Shown one piece after another: positions 1-64,000 of a stretch of 64,000 nt of DNA (its first letter is position 1; each line of letters opens with the position of its first letter). The position numbers were made by a program, and so were the translations under genes. Origin of the DNA: Rikenellaceae bacterium (GTDB taxonomy: Bacteria > Bacteroidota > Bacteroidia > Bacteroidales > Rikenellaceae); NCBI GenBank assembly GCA_015060015.1, contig SUZG01000004.1, forward strand, positions 57,503-121,502, given 5' to 3'. The notes below the pieces were generated by a model. The model was given only the letters and a program-made list of their open reading frames with translations. It had not been told where the DNA came from and searched no databases.

Positions 1-138
1 GCCGAGGCAGAGGTTCCATTGGCTATGGCGGAGGCTTTCCGCAATGGTAATTTGGGTATTATGGACTATTATAAGATGAAGAACATTATGGCCGATACCC
101 AGATGCGTGACGCAATCTCAAAGAGTGATAAGAAATAG
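1..138 (+). CDS. floA: Flotillin-like protein FloA (C-terminal end only)
   Basis: Only the last 45 codons are in the window, reading [20 protein letters not shown] and ending SKSDKK before a TAG stop. The pattern [20 protein letters not shown] is the conserved C-terminus of the UPF0365/FloA family, membrane-anchored SPFH-domain proteins that organise ordered membrane microdomains. The N-terminal membrane segment and SPFH domain lie outside the window, so nothing can be said about its start. A strong intrinsic terminator follows 18 nt after the stop. The assignment rests on recognising the family tail. Confidence 0.8.
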
Positions 139-156
139 TTGCGTTGCGATAAAAAT

Positions 157-195
157 AATAAGGGCGTTCTCTTTCGGGAACGCCCTTATTGTTTG
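157..195 (+). terminator. Intrinsic terminator after floA
   Basis: A perfect 13-bp stem (AATAAGGGCGTTC / GAACGCCCTTATT) with an 8-nt loop is followed by a T-rich tract. It ends the floA transcript, and because the next gene converges on it from the other strand it may work in both directions. Confidence 0.85.
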
Positions 196-211
196 TTTCT
201 ATTGTTTTGCC

Positions 212-1711
212 CTACTCTCTTACGCAACGTACCTGCATTGCATTTGCACGATACATTACCTTGTTGGGCTGGTAGTGGTTATTCACCGCACGCGTGTTGT
301 TAAGGTCGAAATAGAGTGAATAGGCTGCTACGCCCTCGGCCTTGTCAGCACTGCTTGTCCAGTAGTAGCCAATCCAGGGCAGAGGCGATGCCTCTGTGCC
401 ATAATCACTCATATTGGTAAATACACCCGTCTCGAAACTCTTGCGACCGGCTGCGGGCATAAACATCTTCACGCCAGACTCCTTATCAACGAGAGTCCAT
501 CCGTAACGGGCACGCACATCGGCAGATGCCGCAGCGTCCTCATCCTCGGCAATGTCGAAAGCATCGAAGCTACCCTCACTGGGCAGACGCCAACCCTTTG
601 GACAGGGGTCATATTGACTCTTGGTGGCCTTGTCGCCCCACAAGTCGTTACGATGCTCGTCGTAGAGCCAGTCGTAGTCGTTATCCTTTGAGCCACGCAC
701 GAAGATAGTCGGGTTCTGTATCGCAAACTCCATCGAGCCGGCTTCGTCGTAGTTCTCCGCATCGGCGTATTTGAAGCGAACGGTGGTGTTTGTGGCTGAA
801 TATACAGTCTTGTCGGAGTTGTTCTTGAAAGCATAGTCGTAAGGACGATAGAACGGATCCTTGCGGCCCCATTGGTAGTACATACCGTAGCCGTTGAATA
901 TCTCGTCGGCATCAGTTGAGCCGTTGGGGTTGCTATATGCACCGAGGTTGCGATCCATAAAGACAACGCCGTTTGATGCGGTTATCTCGTTGATGTCGCC
1001 GTCGGTGGTCCATATATGCCAGCTCCAAATAATCTTGTCACTCTTGTCGTATGCCGCTACAACAGCATTGCCGGCGGGAATACGCGTGCCGATTACATCA
1101 CCCTCGTCGTTTGTAATCTCCTCGTGGCCGATGAAGAATGTGAAAGTACCCTCGTTAGGTGTGTAGCCAAAGTACTGCACCAGATCTTTCTCGCTTTGCC
1201 ACAGCAAATCTACGCGTGCAGGATTGATTGCATCGCCCGTCTCGCCACAGCGTGTAACATCGATTGTATAGCGGGTGTCCTTCTGTGAGATAGCATAAGA
1301 GTTGGAGCAATCCTTCGTAAGGTCGATATCCTCGCGAAGCAGCGAGAGATAGGCCGAAGCCTTGACGGTTGTACCGGCTGCGGTGTAACCAACCAGAGTC
1401 AATGTACCGTTCTCTTCGATAGAGTTATCCTCCGAAGCGTATTTGTCGGGAGCAGCGATTGTGATAATCCACTCCTTCATATCGATATTTTTCACCGTCC
1501 AGCCCTCGGGCTTTGATGACGTTGAGATAGATGTGACGTTGCAGGCCGTAAAAGGCATTTCGATTGTTGCACCCGGCTCGGTTACGATACTGCCGGGGAT
1601 ATCGAAGACAAAATCATAGACCTCGTCCTCGCCCTTGCAAGACGATAATGCTGAAAGGCAGAGAGTTGCAACTGCAAGTAGAGAAAAAACGCTTTTGAAA
1701 AGGGTTTTCAT
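212..1711 (-). CDS. Surface lipoprotein with Fibrobacter succinogenes major paralogous domain
   Basis: A 499-residue lipoprotein. The N-terminus is a type II signal peptide with lipobox LSSC (Cys25) followed by KGEDE, an acidic stretch of the kind that acts as a surface-export signal in Bacteroidetes. The last 250 or so residues carry the hallmarks of the Fib_succ_major domain (TIGR02145): DRNLGAYSNP, YYQWGRKDPF, DPCPKGWRLPS, YWTSSA and a terminal VRCVRE. The function of that domain is unknown; members are usually cell-surface proteins. The central part is less conserved and probably forms beta-sandwich modules. It stands alone, convergent with floA, with a TATATTTG promoter box about 40 nt upstream of the ATG. 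Confidence 0.8.
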   Translation of the reverse strand: MKTLFKSVFSLLAVATLCLSALSSCKGEDEVYDFVFDIPGSIVTEPGATIEMPFTACNVTSISTSSKPEGWTVKNIDMKEWIITIAAPDKYASEDNSIEENGTLTLVGYTAAGTTVKASAYLSLLREDIDLTKDCSNSYAISQKDTRYTIDVTRCGETGDAINPARVDLLWQSEKDLVQYFGYTPNEGTFTFFIGHEEITNDEGDVIGTRIPAGNAVVAAYDKSDKIIWSWHIWTTDGDINEITASNGVVFMDRNLGAYSNPNGSTDADEIFNGYGMYYQWGRKDPFYRPYDYAFKNNSDKTVYSATNTTVRFKYADAENYDEAGSMEFAIQNPTIFVRGSKDNDYDWLYDEHRNDLWGDKATKSQYDPCPKGWRLPSEGSFDAFDIAEDEDAAASADVRARYGWTLVDKESGVKMFMPAAGRKSFETGVFTNMSDYGTEASPLPWIGYYWTSSADKAEGVAAYSLYFDLNNTRAVNNHYQPNKVMYRANAMQVRCVRE

Positions 1712-1750
1712 ATAGTACGCTTAAATATAGTTTATCAAAATAATTATCCG

Positions 1751-1758
1751 CAAATATA
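1751..1758 (-). promoter_or_regulatory. Bacteroidetes -7 box for the lipoprotein gene
   Basis: On the minus strand the sequence is TATATTTG, an exact match to TAnnTTTG, about 40 nt upstream of the start codon. No well-spaced TTG at -33 is visible, so only the -7 element is called. Confidence 0.5.
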
Positions 1759-1908
1759 CCAAAAACTTACGACATAGAGCCTCTAAAATCAAATATTTTT
1801 GATTTAAGGCCGATATTATGGCGATATTGCTGTCAAATTTTACTGTAAGGCTAACGGCATAAATAGTGTTTTAGTATGCCGTTGGGTGTGGCAGAGTGTC
1901 GAAACGAA

Positions 1909-2370
1909 TTAAAACAGCGAATTTATACCCTGCAAGGCGAATATAATGGCGGCGTAGCGGATGCCCTTGCCGATAAACATCGTTAGTGTTGTGAGCCATA
2001 AATTTGAACGCATCAGGCCGAGCAGTACGATTATAGCCTCGCCGACCCACGGAAGAACGCCAAAAAAGCCCATCCATGCACCATAACGTCTGACAAAGCC
2101 CGACACCTTGTCCAACTTCGCTTTATCTACTTTCAGCCACTTCTCAATCCATTCGGGTTTGCCTAACCAGCCGAGCCAGTAGCAGATAAGTCCGCCCAGA
2201 GTATTGCCTATTGTTGCCGAGATTAGGCATAGCCAGGGGTCGGCTCCCATCTGCACCAGCACGGTAAGCACTACCTCCGAACTAAATGGAAATATGCTTC
2301 CCGCCAGCACCGCTGCAATAAAGAGTCCGATGTATCCCCAATCGACAAGGAATTGTACTATTACGTCCAT
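1909..2370 (-). CDS. YqaA/DedA-family (SNARE-associated) membrane protein
   Basis: A 153-residue integral membrane protein with several hydrophobic segments. Motifs typical of the VTT/DedA group are visible: the GSIFPFSSEVVL segment near residue 25, GNTLGGLICYWLG near 55 and a RRYGAWMGFFGVLPWVGE stretch near 90-105. The length fits the short YqaA-like subgroup rather than full-length DedA (about 200-220 residues). VTT/DedA proteins are linked to lipid scrambling or flipping and membrane homeostasis; the substrate here cannot be read from sequence. The ATG is preceded by a TATTTTTG box. It is monocistronic and divergent from the TonB-dependent receptor. Confidence 0.75.
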   Translation of the reverse strand: MDVIVQFLVDWGYIGLFIAAVLAGSIFPFSSEVVLTVLVQMGADPWLCLISATIGNTLGGLICYWLGWLGKPEWIEKWLKVDKAKLDKVSGFVRRYGAWMGFFGVLPWVGEAIIVLLGLMRSNLWLTTLTMFIGKGIRYAAIIFALQGINSLF

Positions 2371-2387
2371 ATTATTTGATTACGGTG

Positions 2388-2395
2388 CAAAAATA
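2388..2395 (-). promoter_or_regulatory. Bacteroidetes -7 box for the YqaA-like gene
   Basis: The minus strand reads TATTTTTG (TAnnTTTG), 17 nt upstream of the ATG. No convincing -33 TTG was found, so this is moderate support. Confidence 0.45.
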
Positions 2396-2409
2396 GTAAT
2401 ATTTTGCTC

Positions 2410-2438
2410 TTTGTCCGTCTCTTTTTTTAGTATATTTG
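2410..2438 (+). promoter_or_regulatory. Promoter of the Oar-like receptor gene
   Basis: TTTG (2410-2413) and TATATTTG (2431-2438) are separated by 17 nt, matching the Bacteroidetes -33/-7 pattern. It predicts a leader of about 100 nt before the receptor ATG. Confidence 0.6.
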
Positions 2439-2545
2439 CACCCAATCATCTGTAAAACAGGTTGTGTTTGTCGCAAAAACAGTCGCTGACGAGGTGTTGA
2501 AATGCTTGAAGCGTTGGTTTATATGGATGATGTAATATATTGTTT

Positions 2546-5500
2546 ATGAAAAAGATTGTTATTTCAATAATTCTATGTCTTTGTGCCATATTTTCTGCTG
2601 TGGCTCAAATTTCAACCTCTTCGTTGCGAGGTGTCGTGCAGGCATCTGACGGCGATGCTCTGGTGGGTGCTACTCTGCTGTTGGAACATCCTGCAACAGG
2701 GGTAACCTACTCTGCTGTTTCCGATGCTGATGGTCGCTTTGCCATTCACGGCGTGCGTCCCGGTGATGGATATCGTTTGACGGTGGAGTATCTCGGATAT
2801 ACGACCTCGCGTCGTGAGGGCGTGGCATTGCGTCTGGGTGAGGTACGCAACGAACGTATCATCTTGAAGGAGAGTGCAACGGCTGTCGGCGAGGTTGTTG
2901 TAGAGGCGTCGCCCGTAAAGATGTCGGGTGTTGTTCGTGACTTTGACGAGCAGACGATTACCCTACTGCCTTCGGTGTCGCGTTCACTGTATGATGTTGT
3001 TCGTCTCACACCGCAGGCCATAGCAACCAAGACGGGCGGAATGTCGTACGGTGGTGTTGCAAATCGTTATAATGCGTTCAGAGTCAATGGTGTGGCAAAT
3101 AATGATATGTATGGACTGTCATCATCTGGCACCAATGGCGGACTATCGAATGCCAATCCCGTTTCGTTGGACGCTATCGAGCAGATTGAGGTGTCGGTGG
3201 CTCCGTTTGATGTGCGAATGAGTGGCTTCGGAGGTGGCGAGATAAACGCCATAACCAAGACGGGAACGAATGAGTTTCGTGGCAGTGCCTACACCTATTA
3301 TAATAATCAGGATTTCTATGGCACGACGGCTGGTCGTGATGTCGAAAAACGCGAGAGACTGGCCGAGCAGGCGACACAGGTCTATGGCGTGACGCTGGGA
3401 GGCCCTATCGTAAAGGATAAATTGTTCTTCTTTCTCTCGGGTGAGTATAACAGAGAGAGTTCGCCTTCGTCATATTACGAGGGCTTTGCCGGTGCAAGAC
3501 TCAATGCGGAGGAGTTGCAACGCATATCGGAGAGATACAAGAGCCTTACGGGCTACGATGGCGGAGGTGTGAAGGGTCGCGATGTCGAGCAGCGTGCCGT
3601 ATCGCTGATGGCGGCATTGGACTGGTATATCGATTCGAGAAATCATCTGTCGGTGAGTTACAGCCTGCTGGATGCTCGTGCCGAGGAGTATGGTAACTCG
3701 CTGACCTCGTTTACATTCTGTGGCTCAGGTTATGCCAATTACAGTACGGCCCATCACGTTGCCATAACGCTGAACTCTCGCATATCGGAGCATCTGCACA
3801 ACGCACTGCGAGTAGGATATTCGCGTGTCGGCGATGGCCGTGAGGGTGATGTGAAGGGAGCTTTTCCAAGTGTGATAATCAAGAATACAGGCCTTGACGG
3901 CAATGTTACGGTCAATATAGGAAACAATCGCTATGCGGGCGTAAATGCGTTGAGTCAGGATGTGCTGACGGTGGCCGATGACCTCACCTTTGAGTACAAG
4001 GCTCACTCGTTTACCTTTGGTACGCATAATGAGTTCTATAACATCCACAATCGTTATCTTGCCAACGCCTTTGGAACATATACCTACAACTCCGTAGCCG
4101 ATTTTGAACGCGATATGGCGGCTATGTATGAGTATAACTATACCGATCCGGCGGTTACGGGAACAACGCAGTGGGGCCCTCGTTTCAAGGCTGCAGAAAT
4201 CAACCTCTATGCACAGGATAACTGGGATTTGGGCCGAGGCTTGACGCTTACCTATGGCGTGCGTGCTACCCTGCCGCTGATATTCAACACCCCCACGCCA
4301 AACAAAGAGTTTAATGGTGGCGAGATAGCAAAGCGTTACGACATACGCATAGGCGATGTGCCGCGTGCCCATCTGCTTCTGTCGCCACGCGTGGGTCTTG
4401 CGTGGGAGAAGAATTACACTGCTGGCAAACTCTCTGTCGAGGGAGGCGTTGGTATATTTACGGGCCAGGTGCCTTTCGTCTGGGTTGTGAATAACTACTC
4501 CAATACGGGTGTCGAGCAGAAGGGTCTGCGTCTGACTGGTACTTTCGAGAATGGAGAGGTTGTGGGCAGTGCTGCTCCATTTACACCAACACCGGAGCCT
4601 ACGACTCTGTCAAATACGAGCTTTATGCTCAATGCTATGGATGACGAGTTCCGTTACCCGCAAAATCTCAAAGCGAGCCTTTCCGGCGAGTTCGTGTGGA
4701 ACAATGGCTGGTCGGTGCGTGGCGATGTGTTATATACCAAGACGCTGCAAAATGTGCGATTCCGTAACCTCGCGATAGAGAGAACTATGGATGTTGTCTA
4801 TGCAGTGCCTTCTGCGGACGGAGTGTCGGCATCGGGTGCCTACCCCGCCTTCACGCGTACGACAAACGACTATTCGGCTATATATTATATGGAGAATACC
4901 TCGAAGGGTTACTCTTATGTCATTTCGGGTAGTGTGTCGAAGATTTTCCCATTCGGACTGTCGCTGGCGGCATCGTATGCCTATGCAGGAGCTTATGCTG
5001 TGTGTGATGTTCCTTCGACATCCTCTTCGACAAACTGGTCACGAAGCTATGGCGTGGATCTGAACGCCGAGGAGATGGGTGTATCGGCCTATAATGTGCC
5101 TCATAAGCTGTCGGTTATGGCAACCTATCGCAAGCGTTATGCTCCGCTCTTCGATGTCGCGGCGTCGCTTGTCTATCAGTTGCAGTCGGGACAGCGTTAC
5201 TCGCTGTGCTTTGGCGAGACGGTTGATTTCAATGGTGATGGCGTGTTTGGTTCTACGCTGATGTATATCCCTACCGAGGAGGAGTTGGGCCGAATGATGT
5301 TTGCTGATGATAAGTCGGCATCACGCTGGAATGACTTTATCAACGATAGCAAATACCTGCGTTCGCATCGTGGCTCTTTTGCCGAACGTAACGCTATGCA
5401 GACACCTGTGGAGCATCGTCTGGATCTGCATCTTTCGCACGGATTTTACTTTGGTCGCACGACGGGCCGAAAGCTGGAGTTGTCGCTTGATGTGATGAAT

Positions 5501-5686
5501 CTGGGTAACCTTATCTGCCGTCATTGGGGAAGCTACTATAATGTGTCGGGCTGGCGACAGCAGCCTGTGAAGATAGTCCGTATGGAGGATAACTCTCCCG
5601 TCTATCAATTCACCAATGCAGCCATTTTGCCGAGTGATTTGCTGTCGCGTTGGCATATGCAGTTGGGTGTAAGAGTGGTCTTTTAA
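2546..5686 (+). CDS. Oar-like TonB-dependent outer-membrane receptor
   Basis: A 1046-residue outer-membrane protein. The ORF track begins at a TTG two codons earlier; the ATG at 2546 fits the signal peptide MKKIVISIILCLCAIFSAVA better. After the signal comes a carboxypeptidase-regulatory-like domain (about 25-115; LRGVVQASDGDALVGATLLL, then DADGRFAIHGVRPG), a TonB-dependent plug (about 120-240) with the Oar-typical run FDVRMSGFGGGEINAITKTGTN, and a long beta-barrel ending in aromatic VRVVF. The barrel lacks the SusC signature, and no SusD gene is adjacent, so this is an Oar-type rather than a SusC-type receptor. The imported substrate is unknown. It has its own promoter and the next operon starts from a separate one. 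Confidence 0.85.
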   Translation: MKKIVISIILCLCAIFSAVAQISTSSLRGVVQASDGDALVGATLLLEHPATGVTYSAVSDADGRFAIHGVRPGDGYRLTVEYLGYTTSRREGVALRLGEVRNERIILKESATAVGEVVVEASPVKMSGVVRDFDEQTITLLPSVSRSLYDVVRLTPQAIATKTGGMSYGGVANRYNAFRVNGVANNDMYGLSSSGTNGGLSNANPVSLDAIEQIEVSVAPFDVRMSGFGGGEINAITKTGTNEFRGSAYTYYNNQDFYGTTAGRDVEKRERLAEQATQVYGVTLGGPIVKDKLFFFLSGEYNRESSPSSYYEGFAGARLNAEELQRISERYKSLTGYDGGGVKGRDVEQRAVSLMAALDWYIDSRNHLSVSYSLLDARAEEYGNSLTSFTFCGSGYANYSTAHHVAITLNSRISEHLHNALRVGYSRVGDGREGDVKGAFPSVIIKNTGLDGNVTVNIGNNRYAGVNALSQDVLTVADDLTFEYKAHSFTFGTHNEFYNIHNRYLANAFGTYTYNSVADFERDMAAMYEYNYTDPAVTGTTQWGPRFKAAEINLYAQDNWDLGRGLTLTYGVRATLPLIFNTPTPNKEFNGGEIAKRYDIRIGDVPRAHLLLSPRVGLAWEKNYTAGKLSVEGGVGIFTGQVPFVWVVNNYSNTGVEQKGLRLTGTFENGEVVGSAAPFTPTPEPTTLSNTSFMLNAMDDEFRYPQNLKASLSGEFVWNNGWSVRGDVLYTKTLQNVRFRNLAIERTMDVVYAVPSADGVSASGAYPAFTRTTNDYSAIYYMENTSKGYSYVISGSVSKIFPFGLSLAASYAYAGAYAVCDVPSTSSSTNWSRSYGVDLNAEEMGVSAYNVPHKLSVMATYRKRYAPLFDVAASLVYQLQSGQRYSLCFGETVDFNGDGVFGSTLMYIPTEEELGRMMFADDKSASRWNDFINDSKYLRSHRGSFAERNAMQTPVEHRLDLHLSHGFYFGRTTGRKLELSLDVMNLGNLICRHWGSYYNVSGWRQQPVKIVRMEDNSPVYQFTNAAILPSDLLSRWHMQLGVRVVF

Positions 5687-5738
5687 TTGAGATGAAAAAT
5701 TTTGTCGTGCGGAGGCGTAAAAAAGGCGAGAAAAAAGG

Positions 5739-5767
5739 TTGTAATTGATTTTTTTTTCTTACCTTTG
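5739..5767 (+). promoter_or_regulatory. Promoter of the pyrC-carAB-pyrKD operon
   Basis: TTG (5739-5741), an 18-nt spacer and TACCTTTG (5760-5767) match the Bacteroidetes promoter consensus. Transcription would start near 5774, giving a leader of about 190 nt that holds a small ORF and an intrinsic terminator. Confidence 0.7.
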
Positions 5768-5784
5768 CCCAAACCGAACGATAT

Positions 5785-5922
5785 ATGACAAAACAGGTAC
5801 ATAACACCCCGCAAAGCGAATATTTCAGCGTGTTGCAGTCGGCCGAGTGTCGAAAGAGTGATTATCCCTCTTGTTTTGATGTTGTTTCTGTTTATAATTC
5901 TGTTACTGTTTGTTTTAATTGA
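5785..5922 (+). CDS. Candidate 45-codon leader peptide of the pyrC operon
   Basis: An ORF too short for the supplied track: ATG at 5785, 45 codons, TGA at 5920-5922. The peptide begins MTKQVHNTPQSEYFSVLQ and ends SVYNSVTVCFN. It starts about 11 nt after the predicted transcription start. Its stop codon lies 6 nt before the first base of the leader terminator stem, so a ribosome reaching the end would sterically cover the 5' arm. The last 50 nt before the stop are very T-rich (32 of 50). This is the arrangement known from the E. coli pyrBI leader (44-codon peptide, U-rich pause region, attenuator). No homology between the peptides is claimed; function is inferred from layout. Confidence 0.55.
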   Translation: MTKQVHNTPQSEYFSVLQSAECRKSDYPSCFDVVSVYNSVTVCFN

Positions 5923-5928
5923 GATAAT

Positions 5929-5953
5929 GGCGGCTATTTTAGTCGCCTTTTTT
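5929..5953 (+). terminator. Attenuator terminator in the pyrC leader
   Basis: An 8-bp stem (GGCGGCTA / TAGTCGCC, one G-U pair) with a TTT loop is followed at once by six T residues. It lies downstream of the pyrC promoter and only 10 nt before the pyrC ATG, so it cannot serve the previous gene, whose end is 240 nt away with this promoter in between. It is best read as a conditional terminator for the pyr operon. Confidence 0.75.
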
Positions 5954-5963
5954 GTGTAGATAT

Positions 5964-7235
5964 ATGACGTGTGAAAGATTGATACTCAAAGGTGGAACGG
6001 TAGTCAGAGGTGGCTCGTCGGCTCGTCTGGATGTAGCCATCAAAGGCTCTGATATAGAGTGCATAGCTGCCGATATTGAGCCTCGTAAGGGTGATAAGGT
6101 GATAGACTGCTCTGGACGAATTGTTGTCGCCGGACTTGTTGATTTGCACGTTCATCTGCGAGAGCCGGGTTTCTCGGCAAAGGAGACTATCGCTACGGGA
6201 ACTATGGCTGCGGCACACGGAGGCTTTACGACGGTGTGTGCTATGCCAAACCTTGCACCGGCTCCCGACTCATTGGAGAATTTACAGACGCAGCTCGATA
6301 TAATCAATCGCGATGCGAAGATTAAGGTGCTGCCCTACGCTACAATCACACGCGAAAGATATGGTCGTGAGTTGGTCGATTTCAAGGCTTTGACACCTAT
6401 GGTCGCAGGCTTTTCGGATGATGGCAGTGGCGTGCAGAGTGAAGATGTTATGCGTCAGGCTATGGCCGAGGCTGCAAAGAACGATGCTATTATTGCTGCA
6501 CACTGCGAGGTCGATGCTCTGCTGCGTAAGGGTTATATTCACGATGGCGAATATGCGGCACAGCACGGACACCGAGGTATCTGCTCGGAGAGTGAATGGG
6601 CACAGATTGAACGCGATATAGAGCTCGCAGGCGAGGCCGGTTGTCGTTATCACGTCTGCCATATCTCTACAAAGGAGAGTGTGGCTCTGATTCGCGAGGC
6701 GAAGCGTCGTGGCGTGAAGATTACCTGCGAGACAGGCCCCCACTACCTTACGATGTGTGATATGGATTTGCAGGAGGATGGCCGCTTTAAGATGAATCCC
6801 CCGATTCGTTCAGCCGCTGACAGAGATGCTCTTATTGAGGGTTTGCAGGATGGAACGATAGATGTCGTGGCGACAGACCATGCACCTCACACGGCGGAGG
6901 AGAAGTCGCGAGGCTTGGAGCTGAGTGCTATGGGTGTTGTGGGTTTGGAGACCTCGTTTGCCGTTATCTATACGCATCTGGTGCGTCGTGGTGTTATCTC
7001 GCTGGAAAAGGCTATCGATGTAATGGCCGAAGCCCCTCGCCGCATCTTTGGCTTGGGTGGCGGCCTTATGGAGGGCGAGAAGGCCGACATTGCGGTCTTT
7101 GATCTTACGGCCGAGTGGGATGTTGAGCCCGAAAAATTCCTGTCAAAGGGCCACGCTACGCCCTTCGAGGGTTGGCATTTGTGGGGCGAGTGCTGCCTCA
7201 CGATGGTTGATGGCAAGGTCGTGTATGAGAAGTAG
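5964..7235 (+). CDS. pyrC: Dihydroorotase
   Basis: Zinc amidohydrolase that cyclises carbamoyl-aspartate to dihydroorotate, the third step of UMP synthesis. The track starts at a TTG four codons upstream; the ATG at 5964 (MTCERLILKGG) is chosen. The protein has 423 residues, the class I (long) dihydroorotase size. Metal and active-site motifs are intact: DLHVHLREPG (about 56-65), SDDGSGVQ, HCEV, CHIST, TCETGPHYLT and the metal-binding Asp in VATDHAPH. It is the first gene of pyrC-carA-carB-pyrK-pyrD and is preceded directly by the candidate attenuator. carA follows after 35 nt. Confidence 0.95.
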   Translation: MTCERLILKGGTVVRGGSSARLDVAIKGSDIECIAADIEPRKGDKVIDCSGRIVVAGLVDLHVHLREPGFSAKETIATGTMAAAHGGFTTVCAMPNLAPAPDSLENLQTQLDIINRDAKIKVLPYATITRERYGRELVDFKALTPMVAGFSDDGSGVQSEDVMRQAMAEAAKNDAIIAAHCEVDALLRKGYIHDGEYAAQHGHRGICSESEWAQIERDIELAGEAGCRYHVCHISTKESVALIREAKRRGVKITCETGPHYLTMCDMDLQEDGRFKMNPPIRSAADRDALIEGLQDGTIDVVATDHAPHTAEEKSRGLELSAMGVVGLETSFAVIYTHLVRRGVISLEKAIDVMAEAPRRIFGLGGGLMEGEKADIAVFDLTAEWDVEPEKFLSKGHATPFEGWHLWGECCLTMVDGKVVYEK

Positions 7236-7270
7236 GAGATAAGAAAATTAGTATAAATCAATAAATTGCA

Positions 7271-8359
7271 ATGAAACCTTTTACAAAAAAATTAGTCCTT
7301 GAAAACGGTCGCGAGTTCTACGGCTATGGCTATGGTGCCGATGTGGAACGCGTTGGAGAGATTGTTTTCAATACTTCGGTTGTGGGCTATCAGGAGATTA
7401 TCTCTGACCCTTCGTGTATGGGGCAGATTGTCGTGATGGCGTACCCTCTGATTGGTAATTATGGAATTACCGATGAAGACTTTGAGTCGAAGCAACCACT
7501 TGTGGGTGGTATGGTTGTGCGTGAGTGTAACGAGAATCCGAGTAACTTCCGTTACACCAAGACCTTCTCCGAGACTCTTGATGAGCAGGGAATCCCCTGC
7601 ATTGCAGGTGTCGATACGCGTATGATTGTGCGTATCATCCGCGAGGAGGGCTCGCAGCGTGCAGCTATCGTTGCTGCCGATATGCCTACCGAGGCGGCTT
7701 TGGCGTTGATTAAGGCTACCCCGCTGCCCGAGAAGCTGGTTGAGCAGGTGAGCAGCCGCAAGCGTTGGTTCTCGCGTACGCCCAATCACAAGTACGACAT
7801 CGTAGCTGTCGATTGCGGTATCAAGCATAGCATCATCAGCCACTTTAACTCTCGCGGCTGTAATGTTACGGTCGTGCCGTTTGACGCTACGTTGGAGGAT
7901 ATCATGGCTTTCAATCCCGATGGAATCTTCCTCTCGAATGGCCCGGGTAGTCCCGAGGAGTTGCCGCAGATTGTGGAGATGATAAAGTCCGTCAAGGGAC
8001 GTGTTCCGATGTTCGGAATATCGTTGGGTATGCAGCTCATAGCTCTTGCTTATGGTGCCGAGGTGAGGAAGATGAAGTGTGGTCATCACGGCGGAGCCGC
8101 TGTGAAGGATACGGCTACGGGCAGAATTGATATGACGGCACAGAATCATAGCTACGAGGTTGTTGCAGAGTCTGTGAAGGGTACCGACTTGAACATTACC
8201 CACGTGAATATCCCTGACGGCTCGGTGGAGGGTGTTGAGTGTGTCGCCGATAAGGTTTATGGCGTGCAGTTCCACCCCGAGAGTGCCCCGGGACCGCAGG
8301 ATAGCGTATATCTTTTCGATAAATTCATTAAACTGATGGAGGAGAAACAAAATGCCTAA
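7271..8359 (+). CDS. carA: Carbamoyl-phosphate synthase small subunit, catalytic Cys replaced by Ser
   Basis: A 362-residue CarA. The N-terminal CPSase small-chain domain (about 1-140) is normal, and the C-terminal class I glutamine amidotransferase domain runs from about 165. In the nucleophile elbow, where the family has GICLGHQ, this protein has GISLGMQ: Ser251 (TCG, 8021-8023) replaces the catalytic Cys and Met254 replaces the His. The His-Glu pair of the triad survives in GVQFHPES near the C-terminus, as do GPGSP and GHHGG. In E. coli CarA a Cys-to-Ser change abolishes glutamine use, and vertebrate CPS1, which uses free ammonia, also has Ser there. The subunit therefore probably cannot hydrolyse glutamine, although it may still stabilise CarB. 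Its stop overlaps carB by 8 nt, indicating translational coupling. Confidence 0.93.
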   Translation: MKPFTKKLVLENGREFYGYGYGADVERVGEIVFNTSVVGYQEIISDPSCMGQIVVMAYPLIGNYGITDEDFESKQPLVGGMVVRECNENPSNFRYTKTFSETLDEQGIPCIAGVDTRMIVRIIREEGSQRAAIVAADMPTEAALALIKATPLPEKLVEQVSSRKRWFSRTPNHKYDIVAVDCGIKHSIISHFNSRGCNVTVVPFDATLEDIMAFNPDGIFLSNGPGSPEELPQIVEMIKSVKGRVPMFGISLGMQLIALAYGAEVRKMKCGHHGGAAVKDTATGRIDMTAQNHSYEVVAESVKGTDLNITHVNIPDGSVEGVECVADKVYGVQFHPESAPGPQDSVYLFDKFIKLMEEKQNA

Positions 8360-11300
8360 GAGAACAGATATAAAGAAGGTTATGGTAATCGGCTCTGGTC
8401 CGATTGTCATTGGTCAGGCCGCAGAGTTCGACTATGCAGGTACGCAGGCGTGTCTGGCATTGAAGGAGGAGGGTTATGAGGTAATACTCGTGAACTCTAA
8501 CCCCGCAACAATTATGACCGACACCAATATCGCCGATAAGGTATATATGGAGCCTTTGACGCTGGAATATGTGGCGAAGATTGTTCGCTATGAACGTCCC
8601 GACGCCATTGTCCCCGGTTTGGGTGGTCAGACAGGTCTGAACTTGGCTGTGCAGCTTGCCAAGAAGGGTATTTTGGACGAGTGTCATGTGGAGATTCTGG
8701 GTACTTCGTTCGAGAGTATCGAGAAGGCCGAGGATAGAGAACTCTTCAAGGAGTTGTGTATCAGCATAGGTGAGCCGGTGCTTCCCTCTTTGGTTGTGAA
8801 TACTATGGAGGATGGCGTGAAGGCTGCCGAGAAGATTGGCTACCCCGTAGTGTTGCGTCCCGCCTTTACTCTTGGCGGTACGGGTGGCGGCTTTGCCGAT
8901 AATGAGGAGGAGTTACGCGAGATTATGCGTAATGCCCTTATCCTTTCGCCCGTGCATCAGGTTTTGGTTGAGAAGAGCATCAAGGGCTATAAGGAGATTG
9001 AGTTTGAGGTTATGCGTGACAAGAACGATACCTCTATCGCAATTTGTAGTATGGAGAATATCGACCCTGTGGGTATCCATACAGGCGACTCGATGGTTGT
9101 GGCACCTGCACAGACCTTGACCGATAAGGAGTACCAGTTGTTGCGTGGCAGTGCCTTGAAGATAATTCGTGCCTTGAAGATTGAGGGTGGCTGTAATGTG
9201 CAGTTTGCGTTGGACCCACTCTCGTTCAAGTATTATATCATCGAGGTTAATCCTCGCGTGTCGCGTTCTTCGGCTTTGGCTTCGAAGGCGAGTGGTTTCC
9301 CGATAGCCCGCGTTACGGCGAAGATTGCCGTTGGTCTGACTCTTGATGAGATTACCATCTCAAACCGTCCTGCCTGCTTTGAGCCTGCGTTGGACTATGT
9401 GGTGTTGAAGGTGGCACGCTTCCCATTTGATAAGTTCAGTGACGCATCGAATGAGCTGGGTACGCAGATGAAGGCTACGGGTGAGGTTATGAGTATCGGC
9501 CGCACTATTGAGGAGGGCTTGTTGAAGGCGGTTCGTTCACTCGAAACAGGCGTTTGTCATATCTATCACAAGAAGTTCGATGACTGGAAGGTAGAGGCTC
9601 TGTTGGAGTATATCCGCAAGGGAACAGACGATAGAATCTATGCCATAGCACAGCTTATTCGTTTGGGTGTTGATTTGCTTATCATCTACAACCATACGAA
9701 GATTGATATGCTGTTCCTCGAAAAGTTGAAGAACATCGTCGAGATGGAGAAGGTTGTCGCTGCTGCCAAGGGCGATACCGAGGTGCTCAGAGAGGCCAAG
9801 AAGATGGGCTTCAGCGATAAGTATATCGGCCAACTTTGGGGTATGACCGAAGCAGAGGTATTCTTGAAGCGTAAGGCGGAGAAAATATTCCCCGTATATA
9901 AGATTATCGACTCGTGTGCAGGTGAAATCAATACCTATGTACCCTACTTCTATTCAACCTATGAGGCAGAGAACGAGTCTGTAAGGAGTGATAGAAAGAA
10001 GATTCTGGTGCTTGGCTCAGGCCCTATCCGAATCGGTCAGGGTGTGGAGTTCGACTACTCTACCGTTCACGCTATCTGGACTATTAAGGAGGCCGGCTAC
10101 GAGGCTATCATCATCAATAACAACCCCGAGACGGTATCTACCGACTACACTATCAGTGATAAGCTCTACTTCGAGCCACTGACGGTCGAGGATGTGATGA
10201 ATGTTGTTGAGCTGGAGCAGCCCGACGGTATCGTGGTGTCGCTGGGTGGTCAGACGGCAATCAACCTTGCAGAGCCTTTGGCTGACTTGGGTGTGAAGAT
10301 TATCGGTACGGGCATTGAGGCTATCAACAACGCCGAGGATCGTAAGTGCTTCGAACGTATTATGAACGAGGTGGGTATCCCCCAGCCCAAGGCAAAGGCC
10401 GTAACCGACATCGAGGCAGGTGTAGAGGCCGCAGCAGCTATCGGCTACCCTGTGTTGGTACGTCCGAGCTTCGTGCTTGGTGGTCGTGCAATGCAGATTG
10501 TCGGCAACGAGGAGACTCTGCGTCACTACCTGCGTTCAGCCGTTGAGATTAACGAGAAATCGCCCGTTTTGGTCGATAAGTATATTCAGGGTAAGGAGTT
10601 GGAGGTCGATGCTATCTGTGACGGCAAGGATGTCTTTATCCCCGGCATTATGGAGCATGTCGAGCGTACGGGAATCCACTCTGGCGACTCAATCAGCGTC
10701 TATCCCACTTTCAGCGTGAGCCAGCAGGTTAAGGATACGATTATCGAATATACCAAGCAGCTGGGTCTGGCTATCGGCATTGTCGGCCTGTTTAATATCC
10801 AGTTTATTGTTGATGAGCAGGATAAGGTCTATGTGATTGAGGTAAATCCTCGTTCATCGCGTACCGTGCCGTTCCTGTCAAAATCTACGGGCGTGCCTAT
10901 GGCAAAAATTGCAACGATGGTTATCTTGGGTCACTCGTTGAAGTCGCAGGGCATTACCGAGGTGTATGGCAAGGAGAGCCCTCGCTGGTTTGTTAAGTCG
11001 CCTGCATTCTCGTTTGCCAAGATTCGCGGTGTCGATTCATACCTCTCACCGGAGATGAAATCTACGGGTGAGGCTATCGGTTATGATAAGAGCCTTAATC
11101 GTGCGTTGTATAAGTCGTTGCAGTCGTCGGGTGTGGCGGTGGCCAACTATGGTACTATCTTCGTTACTATCGCCGATGCCGACAAACAGCGTGCATTGCC
11201 ACTTATTAAGCGATTCTATGACTTGGGCTTCAATATCGAGGCGACGAAGGGTACTTGCGAGTTCTTGCGTAGTCATGGTATTCGCACTCGCCATTTGCGT

Positions 11301-11534
11301 AAGCTAAGTGAGGGCAGCACCGAGATTTACGACTCATTGCGTAAGGGTCACGTTACCTATGTAATCAACACTATCGATGTCAATCAGCACAGCACACGTC
11401 GCGACGGATACGATATCCGAAGGGCTGCGGCCGAGAATAATGTTACATTGTTTACGGCATTGGAGACTGTGAGTGTGTTGCTCGATGTTTTGGAGGAGAT
11501 AACTCTCGGAGTATCAACTATTGACGGTAAATAG
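8352..11534 (+). CDS. carB: Carbamoyl-phosphate synthase large subunit
   Basis: A 1060-residue CarB close to the usual length (about 1070). It has two homologous synthetase halves, each with a preATP-grasp and an ATP-grasp domain (first half about 1-400, second about 555-930), and a C-terminal MGS-like regulatory domain (about 935-1060). Motifs include VMVIGSGPIVIGQAAEFDYA at the start, its repeat ILVLGSGPIRIGQGVEFDYS in the second half, and VNPRVSRSSALASKA and VNPRSSRTVPFLSK at the metal sites. It phosphorylates bicarbonate and carbamate and accepts ammonia, normally channelled from CarA. Both halves look intact, so the enzyme should work with free ammonia even if CarA lacks glutaminase activity. 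In enterobacteria the C-terminal domain binds UMP and ornithine. Confidence 0.96.
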   Translation: MPKRTDIKKVMVIGSGPIVIGQAAEFDYAGTQACLALKEEGYEVILVNSNPATIMTDTNIADKVYMEPLTLEYVAKIVRYERPDAIVPGLGGQTGLNLAVQLAKKGILDECHVEILGTSFESIEKAEDRELFKELCISIGEPVLPSLVVNTMEDGVKAAEKIGYPVVLRPAFTLGGTGGGFADNEEELREIMRNALILSPVHQVLVEKSIKGYKEIEFEVMRDKNDTSIAICSMENIDPVGIHTGDSMVVAPAQTLTDKEYQLLRGSALKIIRALKIEGGCNVQFALDPLSFKYYIIEVNPRVSRSSALASKASGFPIARVTAKIAVGLTLDEITISNRPACFEPALDYVVLKVARFPFDKFSDASNELGTQMKATGEVMSIGRTIEEGLLKAVRSLETGVCHIYHKKFDDWKVEALLEYIRKGTDDRIYAIAQLIRLGVDLLIIYNHTKIDMLFLEKLKNIVEMEKVVAAAKGDTEVLREAKKMGFSDKYIGQLWGMTEAEVFLKRKAEKIFPVYKIIDSCAGEINTYVPYFYSTYEAENESVRSDRKKILVLGSGPIRIGQGVEFDYSTVHAIWTIKEAGYEAIIINNNPETVSTDYTISDKLYFEPLTVEDVMNVVELEQPDGIVVSLGGQTAINLAEPLADLGVKIIGTGIEAINNAEDRKCFERIMNEVGIPQPKAKAVTDIEAGVEAAAAIGYPVLVRPSFVLGGRAMQIVGNEETLRHYLRSAVEINEKSPVLVDKYIQGKELEVDAICDGKDVFIPGIMEHVERTGIHSGDSISVYPTFSVSQQVKDTIIEYTKQLGLAIGIVGLFNIQFIVDEQDKVYVIEVNPRSSRTVPFLSKSTGVPMAKIATMVILGHSLKSQGITEVYGKESPRWFVKSPAFSFAKIRGVDSYLSPEMKSTGEAIGYDKSLNRALYKSLQSSGVAVANYGTIFVTIADADKQRALPLIKRFYDLGFNIEATKGTCEFLRSHGIRTRHLRKLSEGSTEIYDSLRKGHVTYVINTIDVNQHSTRRDGYDIRRAAAENNVTLFTALETVSVLLDVLEEITLGVSTIDGK

Positions 11535-11545
11535 TCAGAGTAAGG

Positions 11546-12286
11546 ATGTATAAAAAAAGTATATATAAAATCGTCGCAAACGAGCCTCTGACACGCGATG
11601 TGTGGCGAATGGTCCTGGAGGGTGATACGCAGTGGATTTCACACTCGGGTCAGTTTGTCAATATCGAGTTGGAGGGGCTCTATCTGCGTCGCCCTATCTC
11701 TATATGCGATTGGGATGACAGAAGCATAACACTTATCTATAAGGTCGTAGGCCGAGGTACCGAGCAGATGCGAAAGATGCAGGCGGGTGAGTGCCTGGAT
11801 GTGCTTACGGGGCTGGGCAATGGCTTTAATGAAGATGTGGAGTGCGAACGACCTCTGCTGGTAGGCGGAGGCGTGGGCGTTCCCCCACTCTACCATTTGG
11901 CAAAGGAACTCATTGCTCGTGGCCGAAAGGTCAGCGTTGTGTTAGGCTTTAATGCAGCATCAGAGGTCTTTTATGCCGAGGAGTTTCGTGCGTTGGGAGC
12001 CGAGGTCTTTGTTTCAACCGTCGATGGCTCGGTGGGTGTGAAAGGCTTTGTGACAGATGCAATTCGCGAAGCTGCGATAGATTTCGACTACTTCTATTCG
12101 TGTGGCCCGTTGCCTATGTTGAAGGCTCTGTGCGGAGCTACCGATGTCGATGGCGAGCTCTCTTTTGAGGAGAGAATGGGCTGCGGTTTTGGTGCTTGTA
12201 TGGGTTGCTCGTGCAAGACCCTGACGGGTAACAAGCGTATCTGCAAGGAGGGCCCTGTAATGAAACGTGGGGAGATAATTTGGTAG
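11546..12286 (+). CDS. pyrK: Dihydroorotate dehydrogenase B, electron-transfer subunit
   Basis: A 246-residue FAD/[2Fe-2S] flavoprotein that passes electrons from dihydroorotate (through PyrD FMN) to NAD+. Visible parts are a flavin-binding barrel with LRRPISICDW (about 48-57), an NAD-binding fold with LLVGGGVGVPP (about 105), and a C-terminal cluster region GCGFGACMGCSC with a last Cys in KRICKEG supplying the four iron-sulfur ligands. Length is normal. It starts 11 nt after carB and is followed after 3 nt by pyrD, the standard pyrK-pyrD pairing of class 1B dihydroorotate dehydrogenases. A NAD-linked enzyme suits an anaerobe without an oxygen-linked quinone pool. Confidence 0.93.
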   Translation: MYKKSIYKIVANEPLTRDVWRMVLEGDTQWISHSGQFVNIELEGLYLRRPISICDWDDRSITLIYKVVGRGTEQMRKMQAGECLDVLTGLGNGFNEDVECERPLLVGGGVGVPPLYHLAKELIARGRKVSVVLGFNAASEVFYAEEFRALGAEVFVSTVDGSVGVKGFVTDAIREAAIDFDYFYSCGPLPMLKALCGATDVDGELSFEERMGCGFGACMGCSCKTLTGNKRICKEGPVMKRGEIIW

Positions 12287-12289
12287 GCT

Positions 12290-13210
12290 ATGGAGAAGAA
12301 ACTGGATTTATCGGTTGAGTTGTGCGGAGTAAGGCTGGATAATCCCGTAGTGCCTGCAAGTGGCACATTCGGATTTGGACGCGAGCATAACGAGTTTTAC
12401 GATATCAATGTGCTTGGCTCTATCTCGGTGAAGGGAACAACGCGTGAGGCACGCTTTGGTAACCCTACGCCACGCATTGCCGAGTGCCGTGCGGGTATGA
12501 TTAACTCTGTGGGATTGCAAAATCCGGGCATCGACGCAGTGATTGAGAGGGAGTTACCCGAGTTGAGAAAGATATTTCATAAGCCTATAATTGCCAATAT
12601 CAGCGGTTTCTCTATCGACGAGTATGCCGAGTGCTGTGCGAAGATGGATAAGCAGGAGCAGGTTGAGATTTTGGAGGTCAATGTGTCGTGTCCCAATGTG
12701 CATAATGGCGGTATGAGTTTCGGCACACAGCCCGAAATGGCAGCCGAGGTTACGCGTGCTGTGAAGGCTGTAACCAAGAAGCCTGTGTTTATTAAGTTGA
12801 GCCCCAATGTTACCGACATTGTCGCTATCGCCAAGGCGTGCGAGGAGGCGGGAGCTGACGGTATCTGCTTGATAAATACGCTGCTGGGTATGCGAATTGA
12901 CACCCTGCGTCGCAAGCCTGTTATAGCCAATAAGATGGGCGGATTTTCGGGCCCTGCGGTATTCCCCGTAGCTGTGAGGATGGTATATCAGGTGTCGAAG
13001 GCTTGTCGTATTCCCGTTATGGGCTGTGGTGGCGTGGAGAGTGCTTCGGATGTTATTGAGATGATGATGGCCGGAGCTACTGCCGTTCAGGTGGGTGCTG
13101 CCAATCTGAAAAACCCCTATGCCTGCAAGGAGATTATCGAGGCATTGCCCGCAGAGATGCAGCGTCTTGGTATTGAATCGTTGCGTGATATAATCGGTGT
13201 AATTGATTAA
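12290..13210 (+). CDS. pyrD: Dihydroorotate dehydrogenase B, catalytic subunit
   Basis: A 306-residue FMN TIM-barrel enzyme oxidising dihydroorotate to orotate. The active-site loop NVSCPNVHNGG carries the Cys that is the catalytic base in class 1 enzymes (class 2 enzymes have Ser). FMN and orotate contacts include VPASGTFGFG near the N-terminus, ANISGFS, KLSPNVTD and the phosphate-binding GCGGVESASD near the C-terminus. It pairs with PyrK just upstream. It is the last gene of the first pyr operon and is followed by a strong terminator. Confidence 0.95.
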   Translation: MEKKLDLSVELCGVRLDNPVVPASGTFGFGREHNEFYDINVLGSISVKGTTREARFGNPTPRIAECRAGMINSVGLQNPGIDAVIERELPELRKIFHKPIIANISGFSIDEYAECCAKMDKQEQVEILEVNVSCPNVHNGGMSFGTQPEMAAEVTRAVKAVTKKPVFIKLSPNVTDIVAIAKACEEAGADGICLINTLLGMRIDTLRRKPVIANKMGGFSGPAVFPVAVRMVYQVSKACRIPVMGCGGVESASDVIEMMMAGATAVQVGAANLKNPYACKEIIEALPAEMQRLGIESLRDIIGVID

Positions 13211-13251
13211 GTGATAGCGTGAAACGATACATTATCGTTACTCAAAATGAT

Positions 13252-13287
13252 AGAGCCTGTCTAAACACATAGACAGGCTCTCTTGTT
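13252..13287 (+). terminator. Terminator between pyrD and the LytTR gene
   Basis: A perfect 12-bp stem AGAGCCTGTCTA / TAGACAGGCTCT with a 6-nt loop lies between convergent genes and probably serves both. A smaller perfect inverted repeat (AACGATA-CAT-TATCGTT, 13223-13239) lies just before it. Confidence 0.8.
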
Positions 13288-13302
13288 ATAGGTCGGTAGG
13301 TG

Positions 13303-14262
13303 TTATGCCTCTTGCTTTGGCTCGTTCTCCTCGGTCGGCGTAGCGGTCGATGTGGTGGCGTTGCTATCAGCCGAGTGGTGACTGAGCAGAGTCGAGTTGT
13401 ATTTGTCGATTTTCTCAACCAGATTCTTGAAGTAGCTCTTCGATACGGGAATGGGCTTGATATCGGTGTTGTTAAGTATGATATAGCGTCCCTGGCTACT
13501 CTTCTTTATGTGGTTGATTTTGGTCACATTGATCATATATGAACGATGGCATCTGACGATAGATGTGTCGGCGAGGTTCTCCTCGATGGTCTTTGTGCGG
13601 CAACGCAACATATAGGAGAGAAGCCTATCCTGATTCTCGTAATATATCTTGATGTAGTTATCCTGCGACTCCATATAATAGAGTGAGTCGGAGTGTATCG
13701 TCAGCTTCAAAGCTCCGTTGTAGTCGTAGAAATTAACCAACGAAGGGTATGTTATGGAGCTCTCGGTTGTCAGCGACAATTTATACTGCAACATCTCCAG
13801 CTCCTCGGTCTTGGCCTTGTAGGCTGCGTAGAGAACGAGGATGGTGTAAGGTATTGCCATTATGAGAGTTAAGCACCCTACTGCCTTGCCCAGAATCTGC
13901 CATACGGGCTCATCTACGGGCGGTACGAATACATAGGTAAAGTAGGTGTAGAATATCGCAATGACGATGATTTCGGCAAGCACCCACAGTATGTATTTCG
14001 GAAGGGTAAACCTGATTTTGGTCTGTGCGGAGTATAACCCTAATTTGCTTATCGCCAGAATTGCCAGTGCCACGATGTAGAAGGCAACCGTCATCCCGAA
14101 GTGCTGGGTGTCGGAGAGGCTGAACCACGCCGTCATAGAAAAAGGCGTGTATATAAGCATAAATAGTATTGAGAATGTAAATATGAAGAATACCGAAAAG
14201 GTAAAGTATCGTTTATCAACAAGAAACTTGGGAATCTCCCAATTTTTATCTATATTTGTCAT
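13303..14262 (-). CDS. Membrane-anchored LytTR-domain transcription regulator
   Basis: A 319-residue protein. The track starts at a TTG 9 codons upstream; the ATG giving MTNIDKNWEIPKFLV is preferred. The N-terminal half has about four hydrophobic transmembrane segments (roughly residues 20-150) and no recognisable receiver domain. A short helical linker leads to a C-terminal LytTR DNA-binding domain (about 190-300) with typical motifs LYYMESQDNYIKIYY, LRCRTKTIEE and VRCHRSYMINVTKI. Such membrane-LytTR proteins occur in Bacteroidetes and may sense a membrane signal directly, without a histidine kinase; none is adjacent here. The ligand and target are unknown. It lies alone between the pyr operon and fabH, so control of either neighbour is possible but unproven. 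Confidence 0.8.
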   Translation of the reverse strand: MTNIDKNWEIPKFLVDKRYFTFSVFFIFTFSILFMLIYTPFSMTAWFSLSDTQHFGMTVAFYIVALAILAISKLGLYSAQTKIRFTLPKYILWVLAEIIVIAIFYTYFTYVFVPPVDEPVWQILGKAVGCLTLIMAIPYTILVLYAAYKAKTEELEMLQYKLSLTTESSITYPSLVNFYDYNGALKLTIHSDSLYYMESQDNYIKIYYENQDRLLSYMLRCRTKTIEENLADTSIVRCHRSYMINVTKINHIKKSSQGRYIILNNTDIKPIPVSKSYFKNLVEKIDKYNSTLLSHHSADSNATTSTATPTEENEPKQEA

Positions 14263-14398
14263 ATCGTTTTCGCTTAATACACGCTGCAAAGATGGCTATT
14301 TTAGTTGGAAAAAAATAATTTTTGCCGTCTAAAATGCTTGTTTCGTCACAAAAACCGACTTTCGGCCACACCTGACGGGGTTTTGGTTGGGATTTGAA

Positions 14399-14406
14399 TA
14401 TTTTTG
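14399..14406 (+). promoter_or_regulatory. Candidate -7 box upstream of fabH
   Basis: TATTTTTG matches TAnnTTTG 54 nt before the fabH ATG. The only upstream TTG candidate (14383-14385) is 13 nt away, shorter than usual, so support is modest. Confidence 0.4.
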
Positions 14407-14460
14407 TGACCGCCTCCGAAAAGGGGTGCAAAAAGGTATTTAACGAAAAGGATTTTTTAC

Positions 14461-15414
14461 ATGAGAATTATTGGAACAGGAAGTGCCAGACCCGCGAAGG
14501 TGGTGACGAATACTATGCTTGAAGGGATGCTCGACACGAGTGATGAGTGGATAAGAGAGCGTACAGGCATTGTTGAAAGACGCGTCATCTCGTCGGAGAA
14601 GTTGGAGGACTTGGCCATCGAGGCGTCGAAGCAGGCAATAGAAGATGCGGGCATCAGCCCAACAGATATAGACTACATAATATGCTCAAATGTGGTGAAT
14701 GAGTATGTGACACCGGCGTTGAGCTCTATCGTGCAGGGTGCTGTTGGTGCGAAATGTGCTTGTGTGGATATCAATGCGGCGTGTTCGGGCTTTATCTATG
14801 CGTTGGATATGGCCGATGACCGCATCAAGAGTGGCAAGGCAAAGACTATCCTGGTGCTGGCGGCCGAGGAGCCTACGCGAATGGTCGATTGGAATGACCG
14901 TTCGCTGTGTGTGCTGTTTGGTGATGGTGCCGGAGCTGTTGTGGTTACCGAGGGGAATGAACTCTTCACTTCGCGACTCACGACAAAGAGTATGCTGGAC
15001 TGTTTGTACTATCATCGCCGTCTGGAGCCTACCCCATACATTACGAAGGAGGAGATAGGCGGGCCGTTGTTTATGAATGGTCGCGAGGTGTTCAAAACAG
15101 CCGTATTGTCGTCGTCAAGGGACATCTCGTATATCCTCAAAGAGGCGGGGCTGACACCGAGTGATGTTAAGTATTATGTGCTGCATCAGGCCAATATGCG
15201 TATTGTGGATGCTATTGCCAACTACCTGAAGCTCGATATGTCGCACTTCCCGCATAATGTGGAGTATAGCGGAAATACCTCGTCGGCGAGTGTGCCTTTG
15301 TTGCTGGATACACTCTCTCGCGAGGGCAAGTTGCAGCGTGGCGACAAGATTTTGATGAGTGCATTTGGTGCGGGATTTACTACGGGAGCCTGCATTATTG
15401 AATGGGTAAAATAG
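14461..15414 (+). CDS. fabH: 3-oxoacyl-ACP synthase III
   Basis: KASIII starts fatty-acid synthesis by condensing an acyl-CoA with malonyl-ACP. The 317-residue protein is of normal length. The catalytic triad is visible: Cys in INAACSGFIYAL (about 110), His in LHQANMRIVDA (about 240) and Asn in EYSGNTSSASVP (about 270). The C-terminal GFGAGFTTG-type glycine-rich stretch is present as AFGAGFTTGACIIEW. It is followed by fabF after 29 nt and fabG after that, forming a fatty-acid elongation block. No acpP or plsX gene is next to it in this window. Confidence 0.94.
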   Translation: MRIIGTGSARPAKVVTNTMLEGMLDTSDEWIRERTGIVERRVISSEKLEDLAIEASKQAIEDAGISPTDIDYIICSNVVNEYVTPALSSIVQGAVGAKCACVDINAACSGFIYALDMADDRIKSGKAKTILVLAAEEPTRMVDWNDRSLCVLFGDGAGAVVVTEGNELFTSRLTTKSMLDCLYYHRRLEPTPYITKEEIGGPLFMNGREVFKTAVLSSSRDISYILKEAGLTPSDVKYYVLHQANMRIVDAIANYLKLDMSHFPHNVEYSGNTSSASVPLLLDTLSREGKLQRGDKILMSAFGAGFTTGACIIEWVK

Positions 15415-15443
15415 AGAACTAATAAATAATAAAGTAGGACAGA

Positions 15444-16694
15444 ATGAACAAACGTGTTGTTATTACCGGCTTGGGCGTGGTTTCGCCCGTAGGTAACAAT
15501 ATCGCAGATTTTTGGAAAAACCTCACAGAGGGACACTGTGGCATAGACTATATCAAGGGCTATGAGGATTATGATTTGCCGGTAAGCGTAGCAGGTCAGA
15601 TTAAGGAGTTTAACCCCGAGGAGCAGGGGCTGGAACGTAACGATATTCGCCGTAACGACCCCTACTGCCAGTATGCTCTGGCGGCGGCTATTCAGGCTAT
15701 GCGTGATAGCGGCTTGAAGTCGGGCGAGAATGTCAAGACCGAACGTCTGGGCGTCTATGTAGGCTCGGGTATTGGCGGTATGCAGACCTTTGTTGCGGAG
15801 ACCGAGAAGCTCCTGAATGAGGGTGTAAATCGTATCTCGCCACTGTTTGTGCCGATGATGATTGCTAATATCGCAGCGGGAAATATAGCCATAAAATTCA
15901 ACGCACAGGGCGTTTGTCTGCCCGTCGTTACGGCTTGTGCTACGGGTACGCACGCTGCGGGTGAGGCCTATCGTGCTATCAAGCACGGCTACGCTGATGC
16001 TATCATCGTGGGTGGTGCCGAGGCTTCGGTGCATCCGCTCTCTATCGGTGGCTTTGCCAATGCCAAGGCTTTGACGCGTTCAACCGACCCAAAGAAGGCT
16101 TCTATACCGTTCAATGTCAATCGTAACGGCTTTGTCATTGCTGATGGTGCCGGTGTGTTGGTTTTTGAGGAGTTGGAGAATGCCTTGAAGCGTGGAGCTA
16201 AAATCTATGCCGAGGTTGTGGGCTATGGTAACAGCTGTGATGCACATCACGTTACGGCTCCAAGTCCCGATGGCGTGCCTGCGTCGCGTGCTATCAAGCA
16301 GTCGCTGGATGAGGCTCAATTCGATGCGGAGAAGGATACTCTTTACATAAATGCTCACGGAACAAGTACTCCGCTGAATGATAAGTCGGAGACTGCGGCC
16401 ATCAAGCTCGCTATGGGCGAGGAGGCTGCCCGCAAGGCTATAATCAGCTCGACGAAGTCTATGACGGGTCATATGCTGGGTGCTACGGGTGCTGTGGAGT
16501 TGATTGCTGCGGCTCTTACGGTTGAGAATGGCGTTGTGCCTCCCACTATCGGCTTGGATGAGCCAGACCCCGAGTGCGACCTTGACTATACGCCCAATGT
16601 GGCACGCAAGGCCGATGTGACGGTTGCTATATCTAACTCGCTGGGCTTTGGCGGTCATAATGCGTGTGTGGCACTGCGTAAATGGAGTGAATAA
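15444..16694 (+). CDS. fabF: 3-oxoacyl-ACP synthase II
   Basis: KASII elongates acyl-ACP by decarboxylative condensation with malonyl-ACP. The 416-residue protein has the usual thiolase fold and Cys-His-His set: Cys in VTACATGTHAAGEA (about 164), His in NAHGTSTPLND (about 305) and His in KSMTGHMLGATGAVE (about 340). N-terminal MNKRVVITGLGVVSPVGNN and the glycine-rich NSLGFGGHNACVAL near the C-terminus are diagnostic. It sits between fabH and fabG with gaps of 29 and 15 nt, so the three genes are very probably co-transcribed. Confidence 0.95.
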   Translation: MNKRVVITGLGVVSPVGNNIADFWKNLTEGHCGIDYIKGYEDYDLPVSVAGQIKEFNPEEQGLERNDIRRNDPYCQYALAAAIQAMRDSGLKSGENVKTERLGVYVGSGIGGMQTFVAETEKLLNEGVNRISPLFVPMMIANIAAGNIAIKFNAQGVCLPVVTACATGTHAAGEAYRAIKHGYADAIIVGGAEASVHPLSIGGFANAKALTRSTDPKKASIPFNVNRNGFVIADGAGVLVFEELENALKRGAKIYAEVVGYGNSCDAHHVTAPSPDGVPASRAIKQSLDEAQFDAEKDTLYINAHGTSTPLNDKSETAAIKLAMGEEAARKAIISSTKSMTGHMLGATGAVELIAAALTVENGVVPPTIGLDEPDPECDLDYTPNVARKADVTVAISNSLGFGGHNACVALRKWSE

Positions 16695-16709
16695 TTTAAG
16701 TGTTAGGAT

Positions 16710-17456
16710 ATGAAACTTTTGGAGGGCAAGGTGGCACTTGTGACGGGTGCTGCCAGAGGTATCGGTAAGGCTGTGGCACTGCGTTTTGCCGAGCAGGGAG
16801 CCGATGTGGCTATTACCGATTTGGTGATTAACGAGGCTGCGGAGCAGACCGTAAAGGAGTTGGAGGCTTTTGGCGGTAAGGTGAAGGCCTACGCCTCAAA
16901 TGCAGCATCGTTTGATGAGGCTCACGAGGTGGTGAAGCAGGTGGTTGAAGATTTTGGCCGCATAGATATATTGGTAAATAACGCAGGTATCACGAAGGAT
17001 GGCCTTATGATGCGAATGTCGGAGGCACAGTGGGACGCTGTGATAAATGTCAATTTGAAGTCGGCGTTTAACTTCATTCACGCCGTAACACCCATTATGG
17101 CACGCCAGCGAGGCGGCTCTATTATAAATATGTCGTCGGTTGTGGGTGTGTCGGGTAATGCCGGACAGTGTAACTACTCGGCCTCGAAGGCAGGTATGAT
17201 AGGCCTTGCAAAGTCTATCGCCAAGGAGATGGGCCCGCGTGGCATCCGTGCCAACTGCATCGCACCGGGATTTATCATTACCGAGATGACAAACCAGCTT
17301 CCGCAGGAGGTGCGTGATGCGTGGAATCAGATGATACCGTTGCGTCGTGGCGGTACGCCCGAGGATGTGGCAAATGTCGCCCTCTTCCTCGCCAGCGACC
17401 TCTCGGGATATGTCAGCGGTCAGGTTATCCACTGCTGCGGTGCTATGAACTGCTAA
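16710..17456 (+). CDS. fabG: 3-oxoacyl-ACP reductase
   Basis: A 248-residue short-chain dehydrogenase that reduces 3-oxoacyl-ACP with NADPH in each elongation cycle. Motifs: cofactor-binding TGAARGIGKAVALRF (about 12-26), NNAGITKDGLMM (about 90), catalytic Ser in NMSSVVGVSGN, and Tyr/Lys in YSASKAGMIG (about 155). The C-terminus ends SGQVIHCCGAMNC; many FabG proteins end GGQ(x)nVDGGM, so the two Cys in this tail are slightly unusual. SDR enzymes are diverse, but position after fabH-fabF supports FabG. A terminator follows. Confidence 0.9.
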   Translation: MKLLEGKVALVTGAARGIGKAVALRFAEQGADVAITDLVINEAAEQTVKELEAFGGKVKAYASNAASFDEAHEVVKQVVEDFGRIDILVNNAGITKDGLMMRMSEAQWDAVINVNLKSAFNFIHAVTPIMARQRGGSIINMSSVVGVSGNAGQCNYSASKAGMIGLAKSIAKEMGPRGIRANCIAPGFIITEMTNQLPQEVRDAWNQMIPLRRGGTPEDVANVALFLASDLSGYVSGQVIHCCGAMNC

Positions 17457-17461
17457 ACATG

Positions 17462-17494
17462 AGCCATCTTCCGAAAAGGAGGGTGGCTTTTTTT
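17462..17494 (+). terminator. Intrinsic terminator after fabG
   Basis: An 11-bp stem (AGCCATCTTCC / GGAGGGTGGCT with two G-U pairs) and GAAAA loop are followed by seven T residues, separating the fab block from the second pyr operon. Confidence 0.85.
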
Positions 17495-17519
17495 GATATT
17501 AAAAAGCCTCAATTTGTTA

Positions 17520-17549
17520 TTGTTTTTGTCGAAAAAAACGTTAATTTAG
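17520..17549 (+). promoter_or_regulatory. Probable promoter of pyrF-pyrE-pyrB
   Basis: TTG (17520-17522), a 19-nt spacer and TAATTTAG (17542-17549; 7 of 8 to TAnnTTTG) fit the local promoter pattern. The resulting leader is only about 36 nt, with no room for an attenuator, unlike the pyrC operon. Confidence 0.45.
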
Positions 17550-17591
17550 CACTCTGAAAACATATATATAACCCAAAATCTATAACATACT

Positions 17592-18296
17592 ATGAGTCAG
17601 CGAGATGTAATCATTGCGTGCGATTTCAGCAGCATCGACACTACCCTATCCTTCCTTGATAAGTTCACCGACTGCAAGCCGTTTGTGAAAATCGGTATGG
17701 AGTTATATTATGCGGCAGGCCCCGCCATTGTGTGGGAGTTGAAGTCAAGAGGCCACAAGGTCTTCCTCGACTTGAAGCTGCACGACATACCCAACACGGT
17801 AAAGAAGGCTATGAAGGTGTTGTCGGCTCTCAACGTCGATATGTGTAACCTCCACGCCGCAGGTACTATCGAGATGATGAAGGCCGCCGTAGAGGGTCTT
17901 ACGCGTCCCGATGGCTCACGTCCTGTGTTGTTGGCCGTTACGCAACTCACCTCGACAAGCGAGGAGCGTATGCAGCGTGATTTGCTTATCAACGCTTCGA
18001 TTAATGATACTATCGTTCACTATGCCAAGAATGCCAAGGAGGCGGGCTTGGATGGCGTTGTATGCTCTCCGTTGGAGGCCGGAATGGTCAAGGAGGCGTG
18101 CGGCAAGGAGTTCGTTACGGTGACTCCCGGTGTCCGCTTTGCCGATGGCGTTGTGGGTGACCAGGTACGCGTCACCACACCTGCCCGTGCTCGTGAGATA
18201 GGTACCGACTACATCGTGGTAGGTCGCCCCATCACCGAGGCTGATGACCCCGTAGCGGCGTATAAGCGTTGCGTGGCCGAGTTTGTGGGTGAGTAA
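17592..18296 (+). CDS. pyrF: Orotidine-5'-phosphate decarboxylase
   Basis: The last step of UMP synthesis, decarboxylating OMP. The 234-residue TIM-barrel protein is of the short (E. coli-like, type 1) class. The catalytic Lys-Asp array is in [13 protein letters not shown] (about 58-70). N-terminal ACDFSS and [11 protein letters not shown], and the phosphate-binding VTPGVRF and [13 protein letters not shown] near the C-terminus, are all present. First gene of pyrF-pyrE-pyrB; pyrE begins 63 nt downstream behind a duplicated 23-nt sequence. Confidence 0.93.
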
Positions 18297-18314
18297 GGAT
18301 AAGATTAGGAACAG

Positions 18315-18360
18315 TAATTAAAAACCAAATAAGTCTATAATTAAAAACCAAATAAGTCTA
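18315..18360 (+). repeat. Exact 23-bp tandem duplication just upstream of pyrE
   Basis: Two perfect head-to-tail copies of a 23-nt unit (starting TAATTAAAAACCAAATAAGT) occupy 18315-18337 and 18338-18360. The last base of the second copy is the A of the pyrE ATG. The first copy ends in ATA where the second runs into ATG. The perfect identity points to a recent duplication of the ribosome-binding region. Confidence 0.9.
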
Positions 18361-18992
18361 TGAAGAAGAGTATTGCCAAAGACCTCCTTTCTATTGGAGC
18401 AGTGTTTTTGCGTCCCGAGCAGCCCTTTACATGGGCAAGTGGCATCAAGAGTCCTATCTATTGTGACAATCGCCTGACCCTCACAGCACCACGCGTGCGT
18501 GATAATGTCGAGAAGGGTCTGTCGGAGCTGGTGAAGGCTCACTTCCCCGAGTGCGAGGTGTTGATGGGTACCTCTACGGCGGGTATCGCCCACGCAGCTA
18601 TCGTGGCTACGATTTTGGACAAGCCTATGGGCTATGTGCGTAGCGGTGCGAAGGACCACGGACGTACAAATCAGATTGAGGGTAAGTTGGAGAAGGGCCA
18701 GAAGGTTGTCGTTGTCGAGGATTTGATTTCGACAGGCGGCAGCTGCATCGAGGTTGTCAATGTGCTGCGTGAGGCAGGTGCCGAGGTGCTGGGCGTGGTG
18801 AGCATCTTCACCTACGGTATGAAGAAGGGGCTGGACCGTATGGCCGAGGCCGAGGTTATCAACCACTCACTCTGCGACCTCGACGCATTGGTGGAGGTTG
18901 CTGCCGAGGAGGGATATATCAAGGCGGAGGATTGTGCCCGCATCATCGCCTTCCGCAACAACCCTTCGGACGAGAGCTGGATAAACAAATAG
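18360..18992 (+). CDS. pyrE: Orotate phosphoribosyltransferase
   Basis: Transfers orotate onto PRPP to make OMP, the substrate of PyrF. The 210-residue protein has the type I PRTase PRPP-binding signature [18 protein letters not shown] (about 118-135), N-terminal [16 protein letters not shown] for orotate contacts, and [11 protein letters not shown] in the flexible-loop region. Length and order are normal. It lies between pyrF and pyrB, and its translation-initiation region carries the exact 23-nt duplication. Confidence 0.95.
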
Positions 18993-19016
18993 TTATAAAC
19001 AGAAAAATATACGACT

Positions 19017-20102
19017 ATGCGTCACTTGATTGATACTACCGATATCTCGGTAGCCGAAGTGGAGGAGATAATCACTACGGCACTCGATATTATTGCTAAT
19101 CGAGAGAAGTATGCCGAGGCGTGCAAGGGCAAGAAGCTCGCTACGCTGTTCTATGAGCCCAGTACGCGTACCCGTTTGAGTTTTACCTCGGCTATGATGG
19201 AGCTGGGAGGCAACGTGTTGGGCTTCTCGGATGCTGCCTCGTCGTCGGTGAGCAAGGGCGAGACTGTGGCCGACACGGTGCGTGTCTTGGGATGCTTCGC
19301 CGATGTTATCGCTATGCGACACTCGAAGGAGGGAGCTCCGCTGGTGGCTTCGCACTATTCGCGTGTGCCTGTCATCAATGCCGGTGACGGTAGCCACGCC
19401 CACCCCACACAGACGCTGACCGACCTCTTGACCATACGCCGCGAAAAGGGTCGTCTGAATAACTTTACGATTGGCTTCTGCGGCGACTTGAAGTTTGGCC
19501 GTACGGTACATTCGCTTATCAAGGCTCTGTCGCGTTACGAGGGTATCAACGTAGTGCTTATCGCCCCCGAGGAGTTGCGTCTGCCGTCGTATATACGCCA
19601 CGAGGTGTGCGACAAGAACAATATCCCCACTCGCGAGGTTACCACTATGGAGGAGGTGCTGCCCGAGCTGGATATTCTCTATATGACACGCGTGCAGAAG
19701 GAACGCTTCCTCGACGAGGAGGAGTTTGAACGCTTGAAGGATAGCTTCATCCTCAATGCAGAACGCTTGCAGGCTGCCAAGCCCGATATGATTGTCCTGC
19801 ATCCGCTGCCACGCGTGAATGAGATTACACGCGACGTGGATAACGATAAGCGTGCGGCATATTTCCGTCAGGTGGAGAATGGTAAGTTTGTGCGTATGGC
19901 ACTGATTTACACGCTGTTGAAGTGGGCGGAGAAGCAGCCTGTCGAGGGCGAGACCCCGCGTCTGCGTGGCGAGGAGGTGCATAACGACTGGCAGTGCAGT
20001 GGCCGTCAGTGTATCTCCAATTCGGAGGATGTCGATAAGCTATTCCATAAGACCGAGAGTGGCGAGTATCGCTGTGCATACTGCGAGTCGAAGGTGAAAT
20101 AG
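19017..20102 (+). CDS. pyrB: Aspartate carbamoyltransferase with C-terminal PyrI-like zinc tail
   Basis: The catalytic chain condenses carbamoyl phosphate with aspartate, the committed step of pyrimidine synthesis. Family motifs are [12 protein letters not shown] (about 45-56), [11 protein letters not shown], the RHSKEG substrate loop, [10 protein letters not shown] and HPLPRVNEI. The protein has 361 residues, about 50 more than E. coli PyrB (about 311). The extra tail contains C327-X4-C332-X20-C353-X2-C356 with CISNSED and CAYCESK, resembling the zinc domain of the regulatory subunit PyrI (C-X4-C-X23-C-X2-C, with CISHAE and CKYCEKE). The nucleotide-binding allosteric domain of PyrI is absent from the fusion, and no pyrI gene follows in the window. 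The tail may help assemble catalytic trimers without CTP/ATP control (inference). Confidence 0.93.
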
Positions 20103-20125
20103 AAATTCGGAGCAAAGAGATTGGA

Positions 20126-20238
20126 GTTACAAAAAATTACAGAAATTACAGAAATTACACCCCTGTAATTAGTGTAATTCTGTAATTTTTGTAATTTCTG
20201 TAATGACTGTATTTCTGTAATTTTGTAATGGTGTAATC
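20126..20238. repeat. AATTACA/TGTAATT repeat array, left copy
   Basis: A 110-nt stretch made of heptamer-like units AATTACA and then TGTAATT, separated by a few bases and able to fold into a long imperfect hairpin (for instance ATTACAGAAATTACA near 20137 with TGTAATTTCTGTAAT near 20190). A 27-bp core (20144-20170) recurs exactly in reverse orientation at 21575-21601, on the other side of purT. It may act as a terminator-like structure after pyrB, or be a small palindromic repeat family. Confidence 0.8.
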
Positions 20239-20289
20239 AGCCGAGAGGGCTAAGCCTAATTAGTAGAATAATTTTAATCAAATAAAGAT

Positions 20290-21480
20290 ATGGTAAAGTT
20301 AGGTACTCCGATGACCGCTGTTGGCAAGAAAGCCATTCTGTGCGGCTCGGGAGAGTTAGGTAAGGAGGTTGCTTTGGAGTTGCAACGCTTTGGTGTAGAG
20401 GTGGTTGCGTTGGACAGGTATGAGAATGCTCCCGCTATGCAGGTAGCACATCGCAGTTATGTGCTGTCGATGCTGGACGGCGAGAGTCTGCGTGAGATTA
20501 TCGAAAAGGAGAAGCCCGACTACATCATCCCCGAGGTGGAGGCTATTGCTACGCCTACGCTTGTGGAGTTGGAGAAGGAGGGTTACAACGTCATCCCGAC
20601 GGCTAACGCTACCCTGCTGACGATGAACCGCAAGGGTATCCGCCGTTTGGCTGCCGAGGAGTTGGGCATCAAGACCTCACCCTACCGCTTCGCCGCTACA
20701 CGCGAGGAGTTTGACGCCGCCATTGCGGAGATTTGTACGCCCTGCGTCGTTAAGCCTATTATGTCGTCGTCGGGTCACGGTCAAAGCGTCTGCAAGAGCC
20801 CTGCCGATGCCGATTTATCGTGGAAGATAGCACAGGAGGGCGGCCGTGCAGGCGGTGGCGAGGTTATCGTCGAGGGCTTCGTGAAGTTCGACTACGAGAT
20901 TACCCTCCTCACCGTTCGCCATTCTGGCGGCACGTCGTTCCTTAACCCTATCGGCCACCATCAGGTCGATGGCGACTATCGTGAGTCGTGGCAGCCGCAG
21001 CCTATGAGTGAGGTTGCTTTGGCAAAGGCTCGCGAGATTGCGGGTAAGGTTACCGATGCTCTGGGCGGCTATGGTATCTTCGGCGTGGAACTCTTTGTCT
21101 GCGGCGACGAGGTGCTGTTCAGCGAGGTGTCACCCCGCCCGCACGATACGGGTATGGTGACGATGATTTCGCAGGACTTGTCGGAGTTTGCTCTGCACGC
21201 GAGGGCTATTCTGGGCTTGCCCATTCCGCATATCGAGTTCTACGGCCCGAGTGCATCGAAGGCTGTTGTTGTCGAGGGCGACAGCGACAAGGTTGTTTTC
21301 AGCGGCTTGGAGGATGTGCTCTCGGAGAAGAATGTGCAGGTGCGTCTGTTCGGTAAGCCCGAGGTCAAGGGCCACCGCCGTATGGGTGTTATCCTTGCAC
21401 GCGACAATAGTGTCGAGGAGGCATTGGCCAAGGCCGAGAGAGCCTATGCAAAACTTAAAGTCGAGGTGCTGCCGAGATAA
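20290..21480 (+). CDS. purT: Formate-dependent GAR transformylase
   Basis: An ATP-grasp enzyme (phosphoribosylglycinamide formyltransferase 2) that adds formate to GAR at the expense of ATP, an alternative to the folate-dependent PurN also encoded here. The 396-residue length is normal. Motifs include the preATP-grasp [20 protein letters not shown] (about 17-36), [15 protein letters not shown] (about 152-166), [14 protein letters not shown] and the metal-site [16 protein letters not shown]. It stands alone between two inverted repeat arrays on the + strand and converges on the minus-strand pur operon. I see no clear -33/-7 promoter upstream. Confidence 0.95.
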
Positions 21481-21510
21481 GAGGCTGATATATAGGCTTA
21501 TAGCAAGAAA

Positions 21511-21545
21511 AAGGGTAAGGAGAAATCTCTCTTTACCCTTTTTTA
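21511..21545 (+). terminator. Intrinsic terminator after purT
   Basis: A 13-bp stem AAGGGTAAGGAGA / TCTCTTTACCCTT (one G-U) with an AATC loop runs into a T tract. It may also stop transcripts from folD on the other strand. Confidence 0.85.
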
Positions 21546-21548
21546 CGC

Positions 21549-21625
21549 AAATTACAAAAATTACAAAATTACACAATTACAGGGGTGTAATTTCTGTAAT
21601 TTATGTAATTCTGTAATTCTGTAAC
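21549..21625. repeat. AATTACA/TGTAATT repeat array, right (inverted) copy
   Basis: The array reads AATTACAAAAATTACAAAAT... then TGTAATT units. Its core at 21575-21601 is the exact 27-bp reverse complement of the core in the array after pyrB, and the flanks are also similar when inverted. The two arrays bracket purT as an inverted pair. It ends 9 nt before the folD stop codon, so it is wholly intergenic. Confidence 0.8.
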
Positions 21626-21633
21626 ACTCTGCC

Positions 21634-22491
21634 CTACCTCTCCATCTTGCGGAGGAAGCACTCGATGGTGTTCTCCATCAGACAGGTGATGGTCATAGGC
21701 CCTACGCCACCCGGTACGGGAGTGATAGCCGACACCTTCGGCTCGATAGCGGCGAAATCGACATCTCCGCAGAGCTTCTTGCTCTCGGGGTCTCGATTGA
21801 CACCTACATCAATCACCACAGCACCCTCCTTGACCATATCGGCTGTGATGAACTTCGCACGACCGATAGCCACTACCAGAATATCGGCACGGCGTGTCAC
21901 CTCGCCTAAATCGCGGGTGCGAGAGTGTGCGATAGTAACCGTAGCGTTCTCGTTGAGCAGCAGCTTCGACACGGGCAGACCCACGATGTTACTGCGGCCC
22001 ACGACAACTACCTCCTTGCCTGCAATCTCCACACCGGCACGTTTCAACAGCTTGATGATGCCTTTGGGTGTGCAGGGAAGCGTGCAGGGCTGTTTGAGCC
22101 ACAGGTTAGCCACATTCATAGGGTGGAAGCCATCGACATCCTTCTCGGCCTTGATAGCGGCGATGACCTTGTCGGTGTCGATATGCTTGGGCAGGGGCAA
22201 CTGCACGAGGATACCATCTACTGTATCGTCGTTGTTCAGCTCGTCGATGATGCCCAACAACTCCTCCTCCGAGATAGTGTCGGGTTTGCGTATTGTGGTG
22301 TTTTTGAGGCCCACCTCCTCCGAGGCCTTCGCCTTGCCCGTAACGTATGATACGCTACCCGGGTCCTCGCCCACGAGGATAACCACCAAGTGAGGCACGC
22401 GGCCATACTTCTCGGTGAATGTCGCTACGTTGGCCGCCATCTCCTGTTTGAGTGAGAGTGCCAACTCCTTACCATTTATAATTGTTGCCAT
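21634..22491 (-). CDS. folD: Methylenetetrahydrofolate dehydrogenase / cyclohydrolase
   Basis: Bifunctional FolD turns methylene-THF into 10-formyl-THF, the one-carbon donor used by PurN and PurH, which fits its place at the end of the pur operon. The 285-residue protein has the active-site Tyr-Lys in SYVTGKAKASEE (about 48-60), the loop VQLPLPKHID (about 97), the NADP-binding VVVGRSNIVGLPVSKLL (about 162) and the C-terminal ITPVPGGVGPMTIT. It follows purD after 45 nt. Confidence 0.95.
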   Translation of the reverse strand: MATIINGKELALSLKQEMAANVATFTEKYGRVPHLVVILVGEDPGSVSYVTGKAKASEEVGLKNTTIRKPDTISEEELLGIIDELNNDDTVDGILVQLPLPKHIDTDKVIAAIKAEKDVDGFHPMNVANLWLKQPCTLPCTPKGIIKLLKRAGVEIAGKEVVVVGRSNIVGLPVSKLLLNENATVTIAHSRTRDLGEVTRRADILVVAIGRAKFITADMVKEGAVVIDVGVNRDPESKKLCGDVDFAAIEPKVSAITPVPGGVGPMTITCLMENTIECFLRKMER

Positions 22492-22536
22492 AATTTTTAT
22501 CTTTTATCTTTCATCTTTGCTCTTTGAACTTCGCTC

Positions 22537-23781
22537 TTATAAGAACGCCTTGTCGCCGATGTCTGTGCGGTGGAAGAGGTTGTCGCATTCAATCTTACCC
22601 ACCTCCTCGGCAGCCTTCTGCTGTGCCTCACGCAGCGTGGGAGCCTTGCACACGACAATCATCACGCGACCGCCCGAAGTGAGATACTTGCCATCGCGGA
22701 ACGATGTGCCCATATGATATACCGAGCCATCAACCTTGTCGGCACCCTTAATCTCGAAGCCCTTGTCGTAAGAGCCCGGGTAACCCTTCGATGCCAGCAC
22801 GATACCCAGCGTAGCGAAGTCATACCACTCGATTGTGGGCTGCTTGCCGTCAGCTATGTCGCAGAATACCTGATAGATGTCACTCTTCATACGCGGCAGT
22901 ACAACCTCCGTCTCGGGGTCGCCAAAGCGAGCATTGAACTCGATGACCTTGATGCCATTTGGGGTCTTCATCAGACCTCCATACAGCACGCCACTGAACG
23001 CACAACCCTCCTTAAAGAGTGCCGCTGCCGTAGGACGCATAATCTTATCCATAGCATAGGCGAGGTCCTCGTCCGAGATAAACGGCAGACAGGTGTAAGC
23101 ACCCATACCGCCTGTGTTGGGGCCCTTGTCGCCGTCGTAGGCACGCTTGTGGTCCTGTGCTACGGGCATAGGATAGACCTCGGTGCCGCTGACAAAGCAC
23201 ATCAGTGAGAACTCGGGACCCTCCAAATACTCCTCAATCACCACCTTGCCCTTGCCGAACTTCGAGTCCAGAAGCATATCACGCAGAGCCTCCTCTGCCT
23301 CGGCCATAGTCTCGGCGATGACAACACCCTTACCTGCCGCCAGACCGTCATACTTCAAGACGGTGGGCAGCGAGCCTGCCTTTACATACTCCATTGCCGC
23401 ATCGAAATCCTCGAAGGTGCGGAACGCCGCTGTGGGGATATCGTACTTCTGCATCAGCTCCTTGGCGAACTCCTTGCTGCTCTCAATCTGTGCTGCGGCC
23501 TTCGTAGGGCCAAACAGACGCAAGCCTGCCTCGCGGAAGCAATCGGCAATACCGGCAGCCAATGCCACCTCGGGACCTGCCACGGTGAGCTCTATACCCT
23601 CCGCCAAAGCAAAGTCACGCAGTGCCTCCACATCGGTCTCCTTGATGGCTATGCACTCGGCCAATGCCGCGATACCCGCATTGCCCGGGGCACAATAAAT
23701 CTTATCTACTTGGGGTGAACGGCTGAGAGCCTCAACAATGGCGTGGCAGCGACCACCCGAACCTACTACAAGTGCTTTCAT
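22537..23781 (-). CDS. purD: Phosphoribosylamine-glycine ligase
   Basis: GAR synthetase, the second step of IMP synthesis, an ATP-grasp ligase joining glycine to phosphoribosylamine. 414 residues, normal length. Motifs: N-terminal ALVVGSGGRCHAIVEAL (about 3-19), PTVLKYDGLAAGKGV (about 137-151), the PurD signature region RFGDPETEVVLPRM (about 285), and C-terminal TSGGRVMIVV. GGRCHAI stands where many PurD have GGREHAL, a modest variation. It lies 12 nt after purH in the purE-L-M-N-H-D-folD operon. Confidence 0.95.
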   Translation of the reverse strand: MKALVVGSGGRCHAIVEALSRSPQVDKIYCAPGNAGIAALAECIAIKETDVEALRDFALAEGIELTVAGPEVALAAGIADCFREAGLRLFGPTKAAAQIESSKEFAKELMQKYDIPTAAFRTFEDFDAAMEYVKAGSLPTVLKYDGLAAGKGVVIAETMAEAEEALRDMLLDSKFGKGKVVIEEYLEGPEFSLMCFVSGTEVYPMPVAQDHKRAYDGDKGPNTGGMGAYTCLPFISDEDLAYAMDKIMRPTAAALFKEGCAFSGVLYGGLMKTPNGIKVIEFNARFGDPETEVVLPRMKSDIYQVFCDIADGKQPTIEWYDFATLGIVLASKGYPGSYDKGFEIKGADKVDGSVYHMGTSFRDGKYLTSGGRVMIVVCKAPTLREAQQKAAEEVGKIECDNLFHRTDIGDKAFL

Positions 23782-23793
23782 AGACCTTTGCTG

Positions 23794-25323
23794 TTAGTGC
23801 TTAAAGTGACGCATACCCGTCATTACCATCGTGATACCCTTTTCGTTGGCCTTCTTTACCGAATCCTCGTCACGCACCGAGCCACCCGGCTGCACGATAG
23901 CCTTCACGCCATACTCGGCCGCCATAGTTACCGTATCGTCAAAGGGGAAGAAACCGTCCGAAGCCAACACCAAATCCTCGGTGAAGCCCGCAGCGTGAGC
24001 CTGCTTCAAGGCTATCTCGGCCGAGCCTACGCGGTTCATCTGACCCGCACCGACACCCACCGTGTGACCATCCTTAACCACCACGATAGCGTTTGACTTG
24101 ACGTGCTTAACCACACGCCAGCCGAAGTTAAGGTCGGTTATCTGCTCTGCCGAAGGCTTCTGCTCGGTGACGCACATATCGGCTGTAACCGTAGCCGTTG
24201 TCTTGTCCAAATCCTGCACAAGCAGACCGCCATTGACGCTGACGTACTGATTTACAACCTTGTCGTCCTTCGACATATCGACCTGCAACAGACGCAGGTT
24301 TTTCTTTGCAGAGAGTACCTCCAACGCCTCCGCAGAGAACGAGGGAGCCATAATAATCTCCAGGAAGATAGGCTTCATCAGCTCGGCAGCCTCCTTCGTA
24401 ACCTCACGATTGACAGCCACAATGCCGCCGAAGATGCTCACCTTGTCGGCCTCGTAAGCCTTTGTCCAGGCATCCACGACATCCTTGCCGATAGCAGCAC
24501 CGCAGGGGTTCATATGCTTCAAACCCACGCAGAAAGGCTCGTCAAACTCACGCACGATAGAGAGTGCTGCGTTGGCATCCTGAATATTGTTGTACGACAG
24601 CTCCTTGCCACCCAGCTGCTTGGCACTTGCCAGCGAGTAGCTCACAGCCTCTGTCGCGGCATAGAACTTCGCCTGCTGGTGAGGGTTCTCGCCATAACGC
24701 AAGCCCTGCTTTAAGTCAAACTCCAAGAAGAGCTTCTCGTTCAGGCCTGCTGCACGACGCATATATGTCGCAATCATCGCATCGTACTGTGCCGTGTGGG
24801 TGTAAGCCTCGGCCGAGAGCTGCAAGCGTGTTTCGAGTGTTGTGTTGCCGCCCGCCTTAATCTCCTCGATAATCTTGGCGTAGTTGTCGGGGTTGCACAC
24901 CACTGTCACATCCTTGTAGTTCTTCGCCGCTGAACGCAACATCGAAGGGCCGCCGATGTCGATATTCTCGATGGCATCCTCCATCGTTACATCGGGCTTT
25001 GCTATGGTCTGACGGAATGGATAGAGATTCACGCAAACCATATCGATAAACTCAATGGCGTTGTCCTTCAACGCTTTGAGGTGGTTCTCGTCATCACGGC
25101 GAGCCAGCAGACCTCCGTGTACCTTCGGGTGCAGGGTCTTTACTCGTCCGTCGCAAATCTCGGGGAAGCCCGTAACATCGCTAATGTTGATAACCTCCAC
25201 GCCCTTCTCACGCAAGAGGTTCATCGTGCCGCCTGTGGCGATAATCTCCCAGCCCAAAGAACGCAACGCCTGTGCAAACTCCACAACGCCGTTCTTGTCG
25301 CTGACGCTAATCAATGCTCTCAT
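23794..25323 (-). CDS. purH: AICAR transformylase / IMP cyclohydrolase
   Basis: Bifunctional enzyme of the last two steps to IMP. The N-terminal MGS-like IMP cyclohydrolase domain (about 1-190) begins [17 protein letters not shown] and includes [13 protein letters not shown]. The C-terminal AICAR transformylase domain (about 190-509) has [26 protein letters not shown] with the catalytic Lys-His, and [11 protein letters not shown] near the end. 509 residues is the usual size. It starts 2 nt after the purN stop, so the two are tightly coupled and share 10-formyl-THF. Confidence 0.96.
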
Positions 25324-25325
25324 AA

Positions 25326-25904
25326 TTATTTTTCGGGTTTTAATAGTTTCTTAATTGTGTCAATGTAGAGTCTGTGCTCCACCGCGTGAATCATCTGCGT
25401 AACCTCGTTAAGGTCGTTGCCATCGTAGGCTATGGCCTGCTGGGCAATGATTTTGCCGCCGTCCAGCGTCTCATCCACGTAGTGAATCGTAGCACCAAAG
25501 ACCTTCACGCCATACTCCAATGCGTCCTTTATGGCGTGTGCTCCCTTAAACGATGGCAACAGCGATGGGTGCAGGTTGATGATACGGCCTGCGTAGGCTT
25601 TGAGCAGTGTCTCGCCCACGATACGCATATAGCCCGCCAGACATACCAGCTCCACCTTCGCCGCCACGAGCTGCTCGACGATACGGGCCTCATACTCCGC
25701 CTTCGATGAAAAATCTCTGGCCGAGAATACAAAACTTCTGATGTCCAACTCTCTGGCAACCTCAACAACGCGTGCCGAGGGCTTGTCGCAGACCAATAGT
25801 GCCACCTCGGCGTCAATCTCGCCACAAAGCGTAGCACGGGCTATGGCCTCGAAGTTGGAGCCATAACCGCTGGCGAAGATTGCTATTTTTGGTTTGGTGC
25901 TCAC
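25326..25904 (-). CDS. purN: Folate-dependent GAR transformylase
   Basis: Transfers a formyl group from 10-formyl-THF to GAR. The 192-residue protein has the N-terminal FASGYGSNFEAI (about 10-21), LAGYMRIV (about 90), the catalytic Asn-His in INLHPSLLPSFKG (about 109-121) and the catalytic Asp in YVDETLDGGKI (about 145). The start appears to be GTG (MSTKPKIAIF), the only good start in frame. The genome also encodes PurT in this window, so the same step can be driven by folate or by formate plus ATP. Confidence 0.94.
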   Translation of the reverse strand: MSTKPKIAIFASGYGSNFEAIARATLCGEIDAEVALLVCDKPSARVVEVARELDIRSFVFSARDFSSKAEYEARIVEQLVAAKVELVCLAGYMRIVGETLLKAYAGRIINLHPSLLPSFKGAHAIKDALEYGVKVFGATIHYVDETLDGGKIIAQQAIAYDGNDLNEVTQMIHAVEHRLYIDTIKKLLKPEK

Positions 25905-25915
25905 TCTACCTTAAA

Positions 25916-26941
25916 TTATATAATTGTTACGCCCTCACCCTCTACGATGCGACCTATAACAGATGCCTTCTCGCCGTTTCTGGTGAGTATCTCAATAGCC
26001 TTGTCAGCCTCCTTCTCGTCAAGGGCAATGACCATACCCACGCCCATATTGAAGATGTTGAACATCTCGCGGTGAGCCACTCCGCCCCACTTCTCCAAGA
26101 AGCGGAACACAGGCAGAATCTCCCAGCTGCCCTCCTTGACCTCAACGCCCTGACCCTCTGTCAGGATACGGGGAATGTTCTCGTCAAAACCGCCGCCTGT
26201 GATGTGGCTGATGCCGTGAACGTCGCACTCGCGGATAACATCCAATACCTGCTTGACATAGATGCGTGTAGGTGTCAGAAGTACCTCGCCCAGAGGCTTC
26301 TCGCCAAGGTCGGCGTGTGGCTGATGAAGGTCAAACTGATTGTCGCTGACAATCTTGCGTACAAGGCTGAAACCGTTAGAGTGTACGCCGCTTGATGCTA
26401 TGCCAATCAAAACATCGCCCACCTTGACCTTCGTGCCGTCGATGAGCTTTGCACGTTCTACAACACCACAAGTAAAGCCTGCAATGTCGTACTCGCCACC
26501 GCCATACATACCCGGCATCTCGGCCGTCTCGCCACCAATCAAGGCACAACCCGCCTGACGGCAGCCCTCGGCTACCGAAGCGACAATAGCCTCAATCTTT
26601 GCCGGCTCGTTGTGTCCTACGGCAACATAATCGAGGAAAAACAACGGCTCGGCACCCTGTGCCAGAACGTCATTCACACACATCGCCACAGCGTCAATGC
26701 CTATGGTGTCGTGCTTGTCCATCTCGAAGGCGAGTTTGAGTTTTGTACCCACACCATCTGTTCCACTCACCAGGATAGGCTCCTTGTAGCCCAGCGATGC
26801 GAGGTCAAACATACCACCAAAAGCACCAATGTTACCCATAACACCGGGGCGAGAGGTTGATTTGACGTGCGACTTGATTCTGCGAACCACTTCGTAGCCG
26901 GCTTCAAGGTTTACACCGGCCTTTTCATAACTTTTAGCCAT
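25916..26941 (-). CDS. purM: Phosphoribosylformylglycinamidine cyclo-ligase
   Basis: AIR synthetase closes the imidazole ring using ATP. A 341-residue PurM/PurL-fold protein with [15 protein letters not shown] (about 58-72), [20 protein letters not shown] (about 85-104), [12 protein letters not shown] (about 135) and [13 protein letters not shown] (about 243). Length is normal. It follows purL by 19 nt and precedes purN by 11 nt. Confidence 0.96.
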
Positions 26942-26960
26942 AATCTATATCAATTTTTTA

Positions 26961-29900
26961 TTATTTGCCCTTAAAATAGTTTACCGCATTGAGGAACAGA
27001 CTCTGCGTCTTGTTGCCGTGAATGTTCTTGAAGAGGTTCTCCTCGTAACGTTCCGTGTGGCCCATCTTACCCAGAATCTGACCGTCACGGCTGATGATAC
27101 CCTCGATGCCGAAGCTTGAACCATTGGGGTTGTAAGGTGCTGTAAGCGTTGCGTTGCCCTCCGCATCAACATACTGGAACGCCACCTGACCATTGGCAAA
27201 GAGCTCCTCTGCCATCTCGTCACTAACGACAAACTTACCCTCGCCGTGACTCACCGCAATGGCGTGCTCCTCGCCCAGCTCAAACGACGAGAGCCAGGGT
27301 GATGCTGTTGTCGCTACGCGTGTGGTTACAATCTGCGAGATGTGGCGGTTGATGTCGTTACGGAACAGCGTCGGCGACTCCTTCACTACCTGACCCAAGC
27401 GACCGTAAGGCAGCAAGCCCGACTTAACCAATGCTTGGAAGCCGTTGCAGATACCGAGGATGAGTCCACCACGGTCGAGCAAGGCGTGAATTGCGTCGGT
27501 GATGACCTTGTTGTTCAGTACATTGGCAATGAACTTACCGCTACCATCGGGCTCGTCACCTGCCGAGAAACCACCGCTGAGCATAAAGATATGGCACTCG
27601 TCAATCATTCGCTTCATCTTCTCGATTGAAGCGAAGATATCCTCGGCCGTGAGGTCGCAGAATACGCTTGTCGTAACCTTCGCACCTGCTCTCTCGAATG
27701 CCTTTGCGGTGTCGTAGTCGCAGTTCGTGCCGGGGAATACGGGTATATAGACCTTCACCTCCTCAACGGGCTCACCTTTATATTTAATCACCCTCTTCTC
27801 CGGCTCACTCTTGCGTGTCGTGCCACCCTGCAAGCCGCGGTCGGGATATACCTGACAGTACTTCTGCGAGTTCGTCTTCTGCATCTCGTCAATCGGGAAT
27901 CTCTCGCCGCAGAACTCAACCTCCGCTTCGGCGATAGTCTCTCCGATAAGAATTGCATCGGCGAAGTCCAAATCCTCGGCCGCCTCCACGACGATAGAAC
28001 CATAGGCGTAGTCGAACAGCTCCTCCTCCGCGAGATTTATCACAGCACCCACTCTGTTACCGAATGACATCTTCGCAATGGCCTCCTGTACGCCACCAAA
28101 GCCTACGGCGTAGCCTGCGACAATCTTGCCCTGCTCGATAGCCGACGACACGAACGAGAAGTTCTCCTTCAACTGCTCGGTGTCGGGCATATAGTTGTTC
28201 AGCGGGTTATGCTTTACGAGATACAATTTGTGTCCTGCCTGCTTAAACTCGGGGCTGATAACCGTGCGGGCATCGACAGTTGTGATACCAAAGGCCATAA
28301 GCATAGGCGGTACGTTGATATCCTGGAATGTACCACTCATCGAGTCCTTGCCGCCAATCGAAGGCAGACCCAGCTCAACCTGCATCTTCAACGCACCGAG
28401 CAGAGCCGCCAGAGGCTTACCCCACGATGTCTCGCTGTTCATACGTTCGAAATACTCCTGATAGGAGTAACGCATCTTGTCGTAACGAGCACCGGCAGCA
28501 ACAACCTTCGCTGCGGCCTCAACAACGGCATAGGCTGCACCGTGATAGGGGCTCCACGAAGCGAGGAACGGGTTGTAGCCGAAGGCCATAATGCTGGCAG
28601 TATTTGTTACAGCGTTGCCTACGGGCAGCTTCTGAACCGATACCTGTGTCTCGGTGTTTTGAGTCTTGCCACCAAAGGGCATCAGGACGGTTGAACGACC
28701 GATTGTAGAGTCAAACATCTCAATCATACCACGCTGTGATACCACATTGTCGTCCTCCAAGTTGTTCTTCACCTTCTCGGCTATGGTTGCACCCTTCACC
28801 TCGCGGCGGAATGGGTCTTTATCCTCAACCTCGGCGATGCGAATCTTGGTGTAGTGCTTTGCACCAGCCGAGTCGATGAACTCGCGTGAGAGATTTACAA
28901 TCAACTCGCCACCGTAGAACATCTTCAAACGGGCAGTGTCGGTAACATTCGCAACGTGAGTAACCTCGATGTTCTCCTCGTGGCAGAAGCCTATCATAGC
29001 CTCCATATCCTTCTGCTCGATGACGATAGCCATACGTTCCTGCGACTCGCTTATGGCAAGCTCCGTAGAGTTCAGTCCGCTATACTTCGTTGGTACGCGG
29101 TCGAGATAGATATCCAGACCGTTAGCCAACTCGCCGATAGCTACGCTGACGCCACCGGCACCAAAGTCGTTCGACTTCTTTATGAGGCGTGTAACCTCTG
29201 GACGGCGGAACAGACGTTCCAGCTTGCGTTCCTCGGGAGCATTACCCTTCTGTACCTCCGAAGAGCACTCCTCGATAGATTTTACATTATGCTCCTTCGA
29301 TGAGCCCGTAGCACCACCAATACCGTCACGACCTGTGCGACCACCCAAAAGCAGTATGACATCGCCCGCAGCAGGTGACTCGCGGCGTACATTCTCCGCC
29401 TTGACTGCTCCGACAACAGCACCAACCTCCAAACGCTTGGCTACATAGTCGGGATGATAAATCTCGCGAACATGTGTGGTGGCAAGGCCAATCTGATTGC
29501 CGTAGCTCGAATAACCCGATGCCGCCTTTGTTGTAATGATACGCTGCGGTAACTTACCCTTCAAGGTCTCGGCTACGGGCTTGTAGATGTCGCCGGCACC
29601 CGTCACACGCATAGCCTGATAGACATAACTGCGGCCTGACAATGGGTCGCGGATAGCACCGCCAAGACAGGTCGATGCACCACCGAAAGGCTCAATCTCT
29701 GTCGGGTGATTATGGGTCTCGTTCTTGAACTGCAACAGCCACTTCTCTTGCTGGCCATCTACATCCACATTCACATATATTGAGCAGGCGTTGTTCTCCT
29801 CACTCTGTTCGAGATTGTCCAGCACGCCTCTCTTTTTCAGGTAGCGGGCTCCGATTGTCGCAAGCTCCATCAGACAAAGACTCTTGTTCTCGCGTCCCAA

Positions 29901-30668
29901 CTCTGCACGGATATCCTTCAATGTGTCAAGTGTAGATTCCAGCTCTGCCGAGAGGAATGAGTCATCGATGGTTATCTCCTCAATCTCGGTAGTGAAGGTT
30001 GTGTGACGGCAGTGGTCACTCCAATAGGTGTCGAGTATGCGAAGCTCCGTCTCCGACGGGTCGCGACCCTCCTTCTGGTAATACTTTACCACCTCACGCA
30101 GGTCGTCGGCATTCATCGCAAGGCCATACTGCTTGCAGAAGCCCTCCAACTCCTCGTCTTTGAGAGCTGTGAGGCCATTCAGAATGGCTACGGGCTTAAC
30201 CTCGGCAGCCTCCATATCACTCAGGATGTTCAGATCCTTGCGGCGAGACTCCACGGCGTTGATGTAGTAGTGCTCGATGCGGGCCATCTCCTCGTCGGTG
30301 ATGTTGTCGTCAAAAATCAACAGCTTCGATGACTTGATACGCACATCGGCCGTAGGCTCAATCAGGCGTACGCAATCTACTGCCGAACTTGCTCGCTGGT
30401 CGAACTGTCCGGGAAGGAACTCAACGGCAAGGTACTTCCTGCCCGTAAGGTCGCACTCGTCGCTGACCTTGTCGGTTACAACCTCACCAAATACGGCGTA
30501 GCGGCTCTTCTCCAACAACTCCTCCGAGAAGCCGAACAAATCGTAGACGTTCAGCAGGCGAAGGTTCGTGAGCTTCAAGCCGAGGTTGTTGTTCAACTCC
30601 TTGCGTAGTGTATCGGCCTCGACCTGAAAGCGAGGATATTTCTCTACATATACACGGTAATTCTTCAT
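26961..30668 (-). CDS. purL: Phosphoribosylformylglycinamidine synthase (large single-chain form)
   Basis: FGAM synthase converts FGAR to FGAM with glutamine and ATP. At 1235 residues it is the large PurL type, in which the PurS-like N-terminus, the two-part synthetase core and the glutaminase are one chain, although slightly shorter than E. coli PurL (about 1295). Motifs: SDHCRHTTF (about 210), NETHNHPTEIEPFGGASTC (about 305-325), and a C-terminal amidotransferase with catalytic Cys in LGICNGFQALV and a His in AVSHGEGKF. The intact Cys here contrasts with the Cys-to-Ser change in CarA. It is the second gene of the operon, 33 nt after purE. Confidence 0.96.
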   Translation of the reverse strand: MKNYRVYVEKYPRFQVEADTLRKELNNNLGLKLTNLRLLNVYDLFGFSEELLEKSRYAVFGEVVTDKVSDECDLTGRKYLAVEFLPGQFDQRASSAVDCVRLIEPTADVRIKSSKLLIFDDNITDEEMARIEHYYINAVESRRKDLNILSDMEAAEVKPVAILNGLTALKDEELEGFCKQYGLAMNADDLREVVKYYQKEGRDPSETELRILDTYWSDHCRHTTFTTEIEEITIDDSFLSAELESTLDTLKDIRAELGRENKSLCLMELATIGARYLKKRGVLDNLEQSEENNACSIYVNVDVDGQQEKWLLQFKNETHNHPTEIEPFGGASTCLGGAIRDPLSGRSYVYQAMRVTGAGDIYKPVAETLKGKLPQRIITTKAASGYSSYGNQIGLATTHVREIYHPDYVAKRLEVGAVVGAVKAENVRRESPAAGDVILLLGGRTGRDGIGGATGSSKEHNVKSIEECSSEVQKGNAPEERKLERLFRRPEVTRLIKKSNDFGAGGVSVAIGELANGLDIYLDRVPTKYSGLNSTELAISESQERMAIVIEQKDMEAMIGFCHEENIEVTHVANVTDTARLKMFYGGELIVNLSREFIDSAGAKHYTKIRIAEVEDKDPFRREVKGATIAEKVKNNLEDDNVVSQRGMIEMFDSTIGRSTVLMPFGGKTQNTETQVSVQKLPVGNAVTNTASIMAFGYNPFLASWSPYHGAAYAVVEAAAKVVAAGARYDKMRYSYQEYFERMNSETSWGKPLAALLGALKMQVELGLPSIGGKDSMSGTFQDINVPPMLMAFGITTVDARTVISPEFKQAGHKLYLVKHNPLNNYMPDTEQLKENFSFVSSAIEQGKIVAGYAVGFGGVQEAIAKMSFGNRVGAVINLAEEELFDYAYGSIVVEAAEDLDFADAILIGETIAEAEVEFCGERFPIDEMQKTNSQKYCQVYPDRGLQGGTTRKSEPEKRVIKYKGEPVEEVKVYIPVFPGTNCDYDTAKAFERAGAKVTTSVFCDLTAEDIFASIEKMKRMIDECHIFMLSGGFSAGDEPDGSGKFIANVLNNKVITDAIHALLDRGGLILGICNGFQALVKSGLLPYGRLGQVVKESPTLFRNDINRHISQIVTTRVATTASPWLSSFELGEEHAIAVSHGEGKFVVSDEMAEELFANGQVAFQYVDAEGNATLTAPYNPNGSSFGIEGIISRDGQILGKMGHTERYEENLFKNIHGNKTQSLFLNAVNYFKGK

Positions 30669-30701
30669 ATCTTGTGTTTGCTTGTTGCGATTAAACAGAG
30701 A

Positions 30702-31169
30702 TTATAATTCAGCCTCCAAAACCTTCTCGGTCTGTGCCTTGCGATATGCTTCAAGACGAGCCTCCAGCTCCTTGTCCGTGAGGGCGAAGATTGACGCAGC
30801 GATAAGAGCCGCATTCTTTGCTCCGTTGATGGCCGTTGTCGATACGGGAATACCTCCGGGCATCTGAACGATTGAAAGCAATGAATCAAGGCCTCCCAGA
30901 GCCGATGTCTTAATGGGAACGCCGATGACGGGAACTGTTGTAAGGGCTGCTGTAACGCCTGCTACGTGGGCTGCACCTCCTGCTCCGGCGATGATAGCAC
31001 CAATGCCACGCTGCTTGGCTGTGGTGGCATATTCAAACATCAAGTGCGGTGTGCGGTGTGCACTGATGACACGCTTCTCGTACTCGATACCCAACTCCTC
31101 TAATGTCTCAACGGCGGCTGACATAACTCCCCAGTCGCTTGTCGAACCCATAATTACTGCTACTTTCAT
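30702..31169 (-). CDS. purE: N5-carboxyaminoimidazole ribonucleotide mutase
   Basis: Class I PurE rearranges N5-CAIR to CAIR. The ORF track begins 12 codons early at a TTG inside the leader terminator; the ATG at 31169 ([13 protein letters not shown]) is chosen, giving 155 residues. Motifs: [10 protein letters not shown] (about 7-16), SAHRTPHLM with the catalytic His (about 42-50), [15 protein letters not shown] and [10 protein letters not shown]. Class I enzymes need N5-CAIR made by PurK, which is not in this window. It is the first gene of the pur operon. Confidence 0.95.
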
Positions 31170-31185
31170 AACTCTCTGTAAGATT

Positions 31186-31224
31186 AAAAAACACAGCCGT
31201 TGCAACAGATGCTGCAGCGGCCGT
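31186..31224 (-). terminator. Terminator-like hairpin in the purE leader
   Basis: On the minus strand a 12-position stem (ACGGCCGCTGCA / TGCAACGGCTGT; 11 pairs including one G-U) with an 8-nt loop is followed by G and six T residues. It lies about 100 nt downstream of the predicted promoter and ends 16 nt before the purE ATG, so it can cut off the whole pur operon. Two tiny ORFs are in the leader: one of 16 codons (31249-31299, MAKNLFYRQRGRGYEN) and one of 15 codons running through the hairpin to the T tract. Their relevance is uncertain. Confidence 0.65.
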
Positions 31225-31327
31225 CATTCATATTTGGATTATTTGTTATTAGTTTTCATATCCTCTCCCTCTTTGGCGATAGAATAGGTTTTTTGCCATA
31301 TTCAGGCGGAACCTTTTATCGCACGCA

Positions 31328-31335
31328 CAAAGATA
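31328..31335 (-). promoter_or_regulatory. -7 box of the purE operon
   Basis: The minus strand reads TATCTTTG, an exact TAnnTTTG. A clear TTG at -33 is missing, which may imply an activator or simply a weak promoter. The leader would be about 150 nt. Confidence 0.5.
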
Positions 31336-31452
31336 CAATAATTAATAATAGAGAATGCGAAATATCTGCTGCAAGATATTAACAACTTATTCACGAAACA
31401 GATATTTTTTAACTCTTCTCGGACTAATATAGGACTGCCGCTGCTTCGGGGC

Positions 31453-31483
31453 TTGAAAATGTCATAAAAAATACATATTTTTG
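31453..31483 (+). promoter_or_regulatory. Promoter of feoAB
   Basis: TTG (31453-31455), a 20-nt spacer and TATTTTTG (31476-31483) match the consensus, about 40 nt before the start codon. I cannot recognise a Fur box. Confidence 0.65.
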
Positions 31484-31523
31484 CCTCACAAAAATAGTTT
31501 GGACAAAAAGAGATTTACGATAT

Positions 31524-33944
31524 ATGTTATTGTCAGAGTTACAGACAGGTCAGTCGGCAGTGGTTATCAAGGTGCAGGGTCACGGAGGCTTTCGTCGTCG
31601 CATACTCGAAATGGGGTTTGTGCGAGGCCAACGCGTCGTGGCTATACTGAATGCCCCGTTGCGAGACCCCATCAAATACGGCATTATGGGCTATGAGGTG
31701 TCGCTGCGACGCAGTGAGGCTGCTATGGTCGAGGTGCTGACAATGGACGAGGTCAGCGAGATGCAGCATAAGATGGAGGATGTGGCAACGGCTGTCGATG
31801 ATGACTATATGGACAAGGTCGTTAATGAACGCTTCCGCGAGATAAATGTGGCTCTGGTGGGCAATCCCAATAGCGGTAAGACATCCCTTTTTAACGCCCT
31901 TTCGGGAGGCCACGAGCACGTCGGAAATTACAGCGGCGTAACGGTCGGTGCAAAGTCGGGCTCATTCCGATACAAAGGCTACAAAATCAATCTTACGGAC
32001 CTGCCCGGAACCTATGCCCTGTCGCCCTATACGCCCGAGGAGATGTATGTGCGACGCCATCTGATGGAGCAACTTCCCGATGTGGTTGTCAATGCTGTGG
32101 TTGCCTCTAATTTAGAGAGAAACCTCTATCTTACAACCGAACTTATCGATCTCAACCCCAAGATGGTTGTGGCGTTGAATATGTACGACGAGCTGGAGCA
32201 GAGCGGAGCAAAACTCGACTACGAGCAGCTGGGCCGAATGATAGGTGTTCCCGTAGTCCCTGTGGTGGCACGCGATGGACGAGGCTTGGAGGCTCTGATG
32301 GACGAGATAATTCTCACCTATGAAGGTAATAATCCAAAGGTTAGACATATTCACATTAACTATTCGTCATCAATCGAGGCCGAAATAGGCCTTTTGTCGA
32401 AGATGATGAAGCGTAATATAGACGAACTGCCGAACTGCTTCCCGCCGCGATATTGGGCTATAAAAATGTTGGAGGGTGATAGTGGCGTAACCGATCTGTT
32501 GCGTCAGTCGTCACACTTTACCGAATGGAAGAATCAGAGTGTGAAGGGAGCCGCCCGCATCATTGCCGCATTGGACGAGGATGTCGAGGGGGCTATCACT
32601 AACGAAAAATATGGTTTTATAGAGGGTGCATTGGCAGAAACCTATACCCCTAATGAGGAGGCTGATGCCAACAAAAGCACTTCGTTTATAGACCGTATTG
32701 TAACACACAAGTATATCGGTTTTCCGCTATTCTTGGCCGTTATGTTCCTGATGTTCTGGAGTACATTTACTCTGGGAGCATATCCGCAGGAGTGGATAGA
32801 GGCAGGTTTCACTTGGTTGGGTGATTTTGTCGGCGGTCTGATGGCTGACGGCCCGCTGCGTGATTTGATTGTAGATGGCATAATAGGTGGCGTGGGTTCT
32901 GTTGCGGTGTTCCTGCCTAATATCCTGATACTCTACCTGTTTATCTCATTGATGGAGGACTCTGGTTATATGGCTCGTGCAGCCTTTATTATGGACAAGC
33001 TGATGCACCTTGCAGGCTTGCATGGCAAGTCGTTTATTCCGCTTGTTATGGGCTTTGGTTGCAATGTGCCGGCGATTATGGCAACACGCACCATCGAGAG
33101 CCGAAGCAGCCGCCTGATAACTATCCTTATCAACCCCTTTATGTCGTGCAGTGCCCGACTTCCGGTTTTTGTCCTGCTGGCGGGAACATTCTTCCCGGAG
33201 TGTGCCGGAACGATGCTGTTTGCTATATATCTGCTGGGTTGTGTGATGGGTTTGATTACGGCTCGCCTGCTGCGAAAGTTTATGTTCGGACCCGATGAAA
33301 CGCCATTTGTTATGGAGCTTCCGCCATATCGTATTCCTACTTTGAATGCTACATTGAGGCATATGTGGGATCGAAGTGCACAGTATCTCCGCAAGATTGG
33401 TGGCTTGGTTTTGGTATCGGCTGTTATCATTTGGTTTTTAAGTTATTATCCGCATCAATATAAAGCAGAGGTTCAGGTTGAGAACTCTGTCGAAATGGTA
33501 GCTTCGGCAGATGCTGACAATGCTGTAAATGTGGCTGCATTGCAGTCAGAAAACTCCTACCTGGGGCGTATAGGAAAGTTCATCGAACCGGTGATGTCGC
33601 CTTTGGGACTTGATTGGCGTGCGAGTGTTGCCCTGCTGTCGGGAGCCTCGGCAAAGGAGATTATCGTATCGACTCTCGGAGTGCTCTATTCGGTGGATGA
33701 TGCCGAGGAGAATACCTCATCGTTGTCGGCTCACCTTATAGCTTCGAAGAACTACTCGCAGGCATCGGCTCTGGCGATGATAATATTTATCCTGCTCTAC
33801 TTCCCCTGCATTGCCACCGTGCTGGCTATTGCTCACGAGGCAGGTGGCTGGAAATGGGCCGTGTTCTCGATACTCTATAACACGACTCTCGCCTGGGTAT
33901 TTGCCTTTGTGGTGTATCATATAGGAGTGTTGCTCGGCTTGTAG
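31524..33944 (+). CDS. feoB: Fused FeoA-FeoB ferrous iron transporter
   Basis: An 806-residue inner-membrane GTPase-permease for Fe(II). Residues 1 to about 75 form a FeoA SH3-like domain (ILEMGFVRGQRV), fused in frame to FeoB as is common in Bacteroidetes. The G domain has GNPNSGKTSLFN (G1, about 113-124), DLPGTYALSPYTPEE (G3) and NMYDE (G4). After a GDI-like helical segment come several transmembrane helices, with Gate motifs such as MGFGCNVPAIMATRTIES and SCSARLPVFVLLAGTFF. It has its own promoter and a terminator directly downstream, with no FeoC gene visible. Confidence 0.95.
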   Translation: MLLSELQTGQSAVVIKVQGHGGFRRRILEMGFVRGQRVVAILNAPLRDPIKYGIMGYEVSLRRSEAAMVEVLTMDEVSEMQHKMEDVATAVDDDYMDKVVNERFREINVALVGNPNSGKTSLFNALSGGHEHVGNYSGVTVGAKSGSFRYKGYKINLTDLPGTYALSPYTPEEMYVRRHLMEQLPDVVVNAVVASNLERNLYLTTELIDLNPKMVVALNMYDELEQSGAKLDYEQLGRMIGVPVVPVVARDGRGLEALMDEIILTYEGNNPKVRHIHINYSSSIEAEIGLLSKMMKRNIDELPNCFPPRYWAIKMLEGDSGVTDLLRQSSHFTEWKNQSVKGAARIIAALDEDVEGAITNEKYGFIEGALAETYTPNEEADANKSTSFIDRIVTHKYIGFPLFLAVMFLMFWSTFTLGAYPQEWIEAGFTWLGDFVGGLMADGPLRDLIVDGIIGGVGSVAVFLPNILILYLFISLMEDSGYMARAAFIMDKLMHLAGLHGKSFIPLVMGFGCNVPAIMATRTIESRSSRLITILINPFMSCSARLPVFVLLAGTFFPECAGTMLFAIYLLGCVMGLITARLLRKFMFGPDETPFVMELPPYRIPTLNATLRHMWDRSAQYLRKIGGLVLVSAVIIWFLSYYPHQYKAEVQVENSVEMVASADADNAVNVAALQSENSYLGRIGKFIEPVMSPLGLDWRASVALLSGASAKEIIVSTLGVLYSVDDAEENTSSLSAHLIASKNYSQASALAMIIFILLYFPCIATVLAIAHEAGGWKWAVFSILYNTTLAWVFAFVVYHIGVLLGL

Positions 33945-33967
33945 TAAATTATGCAATATTCCGTAAA

Positions 33968-34005
33968 AACTCATATCATAAGAGGCTATGGTATGAGTTT
34001 TTTTT
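33968..34005 (+). terminator. Intrinsic terminator after feoAB
   Basis: A 13-bp stem AACTCATATCATA / TATGGTATGAGTT (one G-U), AGAGGC loop, then a run of T residues. Confidence 0.85.
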
Positions 34006-34014
34006 ACGCAAAGA

Positions 34015-34045
34015 TTGCTCGTTATTGAAATAAGTTGTATATTTG
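34015..34045 (+). promoter_or_regulatory. Promoter of metY-metX-hom
   Basis: TTG (34015-34017), 20-nt spacer and TATATTTG (34038-34045) match the consensus. It predicts an unusually long leader of about 225 nt. Confidence 0.7.
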
Positions 34046-34051
34046 CCGAGA

Positions 34052-34278
34052 GAAAGGTGTTACTGATGGTTGCAATTCGAGAAATATCTTATCTAAGCTC
34101 TTATACCCGTTCAATGATGGGTATTATGCGAATGTGCCGTTAGGCACGTCTTTATTTATGGGTGGTTACGTACCACCTTGTGCTGTAAAGTACAAAATTC
34201 CATTACCTATTATTATTTCAAGTTAAACATAGTTGCCTAACGCATCAGCGTCGGGTGAAGATTTATATATAAATAGTT
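34052..34278 (+). ncRNA. Structured 5' leader of the metY operon (candidate regulatory RNA)
   Basis: The leader contains three consecutive hairpins: ATACCC/GGGTAT (34103-34124), GTGCC-GTTA-GGCAC (34134-34147) and GGTGGT-TACGT-ACCACC (34161-34177). The segment CGTTAGGCA (34138-34146), which forms the loop and 3' arm of the second hairpin, is exactly complementary to TGCCTAACG (34234-34242) nearer the start codon. The two could form either a pseudoknot or an alternative helix. I do not see the conserved core of a SAM-I riboswitch. Position before methionine genes suggests control by methionine, SAM or a related metabolite (inference). Confidence 0.5.
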
Positions 34279-35562
34279 ATGTCAGACAATAAATTGCGTT
34301 TCGAAACCCTCCAGATACACGGAGGCTATCATGTCGATGATACAGGCTCGCGAGGCGTGGCAATCTACCCTACTGCGGCCTACCACTTCAAGAGTTGCGA
34401 CTATGCGGCTCGCCTGTTTGAGCTCTCCGAGGGCGGAAATATCTACACACGCCTGCACAACCCCACAACAGCTGCCTATGAGGAACGTGTGGCGGCACTG
34501 TATGGCGGTGTCGGGGCTTTGGCTCTGGCTTCGGGTATGTCGGCTATCCTTATCACCATTACGGCGTTGGCCGAGGCAGGAGATAATATCGTTGCATCGC
34601 CCTTCCTCTACGGTGGAACCTATAATCAGTTTCGTATCTCGCTGCGTAAATTAGGCATCGAGTGCCGTATTGCCAAGAGTGAGAATTGGGAAGATTTTGA
34701 GCCTCTGATTGATGACCGCACCAAGTTGATTTATGTCGAGAGTATGGGTAACCCCACCTGCGATGTCCCCGATTTGGAGGCTTTGGGCGAGTTGGCACGA
34801 CGTAAGGATGTGCCCTTTGTTGTGGATAATACTTTCGGTGCTGCGGGCTTTTTGTGTAACCCGTTTGAGTGGGGAGCAAATATAGTCGTTGATTCGGCTA
34901 CCAAGTGGATTAACGGACACGGAACGGCTATGGGCGGCATAATCGTTGATGGAGGTAACTACAATTGGGCGAATGGAAAATTTCCGCAGATTGACGGCCC
35001 GTCGGAGGGATATCACGGCCTTAATCTCTACGAAACATTCGGTGCTTCGGCCTTTATCGTAAAGTGCCGCGTGGATGGCCTTCGTGACTTTGGCTGCTGC
35101 CCATCATCGTTTGACTCCTATCTGATGATGCTTGGATTGGAGACCCTGTCGTTACGAGTGAAGCATCAGGTGGAGTCGGCCTGGCGTCTGGCTGAATATT
35201 GCCGCCGCCACCAGATGGTGCAACGCGTCAGCTTTGTCGGCTTTGAGGAGCATAACGGCTATAAAAATGCCCAGAAGTATTATCGTTATGGCTCGTCAAG
35301 CGTCTTTACCATCGAACTGAAAGGCTCGCTGGACAGCACCGTGCGATTTGTCGAGGCGTTGAAGCTGTTTGGCAATATGACGATGATTGGCGATTCTATA
35401 TCTGTCGTGACGCACCCCGCCTCAACTACACACAAACAGTTGAGTGATGCCGACTTGAAGGCGGCCGGAGTGACCCCTACGCTGCTGCGTATATCGCTGG
35501 GCTTGGAGAATGTGGAAGATTTGATTGAGGACTTTGAGCAGGCTTTTGCCGCAGCGAAATAG
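34279..35562 (+). CDS. metY: O-acetylhomoserine aminocarboxypropyltransferase (sulfhydrylase)
   Basis: A 427-residue PLP enzyme of the Cys/Met metabolism family that makes homocysteine from O-acetylhomoserine and sulfide. Motifs: YPTAAYHFKSCDYAARLF near the N-terminus, YTRLHNPTTAAYEERVAAL (about 56-74), the PLP phosphate loop SGMSAILITI, and the PLP-binding Lys in DSATKWINGHGTAMGG (about 210). The length of about 430 and the insert around residue 235 favour MetY over MetB/MetC. It is directly followed by metX, which supplies its substrate. Confidence 0.92.
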   Translation: MSDNKLRFETLQIHGGYHVDDTGSRGVAIYPTAAYHFKSCDYAARLFELSEGGNIYTRLHNPTTAAYEERVAALYGGVGALALASGMSAILITITALAEAGDNIVASPFLYGGTYNQFRISLRKLGIECRIAKSENWEDFEPLIDDRTKLIYVESMGNPTCDVPDLEALGELARRKDVPFVVDNTFGAAGFLCNPFEWGANIVVDSATKWINGHGTAMGGIIVDGGNYNWANGKFPQIDGPSEGYHGLNLYETFGASAFIVKCRVDGLRDFGCCPSSFDSYLMMLGLETLSLRVKHQVESAWRLAEYCRRHQMVQRVSFVGFEEHNGYKNAQKYYRYGSSSVFTIELKGSLDSTVRFVEALKLFGNMTMIGDSISVVTHPASTTHKQLSDADLKAAGVTPTLLRISLGLENVEDLIEDFEQAFAAAK

Positions 35563-35565
35563 AGG

Positions 35566-36582
35566 ATGGCAAAGATTTTTCAATACGACAAACCGTTTGA
35601 ATTGGAGTCGGGAGAGGTGTTGCCCTCGCTGACCATTGCTTACGATACATTCGGCACTCTTAATGAGGATAGAAGCAATGCGATTTGGGTGTGCCACGCC
35701 CTGACGGCAAACTCCGATGTCGCAGATTGGTGGCCGCATACGGTTGAGAAGGGCTGCTTTCTGGACCCCGACAGATATTTTACCATTTGTGCCAATTTCC
35801 TTGGTTCTCACTACGGTACAACGGGCCCGTTGAGCATCAATCCTGCAACCGCAGAGGCGTGGTATGGAGATTTTCCGAAGGTGACGGTGCGTGATATGGT
35901 CAAGGCTCATCAACTGCTTGCCGCATATCTGGGTATCAATCGCGTGAAGTTGTTGATAGGCAGCTCTATCGGTGGCTTTCAGTGCCTCGAATGGGCGGTT
36001 ATGCAACCAGACTTTGCCGAGAGGGCGGCTTTCATAGCAACCACGCCCCGTACAAAACCTTGGGCAGCGGCCTTTAACGAGTCACAGCGTATGGCAATCG
36101 AGAACGACCCCACATTTGGGCAGCGTAATGCCGAGGCGGGTTTGAATGGTATGGCTACGGCACGAAGCATTGCTCTGATGAGTTATCGCGGGGGTATGGC
36201 CTACGACAAGACGCAGGAGGACGAGGTGCCCGACGAGGCAGGTTTTGTGCGTCGTGTGCAGTCATATCAACGTTATCAGGGCGAGAAACTGCGTCGCAGG
36301 TTTAATGCCTACTCCTACTATCGTCTGTCGCAGGCGGTGGATTCTCACAATCTGGCACGAGGCAGAGGCCGCCTGGAGGATGTCTTGAAGCAGATTAAGG
36401 CGAAATCGCTTGTTATTGCCATTACGTCGGATATTCTCTTTCCGCCTTCGGACCATAAGGAGCTTGTAGAATATATTCCAGATGTGAGGTATCATCTTAT
36501 TGACTCCGATTTTGGCCACGATGGCTTTCTGGTGGAGCATAAGCAACTGAATGAGATAATTTTGAATTTTTTGAATGAATAA
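35566..36582 (+). CDS. metX: Homoserine O-acetyltransferase
   Basis: An alpha/beta-hydrolase-fold acyltransferase of 338 residues that acetylates homoserine. The nucleophile elbow is LIGSSIGGFQCLEW (about 128-141, GxSxGG type). The catalytic Asp is in the ITSDILFPP region (about 285-293) and the His in DFGHDGFLVEH near the C-terminus. N-terminal LTIAYDTFGTLN and WVCHALTANSDV are family marks. It starts 3 nt after metY and supplies O-acetylhomoserine to it. Succinyl versus acetyl specificity is inferred from the neighbour. Confidence 0.92.
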   Translation: MAKIFQYDKPFELESGEVLPSLTIAYDTFGTLNEDRSNAIWVCHALTANSDVADWWPHTVEKGCFLDPDRYFTICANFLGSHYGTTGPLSINPATAEAWYGDFPKVTVRDMVKAHQLLAAYLGINRVKLLIGSSIGGFQCLEWAVMQPDFAERAAFIATTPRTKPWAAAFNESQRMAIENDPTFGQRNAEAGLNGMATARSIALMSYRGGMAYDKTQEDEVPDEAGFVRRVQSYQRYQGEKLRRRFNAYSYYRLSQAVDSHNLARGRGRLEDVLKQIKAKSLVIAITSDILFPPSDHKELVEYIPDVRYHLIDSDFGHDGFLVEHKQLNEIILNFLNE

Positions 36583-36608
36583 AACGAAACGAAATAAATA
36601 GTAACGAT

Positions 36609-37799
36609 ATGAACGGTAAGAAACTTAATATTGGACTGTTTGGCTTTGGTACGGTGGGCCGTGGTCTGTTTGATGTATTGAAGCGTATAGGCTCGAAGAA
36701 TGTGGAGATAAAGCGTATCTGTGTGCGTAATATCAATAAACCGCGTTCGGTGGAGGCGGAGTTTACCGATAACCCTGATGAGATTTTTAATGATCCCGAC
36801 ATTAACTTTATCGTGGAGCTGATAGATGATGCCGATGCGGCCTACTCTATCGTCAAGCGTGCGTTGCAGATGGGACTTCCCGTCGTGTCGGGCAATAAGA
36901 AGATGCTGGCACACCATATCGAGGAGATGATTGAGTTGCAGGCTCGCTATAATGTGGCTCTGCTGTATGATGCCTCGGCGTGTGGCTCTATTCCCGTTAT
37001 CCGCAACTTGGAGGAGTACTACGACAACGACCTGCTCACTTCGGTTAAGGGTATCCTGAATGGCTCGTCAAACTTTATCCTCTCAAAAATCTTCAACGAG
37101 AAGATGTCGTATGCCGATGCATTGAAGCTGGCACAGGAACTGGGCTTTGCCGAGAGCAATCCTTCGCTGGATATTGATGGCTGGGACTCGCTGTTCAAAC
37201 TTATTATCGTTACCGTTCACGCCTTTGGTATTTATGTTGCTCCGGAGAAGATTTTCACCTACGGAATATCAAATATGAACGATGATGATATTCGTTTTGC
37301 CAACGAGAAGGAACGTCGTTTCAAGCTGGTTGCCCACGTTGAGAAGATTGCTGATAACAAGTTGATAATGTGCGTGATGCCGCAGCTTATCTCACGCAAT
37401 AAATATATTTACAGCGTCGAGGATGAGTTCAATGGCGTGGTAATCAAGGGCCTCTTCTACGACAAGCAGTTTATGTTCGGACGAGGTGCGGGTGGCTACC
37501 CTACCGGCTCGGCTGTGTTGAGTGATATTACGGCTTGCCTGTATGACTATAAATATGAGTATAAAAAGCGTAATGACTCGCAGTTGCCCGAATATACTCT
37601 CGACCACACATTCCGCGTATATTTCCGCTATGAGGATGTCGCTGATTTGGAACTTGTAAAGTTCGAGGAGGTGTATGAGAACTATACCTCTGCCGACTAC
37701 AAATATGTTGTGGGCAGGGTGTCGCTGGCCAATCTGCACAGCGTGCAGGATGAACTGCGTAAGCGAAATATCTTTATTGCTGCCTATCCGAGAGATTAA
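36609..37799 (+). CDS. hom: Homoserine dehydrogenase
   Basis: A 396-residue NAD(P)-dependent enzyme reducing aspartate semialdehyde to homoserine. It has the Rossmann start IGLFGFGTVGRGLFDVL (about 8-24), a middle VVSGNKKMLAHH with the catalytic Lys, and the substrate region GILNGSSNFILSKI and DGWDSLFKLIIV (about 160-205). There is no aspartokinase domain, so it is monofunctional. The last 80 or so residues could hold a divergent ACT-like regulatory fold, but I cannot confirm this. Third gene of the operon, feeding MetX, and followed by a strong terminator. Confidence 0.9.
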   Translation: MNGKKLNIGLFGFGTVGRGLFDVLKRIGSKNVEIKRICVRNINKPRSVEAEFTDNPDEIFNDPDINFIVELIDDADAAYSIVKRALQMGLPVVSGNKKMLAHHIEEMIELQARYNVALLYDASACGSIPVIRNLEEYYDNDLLTSVKGILNGSSNFILSKIFNEKMSYADALKLAQELGFAESNPSLDIDGWDSLFKLIIVTVHAFGIYVAPEKIFTYGISNMNDDDIRFANEKERRFKLVAHVEKIADNKLIMCVMPQLISRNKYIYSVEDEFNGVVIKGLFYDKQFMFGRGAGGYPTGSAVLSDITACLYDYKYEYKKRNDSQLPEYTLDHTFRVYFRYEDVADLELVKFEEVYENYTSADYKYVVGRVSLANLHSVQDELRKRNIFIAAYPRD

Positions 37800-37816
37800 C
37801 CGGTTCTTGAATAGAC

Positions 37817-37855
37817 AAAAATGCCACACTCAATTGTCGGGTGTGGCATTTTTTC
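37817..37855 (+). terminator. Terminator between hom and the aldo/keto reductase gene
   Basis: A long stem of about 14 bp built on AAATGCCACACTC / GGGTGTGGCATTT is followed by six T residues. It lies between convergent genes and has A-rich flanks on the other side, so it can serve both strands. Confidence 0.85.
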
Positions 37856-37873
37856 TATGCTTGATAGTCGGGG

Positions 37874-39253
37874 CTAAAACTCCTTGCCCTGTCGCAAATC
37901 TTCAATATAGCGATCTATGCGACGCATCTCCTTCGGAATATCGATTCGTTGCGGACAGTGTGGGTTACACTTCTTGCAACCGATGCAGCGGTCGGCCTGA
38001 CGTTCCTTCTCCACAGCTCGGTCGTAGCCAACGAGGAAGGCCCTGCGTGCCTTTGCATAGTTCTCGTCGCGAGAAGATTTCGACAGATTACCCTCATTTA
38101 CACACTTGTTATAATGCAGAAGTATGGCAGGAATATCAAGACCATACGGGCAAGGCATACAATACTTGCAATCGTTGCAGGGGATGGTCGGATATTGCAG
38201 CATCAGCTCTGCTGTCTCGAACAAAAACGCCTTCTCCTCCTCGCTGAGAGGCTCGATGGGTGCATAGGTCGAGATGTTGTCTTGCAGATGCTCCATATAT
38301 GTCATACCACTTAAAACGGTCAGAACATTGGGATATGAGCCGTTGAAGCGGAACGCCCACGAGGCAACGCTTCTCTCCGGCTCCTGCTCTTTCAGACGCG
38401 TAGCGATGTGATCAGGAACATTCGACAGGCGACCTCCAAGCAGAGGCTCCATAATCATTACGGGTATGCCCCGCTTCTCCAGCTCGGTGTAGAGATACTC
38501 TGCATCTACATTTCTGCCACGAGCATTTCGCCAATCGGAGTAGTTCATCTGTATCAGGACGATATCCCAGCGTACGGTGTCGTGCATAGCCAAAATCTGG
38601 TCAAAAACCTCCTTCTCGCCGTGGAACGACCAGCCGAGGTTGCGTATGCGACCCGCCTCTCTCTCCTTTATGAGGAAATCGACCATTCCGTTGTCGATGT
38701 AGCGTCGCTTGAAATCCTCCATACTGCCACCCACCGAGTGCAGCAGGTAGAAGTCGAGGTAGTCGGTTTGTAAATTCTCAAACGAACGACGATACATGGC
38801 GATAGAGTTCTCGCGTGTCGAGTTGGCAAAATTCGACAGCTTGGTTGAGAGGAAATAGCTCTCACGCGGATAGCGTTTCAACGCCTCACTCGTAGCTGCC
38901 TCCGACAGACCCTGGCAATATACGGGTGAGGTATCGAAGAAATTGACTCCGTGAGCAATGGCATAATCCACCAGCTCATTCACCGCCTCCTGGTCAATCT
39001 GGGGCTTTTGTCCCTCCTCGGTCTTTATTGTCGGCCAACGCATACAGCCGTAGCCAAGCAGTGAAATCTTCTCACCTGTGCGGGGATGTGTGCGATAGGT
39101 CATCTTGTCGGTAGGTATCTCCTTCACTCCCGCCGACAGCCCCACTTCGCGATTGCCGCCGCATCCCACGAGTGCTGCCGAAGCAAGCAGAGAGCCTGCA
39201 CCCAGACGTCTGAGGAACTCTCCTCTGTCAATATTGTTGTTATTCTTCTTCAT
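37874..39253 (-). CDS. Aldo/keto reductase with C-terminal ferredoxin domain
   Basis: A 459-residue protein starting MKKNNNNIDRGEFLRRLG; the track start 18 codons upstream would overlap the previous gene's stop, so the internal ATG at 39253 is preferred. The N-terminus looks like a Tat-type or lipoprotein export signal (FLRRLGAGSLLASAALVGC), pointing to the cell envelope. The AKR TIM barrel (about 55-330) has LLGYGCMRWP, FFDTSPVYCQG and FLSTKLSN. The C-terminus has two cysteine groups, CNDCKYCMPCPYG and CIGCKKCNPHCPQ, for one or two 4Fe-4S clusters. The substrate is unknown. It lies 10 nt downstream of a membrane polyferredoxin gene, suggesting an electron-transfer partnership. Confidence 0.82.
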   Translation of the reverse strand: MKKNNNNIDRGEFLRRLGAGSLLASAALVGCGGNREVGLSAGVKEIPTDKMTYRTHPRTGEKISLLGYGCMRWPTIKTEEGQKPQIDQEAVNELVDYAIAHGVNFFDTSPVYCQGLSEAATSEALKRYPRESYFLSTKLSNFANSTRENSIAMYRRSFENLQTDYLDFYLLHSVGGSMEDFKRRYIDNGMVDFLIKEREAGRIRNLGWSFHGEKEVFDQILAMHDTVRWDIVLIQMNYSDWRNARGRNVDAEYLYTELEKRGIPVMIMEPLLGGRLSNVPDHIATRLKEQEPERSVASWAFRFNGSYPNVLTVLSGMTYMEHLQDNISTYAPIEPLSEEEKAFLFETAELMLQYPTIPCNDCKYCMPCPYGLDIPAILLHYNKCVNEGNLSKSSRDENYAKARRAFLVGYDRAVEKERQADRCIGCKKCNPHCPQRIDIPKEMRRIDRYIEDLRQGKEF

Positions 39254-39263
39254 AGCGACAGTT

Positions 39264-40793
39264 TTAGATGGTTTTGTGAGAGAGGTGTCCCTCGACATAT
39301 ATGGCACTGAAAGGTCGTGCCGGACATAGAGCCTCGCAAGCTCCGCAACCTATGCAAAGCGATGTGTTTATGGCCGGTATCTTGCGTGATTTTTCATCCT
39401 TGGGGTCGAGTGCTACCATGGTGATAGCTGCCGATGGGCAGTGTCGCTGGCAGTTGTCGCAATCGACATCATCTGTTACGACGACGCAGTTCTTCTTAAC
39501 CCATACGGCGTGTCCAATCTGTGTGGAGGACTTCTCCACTACGCTTATCGGCTTTATGGCTCCTGCGGGACACACCTCCGAACATTTGTTGCACTCCGGA
39601 CGGCAATAGCCCTTCTCGAACGACAGATGAGGCTGCATAAAGTTTGTCAGGCTTGCCGATGGCCGCAGTACTTGCGACGGACATACCGCCACACATAGCT
39701 GACAGCCGGTGCAACGTGCCGCCATATTGCGTGCCGCCAGCGAGCCTGCGGGTAGTATGGCGTTGCGTCGTGGTGGAGCTATCTTGTCTGCCAATGTAGC
39801 ATAACCGCCGTCGAGTTTCATCTCTTGTGCCTTCACTGCCGAGGCGGTCAATATGCCGGCTGTGACTATAAATGTACTGCGAGAGATGCCCTCGCCACCT
39901 TTGCCCTGCTCGGCTTTGTTTTGCTCTGTCTGCTGCTGCGATGCGGAGCCCTGCGTGTCGGCTGTTTGTGTAGCCTCTCGTCGCCAGGTGTAGCTTATCG
40001 CACCCTTGTTGCAGACATCGATACAATCCATGCATACCACGCAACGGCTGTAATCTATGGCGTGACGCTTCACGTCGATACACGACGACTTGCAATTGCG
40101 GGCACAGAGGTTGCAGTTGATGCACTTCTCGCGGTTGATAACGGGTTTGAGTAGCGAGAAACGCGACAATACGCCCAGAATAGTACCTACGGGGCATACC
40201 GTGTTGCAATATTGGCGACCTCTGTACCATGACCATACGGCCAACGTCAGAAGTGTTATGACGGCAATGACAAAGGTGCCTAATCCGCGAATCCATACGT
40301 CGGTAGAGTAAAAGGCGTAGCTGTCGGCTCTCTCGGCGAAGTAGGCCAAAAGATTGTTCCCCCACTGCCAGATGGGTGCGAGAATATTTTGTGCTATACG
40401 GCCATACGCACTGTATGGTGCTATAATCAGAGCCAGTGAGCCGAAGCCCAGAGCTAACGTAAGGCAGAATATTACAAAGATAGTCCAGCGTATGACCGGC
40501 TTGGCAGGACGAAATTTGAAGCGGTTCTTCTTGTGACGGCCTCCACCCCACGCGAAGATATCCTGCATAACGCCCAATGGGCAGATGACCGAACAGTAGA
40601 TGCGGCCGAAAAGAAGTGTGAGGATAACCAGCCCCACGACCACTCCTGCGTTGAGAGCCAGCACTGCCGGCAGAAACTGAATCTTCGCCATCCACCCTGC
40701 CCACGCGTGAATGGTTCCCGTAAAGTCGAGGAACAGAAGCGTGATAAGCGAGAAGAAAATAGCGGCAAAAATGATGCGTAATTTGCGTAACAT
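39264..40793 (-). CDS. Membrane polyferredoxin (NapH/YccM-like 4Fe-4S protein)
   Basis: About 509 residues; the ATG giving MLRKLRIIFAAIFFSL is chosen over a GTG 14 codons upstream because it follows the promoter by about 35 nt. The N-terminal half has several transmembrane helices with the NapH/CcoG-type motifs RIYCSVICPLGVMQD and RQYCNTVCPVGT. Ferredoxin motifs follow: CINCNLCARNCKSSC, CVVCMDCIDVC, CTGCQLCVAVC, CNKCSEVC, CDNCQRHC and CIGCGACEALC. A Tat-like RSTFIVTAGILTASA segment sits mid-protein, which is common when a second exported module is fused. It probably moves electrons across the membrane; the partner may be the adjacent AKR-ferredoxin protein. Confidence 0.85.
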   Translation of the reverse strand: MLRKLRIIFAAIFFSLITLLFLDFTGTIHAWAGWMAKIQFLPAVLALNAGVVVGLVILTLLFGRIYCSVICPLGVMQDIFAWGGGRHKKNRFKFRPAKPVIRWTIFVIFCLTLALGFGSLALIIAPYSAYGRIAQNILAPIWQWGNNLLAYFAERADSYAFYSTDVWIRGLGTFVIAVITLLTLAVWSWYRGRQYCNTVCPVGTILGVLSRFSLLKPVINREKCINCNLCARNCKSSCIDVKRHAIDYSRCVVCMDCIDVCNKGAISYTWRREATQTADTQGSASQQQTEQNKAEQGKGGEGISRSTFIVTAGILTASAVKAQEMKLDGGYATLADKIAPPRRNAILPAGSLAARNMAARCTGCQLCVAVCPSQVLRPSASLTNFMQPHLSFEKGYCRPECNKCSEVCPAGAIKPISVVEKSSTQIGHAVWVKKNCVVVTDDVDCDNCQRHCPSAAITMVALDPKDEKSRKIPAINTSLCIGCGACEALCPARPFSAIYVEGHLSHKTI

Positions 40794-40832
40794 ATAGTGC
40801 GGTTTGTATAACACGATAAATTTTCTGTCACA

Positions 40833-40864
40833 CAAATATATGCAAAGGCGAGAAAAAATGCAAA
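40833..40864 (-). promoter_or_regulatory. Promoter of the polyferredoxin-AKR operon
   Basis: On the minus strand TTTG (40861-40864), a 20-nt spacer and TATATTTG (40833-40840) match the consensus, about 40 nt before the chosen start codon. Confidence 0.65.
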
Positions 40865-41044
40865 TACACGATACTCTCTTTTCGTGTTTTGCCCTATAAG
40901 ATGCCGCTTTTGGTCATAACAGTCAATTATTCGGGCCATAATCTGCCACTGCACAATAAATGGCACAGGCTTTGCAATTATCTATTACAGCTGTGGCACT
41001 GGAAGTGCTACGGTGAGGTTTCTTCATTTATTTAAGTTTGGGTT

Positions 41045-41129
41045 AGTAGTTTAGAGGAGCAATCCTCAGAGGTAGGCGGCAGTCGTGAGACTCCCGCCTA
41101 TTTTCGTTTTTTTGCTCCTCTAAACTACT
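41045..41129. repeat. Large stem-loop element, copy A
   Basis: An outer perfect 18-bp inverted repeat (AGTAGTTTAGAGGAGCAA at 41045-41062 and its complement at 41112-41129) encloses an inner hairpin TAGGCGG-C-AGTC-GTGA-GACT-C-CCGCCTA (41073-41100) followed by TTTTCGTTTTTTT. The shape resembles a terminator nested inside a longer stem, or a small palindromic mobile repeat. Confidence 0.85.
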
Positions 41130-41362
41130 TTCAACCTGCTCACGCAGCAAGCCTCTGCCCGCTTGTGTGCAAAGGGCTCTACGAGCCTATGTCGCTATTG
41201 GCGCGTGGCTATTCGTGCAAGCCCGACAGCCATTCGCCAACATCGCCAAACTACTTTGTAGTTACCTTTGCCCACCTGCGCTCGGAGCCTTTGTTCTGCT
41301 CCTGCGGTCGTTAGTAGTTTTATAGGTGCTTCGCGGCTGTTTTTTTTGTTGGAGCAATTCCC

Positions 41363-41426
41363 GAGGTAGGCGGCAGTCGTGAGACTCCCGCCTATTTTCG
41401 TTTTTTTTGCTTCTCTAAACTACTTT
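41363..41426. repeat. Large stem-loop element, copy B
   Basis: The inner hairpin with its flanks (from GAGGTAGGCGG through TTTTCGTTTTTTT, about 45 nt) is repeated exactly about 292 nt downstream of copy A. The right arm is nearly the same (TTGCTTCTCTAAACTACTTTC with one change), but the left outer arm has largely been lost, leaving only GGAGCAA. This looks like a duplicated and partly decayed element. Confidence 0.8.
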
Positions 41427-41912
41427 CAGCTTGTTGCGTCTCGGACGGCTTGTTTGCGAGTTATGGCGGTGGCGTATCGCTTTGCTCTTACGATGCAAAG
41501 AGCCGATGCCGCCAAGTAAATATAGGGAATATAAGTGGTTTTTGTGAATTTAGGGAGTTTTGGGCATTTAGAGATTACGCAAAATCAATTTTGAATTTTG
41601 AATTTTCGAGAACAAAACAGATGCCGAAATAGCCTTGTTATACAGATTTTATATAGCTAAAGCTATATATTATGATAATTAAACACATTGGTCGTAATAT
41701 CATCCTATTTGGTCATTTTGATATGAAAAAGAGCTTATTTATGCAATATTATCAAATCAGAAAGCCTAAAACCAGGAGGAGCCACCAAAGTCAATTTATT
41801 GATTATCAATTCTTTCCATACAACGCCCATTAGCTATGCACCCTAACGCGACCAGCGAATTATTAAAAAAAATCTATATCAAAATCAAAAGTTAATAAAT
41901 CAAAAGATATCA

Positions 41913-41942
41913 TTGTAATTAGAATGAAAAGGCTTAACTTTG
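41913..41942 (+). promoter_or_regulatory. Promoter of the SusC/SusD operon
   Basis: TTG (41913-41915), 19-nt spacer and TAACTTTG (41935-41942) match the consensus, giving a leader of about 165 nt. No sigma/anti-sigma pair or hybrid two-component regulator is adjacent. Confidence 0.65.
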
Positions 41943-42112
41943 TTTATAATGTGGGGATAGTGTGCCTATGTGCAAGATTTTACCGGAAATATATAGTTTG
42001 ACAGAGTATTTTGCCCACGATTAAAGGCTCTAAAATCAGAGGATACAAGGCAAAAACAACAAGACACAAAAATACAAAAATAAACTTTATTATTAATTAT
42101 AACTTTCTATTT

Positions 42113-45100
42113 ATGAGGAAAACACTCTACTATGGATTTGTACTCCTACTTTGTAGTGTTATGCTGGCAAGTGCAATGCCGGCTATGGCTACAGATTTGG
42201 AGGTGAGTGTACCTATGGAGGAAGATTCTCAGCAAGACAAGAAGCACATTGTCGGACAAGTCATTGATGAGAATGGTTATCCCTTGCCAGGTGCAACGGC
42301 CCTTATCAAAGGTCGTCCGAACGGTGCTATTACCGACAATGAAGGTCGTTTTGAGCTGAATGTGTCGGAGCGCGATGTTCTTGTGGTAAGTTACCTCGGT
42401 TATGTCGAGCAGGAGGTTGATGTTAGAGGTAAAACAAGCCTCACCATCAAGATGGAGCCTCTGGGCGAGATTGAAGAGGTGGTTGTGACCGCATTTGGTC
42501 AGCAGAAGAAGGAGTCTATCGTGGCCTCTATCGAGACCATCAGCCCGAAAGATTTGCGCGTACCATCAAGTAACTTGACAACAGCGCTTGCAGGTCGTGT
42601 TGCAGGTCTTATCTCCTATCAGCGAAGCGGTGAGCCGGGTAAGGATAACGCAGAGTTCTTTATTCGTGGTGTGACCACCTTCGGTTATGCTCAGTCACCG
42701 ATGATTTTGTTGGATGGTTTCGAGGTGTCGGCTAATGAGTTGGCGCAAGTAGACCCCGACAATATCGAGAATTTCTCGATTATGAAGGACGCAACTGCTG
42801 CGGCTCTTTATGGTTCGAAGGGTGCAAATGGTGTAATCTCAGTGACAACAAAGATGGGTCGCGAGGGTAAATTGTCAATCTCGTTCCGCCACGAGTCTCG
42901 CTTCTCAATGCCTACCATGTTGCCTGAGACTATCGACGGTGTGTCGTACATGAAATTGTACAACCAGGCGTTGCATAACGATACTCCACTTGCTCCGCCC
43001 CGCTACTCTACCGATAAAATCAACGGAACAGCGGCCGGTTTGAACCCGATGATTTACCCTAATATCGATTGGTATGACGCTATGTTTGAGAAGTTTACCT
43101 ACAACTCACACTATGCTCTTAATGCCAGCGGTGGTGGTAAGATTGCCCGTTACTACATGGCTGTTGCATGGGACCGCGATACAGGTATCTTGAAGGATAA
43201 TGATATCAACAACTTCCGCAACAATATCGATATCAATCGTTATAACATCTTGGCGAAGATTAATGTCAATCTTACAAACACTACCCGTTTGGATTTGAGT
43301 CTTAACTCAATCTTCCAGGATTATCAGGGTCCGCTGGATGAGGCTACCGCTGTATTTAACTCAGTTATGGCGGGTAACCCCGTAGAATTCCCGATGGTAT
43401 GGCGTCCCGATGAGAAGTATCAGTATGTTCGCCATGTCTTGTTCGGTATCGACTCGGATGCTTCGATGATCAACCCCTATGCAAGCATGGTACGCGGTTA
43501 TCGTGATGGTTTTGCAAGTAACATCATCACTCAGGCTACCTTGGAGCAGGATTTGCACGCCTTGACCAAGGGTTTGATTTTCCGCGCCAAGTTCTCGATT
43601 GGTGCCGAGGGTTCTAATATGACAAGCCGTGCTTATGCTCCCTTCTACTACACATTGAAGGAGTATGACAAACTCAATGATGTATATACCTTGAACTTGA
43701 TGCGCGAGGGTAATGAGGCATTGAGCGATCCTTCACAGGCCCGTTCTACCTTCTATCGCACATATTATGAGTTTGGCTTGCACTACAACCGTACATTTAA
43801 CGATGCTCATGATGTTACAGCGCAGGTCATCTACACCATGGACGAGGACCGCAATAGTAACGATGGTCCTATCACCGTATCATTGCCTGCTCGTAACCAG
43901 GGTATCCGCGGTCGTGCTACTTATGCATATAAGGGTCGTTATATGGTTGAGGCCTCTTTGACCTACAACGGTTCAGAGAAGTTCCACAAGAGCAAGCGTT
44001 GGGGTTTGTTCCCCGCAGTTGCTGCCGGTTATATGATCTCTAACGAGAAGTTCTGGCAGGACGGTGGTATCTCACGCATTATCCCAAAGTTGAAGTTTAA
44101 GTACTCTTGGGGTCGTGTAGGTAACGATGCTATGGGTGACCGTTTCCTCTTCCTCTCGAACATCTCTCTTGGTGGAGGTGGTTACATCTTCGGTAACAAC
44201 TTCGACAATGGTCTTGGAGGTTTCGTAATCGGTCGTGATGCCAATAACGATATTCAGTGGGAGATTTCAGAGAAGCAGAATATCGGTGTAGAGATGAATA
44301 TCGCCAATATGATTGATTTGCAGGTTGAGTACTTCCACGAGTATCGTTCAAAGATTTATATGGAGCGTCAGAACTTGCCACCTTCAATGGGTCTTACTGC
44401 TGCCGTATTCGGTAACCTCGGAGAGGTTGAGTCTGGCGGTATCGATGGTTCTATCGACATTAAGAAGGGCTGGGCAAACGGTTTGTTCATTCAGGGTCGT
44501 TTCAACTTCACCTATGCCGGTGCAGAGATTCGAGTTGCTCCCGAGCCCATGTACGACTATCCATGGCGTTCACGCGTAGGCCATCCCGTAAATCAGACTT
44601 GGGGCTATGTTGCCGAGCGATTGTTTATCGACCAGTCGGATATTGACAACTCTCCGTCTCAGACTTGGGGTGTTGTTCGTCCCGGTGATATCAAGTATCA
44701 GGATATCAATGGCGATGGCGCTATTACCGAGGATGATATGGTGCCAATGGGTTATCCTACATCTCCTGAGATTAACTATGGTGTAGGTTTCTCTATAGGC
44801 TATAAGGGCTTTGACCTTTCAGCATTTGCACAGGGTCAGGACTTGGTGTCGTTCTATATTGACGCCTCTGGCGTTGCTCCATTCGTAGGTCGTCGTAATA
44901 CACTTTCTGTTGTTGCCGACAACCACTGGAGCGTAGATAATCCTATTTCGGAGACTTTCTGGCCTCGTTTGTCTACTCAGAACAACGCCAACAACACTCA
45001 GCGTTCAAGCTGGTGGTTGCGTAACGGCCGTATCTTCCGTTTGAAGACTTTGGAGCTTGGTTACACCTTCCCGCAGAAGTGGTTGAAGAAGACCGGTTTC

Positions 45101-45244
45101 ATTGAGAGTGCCCGAATCTATTTCTCTTCTTCAAACTTGTTCAAGATTGATGATTTTGAGGAGTGGGATATCGAGATGGGTGCCAATGGTTTGGGATACC
45201 CCTTGCAGCGAGTATTCAGCGTCGGTGTTCATATGACATTCTAA
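42113..45244 (+). CDS. SusC/RagA-family TonB-linked outer-membrane transporter
   Basis: 1043 residues from the ATG at 42113 (MRKTLYYGFVLLLCSVMLAS); the track start 34 codons upstream lacks a signal peptide context. After the signal peptide a carboxypeptidase-regulatory-like domain (about 45-125, GQVIDENGYPLPGATALIKG and TDNEGRFEL) leads to the plug, with the SusC-family runs EEVVVTAFGQQKKES, LAGRVAGLISYQ and IMKDATAAALYGSKGANGVI (about 225-245). A 22-strand-type barrel ends RVFSVGVHMTF. It imports a ligand captured by the SusD-like lipoprotein next to it. Ligand unknown: the operon has no glycosidase, lyase or sulfatase. Confidence 0.95.
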   Translation: MRKTLYYGFVLLLCSVMLASAMPAMATDLEVSVPMEEDSQQDKKHIVGQVIDENGYPLPGATALIKGRPNGAITDNEGRFELNVSERDVLVVSYLGYVEQEVDVRGKTSLTIKMEPLGEIEEVVVTAFGQQKKESIVASIETISPKDLRVPSSNLTTALAGRVAGLISYQRSGEPGKDNAEFFIRGVTTFGYAQSPMILLDGFEVSANELAQVDPDNIENFSIMKDATAAALYGSKGANGVISVTTKMGREGKLSISFRHESRFSMPTMLPETIDGVSYMKLYNQALHNDTPLAPPRYSTDKINGTAAGLNPMIYPNIDWYDAMFEKFTYNSHYALNASGGGKIARYYMAVAWDRDTGILKDNDINNFRNNIDINRYNILAKINVNLTNTTRLDLSLNSIFQDYQGPLDEATAVFNSVMAGNPVEFPMVWRPDEKYQYVRHVLFGIDSDASMINPYASMVRGYRDGFASNIITQATLEQDLHALTKGLIFRAKFSIGAEGSNMTSRAYAPFYYTLKEYDKLNDVYTLNLMREGNEALSDPSQARSTFYRTYYEFGLHYNRTFNDAHDVTAQVIYTMDEDRNSNDGPITVSLPARNQGIRGRATYAYKGRYMVEASLTYNGSEKFHKSKRWGLFPAVAAGYMISNEKFWQDGGISRIIPKLKFKYSWGRVGNDAMGDRFLFLSNISLGGGGYIFGNNFDNGLGGFVIGRDANNDIQWEISEKQNIGVEMNIANMIDLQVEYFHEYRSKIYMERQNLPPSMGLTAAVFGNLGEVESGGIDGSIDIKKGWANGLFIQGRFNFTYAGAEIRVAPEPMYDYPWRSRVGHPVNQTWGYVAERLFIDQSDIDNSPSQTWGVVRPGDIKYQDINGDGAITEDDMVPMGYPTSPEINYGVGFSIGYKGFDLSAFAQGQDLVSFYIDASGVAPFVGRRNTLSVVADNHWSVDNPISETFWPRLSTQNNANNTQRSSWWLRNGRIFRLKTLELGYTFPQKWLKKTGFIESARIYFSSSNLFKIDDFEEWDIEMGANGLGYPLQRVFSVGVHMTF

Positions 45245-45257
45245 ACGATTACGAGAT

Positions 45258-47258
45258 ATGAAAAAGATATTTAGAACACTTATATTTTCAGTTGCAGCCG
45301 TTTTTGCTACAGGCTGTAACTACTTGGACATCGTTCCCGATAACATCTTGAAGTTGGAGGACTTGTTCGAGACAAAGGAGAAGGCTTATAACGCCTTGGG
45401 AGATTGCTACTCGTATCTGCCTAATAATTATAAGGTACACGGCGGTTACCAGATGTTGGGTGACGAGTGGATCGAGATGCAGAGCGAGGCTGTCAAAGGT
45501 AGTCGCACAGAGTGTAGTGGAAATAAGGTTATGCGCGGTTGGAATAACTCGCAGAACCCATTGTTGGACTATTGGTCTGGAGCCAATTGGGGTGTAGACT
45601 ATTATGAGGCTACCCGCATGTGTAATATCGTACTCGGCTATTTGGAGTCAGATGCATTCATCATCGGTTTGGAGGACAAGGAGCGTGAGAATTGGATTGC
45701 ACAGATTAAGATTCTGAAGGCTTACTACCACTACTTCCTTATCCGTATGTATGGTCCTATCATCATCAACGATAAGAATGTAAACTCTCAGGATGATTTG
45801 GATGTAATTCGCCGTTGCCGTCAGCCCGTTGAGGAGTGTTTCCAATATGTTATCGGTTTGATAGACGAAGTGCTTTACAAGGAAGACGGCACAGAGCGTA
45901 ATGTATTGCAGACAACCGCTTCGGTACAGTGGACAGGCCAGATTACAACCGTTATCGCCAAGGCTATTAAGGCTAAGGTGATGGTTACACGCGCCAGCCC
46001 GTTGTTCAACGGAAACTCGGAGTATTATTCGGAGTTCCGCGATGAGAATGGCAACCACTTCTTCCCACAGGAGTATGACGCCAACAAGTGGAAGGAGGCT
46101 TACGATGCAGTAAATGAGGCTATCTTGGCTGCTGAGGCAACAGGTCACCATCTGTATTATTTTGAGAATGACGCAATATACGATGTTCCTTCGTTTGACG
46201 AGGAGTATTGGAATGGTGGCTCAGATATCATCAAGCACTGCTACAACTTGCGTTATGCTATTAACCAGCCTTGGAACAAGGAGCTTATTTGGGGTAACAC
46301 AAAGCCTTGTGGCGCCGATAACCTCAATGTTCACAATGCTTGTATGATTCGTTACGACTACGAGCGCGTATCGAATACATATAGCCACCAGTGGTTGGGA
46401 ACATCTCTCAACATCGTGGAGCGTTTCTATTCAAAGAATGGTGTGCCCATCGAGTATGATGAGACATATTATAACAAGGACCAGTGGTATTCAGTTCGTA
46501 CTATTCCTTCTGACACATATCACGCAGGATATATGCAGCCAGGCGCCAAGACCGCTACGCTCCACCTTAATCGTGAGCCTCGTTTCTATGCTTGGATTGC
46601 AACAGACCGCTGTGTATGGCGTACATGGGAGGAGAATATCGACCTTAAGTTGCGTAATGGCGAGGATCCGGGAGGTCGTACTCCGGGCTCACTCGAGAAC
46701 GACTTCTTCTGGACAGGTATTGCCGTTAAGAAGTATGTTCACCCCGAGTCTTGCGGTGTGACAGCTAATCGTACCGTACAGTTCCCCTATCCGTTTATCC
46801 GTTTAGCCGACCTATATCTGTTGCGTGCGGAGTGCTTGAACGAGGTTTCAGGTCCTTCAAAGGCTGTTTATGATGATATCAACAAGATTCGCAGTCGCGC
46901 AGGTTTGCCCGATATTGAGGATGTGTGGAACAATGCTCAGATTGTTGGCTCTAAGGCCGGTATATGGGTTAACAACAAGGCTCACCTTCGTGAGTTGATT
47001 CATACCGAGCGACTCATCGAGCTTTCATTCGAGGGACAGTCATATTTCGATATTCTTCGTTGGAAACGTGCCGACGAGTTCTATAACAAGCCGGTTCGTG
47101 GTTGGAATGGTTTGGGCACTACTGAATCAGCATTCTATACCGAGACTGTTTGGGAGAATGACCGTCAGTGGAACACACCTCGTGACTATTTGATGCCTAT
47201 TCCTTATGAGGAGATGCTGAAAAACCCGAATATGATTCAGAACCCATATTGGATTTAG
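45258..47258 (+). CDS. SusD/RagB-family nutrient-binding lipoprotein
   Basis: A 666-residue surface lipoprotein with lipobox ATGC (Cys20) followed by NYLDIVPDN, the classical SusD start. N-terminal TPR-like helices (about 40-330) include AYNALGDCYSYLP, IKILKAYYHYFLIRMYGP and CNIVLGYLE. The C-terminal part has the family signature RLADLYLLRAECLNE and HTERLIELSFEGQSYFDILRWKRADE. It ends PIPYEEMLKNPNMIQNPYW. At 666 residues it is longer than many SusD proteins (about 520-600), consistent with an extended binding face. It starts 13 nt after susC and forms the lid of that transporter. Confidence 0.95.
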   Translation: MKKIFRTLIFSVAAVFATGCNYLDIVPDNILKLEDLFETKEKAYNALGDCYSYLPNNYKVHGGYQMLGDEWIEMQSEAVKGSRTECSGNKVMRGWNNSQNPLLDYWSGANWGVDYYEATRMCNIVLGYLESDAFIIGLEDKERENWIAQIKILKAYYHYFLIRMYGPIIINDKNVNSQDDLDVIRRCRQPVEECFQYVIGLIDEVLYKEDGTERNVLQTTASVQWTGQITTVIAKAIKAKVMVTRASPLFNGNSEYYSEFRDENGNHFFPQEYDANKWKEAYDAVNEAILAAEATGHHLYYFENDAIYDVPSFDEEYWNGGSDIIKHCYNLRYAINQPWNKELIWGNTKPCGADNLNVHNACMIRYDYERVSNTYSHQWLGTSLNIVERFYSKNGVPIEYDETYYNKDQWYSVRTIPSDTYHAGYMQPGAKTATLHLNREPRFYAWIATDRCVWRTWEENIDLKLRNGEDPGGRTPGSLENDFFWTGIAVKKYVHPESCGVTANRTVQFPYPFIRLADLYLLRAECLNEVSGPSKAVYDDINKIRSRAGLPDIEDVWNNAQIVGSKAGIWVNNKAHLRELIHTERLIELSFEGQSYFDILRWKRADEFYNKPVRGWNGLGTTESAFYTETVWENDRQWNTPRDYLMPIPYEEMLKNPNMIQNPYWI

Positions 47259-47304
47259 TATAGTCATACCTTATATTAACAATAGAAATAATATCAAACT
47301 GAAT

Positions 47305-48696
47305 ATGAAACGATATATATCATTAATACTTATGATGGTCCTCGCTGTCGGTGTACTGAGTTGCACCAAGTCAGAGACTGACGGTGCTTATGATAAAGTA
47401 CCTCCCGGACCTGTTTCAAATGTACAGTATGAGCCCGATTACGGAGGTGGTACCCTATCGTATACTATACCGAGTGACCCAGACTTCCTCTATGTTCGTG
47501 CTGAATATAAAATCGACAATGGTGCAACTATCTCGAGAACAAGTTCTCGTTTTAACAACTCTGTGGAGCTCACCGGTATGGGTGTCGGTCCGTATCAGGT
47601 GGCTCTCTACGCAGTGGATGTGAATGGTAATGAGTCGGAGCCGACTTTGTACACTGTTCAGCCTAAGGGTGCGACAGTTGATCCTATCAGCAAGACCATT
47701 AAACTTATCCCCGGCTTCGGTCTTTTCTACATCTTGGTAAAGAATGAGTTTAATACCGTAGTTGATATCAAGTTGGATTTGTGGGTTAATAACCAGAAGG
47801 TTAAGGACCCCCCAACATTTACCACATCAGCGACTGAGGACCGCATAGAGGTAAAGGGTTTGGAGCGCGATGTTGAGTATACTATCGATGTCAAGATTGT
47901 AGATAACAGTTATGGATATGAGTCAGAGATGGTAACCTACTCAAATATGTCGATTCTCTATGACGACACCTTGAACATGAAGCCATTGAAGATTATCGAC
48001 GACCCCCGTTTGTATGGAGATCAGTGGGATCAGTCTTTGAACTACCCCGATAATCAGAACTTGAACAACTACACGGGTGCGCCCAAGACCGTTTTGTGGC
48101 AGGATGGAGCTCCTGTTGCTCGTAACAAGATGTATAAATTTAGCGAGTTCCGCAATGCTCGTATTCGTCACAACGAGGCAAGTATCTACCTCTTCTGGGA
48201 TGGTCGCCCCGACACTCACTTCGAGACAGGTGACTGGGATGTAGGTCAGGGTCCCGATTGGCCATGGTGCTACTTCATTGATATGGGGCGCGAGGTACAA
48301 ATCAGCCGCTTCTGCATCTGGCAGGTTGAGCCTTGTGCATTCGGTAGAATGGCCGGAGGTTTGCGCTCGTTCGAGATGTGGGGAAGTAATGACCCAACTC
48401 CCGAGGATGGCCTTCTCGATGATTGGGAGTTGATTGGAAAGTATACTATCAAGGTTCCTGCCGACGAGATTGACAAGCAGATTGAGATTGAGGAGGGTAC
48501 CGAGTTCCAAATTGACCCCGATAATCCGAAGTTCTCTCGTACATTCCGTTATTGGCGTTTCCGCGGCTTGTCAGACTGGCCCGTAACCACCAACCCGGGT
48601 GACAGATATTGGGCATCAGGCCGTTTGTCGGACATCATGCTTCTAGGTAAGGAGGTTGATGCTAATGCTAATGCTAATGCTGATGTTAATCAATAA
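47305..48696 (+). CDS. DUF4959/DUF5000-type surface lipoprotein (SusE/F position)
   Basis: A 463-residue lipoprotein with lipobox VLSC (Cys20) and TKSETD after it. Residues of about 25-125 resemble the FN3-like DUF4959 module (PPGPVSNVQYEPDYGGGTLSY, VDVNGNES), the middle resembles DUF5126, and the C-terminal 160 residues a DUF5000/discoidin-like carbohydrate-binding domain (FIDMGREVQISRFCIWQ, FEMWGSNDPTPEDGLLDDWE, FRYWRFRG). Proteins of this layout usually follow SusD and bind the same glycan at the cell surface. The tail ends in a short repeat (VDANANANADVNQ) caused by GCTAAT hexamers at about 48658-48690, a slippage-prone tract. Confidence 0.8.
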   Translation: MKRYISLILMMVLAVGVLSCTKSETDGAYDKVPPGPVSNVQYEPDYGGGTLSYTIPSDPDFLYVRAEYKIDNGATISRTSSRFNNSVELTGMGVGPYQVALYAVDVNGNESEPTLYTVQPKGATVDPISKTIKLIPGFGLFYILVKNEFNTVVDIKLDLWVNNQKVKDPPTFTTSATEDRIEVKGLERDVEYTIDVKIVDNSYGYESEMVTYSNMSILYDDTLNMKPLKIIDDPRLYGDQWDQSLNYPDNQNLNNYTGAPKTVLWQDGAPVARNKMYKFSEFRNARIRHNEASIYLFWDGRPDTHFETGDWDVGQGPDWPWCYFIDMGREVQISRFCIWQVEPCAFGRMAGGLRSFEMWGSNDPTPEDGLLDDWELIGKYTIKVPADEIDKQIEIEEGTEFQIDPDNPKFSRTFRYWRFRGLSDWPVTTNPGDRYWASGRLSDIMLLGKEVDANANANADVNQ

Positions 48697-48710
48697 ATTA
48701 GATTGAGTAT

Positions 48711-50537
48711 ATGAAGACATTGAAATATATATTATTAGCCGCCATTTGCAGCTTTGCTTTCGCCGCGTGCGAAAATATGGACTGGCTGCATAAGGAGTAC
48801 CTTCAGAATCTATCTATGCACTCAGCAGAGCTTCCTTATGTAAAGGTTAATGCCGGCTTCGAGCGCGTGGAGGTTGAGTGGGCTCACCCCACTGACCAGG
48901 TTTCAACCGGCTTGCGCATCAGCTATGGCTTGGGAAATAATCTTAAGGAGATTATCCTCAGCGCTGAGGATGTACAGAATTCCGTTATTGGAACATGGAA
49001 GAATGAAAATCTATTGCCCTCAACTTCACCCGGCACTTCTGGTGATTCAAGCGAGGAAGGAGAGGAAGGCGATTCAAGCGAAGAGGAGGACGATGGTGTA
49101 ATCGTAGAGGTTAAGGAGTATCCGCTTTGCCGATATGAGATTACCGGACTAAGCGAGTTTAACACCTACTTCTTCTATATTTGCAGTTTGGATAATTTCG
49201 GCAATCCTTCGTTGATTACCGAGACCAATGCCGAGATTTACACTAAGCAGAAGTTCGGTGGCGAGAATTTCCCGAATGTTATCCGTCCCAAGTTCTACCT
49301 CTACGATAATACAAAGACTGACCCCAACCTTAGCGGACACCGCTTGGTTATCAAGGAGTTATCGGGTATTATCAACCTCTGCTCTTCGATTGAGTGGAAG
49401 CTCAAGTCAGGCGAAACAGTCATCGCCGAGGGCGAGTATGACCGCGCAGAGAAGGATGCCGAGATAGAAAACGGCAATCAAGAGCAGACCAATAATCTCA
49501 CTACACTATATTGGGACCGCCAGTATGAGCGTTCTCAGTTCGTGGAGTTATCGAACGAGTGGGACGCTATCGAGGGCGTAAGCAACGAGGAACGCTACAC
49601 TATTGAGTATACCTACAATTTCCATCCTTGCGTCTTTATGGATAAGTTTGGCGTAGGTTATTACTACCAGAGCGTATGTGTAGATTGCGTTAGCTTGGAC
49701 GATACTCAAGATATTGAGGTTGAGGAGTTGGGTTGGAAGATTGAAGATCCTAATTCACATCTTATCTCTAAGAATCTATGGTCTTGGTTCTGGTGGTCAC
49801 AGAACAACATCGACTACTTGAAGGGCTTCTATGGTTCATTCTGGAGCGAGCTTAGAAGCGATGTCGATGTGGAGCGCATGAAGGCAAGCTATCCTATGGA
49901 TGTATATCCTTACCTTTATGAGTCAGAAACTACAAGCATAAAGCCTGCTTCGTTCTATCAGGATCCTACAACCTGGAATAAGCATAGCCCGGAACGCCTT
50001 TCAGATGACATGTTGATGGTTGATCCAGTTTCCACTCTCGAGGCTTATATGGATTCATATTGGCGTGCTGCACAATTCGGAGAGTATCCATATTCACTTA
50101 TCTTCAGCACAGGTCAGGAGGTTATGCTCAACCGTATCGGTATGACTTTCGCTCGTGATTTCGAGAATATTGGTTCTCCGGGTGTTTACGAGTTGTGGAT
50201 TAGCAACGATAAGACCGAGGAGGATGGCATTCTTGATGATTGGGAGTTGGTAGGTACCTTCGACCAAACTGTCGAGACTATGGGCGAGTATGCTTACACT
50301 GATAAATATATCGATGGTATTACCTTCCGTCTCTTCGAGGATCCCGAGCAGATGACAAGACGATGCCGTCATATCCGCATCCGTGTTTTGAAGGATATCA
50401 ACGGTTTAACAACCTCTATACCTGCCATTTCGGAGATTTTCCTCTATGGTATTGAGGGTAGCGAGTTGCCTCCCGCACCGGCAGATGACGATGAGCCGGG
50501 TTCTGGAGATGATACTCCGGACGAGAATCAAGAGTAA
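48711..50537 (+). CDS. DUF4998/DUF5000-like surface lipoprotein
   Basis: A 608-residue lipoprotein with lipobox FAAC (Cys20) followed by ENMD. An N-terminal beta module with RVEVEWAHPTDQ (about 47-58) and RYEITGLSEFNTYFFYI fits the DUF4998 type. A very acidic low-complexity insert, with EEGEEGDSSEEEDD at about residues 114-128, contains a near-direct repeat of GDSSEE and probably binds cations or acts as a spacer. The C-terminal third resembles the discoidin-like domain of its neighbour (MLNRIGMTFARDF, YELWISNDKTEEDGILDDWE). The C-terminus is again rich in Asp/Glu/Pro. It starts 14 nt after the preceding gene, so co-transcription is near certain. Confidence 0.78.
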   Translation: MKTLKYILLAAICSFAFAACENMDWLHKEYLQNLSMHSAELPYVKVNAGFERVEVEWAHPTDQVSTGLRISYGLGNNLKEIILSAEDVQNSVIGTWKNENLLPSTSPGTSGDSSEEGEEGDSSEEEDDGVIVEVKEYPLCRYEITGLSEFNTYFFYICSLDNFGNPSLITETNAEIYTKQKFGGENFPNVIRPKFYLYDNTKTDPNLSGHRLVIKELSGIINLCSSIEWKLKSGETVIAEGEYDRAEKDAEIENGNQEQTNNLTTLYWDRQYERSQFVELSNEWDAIEGVSNEERYTIEYTYNFHPCVFMDKFGVGYYYQSVCVDCVSLDDTQDIEVEELGWKIEDPNSHLISKNLWSWFWWSQNNIDYLKGFYGSFWSELRSDVDVERMKASYPMDVYPYLYESETTSIKPASFYQDPTTWNKHSPERLSDDMLMVDPVSTLEAYMDSYWRAAQFGEYPYSLIFSTGQEVMLNRIGMTFARDFENIGSPGVYELWISNDKTEEDGILDDWELVGTFDQTVETMGEYAYTDKYIDGITFRLFEDPEQMTRRCRHIRIRVLKDINGLTTSIPAISEIFLYGIEGSELPPAPADDDEPGSGDDTPDENQE

Positions 50538-50640
50538 TAAACATATGGTTGCGAAGTGCAGTTTTTAACAGCTGTACTTCGTTGCCGTATTTACCAACAA
50601 GAGAAAACTAAATTTTACTAACACTTAAAAAATTCCTACT

Positions 50641-53600
50641 ATGAAAAAGTTATGGTATTTATTCCTTTCGCTTTTTTTGGCGTTTGGAATCGTGGCTTGT
50701 GAGGATAAGGGTGATAAGGTTGAGCCCGGACCAGAGCCACCTACTCCGGTAGGTCCTACCGAAGCTCCGATAAGCGTGGTGTCCGATATCGAATTCGTGC
50801 GCGACGGCTATCAGGCTGTTGAATTGTTGTGGACAGAGCCCGAAGAGGAGTACCCCATCACAAAGTACGACATCGTAGTAAAGTGCGAAGGCGAGGATGA
50901 CCTCAAATTCTCTTTTACAGCCGACGAACTTGATGTTGTTGATGGCAAACGCGCTGCGCTTATTGATGGATTGGTGAAGCCATTGTACAATGTGACTATT
51001 TTGGCCGGTAATGACTTTGGTGTGCAGAAGAATGGTGCGAAGTTCAGCGGAGTTGCACCCTTCACTTTGGAGACAATGTCTATGCCGACTATTGCTATCG
51101 TTGAGCAAGAAGGCGCTATGTATTTGCGATTCAGCAATCTTAATGGTACTCGCAACATCTTCGACCATCTTACATTGGCAATGAAGGATAGCAGTGGCAC
51201 TGTTATCTTTGAGGGTGAGGCGAAGGCTTCAGATGAAGACCTTGCAGCAGCATTGGATGATAAGCAGGCAAAGAATGAGCCCGTAGATGTATTGATTGAG
51301 TTAGCCGAGGGTGCTACTTTGGACGACACAGATACATATTCGGTAGATTACACAATCTACGCTCACCCCGCTATTGGTGGTGTTGCCGAGGAGGGTGTTA
51401 TCAACTATGAGGATGTTCTTGATATGCTGGGCGAGCCCGCATCGGCTGAGGGTTCAGCCGAAGGTTTGGGTGTAGGTGTTGAGGTACAACCTTTGTTCTT
51501 CCACTTCTACTCATTCGGCTCAGCATATTTGGAGTCTTTGAACACAGCCGTTATCACTGTTCCTCAGATTTATGAGAGCAGCGAGGAGGGCGCACCAAAG
51601 TTGCCGAAGTATCGTACATACAAGATTTATGTAGGTTCTTGCGAGGCAGACAGCCAGTTGTATATTGACGCAAATGGTCAGGAGGGTGTTTATACTCACG
51701 ACGATGCTCGTTGGTATGATGTTGAGAATGTTAATCCCGACGCTATTGACGAGTTGAATCCCAACTCTGATAAGCAGAAGAATCTGTATCGCGACCTTTG
51801 GGCTGGTCAGGCTATTAAGACTATCGACCTTGTACACAAGCAGTATCCCTCTTATGTACGAGTTGAGGCTTATGATGCTTACGGTCGTATGGTTGCCATG
51901 GGTCATCGTTTGTGCGCTACCTTCTCAGTAGATGCTGCACAGCCCGATATCCAGGCTCACCAGCCTAAGTTCGAGTTGTTGCCCAACAACGATGGTTTGA
52001 CATTTACATTGCGTGCTTCACACCTCTCGGCTGCGCGTGCTTATGCAAAGACCGTTAAGTGGTCTATTAAGGACGAGAATGGTCAGGTTGTTGCCGAGGA
52101 TATGGTTGAGGGTGGTACTTACTACTCTGACGGAGGTTATCCTCGCCACTGCGCAACCTTGATTAACAAGGATTGGACGATTGAGGCGAAGAACTTCGTT
52201 CCCGGCGGCAAGTACACTGTGGATTATGAGATTGAGTATATCCCCGTATATACTATTCCTAACATGACCGATCGCCAGCCTTTGGATTACAATCCCAAGA
52301 CAGGTAAGTTCACTGATACACCTTCAGGAAAGGTTGAGGATGCAACAGGTTTGGACCATGATGTTCGTATCTTGCGCGACTACCAGCGTGATGAGAGCGG
52401 AAATGTTAAGTTCCGTACTCGTACAACAGAGACTATTGATGGTCAGGAGGTTACAGTTTACGCATTCAAGCACGAGTCTGGAGACTATCGTGGTTGGGTT
52501 GCATGGCCTCACGCTACCGTTACTTTGACATCTGAGGAGATGGCTACTGCAGGTGCTGCATTGCAGAACGAGATTACTGCTCCTACCGAGAATGGTGAGG
52601 CTGCAGATTATAAGATGGATTTGAAGCTCGTAGCTGTTAAGAAGATGAATACCATCAATGTATCTTGGAACGCATTCTCTGCAGAGGAGATTACTAAGGT
52701 TGTCGTTAATGACGGCACAAAGGATTTCGAGATTACCGAGGGTGGTGAGCATGCTTGGACTGTAACAGATGGCCGTGCTTATGTCGAGCTCGAGGGCATA
52801 TCTGGTGTTGAGCCTTTGGTTACCGTTAAGGTATATGCAGGAGAGACTCTCCTGGATGAGACTGAGGAGATTATCAGCATCTTTAGCTTGGATAACTGGG
52901 AGGCTCCCGAGTTTGAGTGGCAGCGTCAGAGCGATGGCACATTTAAGTTCATTGCAAGCAAGATAGCCAACATCAACTATGCGTTCTCTCATCTTATCTA
53001 TGATGATGTTGCTAATAGCGAGAAGTTGAGAAGTACCATTAAGATTTACAACACCAAGAATGGCTCTTTGATGTATACATTGCAGGCTAACGCTCTTCCC
53101 GATTGGTATACTCTTGATTGGGCTGCTTATGCTCGTTGGGGCTTGAGCATGCAGGATGCTTGGAGCGAGTGGCAATGGTCAGGTAGCTATCCTACAAGCG
53201 AGCCTGTTAAGAGCGTTCCTTCATACCTCTTGCCTTCAGGCACTTACAGAATCGAATACGAAATTGGTTATGTGGTTAATAAGGAAGGTTTCTGGTCTAC
53301 AAGCGATTATCCTTATACCGAGACTTATTCTCGTCCCGATGTTATTGCATATCCTGCTGCTTGTGTAGCATTCCCGCAGACTTCTCCGGGCTTGCCACCA
53401 CAGCTTACAGACCACACTAACCAGCAGAATGAGCATGTATTGTATTGCGAGAACCGACTCCAGTTGGATGCTGGTCACCCAGGCGATACAAATGTAAACA
53501 AGCGTAAACTTGTTAAGGTGTTTGTTAAAACTGGAGAAACCACCCTTTATGTAGGTTCGGCTACAGGTCCTCAGCTCTTCCTCAAAACTGAAATTGACGA

Positions 53601-54393
53601 GGGTAAGGAGGATATCTATGCTTCACTTACTAACTCAACAGGTAAGAGTTTGAACAGTAAGAACGGTTTGTATGAGGGTGTTAAGCTCTCTTGGACTGTT
53701 GAGAACTGCGAATACGACAAGGTTGTTATCTCTTATAATGGTAAGAAGGTTGAGGTAACCGATGGTGCAACTTCAACTGTTATTACCGATATTAAGACTC
53801 CTTCTATTACATTTGATGTTGCACTTTACAAGGGTGCATCGAAGCTCACTTCGAAATCTATCAGCTCAGATGTCTATACATTGGCACCTGCTGAGAATCA
53901 GGTTGATTTCACCATTAAGAGCGACGAGGGTAAGTACTGGATTTTGGTTGATCAGGGTCTTAGTGGCAAGGAGTGGTTCTTCCACGACCTCTCATTCAAT
54001 GTCTATGCGAAGGAGGATACAGCATTTGCTAATCCTATCTTCTCGAAGAATGTCACCAAAAATGGTGATGGTAACTTGAATCCTACTATTACAGCTTGGG
54101 CTTCATTTGGTCGTGCATCTTACTTCGGCGTAGACAACAGCGACTACGATGATGGTTGCACACCCGAGTATAAGAAGGAGAAGATTACATTTGATGGCAA
54201 AGAGATGGGTGGTTACTTCTCAGGTCTGCTTCCGGGCACTGATTATGTAATCAAGTATCGATTGAGAGCATATCCTCAGATTTATAGCCGTACTGCAGAA
54301 AACTGCTACTTCTTCAAGTCTATCTTGTTCGATGACAGCATGCTTGAGCATGAAATCGAGGGTGTGGTTGATGTTACTACTCCCGGCGATTAG
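50641..54393 (+). CDS. Large surface lipoprotein with repeated FN3-like modules
   Basis: A 1250-residue lipoprotein with lipobox IVAC (Cys20), then EDKGDKVEPGPEPPTP, a proline-rich surface spacer. The rest looks like a string of beta-sandwich modules: an FN3-like unit near the start (AVELLWTEPEEEYPITKYDI) and at least two later repeats of the type INVSWNAFSAEEITKVVVND and VKLSWTVENCEYDKVVISYN, each followed by a short linker and a larger unassigned domain with many Trp/Tyr. I recognise no enzyme. It is the last gene of the Sus operon and may be a glycan-binding or adhesive partner. The ORF stops at a TAG, but the same frame continues as coding-like sequence, so the C-terminus is probably truncated. 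Confidence 0.75.
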   Translation: MKKLWYLFLSLFLAFGIVACEDKGDKVEPGPEPPTPVGPTEAPISVVSDIEFVRDGYQAVELLWTEPEEEYPITKYDIVVKCEGEDDLKFSFTADELDVVDGKRAALIDGLVKPLYNVTILAGNDFGVQKNGAKFSGVAPFTLETMSMPTIAIVEQEGAMYLRFSNLNGTRNIFDHLTLAMKDSSGTVIFEGEAKASDEDLAAALDDKQAKNEPVDVLIELAEGATLDDTDTYSVDYTIYAHPAIGGVAEEGVINYEDVLDMLGEPASAEGSAEGLGVGVEVQPLFFHFYSFGSAYLESLNTAVITVPQIYESSEEGAPKLPKYRTYKIYVGSCEADSQLYIDANGQEGVYTHDDARWYDVENVNPDAIDELNPNSDKQKNLYRDLWAGQAIKTIDLVHKQYPSYVRVEAYDAYGRMVAMGHRLCATFSVDAAQPDIQAHQPKFELLPNNDGLTFTLRASHLSAARAYAKTVKWSIKDENGQVVAEDMVEGGTYYSDGGYPRHCATLINKDWTIEAKNFVPGGKYTVDYEIEYIPVYTIPNMTDRQPLDYNPKTGKFTDTPSGKVEDATGLDHDVRILRDYQRDESGNVKFRTRTTETIDGQEVTVYAFKHESGDYRGWVAWPHATVTLTSEEMATAGAALQNEITAPTENGEAADYKMDLKLVAVKKMNTINVSWNAFSAEEITKVVVNDGTKDFEITEGGEHAWTVTDGRAYVELEGISGVEPLVTVKVYAGETLLDETEEIISIFSLDNWEAPEFEWQRQSDGTFKFIASKIANINYAFSHLIYDDVANSEKLRSTIKIYNTKNGSLMYTLQANALPDWYTLDWAAYARWGLSMQDAWSEWQWSGSYPTSEPVKSVPSYLLPSGTYRIEYEIGYVVNKEGFWSTSDYPYTETYSRPDVIAYPAACVAFPQTSPGLPPQLTDHTNQQNEHVLYCENRLQLDAGHPGDTNVNKRKLVKVFVKTGETTLYVGSATGPQLFLKTEIDEGKEDIYASLTNSTGKSLNSKNGLYEGVKLSWTVENCEYDKVVISYNGKKVEVTDGATSTVITDIKTPSITFDVALYKGASKLTSKSISSDVYTLAPAENQVDFTIKSDEGKYWILVDQGLSGKEWFFHDLSFNVYAKEDTAFANPIFSKNVTKNGDGNLNPTITAWASFGRASYFGVDNSDYDDGCTPEYKKEKITFDGKEMGGYFSGLLPGTDYVIKYRLRAYPQIYSRTAENCYFFKSILFDDSMLEHEIEGVVDVTTPGD

Positions 54394-54617
54394 CCAACAG
54401 ACGGTGCTGCTCAGTATTAGGCTGCTACCGTTAGTTGGAAGTCTGTTTCAAGCGCTACCGGTTATGAGATTTGGGCTGGTGGAGAGATGGTGCTTCTTGC
54501 ATCTACCACGCTCCGAAGGATACACATCCAAGTCCTAATGTACTCTATACATCAGATGCTAAGGATGCTGTTCGTATCTTCACTAAGAGTAGTGAGACTA
54601 CTTTGACAGTTCAGTAA
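54394..54617 (+). pseudogene. Decayed C-terminal domain of the large Sus-operon lipoprotein
   Basis: Directly after the TAG the same frame reads PTDGAAQY, a second TAG, then AATVSWKSVSSATGYEIWAG, which matches the FN3-like style of the upstream repeats. A frameshift near 54480 then moves the coding signal into another frame reading CIYHAPKDTHPSPNVLYTSD and ending TTLTVQ at a TAA (54615-54617). Two nonsense codons and one indel would have to be undone to restore about 75 residues. Both TAGs are one base from CAG. A double hairpin terminator follows, as expected for the original 3' end of the operon. Confidence 0.75.
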
Positions 54618-54633
54618 TCGAAACTCTAAATAT

Positions 54634-54705
54634 CCAATGCGGAGCAACACTCCGCATTGGATTACACAACAAAAACCCGAAGGAAAATCCTTCGGGTTTT
54701 TGTTT
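54634..54705 (+). terminator. Double terminator at the end of the Sus operon
   Basis: Two adjacent hairpins: a perfect 11-bp stem CCAATGCGGAG / CTCCGCATTGG (54634-54660), and a perfect 14-bp stem AAAAACCCGAAGGA / TCCTTCGGGTTTTT (54671-54701) running into more T residues. The second can act on both strands. Confidence 0.85.
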
Positions 54706-54719
54706 ACTTTCATATTGTA

Positions 54720-55285
54720 CTATTCCCCCGTCAAAAACCGAATAGCCGTACGGCCTGACTCGCCAAGCGATAACGAATATTGATTTACAAATAGAGCAAT
54801 GTGCTGATTTATAACCTCATCCTCCAGCTCCTGCGCATGTTGCTTGATAAAGTCGCGCGAAGCGTCAGGATGCTCAAAAGCATACTCTATGCTGGTGTCT
54901 TTGCAACTTCTAATATTTTTGAATTATCACCATCTCTACCCATTTTCCGCATTGCTATATATTTGTCGGAAGTAGCACACCACTGCTCGTACATATTAAC
55001 TCGTAAAAAGTCTTCGTAATCAGCTAATAACTCTTTGAAACTCGCCTTTGCGATATTTATTAGCTTTATACCCATCTCAACAGATGTGTTTATGTCGGCA
55101 TTGCCTTCGATGATATTCTGCTTGCCAGAACGAGCAGCCTGTATCATTTGGTCAATGGTGCGATCTCCTCGTCCGAAAGCCGAGTGTGCGAAGTGATGTG
55201 TGATGTCGTAAATAAGTTAAGCCTTGCGGTAGCATATTAAGTTGTTATGATCGCCTCTTTGTGTGATTAGAGATGTGTTGCTCAT
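54720..55285 (-). pseudogene. Broken four-helix-bundle (S23/intervening-sequence-type) protein gene
   Basis: An ATG at 55285 opens MSNTSLITQRGDHNN, which runs to YRKA and a TAA (55217-55219). The same frame continues LIYDITHHFAHSAFGRGDRT and then DQMIQAARSGKQNIIEG, the signature of the four-helix-bundle family related to 23S rRNA intervening-sequence proteins. After LEVAKTPA a frameshift near 54890 moves the frame to TSIEYAFEHPDASRDFIKQH and the C-terminal suffix domain, ending at TAG 54720-54722. One nonsense codon (Glu-like position) and one indel thus inactivate an otherwise full gene. The 86-codon track ORF (54887-55147) is its middle part. Confidence 0.8.
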
Positions 55286-55302
55286 GGATCTTATGTTTTA
55301 CA

Positions 55303-55310
55303 CAAAGATA
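55303..55310 (-). promoter_or_regulatory. -7 box of the broken four-helix-bundle gene
   Basis: The minus strand reads TATCTTTG, 17 nt before the ATG of the pseudogene, supporting that start. No -33 element was identified. Confidence 0.4.
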
Positions 55311-55344
55311 TGATTTTTAATTCAAAACACACTACTTCCGGCCC

Positions 55345-55998
55345 TTATTTTTTCTTCGTTGTGGTGTAGAGGTTTGTGACATAGATTGTGAATATCGGGA
55401 AGAACATCATGCCCAGCGAGGGGAGCAGTACGGCGAGGACTTTGCCTATGGCCGTGACGGGGAAGATGGCGGCTCCTACGGTGGTCACATTCATCCACGC
55501 CCACCAAAAGGCATTGCCGAAGTTGTTCAGGTGGGGGTTGCGTCCAATCTCGTAGTCGTAGAATATCAGTGCAGCCAGATATGTGAAGCCTGCGACGGTG
55601 AAGATATACGCCCCGAAGATGCGACTTATGCGGCTCTCGATGAGCCACTCCACAACCACGCCCATAGCGATAAACGAACGTATCAGCGGCAGGGCCGACA
55701 GTACGACATCCACAGCTCGGTGCGGCGTCAAGTCAAGCCAGTGCATTATATTAAGGTAGGGAATTGAGAGTAGCAGGAATATCACATTCGGCACTACGCG
55801 TCGATAGGTGTTCGAGCCGACCATAAGAGAGTGGGCGAAGTCGAGGATGAAGATAAGGCAGACTACGAATTGCAGCCACAGATACCACGACGAGTAGGTG
55901 TGATGGTTGCCCGTAAGCACTTCTACGGATATGCCGACCAGAAGAGCCACGCCGGCGAGCATACTCAGGAGTCGCATAAAATTGTTTTCTGATGCCAT
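55345..55998 (-). CDS. Ion-channel-like membrane protein with a degenerate K+ filter
   Basis: 217 residues from the ATG giving MASENNFMRLLSML; the track start 43 codons upstream reads through a Cys/Lys-rich segment without membrane features. There are about five to six hydrophobic segments arranged as in voltage-gated-type potassium channels, including an Arg-bearing stretch (ALPLIRSFIAMGVV) and a pore region AFWWAWMNVTTVGAAIFPVT. The canonical filter TVGYGD is here TVGAAI, lacking the second Gly. Conduction selectivity is therefore doubtful; it may be a nonselective or non-conducting relative. It ends in a basic TTTKKK tail. Confidence 0.65.
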   Translation of the reverse strand: MASENNFMRLLSMLAGVALLVGISVEVLTGNHHTYSSWYLWLQFVVCLIFILDFAHSLMVGSNTYRRVVPNVIFLLLSIPYLNIMHWLDLTPHRAVDVVLSALPLIRSFIAMGVVVEWLIESRISRIFGAYIFTVAGFTYLAALIFYDYEIGRNPHLNNFGNAFWWAWMNVTTVGAAIFPVTAIGKVLAVLLPSLGMMFFPIFTIYVTNLYTTTKKK

Positions 55999-56080
55999 AA
56001 TATTCAATGTTTTAGCCCTCTCACGCAAAAGATGTGCCGAAAGAAAAATAACTTTTTGATGCATTTTTTTTGAAAAGTGT

Positions 56081-56110
56081 TTGCACAGAGAAAAAAAAGA
56101 GTTATCTTTG
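56081..56110 (+). promoter_or_regulatory. Promoter of the tRNA-Met/tRNA-Pro transcript
   Basis: TTG (56081-56083), 19-nt spacer and TATCTTTG (56103-56110) match the consensus, 18 nt before the first tRNA. Confidence 0.75.
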
Positions 56111-56128
56111 CACTCGCATTTACGCAAT

Positions 56129-56202
56129 GGCGAGATAGCTCAGCTGGTTAGAGCGCATGATTCATAATCATGAGGTCGAGAGTTCAAGTCTCTCTCTCGC
56201 TA
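56129..56202 (+). tRNA. tRNA with anticodon CAT (Met or lysidine-type Ile)
   Basis: A 74-nt cloverleaf: acceptor GGCGAGA / TCTCGCT, D arm with AGCTCAGCTGGTTAGAGC, anticodon stem CATGA / TCATG around TTCATAA, and T arm with GTTCAAGTC. The first pair is a G-U rather than the C-A mismatch of initiators, so it is an elongator Met or an Ile tRNA with modified C34. CCA is not encoded. Confidence 0.92.
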
Positions 56203-56249
56203 CTTCTCGATGAAAGCCCCAAACATCAGAAGAAGCACAATGCAGACAA

Positions 56250-56324
56250 CGGGATGTAGCTCAGCCCGGTTAGAGTACACGTCTGGGGGGCGTGTTGTCG
56301 CTGGTTCGAATCCAGTCATCCCGA
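56250..56324 (+). tRNA. tRNA-Pro (GGG)
   Basis: A 75-nt cloverleaf: acceptor CGGGATG / CATCCCG (the C1-G72 pair typical of bacterial tRNA-Pro), D arm TAGCTCAGCCCGGTTAGAGTA, anticodon loop CTGGGGG with anticodon GGG, and T arm GGTTCGAATCC. It lies 47 nt after the CAT tRNA in the same transcript. Confidence 0.93.
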
Positions 56325-56331
56325 CTAATTG

Positions 56332-56368
56332 AAAGTCTTGATATTCAATCGAATATCAAGACTTTTTC
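56332..56368 (+). terminator. Terminator after the tRNA pair
   Basis: A perfect 15-bp stem AAAGTCTTGATATTC / GAATATCAAGACTTT with an AATC loop runs into T-rich sequence. Just beyond, GTGGAACAC occurs twice 11 nt apart (56397-56416), a short direct repeat of unknown meaning. Confidence 0.88.
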
Positions 56369-56445
56369 TTTTGCTGCATATCGCCCACTCTCGGCAGTGG
56401 AACACAAGTGGAACACGAATGGTCGCTATTCGGTTATATGTCTCT

Positions 56446-57855
56446 CTAATCAACAAGTCGGCTGAACAAATTGATTGAGTTGATTAGATATCCCCAGTTT
56501 GAGAATGAATAATAACTGTGCTTATACCATTCAATATCATTGGTAATATATTCAACATTAGCATATGAAATAGAAACTGTTAGTGTTGCTTTTTCGCCCG
56601 ATTGAGTCGGTTTGAATAATGGTTTGGGGTACTCCGTGGAAGCGATACCTTGAGAGTAACAGTACAACAATTGAGCTAAACCGCGAGCCATAGCACTGGA
56701 TGCGTACTCATGTTCTTGCTTAAATAGTTTGGTTGGGAAAATTGTCGAAACAAAATCAACCAATTCCTGATAGTTGAATTCGTAATGTACAATTTTGAGA
56801 TAAGCCGTATGATTATATTCTCGCAAGAATATCAGCATAAGAGTCATATTGGGGAATAAATAATGACTCTTTAATGAGCGTAAAACCAACCTTGTGTGTG
56901 CACATAATTTTTCTATCTGGCGTAGAGATAAATGGTATTCATGTGCTAATTGTACGATTCCTTGCAAAAAAGCATCACCATCATCTCTAAATATTTGATG
57001 TTGATTTCGGGCTGGCTGTTGAAAGAAATCTTCAAATTGAAAATACTCATATAGGTAATTGCAATATGTTTCCATATTGGGCTCTGGCAGAATGTACTCA
57101 ACATCAATAAATCTACGCAGATACTCTTCCGCATTGATTCGGTCACTACCATAATGGCCGCGAATGGCATTACATAGTTGCTCTTTATCAATAGCCAAGA
57201 CAAAGACAATACCTTTTAACGAGAAGAAATGTTTGATATGTTCAAGGACCTCTACCGCATAGTCCGGCCTGCATCTATCCAACTCATCAACAATAAATAT
57301 CAAAGGCTTCTGCTCTACTTCTGATTCTATAAACTTTGAAAGTTCTTCTCTAAAAGCGACAAACTGCTCTTTCTTATTCTGATATTCTAAAACTTCTTCC
57401 TTAAAGACATTTCCTGCTTCTTTCGTAAGTGCTTCGGCTATATTGGCAGCATCCTCTCCCAAAAACTTCTTCGTGGCAACTTTTACCAATGTTGGGATTG
57501 CATTATGTGCAATACGACCTCCGATTTCTAATACTTTATTAAAAGCAGACTCCTGTTCGCTTGTAATAGCACCTTGAATTTCGCCAAGCAGGGCCACAAG
57601 CGGATCTGATGTAAAATCATTCTCCCAAGCATTAAAATAGACTGATTTGAATCCTTCTAATTTAAGAGTTGCCTACCACATCTTCATAAATGTGGATTTC
57701 CCCGTGCCCCAAGCACCATTTACGGACATAACAAAACCGTCCGAATAGTTACTTACGATTTGAGTTAACACATTGGCATATTGTTTGCGATTTAATTTAC
57801 AGTTTGCAAATGGATTATCTTCGGGGATAGTAATATCGTAATGTTTGTATTTCAT
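56446..57855 (-). pseudogene. KAP-family P-loop NTPase interrupted by one in-frame TAG
   Basis: A 470-codon frame from MKYKHYDITIPEDNPFAN to the stop at 56446, broken only by TAG at codon 61 (57673-57675). Before it stands the Walker A motif NGAWGTGKST (about 46-55) and MKMW; after it ATLKLEGFKSVYFNAWENDF, the usual continuation in KAP NTPases. Walker B is LIFIVDELDRCRPDYAVEVL. In relatives the interrupted position often carries Lys/Gln, and CAG to TAG is one step. KAP NTPases are membrane-associated or signalling ATPases often found on mobile islands, and some are linked to phage exclusion. With no other lesion, this is either a young pseudogene, a sequencing error or a read-through gene. 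Confidence 0.8.
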
Positions 57856-57878
57856 ATGTAGTAAAATTATGGAATACC

Positions 57879-57886
57879 CAAAGATA
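57879..57886 (-). promoter_or_regulatory. -7 box of the KAP NTPase gene
   Basis: The minus strand reads TATCTTTG, 23 nt before the ATG at 57855, supporting that start over the upstream ATG used in the track. Confidence 0.45.
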
Positions 57887-57926
57887 ATCATTTCTTGCAA
57901 TAAAAGATATGGTTTCGTAGATAAAA

Positions 57927-57958
57927 TAAATCGACCTGCCGCAATTTGCGACAGGTCG
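57927..57958 (-). terminator. Terminator-like hairpin upstream of the KAP gene
   Basis: On the minus strand CGACCTG-T-CGC / GCG-G-CAGGTCG (one internal mismatch) is followed by T-rich ATTTATTTTATC. It shares the CGACC...GGTCG frame with the hairpin at 58199-58226. Confidence 0.6.
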
Positions 57959-58198
57959 GGCAGCCAAGGCGCATAAATAGTGCCGATTGCGGGTTACAAC
58001 TATGAGTGGATATAACAAATCCCACAACCAAATTGTCTATACGAATGGGGATATTGTCAATGTGTGTGGAGCCTTCTTTGACAGCCTATGCGGAAGCCCT
58101 ATACAGTGGCTCGAAATATCGGGTTAATGAATTTTATCGAGTTTCTGACTACATCGCCTCTAATCGCCCTTAAAAATCTCCTACTGTCATCTAATAAA
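57959..58198. other. Unassigned intergenic stretch
   Basis: About 240 nt between two related hairpins. It contains a 41-codon + strand ORF (58002-58127, starting MSGYNKSHNQIVYTNG) whose TAA overlaps the ATG of a second 28-codon ORF (58127-58213). I recognise neither, and they may be chance. No other gene is visible. Confidence 0.3.
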
Positions 58199-58226
58199 AC
58201 GACCCGCCAATGATTTTGGCAGGTCG
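58195..58226 (-). terminator. Terminator of the 58343-58705 gene
   Basis: On the minus strand CGACC-T-GCCAA / TTGGC-G-GGTCG (one mismatch) is followed by TTTTATT. Confidence 0.6.
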
Positions 58227-58342
58227 CAAATAGAATCTGAATTATCCAATCAATAACAAAATTGAGCAATGCCCATCGGGTAATTTGTTGTCAATGCCAT
58301 ATCCCCAAACAAGGTTTACATTGAGGACCATTGCTAAATGGA

Positions 58343-58705
58343 TTATAATTTGCGATATTTTGCACGATACGCATTTCGACCTTTTATAAACTCATACTCG
58401 TTGGAATCATCTAACAGAGTCTGAAAAAGTATGCGTCCCAAAACCGTACTTTGCGTACTCTGCGATATTGGGTATCGGATAAGTATCGCTTGTAGTATTG
58501 AATTCTCATCCCACTCTATTTGATGTTCTCCAACAAGATTTGACGCTGTGAACTCTATCTGATTTTGGTCGAAACCTTTTTGCTGAATCAGATTTCTCAA
58601 TAAGTTCATAATATCTAAAAGTTCATTGCCGACAAATCGTCTTGCGTGCCATTTAGGCTCATTCATAGGGACTAATCCCCCAATTCTATTTCTTTGATAT
58701 AGCAT
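58343..58705 (-). CDS. Hypothetical protein, 120 residues
   Basis: I do not recognise this protein. It has no signal peptide or membrane segment and looks soluble, with charged helices and an Arg/Lys-rich end (GRNAYRAKYRKL). The ATG is well placed, 11 nt after the stop of the upstream lipoprotein gene, so the two genes are probably one operon. A terminator lies about 115 nt downstream. Its coding status rests on the operon position and an uninterrupted frame. Confidence 0.5.
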   Translation of the reverse strand: MLYQRNRIGGLVPMNEPKWHARRFVGNELLDIMNLLRNLIQQKGFDQNQIEFTASNLVGEHQIEWDENSILQAILIRYPISQSTQSTVLGRILFQTLLDDSNEYEFIKGRNAYRAKYRKL

Positions 58706-58716
58706 AGTGATAAATA

Positions 58717-60912
58717 TTAAAATTCAACTTCTTCAATAGTCGCAAATTTCGTTTTGTAGTTAGAATCATTAGCATAAACCTCTTTGCAGCCGATAGGAAC
58801 TCCTAAATAACTTAGTTTCCCTAAATCAAATGGTTCTGACATAAGGCTTGGAGGAGTCTGTGCCTTACAATAATATTTCGAGAAATCGCACCCCTTGAAA
58901 GCGTAAGAATACAAATTTGTTATAGAAGTGCCAAGCACTAAGTTCCCTTTCAGACTGTTACAATCCCTGAATGCACAACCACTAATGGTTTCTATTGCAT
59001 CTGGGATTACTAGACTACCATTAAAACCACTGCAAGCATCGAAACAATATGCAGGAATCTCAGTTAAATTATTACTCAAAGTCAAAGTACCGTCAAAACC
59101 ATCGCAATAATAAAATGCATATTTACCAATGGCAGTTACGCTATTGGGAATCTTCAAATTACCCGTCAATGCACTGCAATAATAGAATGCTTTTTCTCCG
59201 ATTGTTTGCAGTCCATCGGGCAGGACGAGATTGCCTGCAAGCGATTTACATTCATAGAATGCAGACGCTCCAATCGACTTAACGGACGAAGGAATATCAA
59301 TAGCCGTAATGCTACTACCATAGAATGCATTGTCGGGAATAGCTGTAAGATTCAATGGCAGAATAACTGTTTCAATTGTTGCATCTTTGAAACAACTTGA
59401 CGGAATTGTCGTATTGTTGATTTGTGCCAAATCTACCTGCTTTAATGCGGGCATAGTCCGCATAAAGTCATAATCAAAGGTGTTGAGATTCCCTGTCAAT
59501 TTCAACCCAATGAGTTTTTCTTTCTCATCAGCCGAAATATAAGATTCGAGAGTGCCTGCAGTTGCAACATAAATAGTTTTATAGCCAGATGCTTTCTGGG
59601 CAAACAAAATACTTTGAGCAACCAAACCGCTCTCGTCTTTCAGATTTACAGTTGAATAACGATAGGTTGTATTGGGATTCGCCTGCACGGTAAATGTTAG
59701 TGTCTCGGTGTGCGTAGCAGCGCGTGTGTTGGCAACGGAAATCCACTCTTTGTCGACTTCGGGAATCTCTACGGTATAAACAACATTTGTTTCGACTTCA
59801 ATTTGTACCACCCCGCCTTCCGCTTCGATATCCAATGTGCTGGTAGAAACAATAATCACGCTTTCTACAAAGTTGATTACTCGCATAATCGTGTTATTGC
59901 CTTTGGAAACAAGCACGATGATTCGGCTGGCTGCGAAGTCGGCAGATGGTGTGGTTACAACAATTTTACCCGACTGATAGTCGGTCGGAATTACGGATGC
60001 TTTGTAATAATCTTGGGCGATAACATCAATGGTGGTAGATTCATCTGCACCTTGTATCGCATATTCAATTTCATAGGTTTGATTCGGCAGAGCATTGATA
60101 GAATCTGTATTGCTAAACGCGATATCCAATGATACAGCCTTGGGAATTGAGATTATTGTGTCATCGGTCAAAGTGAAAATAATCTCCGTTTCTGTCTCAT
60201 TGACACTCTTGAAGAGGCCTCCATCTTGCCCAGACTCTCCCTGTTCACCTTGCTCACCCGTTGCCTTACCGAGTTGAGTCCACGATGTGCCATTGTCGTA
60301 TGAGATATACCAATAGTCGTTCTCGATTTTCAGTTGAGGTGTGATGCCGTCCTTGCCGTCGGTTCCGTCTTCTCCATTTGTTCCGTCTTGACCGTCTTTG
60401 CCATCCTCACCGTCGGCACCGTCTTCTCCATCTTTTCCGTCAGTGCCTTGTGCTTTAATCTTATTGCCGTTGGCATCAAGCAACCACTCACCATTCAATG
60501 TCCAATAGTAGATGTTGTCGGTGTCTTGTTTTACTCCGATAATGGGTGTTGAGCCATCCTTACCATCTACTCCGTCTTTACCGTCAGTTCCATTTTGGCC
60601 GTCCTTGCCATCTTCACCGTAATAGATGGTAATGGGCTGCGATTTAGTAAATGTGATGGTGTAACCGACCGTTTCGCCCTCTTTGGTGATGGGTGTAACG
60701 CCTGTAACATAGTCATTGTTCTGCAAAGCCTTCACAATCATCTGTAACGATGAAATGTTAGTGTTCATCTGCTTGCAGAGCTCTTCGAGTTTGGCAATTC
60801 GGCTCTCGTGGTCGTCGAGTTTGTCCCAAATCTTTGAATCGTCAAATGATTCACTACACCCTGCGATAATCATCGTTATAGCAACGAGCAAATAGGTAAA
60901 TAGTTTTTTCAT
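58717..60912 (-). CDS. Surface lipoprotein with collagen-like repeats, BACON-type domain and BspA leucine-rich repeats
   Basis: 731 residues from the ATG at 60912 (MKKLFTYLLVAITMIIAGC; lipobox IAGC, Cys19). Order: a short coiled-coil (about 30-60, DDHESRIAKLEELCKQMN) and DUF4988-like start; a collagen-like Gly-X-Y tract (GEDGKDGQNGTDGKDGVDGK at about 105, then a second longer one near 165-200); a short third (GEQGEQGESGQDGG); beta domains with a BACON-like motif (EVDKEWISV); and a C-terminal BspA-type LRR_5 array (IGASAFYECKSLAG, IGEKAFYYCSALTG, IGKYAFYYCDGFDG). BspA-type LRR proteins in Bacteroidetes and oral bacteria bind host matrix or other cells. It is preceded by a 57-codon ORF in its leader. 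Confidence 0.85.
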   Translation of the reverse strand: MKKLFTYLLVAITMIIAGCSESFDDSKIWDKLDDHESRIAKLEELCKQMNTNISSLQMIVKALQNNDYVTGVTPITKEGETVGYTITFTKSQPITIYYGEDGKDGQNGTDGKDGVDGKDGSTPIIGVKQDTDNIYYWTLNGEWLLDANGNKIKAQGTDGKDGEDGADGEDGKDGQDGTNGEDGTDGKDGITPQLKIENDYWYISYDNGTSWTQLGKATGEQGEQGESGQDGGLFKSVNETETEIIFTLTDDTIISIPKAVSLDIAFSNTDSINALPNQTYEIEYAIQGADESTTIDVIAQDYYKASVIPTDYQSGKIVVTTPSADFAASRIIVLVSKGNNTIMRVINFVESVIIVSTSTLDIEAEGGVVQIEVETNVVYTVEIPEVDKEWISVANTRAATHTETLTFTVQANPNTTYRYSTVNLKDESGLVAQSILFAQKASGYKTIYVATAGTLESYISADEKEKLIGLKLTGNLNTFDYDFMRTMPALKQVDLAQINNTTIPSSCFKDATIETVILPLNLTAIPDNAFYGSSITAIDIPSSVKSIGASAFYECKSLAGNLVLPDGLQTIGEKAFYYCSALTGNLKIPNSVTAIGKYAFYYCDGFDGTLTLSNNLTEIPAYCFDACSGFNGSLVIPDAIETISGCAFRDCNSLKGNLVLGTSITNLYSYAFKGCDFSKYYCKAQTPPSLMSEPFDLGKLSYLGVPIGCKEVYANDSNYKTKFATIEEVEF

Positions 60913-61026
60913 AGTAATATGATTTTGGTTTAACATTCTTTGCTAAATCAAATTACCATTCTGCTCCTTGATGGTGGGTGTCGGTCGGGTAAGTACAAAA
61001 AGAAAGTGTGGAGCAGTTCCGTCTAT

Positions 61027-61200
61027 TTAGTGGTAGGCTCTGACAAAACCCGAAACGAATAAACGATTACAAGACCCCACACCTGTATATGATATGACTT
61101 TGAATCGCATACCAATACAGATGATGAGTGTTGTCGTTACCCTCGTTTCTGGAAAACTGTCAGATTTTACCACTAAGGATAAAAGCGAAAACACTTTCAT
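61027..61200 (-). CDS. Small 57-codon ORF in the leader of the BspA-like gene
   Basis: Too short for the track. ATG at 61200, TAA at 61027-61029; the peptide begins MKVFSLLSLVVKSDSFPETR and ends LFVSGFVRAYH. A good -33/-7 promoter ends 30 nt upstream of the ATG. After GF, moving one base into the neighbouring frame gives CQSLPLNRRNCSTLSFC and a longer peptide ending at a TAA at 60953-60955, so a single T missing from a TTTT run could have shortened a longer protein of about 80 residues. I have the impression that similar small ORFs recur in Bacteroides genomes, but cannot check this here. Function unknown. Confidence 0.5.
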   Translation of the reverse strand: MKVFSLLSLVVKSDSFPETRVTTTLIICIGMRFKVISYTGVGSCNRLFVSGFVRAYH

Positions 61201-61229
61201 CAACTATGTACACCGCTTACGCGACATTA

Positions 61230-61259
61230 CAAAGTTAGAAACTTTTTCGCAATTGACAA
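61230..61259 (-). promoter_or_regulatory. Promoter upstream of the small ORF and BspA-like lipoprotein
   Basis: On the minus strand TTG (61257-61259), a 19-nt spacer and TAACTTTG (61230-61237) match the consensus. If it also serves the lipoprotein, that gene has a leader of about 310 nt. Confidence 0.6.
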
Positions 61260-61329
61260 CACTCTTTTGGGGTCTTGTTCAGCAATAATATCAATATCTT
61301 CGTTGATTCCCCACTACGACTCCGGCTAT

Positions 61330-61364
61330 AAAACAATCAGAGCCGAGGTCTTGTACCTCGACTC
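61330..61364 (-). terminator. Terminator of the VirE-N-like gene
   Basis: On the minus strand GAGTCGAGGT / ACCTCGGCTC (10 pairs, one G-U) with a 5-nt loop is followed by TGATTGTTTT. The T tract is slightly displaced, so support is moderate. Confidence 0.5.
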
Positions 61365-61385
61365 CGACTCTAAAATTACCCTAAA

Positions 61386-62360
61386 CTAATCCTTGAAAGT
61401 AACCCCGTGCTTCTTGCAGATGTAGAAAAAAGTGGCTATATCCGTATTGCTACAATTTTTAATACACCAATCATATGCCTCTTCGCACTCGAAGTAGCTA
61501 TAATTGGGATGAAACGAACTGATTGTGTGAAAAATATTTCTTCCTAAATCTTCTCCAAACTCAGTTGCCAAAGCTCGACCTATGGCAAGCCAATTCTTTC
61601 GACCTTGCGTAACATCAATTCGCCCCTCCTTAATTTTCTTATAAATAACTTTAACCCTATCAATGGTAGCATCTTGCATTCGTGCATTTCTTGCTTTTGT
61701 GATTCTTCTTGGAGCCATGTTGGGGAGCCTTTTGTAAAACAGATATGCGCGAGGTGAGGTATTGAAATATGGATTGTCATCATAGCTGGCCACACGAAGT
61801 CGTACGACATCAATACCACTCTCATCTGCCACAAGTCCTGTACGCGCCCATATTTCATCAACAAGAGCATTAAAGTGTTCTTTGTGCTTTTCGGGAGAAA
61901 GAATCTTAAATACCAAGCAAAGACCATTTCCACCCAATGATAACCCTGCATAGTATAAGGAATTGAAATTGTAGGCTACCATAGCTTTTACTCGTTCCCA
62001 TCTTCCTTGCACTCGTGGATTCTGCTTCCCGTCAATATCAATGCAGATACACGAACTGGGTTTATGAAGTAAGCGCTTTTTAGAGCGAGTGTCAAATATT
62101 CCAGAAACAGTCACACAAGGTAAAAGATGTTTCTTGATATACATCCGTTCTTCATCATCTTTGGAACTCCTATACCTCATAACAAGTGCTTTATATTTGG
62201 ACGATAATAAGAATTCATATAGCCGAACTTCTTGATATGGTTCAATGGATGTTACATTCTTAAAACAAGATACCACAGGTTCAAAGGTCGGTTTGCAGCT
62301 CCGAACGGTGTTCCTATTTTTATCAGCATTCTTATTTGATTTTTCCATTTTTATTGTCAT
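61386..62360 (-). CDS. BT4734-like / VirE N-terminal domain protein of mobile elements
   Basis: 324 residues. The central part (about 80-215) has the features of the BT4734/VirE_N family found beside primases in Bacteroidetes mobile elements: VTVSGIFDTR, CICIDIDGKQNP, YAGLSLGGNGLCLVFKI and DESGIDVVRLRVASYDDNPYFN, a layout related to primase-polymerase folds. The C-terminal 100 residues contain NWLAIGRALATEFGEDLGR and HPNYSYFECEEAYDW, like PriCT-type helical domains. It probably acts in replication or priming of the element. An exact 14-bp inverted repeat lies 11 nt upstream of the start. Confidence 0.75.
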   Translation of the reverse strand: MTIKMEKSNKNADKNRNTVRSCKPTFEPVVSCFKNVTSIEPYQEVRLYEFLLSSKYKALVMRYRSSKDDEERMYIKKHLLPCVTVSGIFDTRSKKRLLHKPSSCICIDIDGKQNPRVQGRWERVKAMVAYNFNSLYYAGLSLGGNGLCLVFKILSPEKHKEHFNALVDEIWARTGLVADESGIDVVRLRVASYDDNPYFNTSPRAYLFYKRLPNMAPRRITKARNARMQDATIDRVKVIYKKIKEGRIDVTQGRKNWLAIGRALATEFGEDLGRNIFHTISSFHPNYSYFECEEAYDWCIKNCSNTDIATFFYICKKHGVTFKD

Positions 62361-62370
62361 TGTTATTGTA

Positions 62371-62440
62371 GTGTCGTCGAAAGATGTAAGAGCTCAATTA
62401 TCAAACTATTGAAAAAGGCCTATGTGTCTTTCGACGACAC
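62371..62440. repeat. 14-bp perfect inverted repeat upstream of the VirE-N-like gene
   Basis: GTGTCGTCGAAAGA (62371-62384) and its exact complement TCTTTCGACGACAC (62427-62440) are separated by 42 nt of A+T-rich sequence. It could be an operator, a large stem in the mRNA leader, or part of a replication or transfer origin for the element. Confidence 0.85.
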
Positions 62441-62460
62441 GATGATTACACATAAAAACA

Positions 62461-62817
62461 TCAATTCTCTATTTGTTTATCTTCATTAGGCAGCATATTT
62501 AGAGCAACTTTCTTGTCGTAGCGTCTTTTGGCTGCATCTAACAATCGCTTCCAATTGATAAAGCATAGTTCAATTGGTTTTGGTAAAGTCGGATCGGGAG
62601 ATTTGTCGTATAACGCATATTCGCACAAGACTTGGAGGGCTCGTATCCTATATCGTTTATCCATTGCCATTATGGATTCATAAAACGAGATGTAGAAAAT
62701 GAAATGTTCTCTACTCGATTTAGACTTGCTCTTATGTTCCATATTAGCACTCCCTTTAAGCTCATTAGCTAATTGTTCAAACTCGTCATGTAAAACTTCT
62801 TTTGTCTTTTTGCTCAT
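62461..62817 (-). CDS. DUF6291-like small protein
   Basis: 118 residues, no signal or membrane segment. The middle part FIFYISFYESIMAMDKRYRI and ALQVLCEYALYDKSPD resembles the helical DUF6291 family seen in phage and integrative-element genomes, whose members often sit near replication genes. It starts 4 nt after the HTH gene and is probably co-transcribed with it. The function is unknown and the family call is tentative. Confidence 0.55.
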   Translation of the reverse strand: MSKKTKEVLHDEFEQLANELKGSANMEHKSKSKSSREHFIFYISFYESIMAMDKRYRIRALQVLCEYALYDKSPDPTLPKPIELCFINWKRLLDAAKRRYDKKVALNMLPNEDKQIEN

Positions 62818-62821
62818 AATA

Positions 62822-63172
62822 TTAACATTTAATAAGTTGATTTAATTTAATTTCTGTTTCCTGCTCGATAGTAGGCGTGGCGTGGCACTGCATCCAATCG
62901 AGAATCTCTTCGCGATTGAAATAGAGTTTGCGCCCACCGTGTTCGGGCTTGTGGAACGGGATCTTCCGTTCACTGGTGTATTTGTAGATGGTCGCTTCGC
63001 TGTAACCCGTTAGTCGGGCTACGGCTTTGACATCCATCATCACCTCCGATGGTGGAGGTATCGGCTCTTTCAATTGTCCGATAATTCGGTCGATGCCGAG
63101 TAGCTTTTTCAAATCGCCCACCGTTAGCATTGCTATGGGCGTTTCATCTGCTATCTTCTTTTCCATAAGCAT
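62822..63172 (-). CDS. Helix-turn-helix (excisionase/MerR-type) DNA-binding protein
   Basis: 116 residues. The core at about 45-95 reads VKAVARLTGYSEATIYKYTS followed by IPFHKPEHGGRKLYFNREEI, the standard HTH_17/excisionase fold with a winged-helix beta hairpin. In Bacteroidetes integrative elements such proteins act as excisionases or regulators next to the integrase. Start is MLMEKK or, two codons later, MEKK; both are ATG. It is preceded by a terminator that separates it from the 63309-63734 gene. Confidence 0.8.
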   Translation of the reverse strand: MLMEKKIADETPIAMLTVGDLKKLLGIDRIIGQLKEPIPPPSEVMMDVKAVARLTGYSEATIYKYTSERKIPFHKPEHGGRKLYFNREEILDWMQCHATPTIEQETEIKLNQLIKC

Positions 63173-63239
63173 ATGTTTTTGCTTTGTTAATAAAAGTTTC
63201 TAACTATATGTATAATGAGAAAATAAACAGATTTAGAAA

Positions 63240-63278
63240 AAGTAAATTTGCCCCAAAATCGCTTGATTTCGGGGCAAA
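63240..63278 (-). terminator. Terminator of the integrase-hypothetical transcript
   Basis: On the minus strand TTTGCCCCGAAATC / GATTTTGGGGCAAA (13 of 14 pairs) with a 4-nt loop is followed by TTTACTTTTTC. Confidence 0.7.
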
Positions 63279-63308
63279 ATGGGGAAGTTGGTAAAAAATA
63301 TTACTAAC

Positions 63309-63734
63309 TTATCTATTTTGAATAAGTGTGCAAACGGCCGTTATGATTTCGTCGTGAACCTTCCGATTGAGGGTGCCATTCTGGGCGACCATATACTGTT
63401 TGATACATTGCGCAATGCCATTAATAGTATTATACGAAATGTCGGCGATGGATTTTCTTAACCACTGCAAAGATACACGAGGGTATAGATGTTGGGCATA
63501 TATTACATAAAACCATTTGCGAACATCTATTTTGGGATGACGCGCTAATGTTGTGCTTTTATATATTGCCTTTTTGGTGTTAGCAATACTAATCTCGGAT
63601 GATGGATAACGCGGATCTTCGGTTGCTCTATTCTGCTCATTTATAGCATTGCAAATAATAGATAATGCATCCTTCTCCGAAGGGAACATTTTGATGAAGT
63701 CTTTATAAGACATTGGATAAAACGATTTTTTCAT
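63309..63734 (-). CDS. Hypothetical protein, 141 residues, beside the integrase
   Basis: I do not recognise it with confidence. The segment LARHPKIDVRKWFYVIYAQH followed by VSLQWLRKSIADISYNTING is reminiscent of the helical N-terminal domain of IS1595-type transposases (RKWFxAIY ... ), but the zinc-ribbon cysteines and DDE core are absent, so it is not a transposase. It is soluble, helical and basic. It starts 12 nt after the integrase stop, so it is probably an accessory gene of the integrase operon. Confidence 0.5.
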   Translation of the reverse strand: MKKSFYPMSYKDFIKMFPSEKDALSIICNAINEQNRATEDPRYPSSEISIANTKKAIYKSTTLARHPKIDVRKWFYVIYAQHLYPRVSLQWLRKSIADISYNTINGIAQCIKQYMVAQNGTLNRKVHDEIITAVCTLIQNR

Positions 63735-63746
63735 AATTTTCTATTT

Positions 63747-64000
63747 CTATAACACTTTTGCAGCCTCGTTAATCGTGTGATTATCGAAACTGTCGAGATA
63801 AACATTTGTGGTTTTCATATCGGCGTGGCCGAGCATCTGCGAAATTATCTCTCGCGGGATATGATTTTGTTGTAGGGTCATCGCCATTGTGTGGCGTGAT
63901 ACATAACTCGTCAGATGATAGTCAATATCAAGTTCGACTGCCAACTTTTCGAGATATTGTCGATATTTACCGTATCGACTGCGAATGTGATTGTAGAGTT
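63747..64000 (-). CDS. Tyrosine recombinase / integrase (C-terminal part, cut by window end)
   Basis: 83 codons of the catalytic domain are visible, open at the window edge; the track ORF begins at an internal TTG and misses the first 18. Catalytic residues: the Arg-His pair in YVSRHTMAMTL, the His in MLGHADMKTT and the nucleophile Tyr in NVYLDSF. Upstream in frame are LYNHIRSRYGKYRQYLEKL. This belongs to the XerD-like integrases of Bacteroidetes mobile elements. N-terminal DNA-binding domains and the att site are outside the window. Confidence 0.88.
   Translation of the reverse strand, partial: LYNHIRSRYGKYRQYLEKLAVELDIDYHLTSYVSRHTMAMTLQQNHIPREIISQMLGHADMKTTNVYLDSFDNHTINEAAKVL

Follow-up and report, generated by a model that had tools for sequence, protein, structure and literature searches.

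The 64 kb window analysed here (the whole stretch of DNA, from a genome that we judged to be Alistipes) contains a pyrimidine biosynthesis operon whose promoter is separated from the first gene, pyrC, by a short open reading frame (ORF) and a predicted intrinsic terminator. This arrangement raises the question of whether translation of the ORF decides if the operon is transcribed and, if so, which cue is being read. A sequence-only reading of the window had proposed the logic of the Escherichia coli pyrBI attenuator, and that proposal gains support from the persistence in relatives of the ORF, of the geometry between its stop codon and the hairpin, and of its U-rich end. We put at roughly 0.75 the probability that the leader is a translation-coupled attenuator which, like that of E. 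coli pyrBI, reads pyrimidine nucleotide supply. Within this reading there is good support for translational control of the terminator, and we infer that UTP is the signal.

Anatomy of the pyrC leader

The leader and the operon that it precedes have the following features.

5739..5767, + strand: promoter of Bacteroidetes type, TTG...TACCTTTG, read from the sequence and found at the same position in relatives
5768..5784, + strand: stretch from the promoter to the leader ATG, 17 nt after TTTG
5785..5922, + strand: leader ORF of 45 codons, MTKQVHNTPQSEYFSVLQSAECRKSDYPSCFDVVSVYNSVTVCFN and a stop, read from the sequence and from relatives
5871..5920, + strand: U-rich tract inside the ORF, 32 T in 50, containing ACTGTTT; proposed UTP-sensitive pausing zone
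5920..5922, + strand: leader stop codon TGA, 6 nt 5' of the hairpin
5929..5953, + strand: predicted intrinsic terminator, 8-bp stem GGCGGCTA/TAGTCGCC, loop TTT, then six T
5964..7235, + strand: pyrC, dihydroorotase, first gene of the operon (NCBIfam)
7271..8359, + strand: carA (NCBIfam)
8352..11534, + strand: carB (NCBIfam)
11546..12286, + strand: pyrK (NCBIfam)
12290..13210, + strand: pyrD, class 1B type (NCBIfam)

The promoter, the 45-codon ORF and its TGA stop lie exactly where the sequence-only reading had placed them. Its count of 32 T in the 50 nt before the leader stop was also exact, the richest 50 nt being 5871-5920, and the spacing of 6 nt from stop to hairpin, the six T and the pyrC ATG 10 nt later are all present. 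It had named the operon pyrC-carAB-pyrKD, and all five gene identities were borne out by NCBIfam. The promoter fits the TAnnTTTG consensus of flavobacterial sigma-A promoters (PMC9723704), and in relatives the spacing between TTTG and the leader ATG has a median of 22 nt. A Pfam search of the leader peptide returned no family. The terminator hairpin proper occupies 5929-5947, with TTTTTT directly 3', and since the pyrC ATG (5964-5966) follows the T run after only 10 nt, pyrC transcripts must pass the terminator. Stretches with at least 30 T in 50 nt occur at only three short places on the + strand of the window. On both strands of the window, the combination of a promoter, an ORF of at least 20 codons and a terminator was found in two places, the pyrC leader and a leader of metY.

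The metY leader ORF (MVAIREISYLSSYTRSMMGIMRMCR and a stop; 34038-34160, + strand) has a Met-rich end and is directly followed by the hairpin GTGCCGTTAGGCAC, metY itself lying at 34279-35562. Met-rich metY leader peptides were seen in at least seven other Alistipes genomes, most of them ending in MRMCR and a stop with the DNA ATGCGAATGTGCCGNTAGGCAC; leaders with this ending are L251, L252, L264, L268, L269, L271 (a variant) and L272, and L258 and L263 are other Met-rich metY leaders. An Rfam search of the metY leader gave no match. To judge from its sequence, this leader looks like a methionine-sensing one.

If the pyrC leader works as pyrBI does, RNA polymerase would begin some 10 nt upstream of the leader ATG, and the new RNA would immediately be engaged by a ribosome. 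When UTP is plentiful, polymerase would cross the U-rich tract fast and outrun the ribosome, so that the hairpin at 5929-5947 would fold and transcription would end near 5953, short of pyrC. In a UTP shortage, polymerase would pause in the tract and the ribosome would reach the stop codon, where it would cover the 5' arm of the hairpin; no terminator would then form and pyrC-carAB-pyrKD would be transcribed. It is the location of the stop, at or inside the hairpin, that would allow a terminating ribosome to cover the 5' arm. In E. coli, placing a stop codon 5 bp upstream of a terminator reduces termination from ∼90% to <10%, in a translation-dependent manner (PMC4824070). The steps that we infer for the present leader are coupling, pausing and termination, and the model presupposes that ribosome and polymerase are tightly coupled in Bacteroidota. 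A conserved peptide is not required by the pyrBI mechanism.

Conservation and drift across Alistipes and its relatives

We examined the upstream regions of one pyrC type in Alistipes and its sister genus g20, amounting to 97 distinct regions. Leaders with a promoter and a terminator were subjected to a strict test, which asks for an ATG-started ORF that is 20 codons or longer and stops no more than 15 nt from the hairpin. This test was passed by 86 of 92 distinct leaders, against 11.5 expected from the 12.5% pass rate of dinucleotide shuffles. Hand inspection of the six leaders that failed it, and of four regions that the automatic hairpin finder had overlooked, showed the layout to be present in 96 of the 97 regions (86 strict and 10 inspected, a count made partly by eye). 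Two of these ten exceptions have a GTG start and a stop inside the hairpin, one GTG-started ORF and two ATG-started ORFs cross the hairpin as E. coli pyrL does, and the remaining five are ordinary ATG-started ORFs that end inside it. Only one of the 97 regions, L014, is without the leader structure. In this genome (G002) a repeat-like sequence replaces the pyrC leader.

As a control, the scanner that had picked out two places in the window was positive for 84 of 92 leaders of the pyrC type found in Alistipes and g20 and for 0 of 28 regions upstream of the other Bacteroidales PyrC type. With a looser scan, 15 of 21 other Bacteroidales-labelled records carrying the same PyrC type were positive, including Porphyromonas canoris and records labelled Paludibacteraceae and Prevotellaceae; several of the 15 (L139, L143, L165, L167 and L175) have short ORFs or few T. 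The same looser scan gave 0 of 25 positives in Clostridia and Bacillota with this PyrC type. An order-wide search of 393 Bacteroidales genomes found this PyrC type only in Alistipes and g20, and it is rare in Bacteroidales outside these two genera. Loss of the ORF in relatives that keep the terminator, the outcome which the sequence-only reading had named as speaking against it, was checked for and not seen: the ORF persists in Alistipes, in the sister genus and in scattered other Bacteroidales. The Porphyromonas pyrC leaders L160 and L166 have a very pyrimidine-rich ORF end (CTGTTTCTTTTTCTTTTTCTCTTC) that is visually close to E. coli pyrL, with 31 T of 50 at the ORF end of L166.

What is kept in these leaders is the position of the stop, which falls between -13 and +13 nt of the hairpin in every strict case, together with the length of the ORF (from 23 to 49 codons in the strict set, mostly from 27 to 45) and its U-rich last third. 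The leader peptides differ between subclades to the point of being unalignable, with C-terminal residues related within subclades. It had been suggested that silent changes within the ORF would argue for the attenuator. This is weakly borne out by 21 close pairs, whose pN/pS of 0.56 indicates moderate purifying selection, but not by the nearest relative, L105, which has an identical hairpin and an ORF with three replacement and zero silent changes. The outer six base pairs of the terminator occur in 24 different arm combinations; because the hairpin finder required pairing, these show sequence turnover and are not proof of covariation. Relatives are non-independent samples, though their peptides and hairpins have turned over. 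A 6-mer, ACTGTT, is present in 13 of 47 non-redundant leaders where 1.5 would be expected, typically 19-25 nt before the hairpin. An N-terminal I-S-P motif was also considered as part of the mechanism and was discarded as too patchy (6 of 47 leaders).

U-richness and the nature of the signal

The proportion of T at third codon positions is 0.54 in the last 15 leader codons, compared with 0.28 earlier in the leader and 0.23 in pyrC. T climbs toward the hairpin, to ∼0.53 in the last 20 nt, and in 48 of 50 leaders the T content ranks among the highest 5% of pyrC 45-mers. In the 50 nt preceding the hairpin the median count of T is 21; for 23 ordinary terminators of the same loci it is 14. The bias is not uniform, some Alistipes subclades having only 13-15 T in 50 nt and two near-identical leaders of the sister genus (L088 and L089) having little U beside the hairpin. 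Windows that end 42-54 nt upstream of the hairpin are slightly more structured than expected (mean z -0.3 to -0.6), a signal that could reflect a pause hairpin but is too weak for one to be claimed.

Taken together, the geometry, the U-rich tract and the identity of the operon as a pyrimidine operon make the pyrBI logic the best-supported explanation. Among the points against it, the U-rich sequence could simply keep the end of the ORF unstructured, and the pyrFEB cluster of the same genome (pyrF, pyrE and pyrB, together at 17592-20102 on the + strand, 4 kb downstream of the operon) has no comparable leader ORF with terminator. A rival that we consider rather unlikely keeps the geometry and the control by the ribosome but replaces UTP by a different cue (general translation capacity, for instance, or growth rate, or another NTP), with the U-rich end doing no more than leaving the RNA unstructured. 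Geometry alone accounts for blocking of the terminator (PMC4824070), the U-rich region is weakly folded, and L088 and L089 would fit such a device. However, the enrichment is specific for T (0.53 T vs 0.17 A at -11 to -20), extends to silent third positions and exceeds the level before ordinary terminators, and the genes controlled form a pyrimidine operon.

An amino acid could also be the cue, through attenuation of the trp/his type with an antiterminator; arginine would be an example, since carAB also feeds arginine synthesis. A leader ORF followed by a terminator is the classic setting for such control and arginine pairs do occur in some leaders, but none of the residues combines universal occurrence with clustering: 26% of leaders contain Arg-Arg and 31% contain Leu-Leu. 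Upstream of the hairpin we found nothing with conserved pairing to its 5' arm (mean z 0.07, with 7 of 86 leaders under 5%), hence no indication of an antiterminator. The metY leader in the same window, with its Met-rich peptides, shows what an attenuator of this kind is expected to look like, and we regard amino-acid attenuation of pyrC as very improbable.

We give hardly any credence to the ORF being a small protein gene of the ordinary kind that has its own terminator and plays no part in regulating pyrC: the ORF is intact and its position conserved, but there is no room for a promoter between the terminator and pyrC, it is the geometry and not the peptide that is conserved, and the layout tracks this pyrC type. 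PyrR attenuation was rejected because searches found neither the RNA element (no element in an Rfam search of the leader) nor the protein (no PyrR above the curated cut-off in the genome itself or in 24 relatives, control genomes being positive). Attenuation by an arrest peptide of the TnaC type was rejected since the peptides, unalignable between subclades, have no conserved critical residues.

A leader of a different appearance was seen 5' of pyrB in another Bacteroidales family (L186), where a TACCTTTG promoter precedes a mini ORF of six codons (ATGAAAAGACAGACGTCATAA) and a hairpin that resembles a terminator and carries a T run. This is possibly another kind of pyr leader.

Known attenuators and the origin of the leader

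UTP-sensing by coupling of ribosome and polymerase is known from enterobacterial pyrBI and pyrE. The Alistipes leader resembles that of E. coli pyrBI (pyrL) in its short ORF (45 codons, and 44 in pyrL), in the U-rich stretch before an intrinsic terminator and in the pyrimidine operon immediately 3'. The details differ. The pyrL frame continues past its hairpin and stops 3 nt short of pyrB, whereas most Alistipes ORFs end shortly before the hairpin or within it; the distance from ATG to hairpin is 88 nt in pyrL and 144 nt in the Alistipes leader, whose U-tract is longer and nearer the hairpin. The operon controlled is pyrC-carAB-pyrKD and not pyrBI, the peptides are unrelated and the two organisms belong to different phyla. 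Because peptide, gene order and geometry all differ from those of pyrL, with no recognisable similarity, convergence is likelier; we take the Alistipes leader to work like pyrBI, probably by convergence, and common descent with pyrL is not claimed. In E. coli rph-pyrE, too, an upstream translated frame ends just before the terminator and the coupled ribosome blocks it, but there the frame is a full gene (rph), and in Alistipes it is a dedicated leader ORF.

The PyrR attenuators of Bacillota share with the Alistipes leader a terminator before a pyr operon, and the Alistipes operon is of the pyrC/pyrK-pyrD type, but here a leader ORF stands instead of the Rfam element and PyrR. In the Clostridia relatives, Rfam gave no match over threshold for the PyrR element, and the only basis for the contrast with PyrR is therefore that the leader ORF is missing there. 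Within Bacteroidota, leader-peptide attenuators of the trp/his type have been reported for amino-acid operons of Flavobacterium psychrophilum (PMC9723704); these likewise have a leader ORF and then a terminator, but the Alistipes pyrC leader lacks their regulatory codon cluster and antiterminator. The transcriptome study of B. thetaiotaomicron mentions leader-peptide-like sORFs in general only (PMC7366714). The sequence-only reading named no such attenuator as described for pyrC operons in Bacteroidetes, and we likewise found no description of pyrimidine attenuation in Bacteroidota in the openly searchable literature.

As to how the leader arose, we hold at about even odds a scenario in which an operon type otherwise found in Clostridia and Bacillota came to Bacteroidales and there gained a UTP-sensing leader-ORF attenuator de novo. 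This would be a separate origin of a pyrBI-type device, selected for geometry and U content while its peptide drifted, and it would need tight coupling. The analysis suggests that Alistipes independently evolved E. coli's way of sensing UTP shortage. If this is true, the mechanism arises independently, and polymerase and ribosome would be closely coupled in Bacteroidota, a phylum in which Shine-Dalgarno sequences are not known to be used more than rarely. The leader could then be used in gut bacteria as a simple genetic reporter of coupling, and it offers an explanation for how pyrimidine synthesis may be controlled in Alistipes, where no PyrR scored above the cut-off.

Follow-up and report, generated by a model that had tools for sequence, protein, structure and literature searches.

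The locus examined here raises the question of how a bacterial protein that joins collagen-like repeats to leucine-rich repeats is built, and what it may do. The window, by which is meant the whole analyzed stretch of 64,000 nucleotides, belongs to contig C28 of an Alistipes genome (in the GTDB sense) of 1.88 Mb. Known bacterial adhesins of the collagen-like type come chiefly from Gram-positives and from a small number of proteobacteria; in the open literature no relevant paper was found that ties Alistipes to such proteins, and DUF4988, a domain of unknown function carried by this protein, was found in a single paper. It is fairly probable that the gene encodes an outer-surface lipoprotein that forms a parallel trimeric rod of tunable reach and presents an LRR_5 tip for ligand binding.

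Domain organization of the lipoprotein

The reading frame starts with an ATG at 60912, and its product begins with MKKLFTYLLVAITMIIAGC. The gene, its signal and the domains beyond the stalk are as follows.

58717..60912, minus strand: stalked lipoprotein gene, 731 amino acids (DUF4988, three Gly-X-Y blocks, BACON, LRR_5), from the open reading frame and Pfam
60856..60912, minus strand: lipoprotein signal peptide (residues 1–18) and lipidated Cys19, from sequence
59629..59772, minus strand: BACON domain, residues 381–428, from Pfam
58843..59355, minus strand: BspA-type LRR_5 array, about residues 520–690, from Pfam and the match to solved LRR_5 proteins

A lipobox, IIAGC with Cys19, can be read from the sequence and is followed directly by the acidic stretch SESFDD, which we take to be compatible with export of the lipoprotein to the surface. 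Pfam assigns DUF4988 (PF16378) to residues 28–160 (E 8e-32; 110.8–111 bits against a cut-off of 30), Collagen to residues 155–189 (E 9e-8; 32 bits against 27.2), BACON to residues 381–428 (E 1e-5), and LRR_5 to the C-terminal part (E 2e-44; 151 bits against 27.7), where the BspA-type region begins at about residue 500. The domain order is thus signal, coil (26–64), beta segment, block 1, beta segment of 33 residues, block 2, beta segment of 27 residues and block 3, followed by a beta-rich region that includes BACON and then by LRR_5 to the C-terminus. An earlier note on this DNA had proposed a collagen-like tract joined to BspA leucine-rich repeats on one surface lipoprotein, which the reading frame, the lipobox and the Pfam Collagen and LRR_5 matches bear out. 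Its layout of coil, Gly-X-Y and LRR_5 tip also stands, except that it overlooked the BACON-type region between the stalk and the repeats.

Collagen-like blocks and their spacers

Several Gly-X-Y blocks had been claimed, and a triplet scan found three, each in phase.

60547..60618, minus strand: Gly-X-Y block 1, residues 99–122, 8 triplets
60340..60447, minus strand: Gly-X-Y block 2, residues 156–191, 12 triplets, with a tandem repeat at 60356–60441
60214..60258, minus strand: Gly-X-Y block 3, residues 219–233, 5 triplets, with a recombination edge at about 60246–60254

Within residues 96–236, runs with glycine at every third position comprise 25 triplets, and the longest of them has 12; when these residues were shuffled 10,000 times, the longest run averaged 2.9 (largest 8) and the number of triplets in runs averaged 0.9 (largest 13). 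The periodicity is far above chance, and in-phase runs of the kind that define collagen-like sequence are present. Among homologues the blocks range from 4 to 22 triplets, whereas the spacers between them are almost constant, at 27 residues (80 times), 33 or 32 residues (76 times) and, between modules, 89–91 residues (18 times). Near-fixed spacers with variable blocks are what a rod of rigid knots with variable triple helices requires. Among five stalks with 91–97% identity in their N-terminal regions, the triplet counts of block 2 were 12, 17, 6, 12 and 17. The suggestion that the repeat DNA is prone to length variation therefore holds as far as the range of 6–17 triplets among these five stalks is concerned, but the DNA is no simple slippage tract: imperfect repeats of 9/27 bp make up the array, with a period of 27 bp and 67% matches.

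The blocks are almost without proline and have aspartate at 56% of Y positions, so that a free triple helix would be unstable and any helix must be clamped by flanking domains. An intrachain triple helix made from the three blocks of one module was considered and rejected: all three lengths are equal in only 2 of 63 modules, and the unequal lengths in the other 61 speak against pairing among the blocks of one chain.

The coiled coil and the case for a trimer

The segment between the membrane anchor and the first block was predicted by the earlier note to be a coiled coil able to trimerize.

60721..60837, minus strand: coiled coil, residues 26–64, with the trimerization motif R38-I-A-K-L-E43 and a conserved core Cys46, from heptads, AF2 model and motif scan

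A single continuous heptad register covers residues 28–63, with hydrophobic residues at 10 of 11 a/d positions, and residues 26–64 form one helix in the AF2 model. The scan, which is independent of the motif, places R38 at g, I39 at a, L42 at d and E43 at e. The motif R-h-x-x-h-E in the register Arg(g)-Ile(a)-x-x-Leu(d)-Glu(e) specifies parallel trimers, and it has been found in some dimers too (PMC3653964). Among the 77 homologues that have the conserved NTNI anchor, which are mutually related and hence not 77 independent cases, 76 have the motif within the 30 residues before NTNI, with the same offset in 75; it occurs in 1% of shuffled windows, and the remainder of the same proteins has 3 copies among 57,526 residues. 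Because the offset is fixed although the homologues have diverged, the motif is under constraint. The core of the coil, with mostly I/V/C at a and mostly L at d, has a composition that is not specific to trimers. From the heptads and the conserved motif in matching register, the stalk is probably trimeric, an idea that is well supported by the sequence, though unproven. Cys46 (about 60775–60777) occupies a core a position, and at least 90% of modules have kept it; with three such residues per trimer, a disulfide or a metal site could form.

The structural evidence bears on the alternative that the protein is a monomeric display protein, in which the beta segments of DUF4988 would fold together inside a single chain, with the Gly-X-Y blocks serving as flexible hydrophilic loops or spacers and not as triple helices. 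An AF2 monomer of the module reached moderate confidence (mean pLDDT 70.7, pTM 0.38), and its only significant match in the PDB was the N-terminal part of a Bacteroides ovatus GH98 endoxylanase (E 8e-8, probability 1.0), an enzyme that a profile search of the module also matched (E 3e-9). That this sole significant structural match is an enzyme with short loops where the collagen blocks would be, that the beta segments may fold within one chain in GH98 and PL29 enzymes, and that blocks 1 and 3 have low pLDDT with proline scarce in all blocks are each consistent with a monomer. However, the triplet phase is strictly kept while block length varies between 4 and 22 triplets, a regularity that mere loops would not require, the trimer motif is conserved, and the GH98 match has an rmsd of 20 Å, which implies a differing global arrangement. 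The GH98 entries 9h6g and 9h6h contain the same beta-segment core without collagen blocks, and their two chains per entry neither prove nor exclude a trimer. Weak additional matches of the module profile were to the trimeric T4 fibritin (E 0.006) and to designed three-stranded coils. We consider a monomer rather unlikely, and the trimeric rod is the reading carried forward here.

Tandem modules and a general carrier

The unit of coil, beta segment and three Gly-X-Y blocks, each followed by a further beta segment, forms a module that recurs in tandem. In the same genome, full copies occur once in the window protein and in a paralogue on C16, twice on C24, three times on C8 and four times on C5, the last being a protein of 1,964 residues; these paralogues end in differing LRR tips. 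A giant relative of more than 3,070 residues with at least 20 Gly-X-Y blocks lies at L103:4482–13691, where it is cut by the end of the stretch.

Of the 180 species of the genus that were searched, 150 have DUF4988. Among 58 homologues, picked by similarity to the query protein, LRR_5 was found in 47, BACON in 19, an M64 peptidase in 4 and an M60 peptidase in 1. These domains, together with an N-terminal match to the BT3328 lyase described below, show the stalk to be a general carrier for various tips. DUF4988 would in this way gain a concrete, testable meaning, as a trimer-forming stalk module whose length is set by Gly-X-Y blocks and copy number.

Exchange of stalks and tips between species

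Comparison with loci of other Alistipes species from sheep and water deer (L045, L046 and L051) delimits a shared cassette.

60246..61298, minus strand: exchanged cassette of promoter, leader, signal and stalk, 85–91% identical in nucleotides overall to other Alistipes loci, with the coding part up to 98%

Over residues 1–200 the DNA is 85–98% identical to these three loci, and the same codon is used at 66–95% of shared residues; past about residue 220, identity falls to 36–54% over most of the tip. For comparison, the housekeeping gene carB of the window is only 74–77% identical between the genomes concerned. In the tip orthologues (L041 and L042), identity is instead fairly even, at 58–76% along most of the length. 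The shared stretch extends from about 61280–61298, which is 370–390 bp before the start codon, to 60246–60254 within block 3, and both edges are common to several loci; non-coding DNA accounts for about 370 bp of it. Among 23 pairs whose N-terminal regions are identical to 90% or more, just one, an identical pair, shares its tip. These comparisons indicate that recombination joins stalks to new tips and that stalk length changes fast besides. Gut Bacteroidales, as this mosaicism shows, exchange stalks and tips between species, and this would account for a rapid diversification of their surface proteins.

The leader region

The non-coding part of the cassette contains two conserved features.

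60913..61298, minus strand: conserved leader region with a putative Bacteroidales-type promoter box TAACTTTG (complement of 61230–61237), from alignment
60981..61094, minus strand: terminator-like hairpin element GTGTGGGG...CTCCACAC-TTTCTTTTT, model R1, from folding, alignment and model search

The hairpin lies 69–182 nt upstream of the start codon and folds better than shuffled sequences (z -3.0). Of 70 homologous lipoprotein loci, 40 have the element, usually no more than 200 bp from the gene, and a search of 247 Bacteroidales genomes matched it in 39, in many of them weakly; in most inspected copies it ends 13–60 nt before the next start codon, usually that of a secreted-protein or lipoprotein gene. 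It occurs at 8 places in its own genome, 3 of which precede stalk lipoproteins. The other copies in this genome (G000) lie at C5:32435, C5:72880, C5:3196, C7:87796, C19:42009, C24:34625 and C16:130503. An Rfam search of the leader gave no match. Covariation is modest, with 7 double-change cells against 2.2 in shuffles, and the outer stem is almost invariant, in part because the copies were selected by that stem. The simplest reading is that the hairpin acts as an attenuator of surface-protein genes, and it is a candidate for a new cis-regulatory RNA family of Bacteroidales.

An inverted repeat, ACAAGACCCCA, is found around the promoter box at 61068–61078 and 61270–61280 and is kept in relatives. 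It has two pairs with compensating changes, although the transcript presumably starts downstream of one arm. Since inverted repeats flank a promoter-like segment and invertible promoters are frequent in Bacteroidales, the leader might be thought to switch the lipoprotein gene on and off. This is highly improbable: all 10 aligned copies have one orientation, no opposite-orientation copy was found before any stalk lipoprotein, and the leader hairpin with its U run accounts for part of the symmetry. A phase-variable invertible-promoter locus was accordingly rejected, as relatives show a single orientation despite the repeats.

Two tip orthologues (L042:660–971 and L041:5219–5977) have an extra open reading frame that starts at the conserved leader start site. 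That in L042 has CKFCGSTAFGGCMNSPHGQHEH-like zinc motifs and is in frame with the lipoprotein; in the window, only a three-codon open reading frame is left there.

Small genes downstream

The earlier note also held that an adjacent gene of 120 residues is probably co-transcribed with the lipoprotein.

58343..58705, minus strand: 120-residue orphan gene, probably in the same operon, from the open reading frame and neighborhood comparison
58199..58227, minus strand: terminator-like hairpin closing the two-gene unit, from a hairpin scan

This gene begins 11 nt past the lipoprotein stop codon and lies about 4–14 nt behind the lipoprotein in the window and in three relatives with the same tip. As it adjoins the same tip in four species and a shared terminator-like hairpin follows, co-transcription is likely. 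Its product has no family in Pfam or NCBIfam and was not found in plasmids, and the AF2 model is weak (pLDDT 62).

A close co-directional next gene follows 32 of 69 stalk lipoprotein genes, with a median length of 120 residues; for the remaining genes of these loci, which have 126 such neighbors, the median is 328 residues (p = 3e-6). For 16 of 20 small next genes there was no Pfam family at E 0.01 or a sub-cut-off match only; the remaining ones are mutually unlike (NYN, DUF2971 and aspartyl protease). Individual cases at L106:7408–8112, L086:7587–8330, L089:1616–2212 and L097:2045–2440 include a SIR2-like open reading frame (recognized by eye, with no Pfam match) and members of the DUF2971, NYN and aspartyl protease families.

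One explanation would be joint diversification of the lipoprotein and the small gene as a functional pair, such as a sensor or a competition protein at the surface together with a partner in the cytosol. The enrichment of small genes, their mostly family-less and mutually unlike character, and the persistence of the 120-residue gene beside the window-type tip in four species point in this direction. Yet the tips of L084 and L093 are 89% identical and their next genes differ, L045 and L046 have the same next gene behind unlike tips, no toxin or immunity family was recognized, and the pattern could merely mark a recombination hot spot. A functional pair is on balance improbable, and small cargo genes gathering at a hot spot are an equally likely explanation.

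A probable island setting

The lipoprotein gene sits between tRNA-Pro (56250–56325) and a tyrosine-integrase fragment that is cut by the contig end.

56304..56328, plus strand: 3' end of tRNA-Pro, candidate island attachment site, with a 25-bp repeat (96%) at contig C17:1307–1331 (L156)

The repeat on C17 lies near a contig start with no intact tRNA, as is expected of a far attachment site. The gene is therefore probably carried on an integrative island at tRNA-Pro. On the minus strand, 61386–64000 contains a BT4734-type primase, DUF6291, an excisionase-like HTH_17 protein and the integrase fragment. Beside the tRNA-Pro site is a decayed gene for a KAP-family P-loop NTPase in two pieces (56446–57900, minus strand), with the Walker A part at 57673–57900 (profile positions 1–40), the C-terminal part at 56446–57597 (positions 125–287) and a gap of about 85 profile positions between the two.

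Five points are additional to the earlier note: modules in tandem, stalk–tip exchange, the leader element, small-gene partners in general, and the mobile setting. They may be combined, speculatively, into a reassorting surface-display system of Alistipes and its relatives, in which a cassette of attenuating RNA leader and stalk, an exchangeable tip and an exchangeable small cytosolic partner recombine across species and spread on islands. Such a system is a long shot; if it exists, surface presentation and the matching intracellular partner would change together.

A proposed model of the stalked lipoprotein

In the trimeric reading, three identical chains would associate into a parallel rod, with the trimeric coil beside the membrane anchor starting the trimer. 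Short beta knots, formed by the DUF4988 core, would keep the chains aligned, and from knot to knot the Gly-X-Y blocks would wind into short triple helices of the collagen type. The rod would keep the LRR_5 tip off the cell surface, where it may bind a glycan or protein ligand. Reach would be set by the number of Gly-X-Y triplets and by duplication of whole modules, and recombination within Gly-X-Y DNA would change specificity by placing another tip behind a promoter-leader-stalk cassette. The terminator-like leader hairpin would probably attenuate transcription. Within this model the sequences themselves show the order of domains, the constant spacers beside Gly-X-Y blocks of varying length, the modules in tandem, the mosaic and the conservation of the leader hairpin, and from these the trimer, the exposure at the surface, the role in binding and the attenuation are inferred.

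It has also to be considered that the protein serves in glycan capture or degradation rather than as a host adhesin, with the LRR tip binding glycan for use by the cell. The stalk group includes the hyaluronan lyase BT3328 (PL29), to whose family model residues 1–290 match at E 6e-15; the core is common to the xylanase GH98; and M64 or M60 peptidase matches occur in some homologues. Against this, the island has no adjoining SusC/SusD pair or CAZyme gene, and BspA-type LRR_5 arrays are chiefly linked to protein binding. A glycan ligand is a possible but doubtful reading, and it is compatible with the trimeric rod because it concerns the ligand and not the stalk.

Comparison with known systems

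The closest relatives share the stalk. The BT_3328 family hyaluronan lyase (PL29, NF058554) is a Bacteroidales surface lipoprotein with the same signal-stalk core, and positions 1–240 of its model were matched. The window protein differs in having an LRR_5 tip and no lyase, so that the match covers the N-terminal part only (54 bits against an equivalog cut-off of 1100), and in that its modules can be tandem. Trimers and collagen are not discussed in the paper on BT3328 (PMC12877422). The B. ovatus GH98 endoxylanase (9h6f, 9h6g and 9h6h) has the core in common; there the collagen blocks are absent and the tip is a glycoside hydrolase. No paper on the 9h6g structure was found in the open literature. 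At the other end of the molecule, the BspA-like LRR_5 proteins 4gt6, 4fs7 and 4fdw match the tip array with E values down to 2e-29, but are not described with a DUF4988 or collagen stalk.

The streptococcal collagen-like adhesins Scl1 and Scl2 (NF038329 and NF038330) likewise have a variable Gly-X-Y stalk, GKD/GED triplets and an adhesive head, and gave a weak profile match (E 3e-8). They have an LPXTG anchor, an N-terminal globular head and one long collagen region, whereas the window protein has a lipid anchor and short Gly-X-Y blocks that alternate with beta segments.

An origin from phage tail fibers was rejected, as matches in a phage collection are almost confined to the LRR part. Nor does the protein belong with the type Vc autotransporters: Pfam finds no YadA-type C-terminal beta-barrel, and the C-terminus is LRR. 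Unlike trimeric autotransporter adhesins and tail fibers, the window protein has no translocator domain, and no phage genes accompany it. The component families are known, and it is the block-wise reshuffling of promoter-stalk, tip and small gene that appears to be undescribed. As a comparison of how such proteins work, the trimeric autotransporter adhesins and tail fibers remain instructive, for they combine a coil with beta knots into a trimeric rod of variable reach, as the window protein would.
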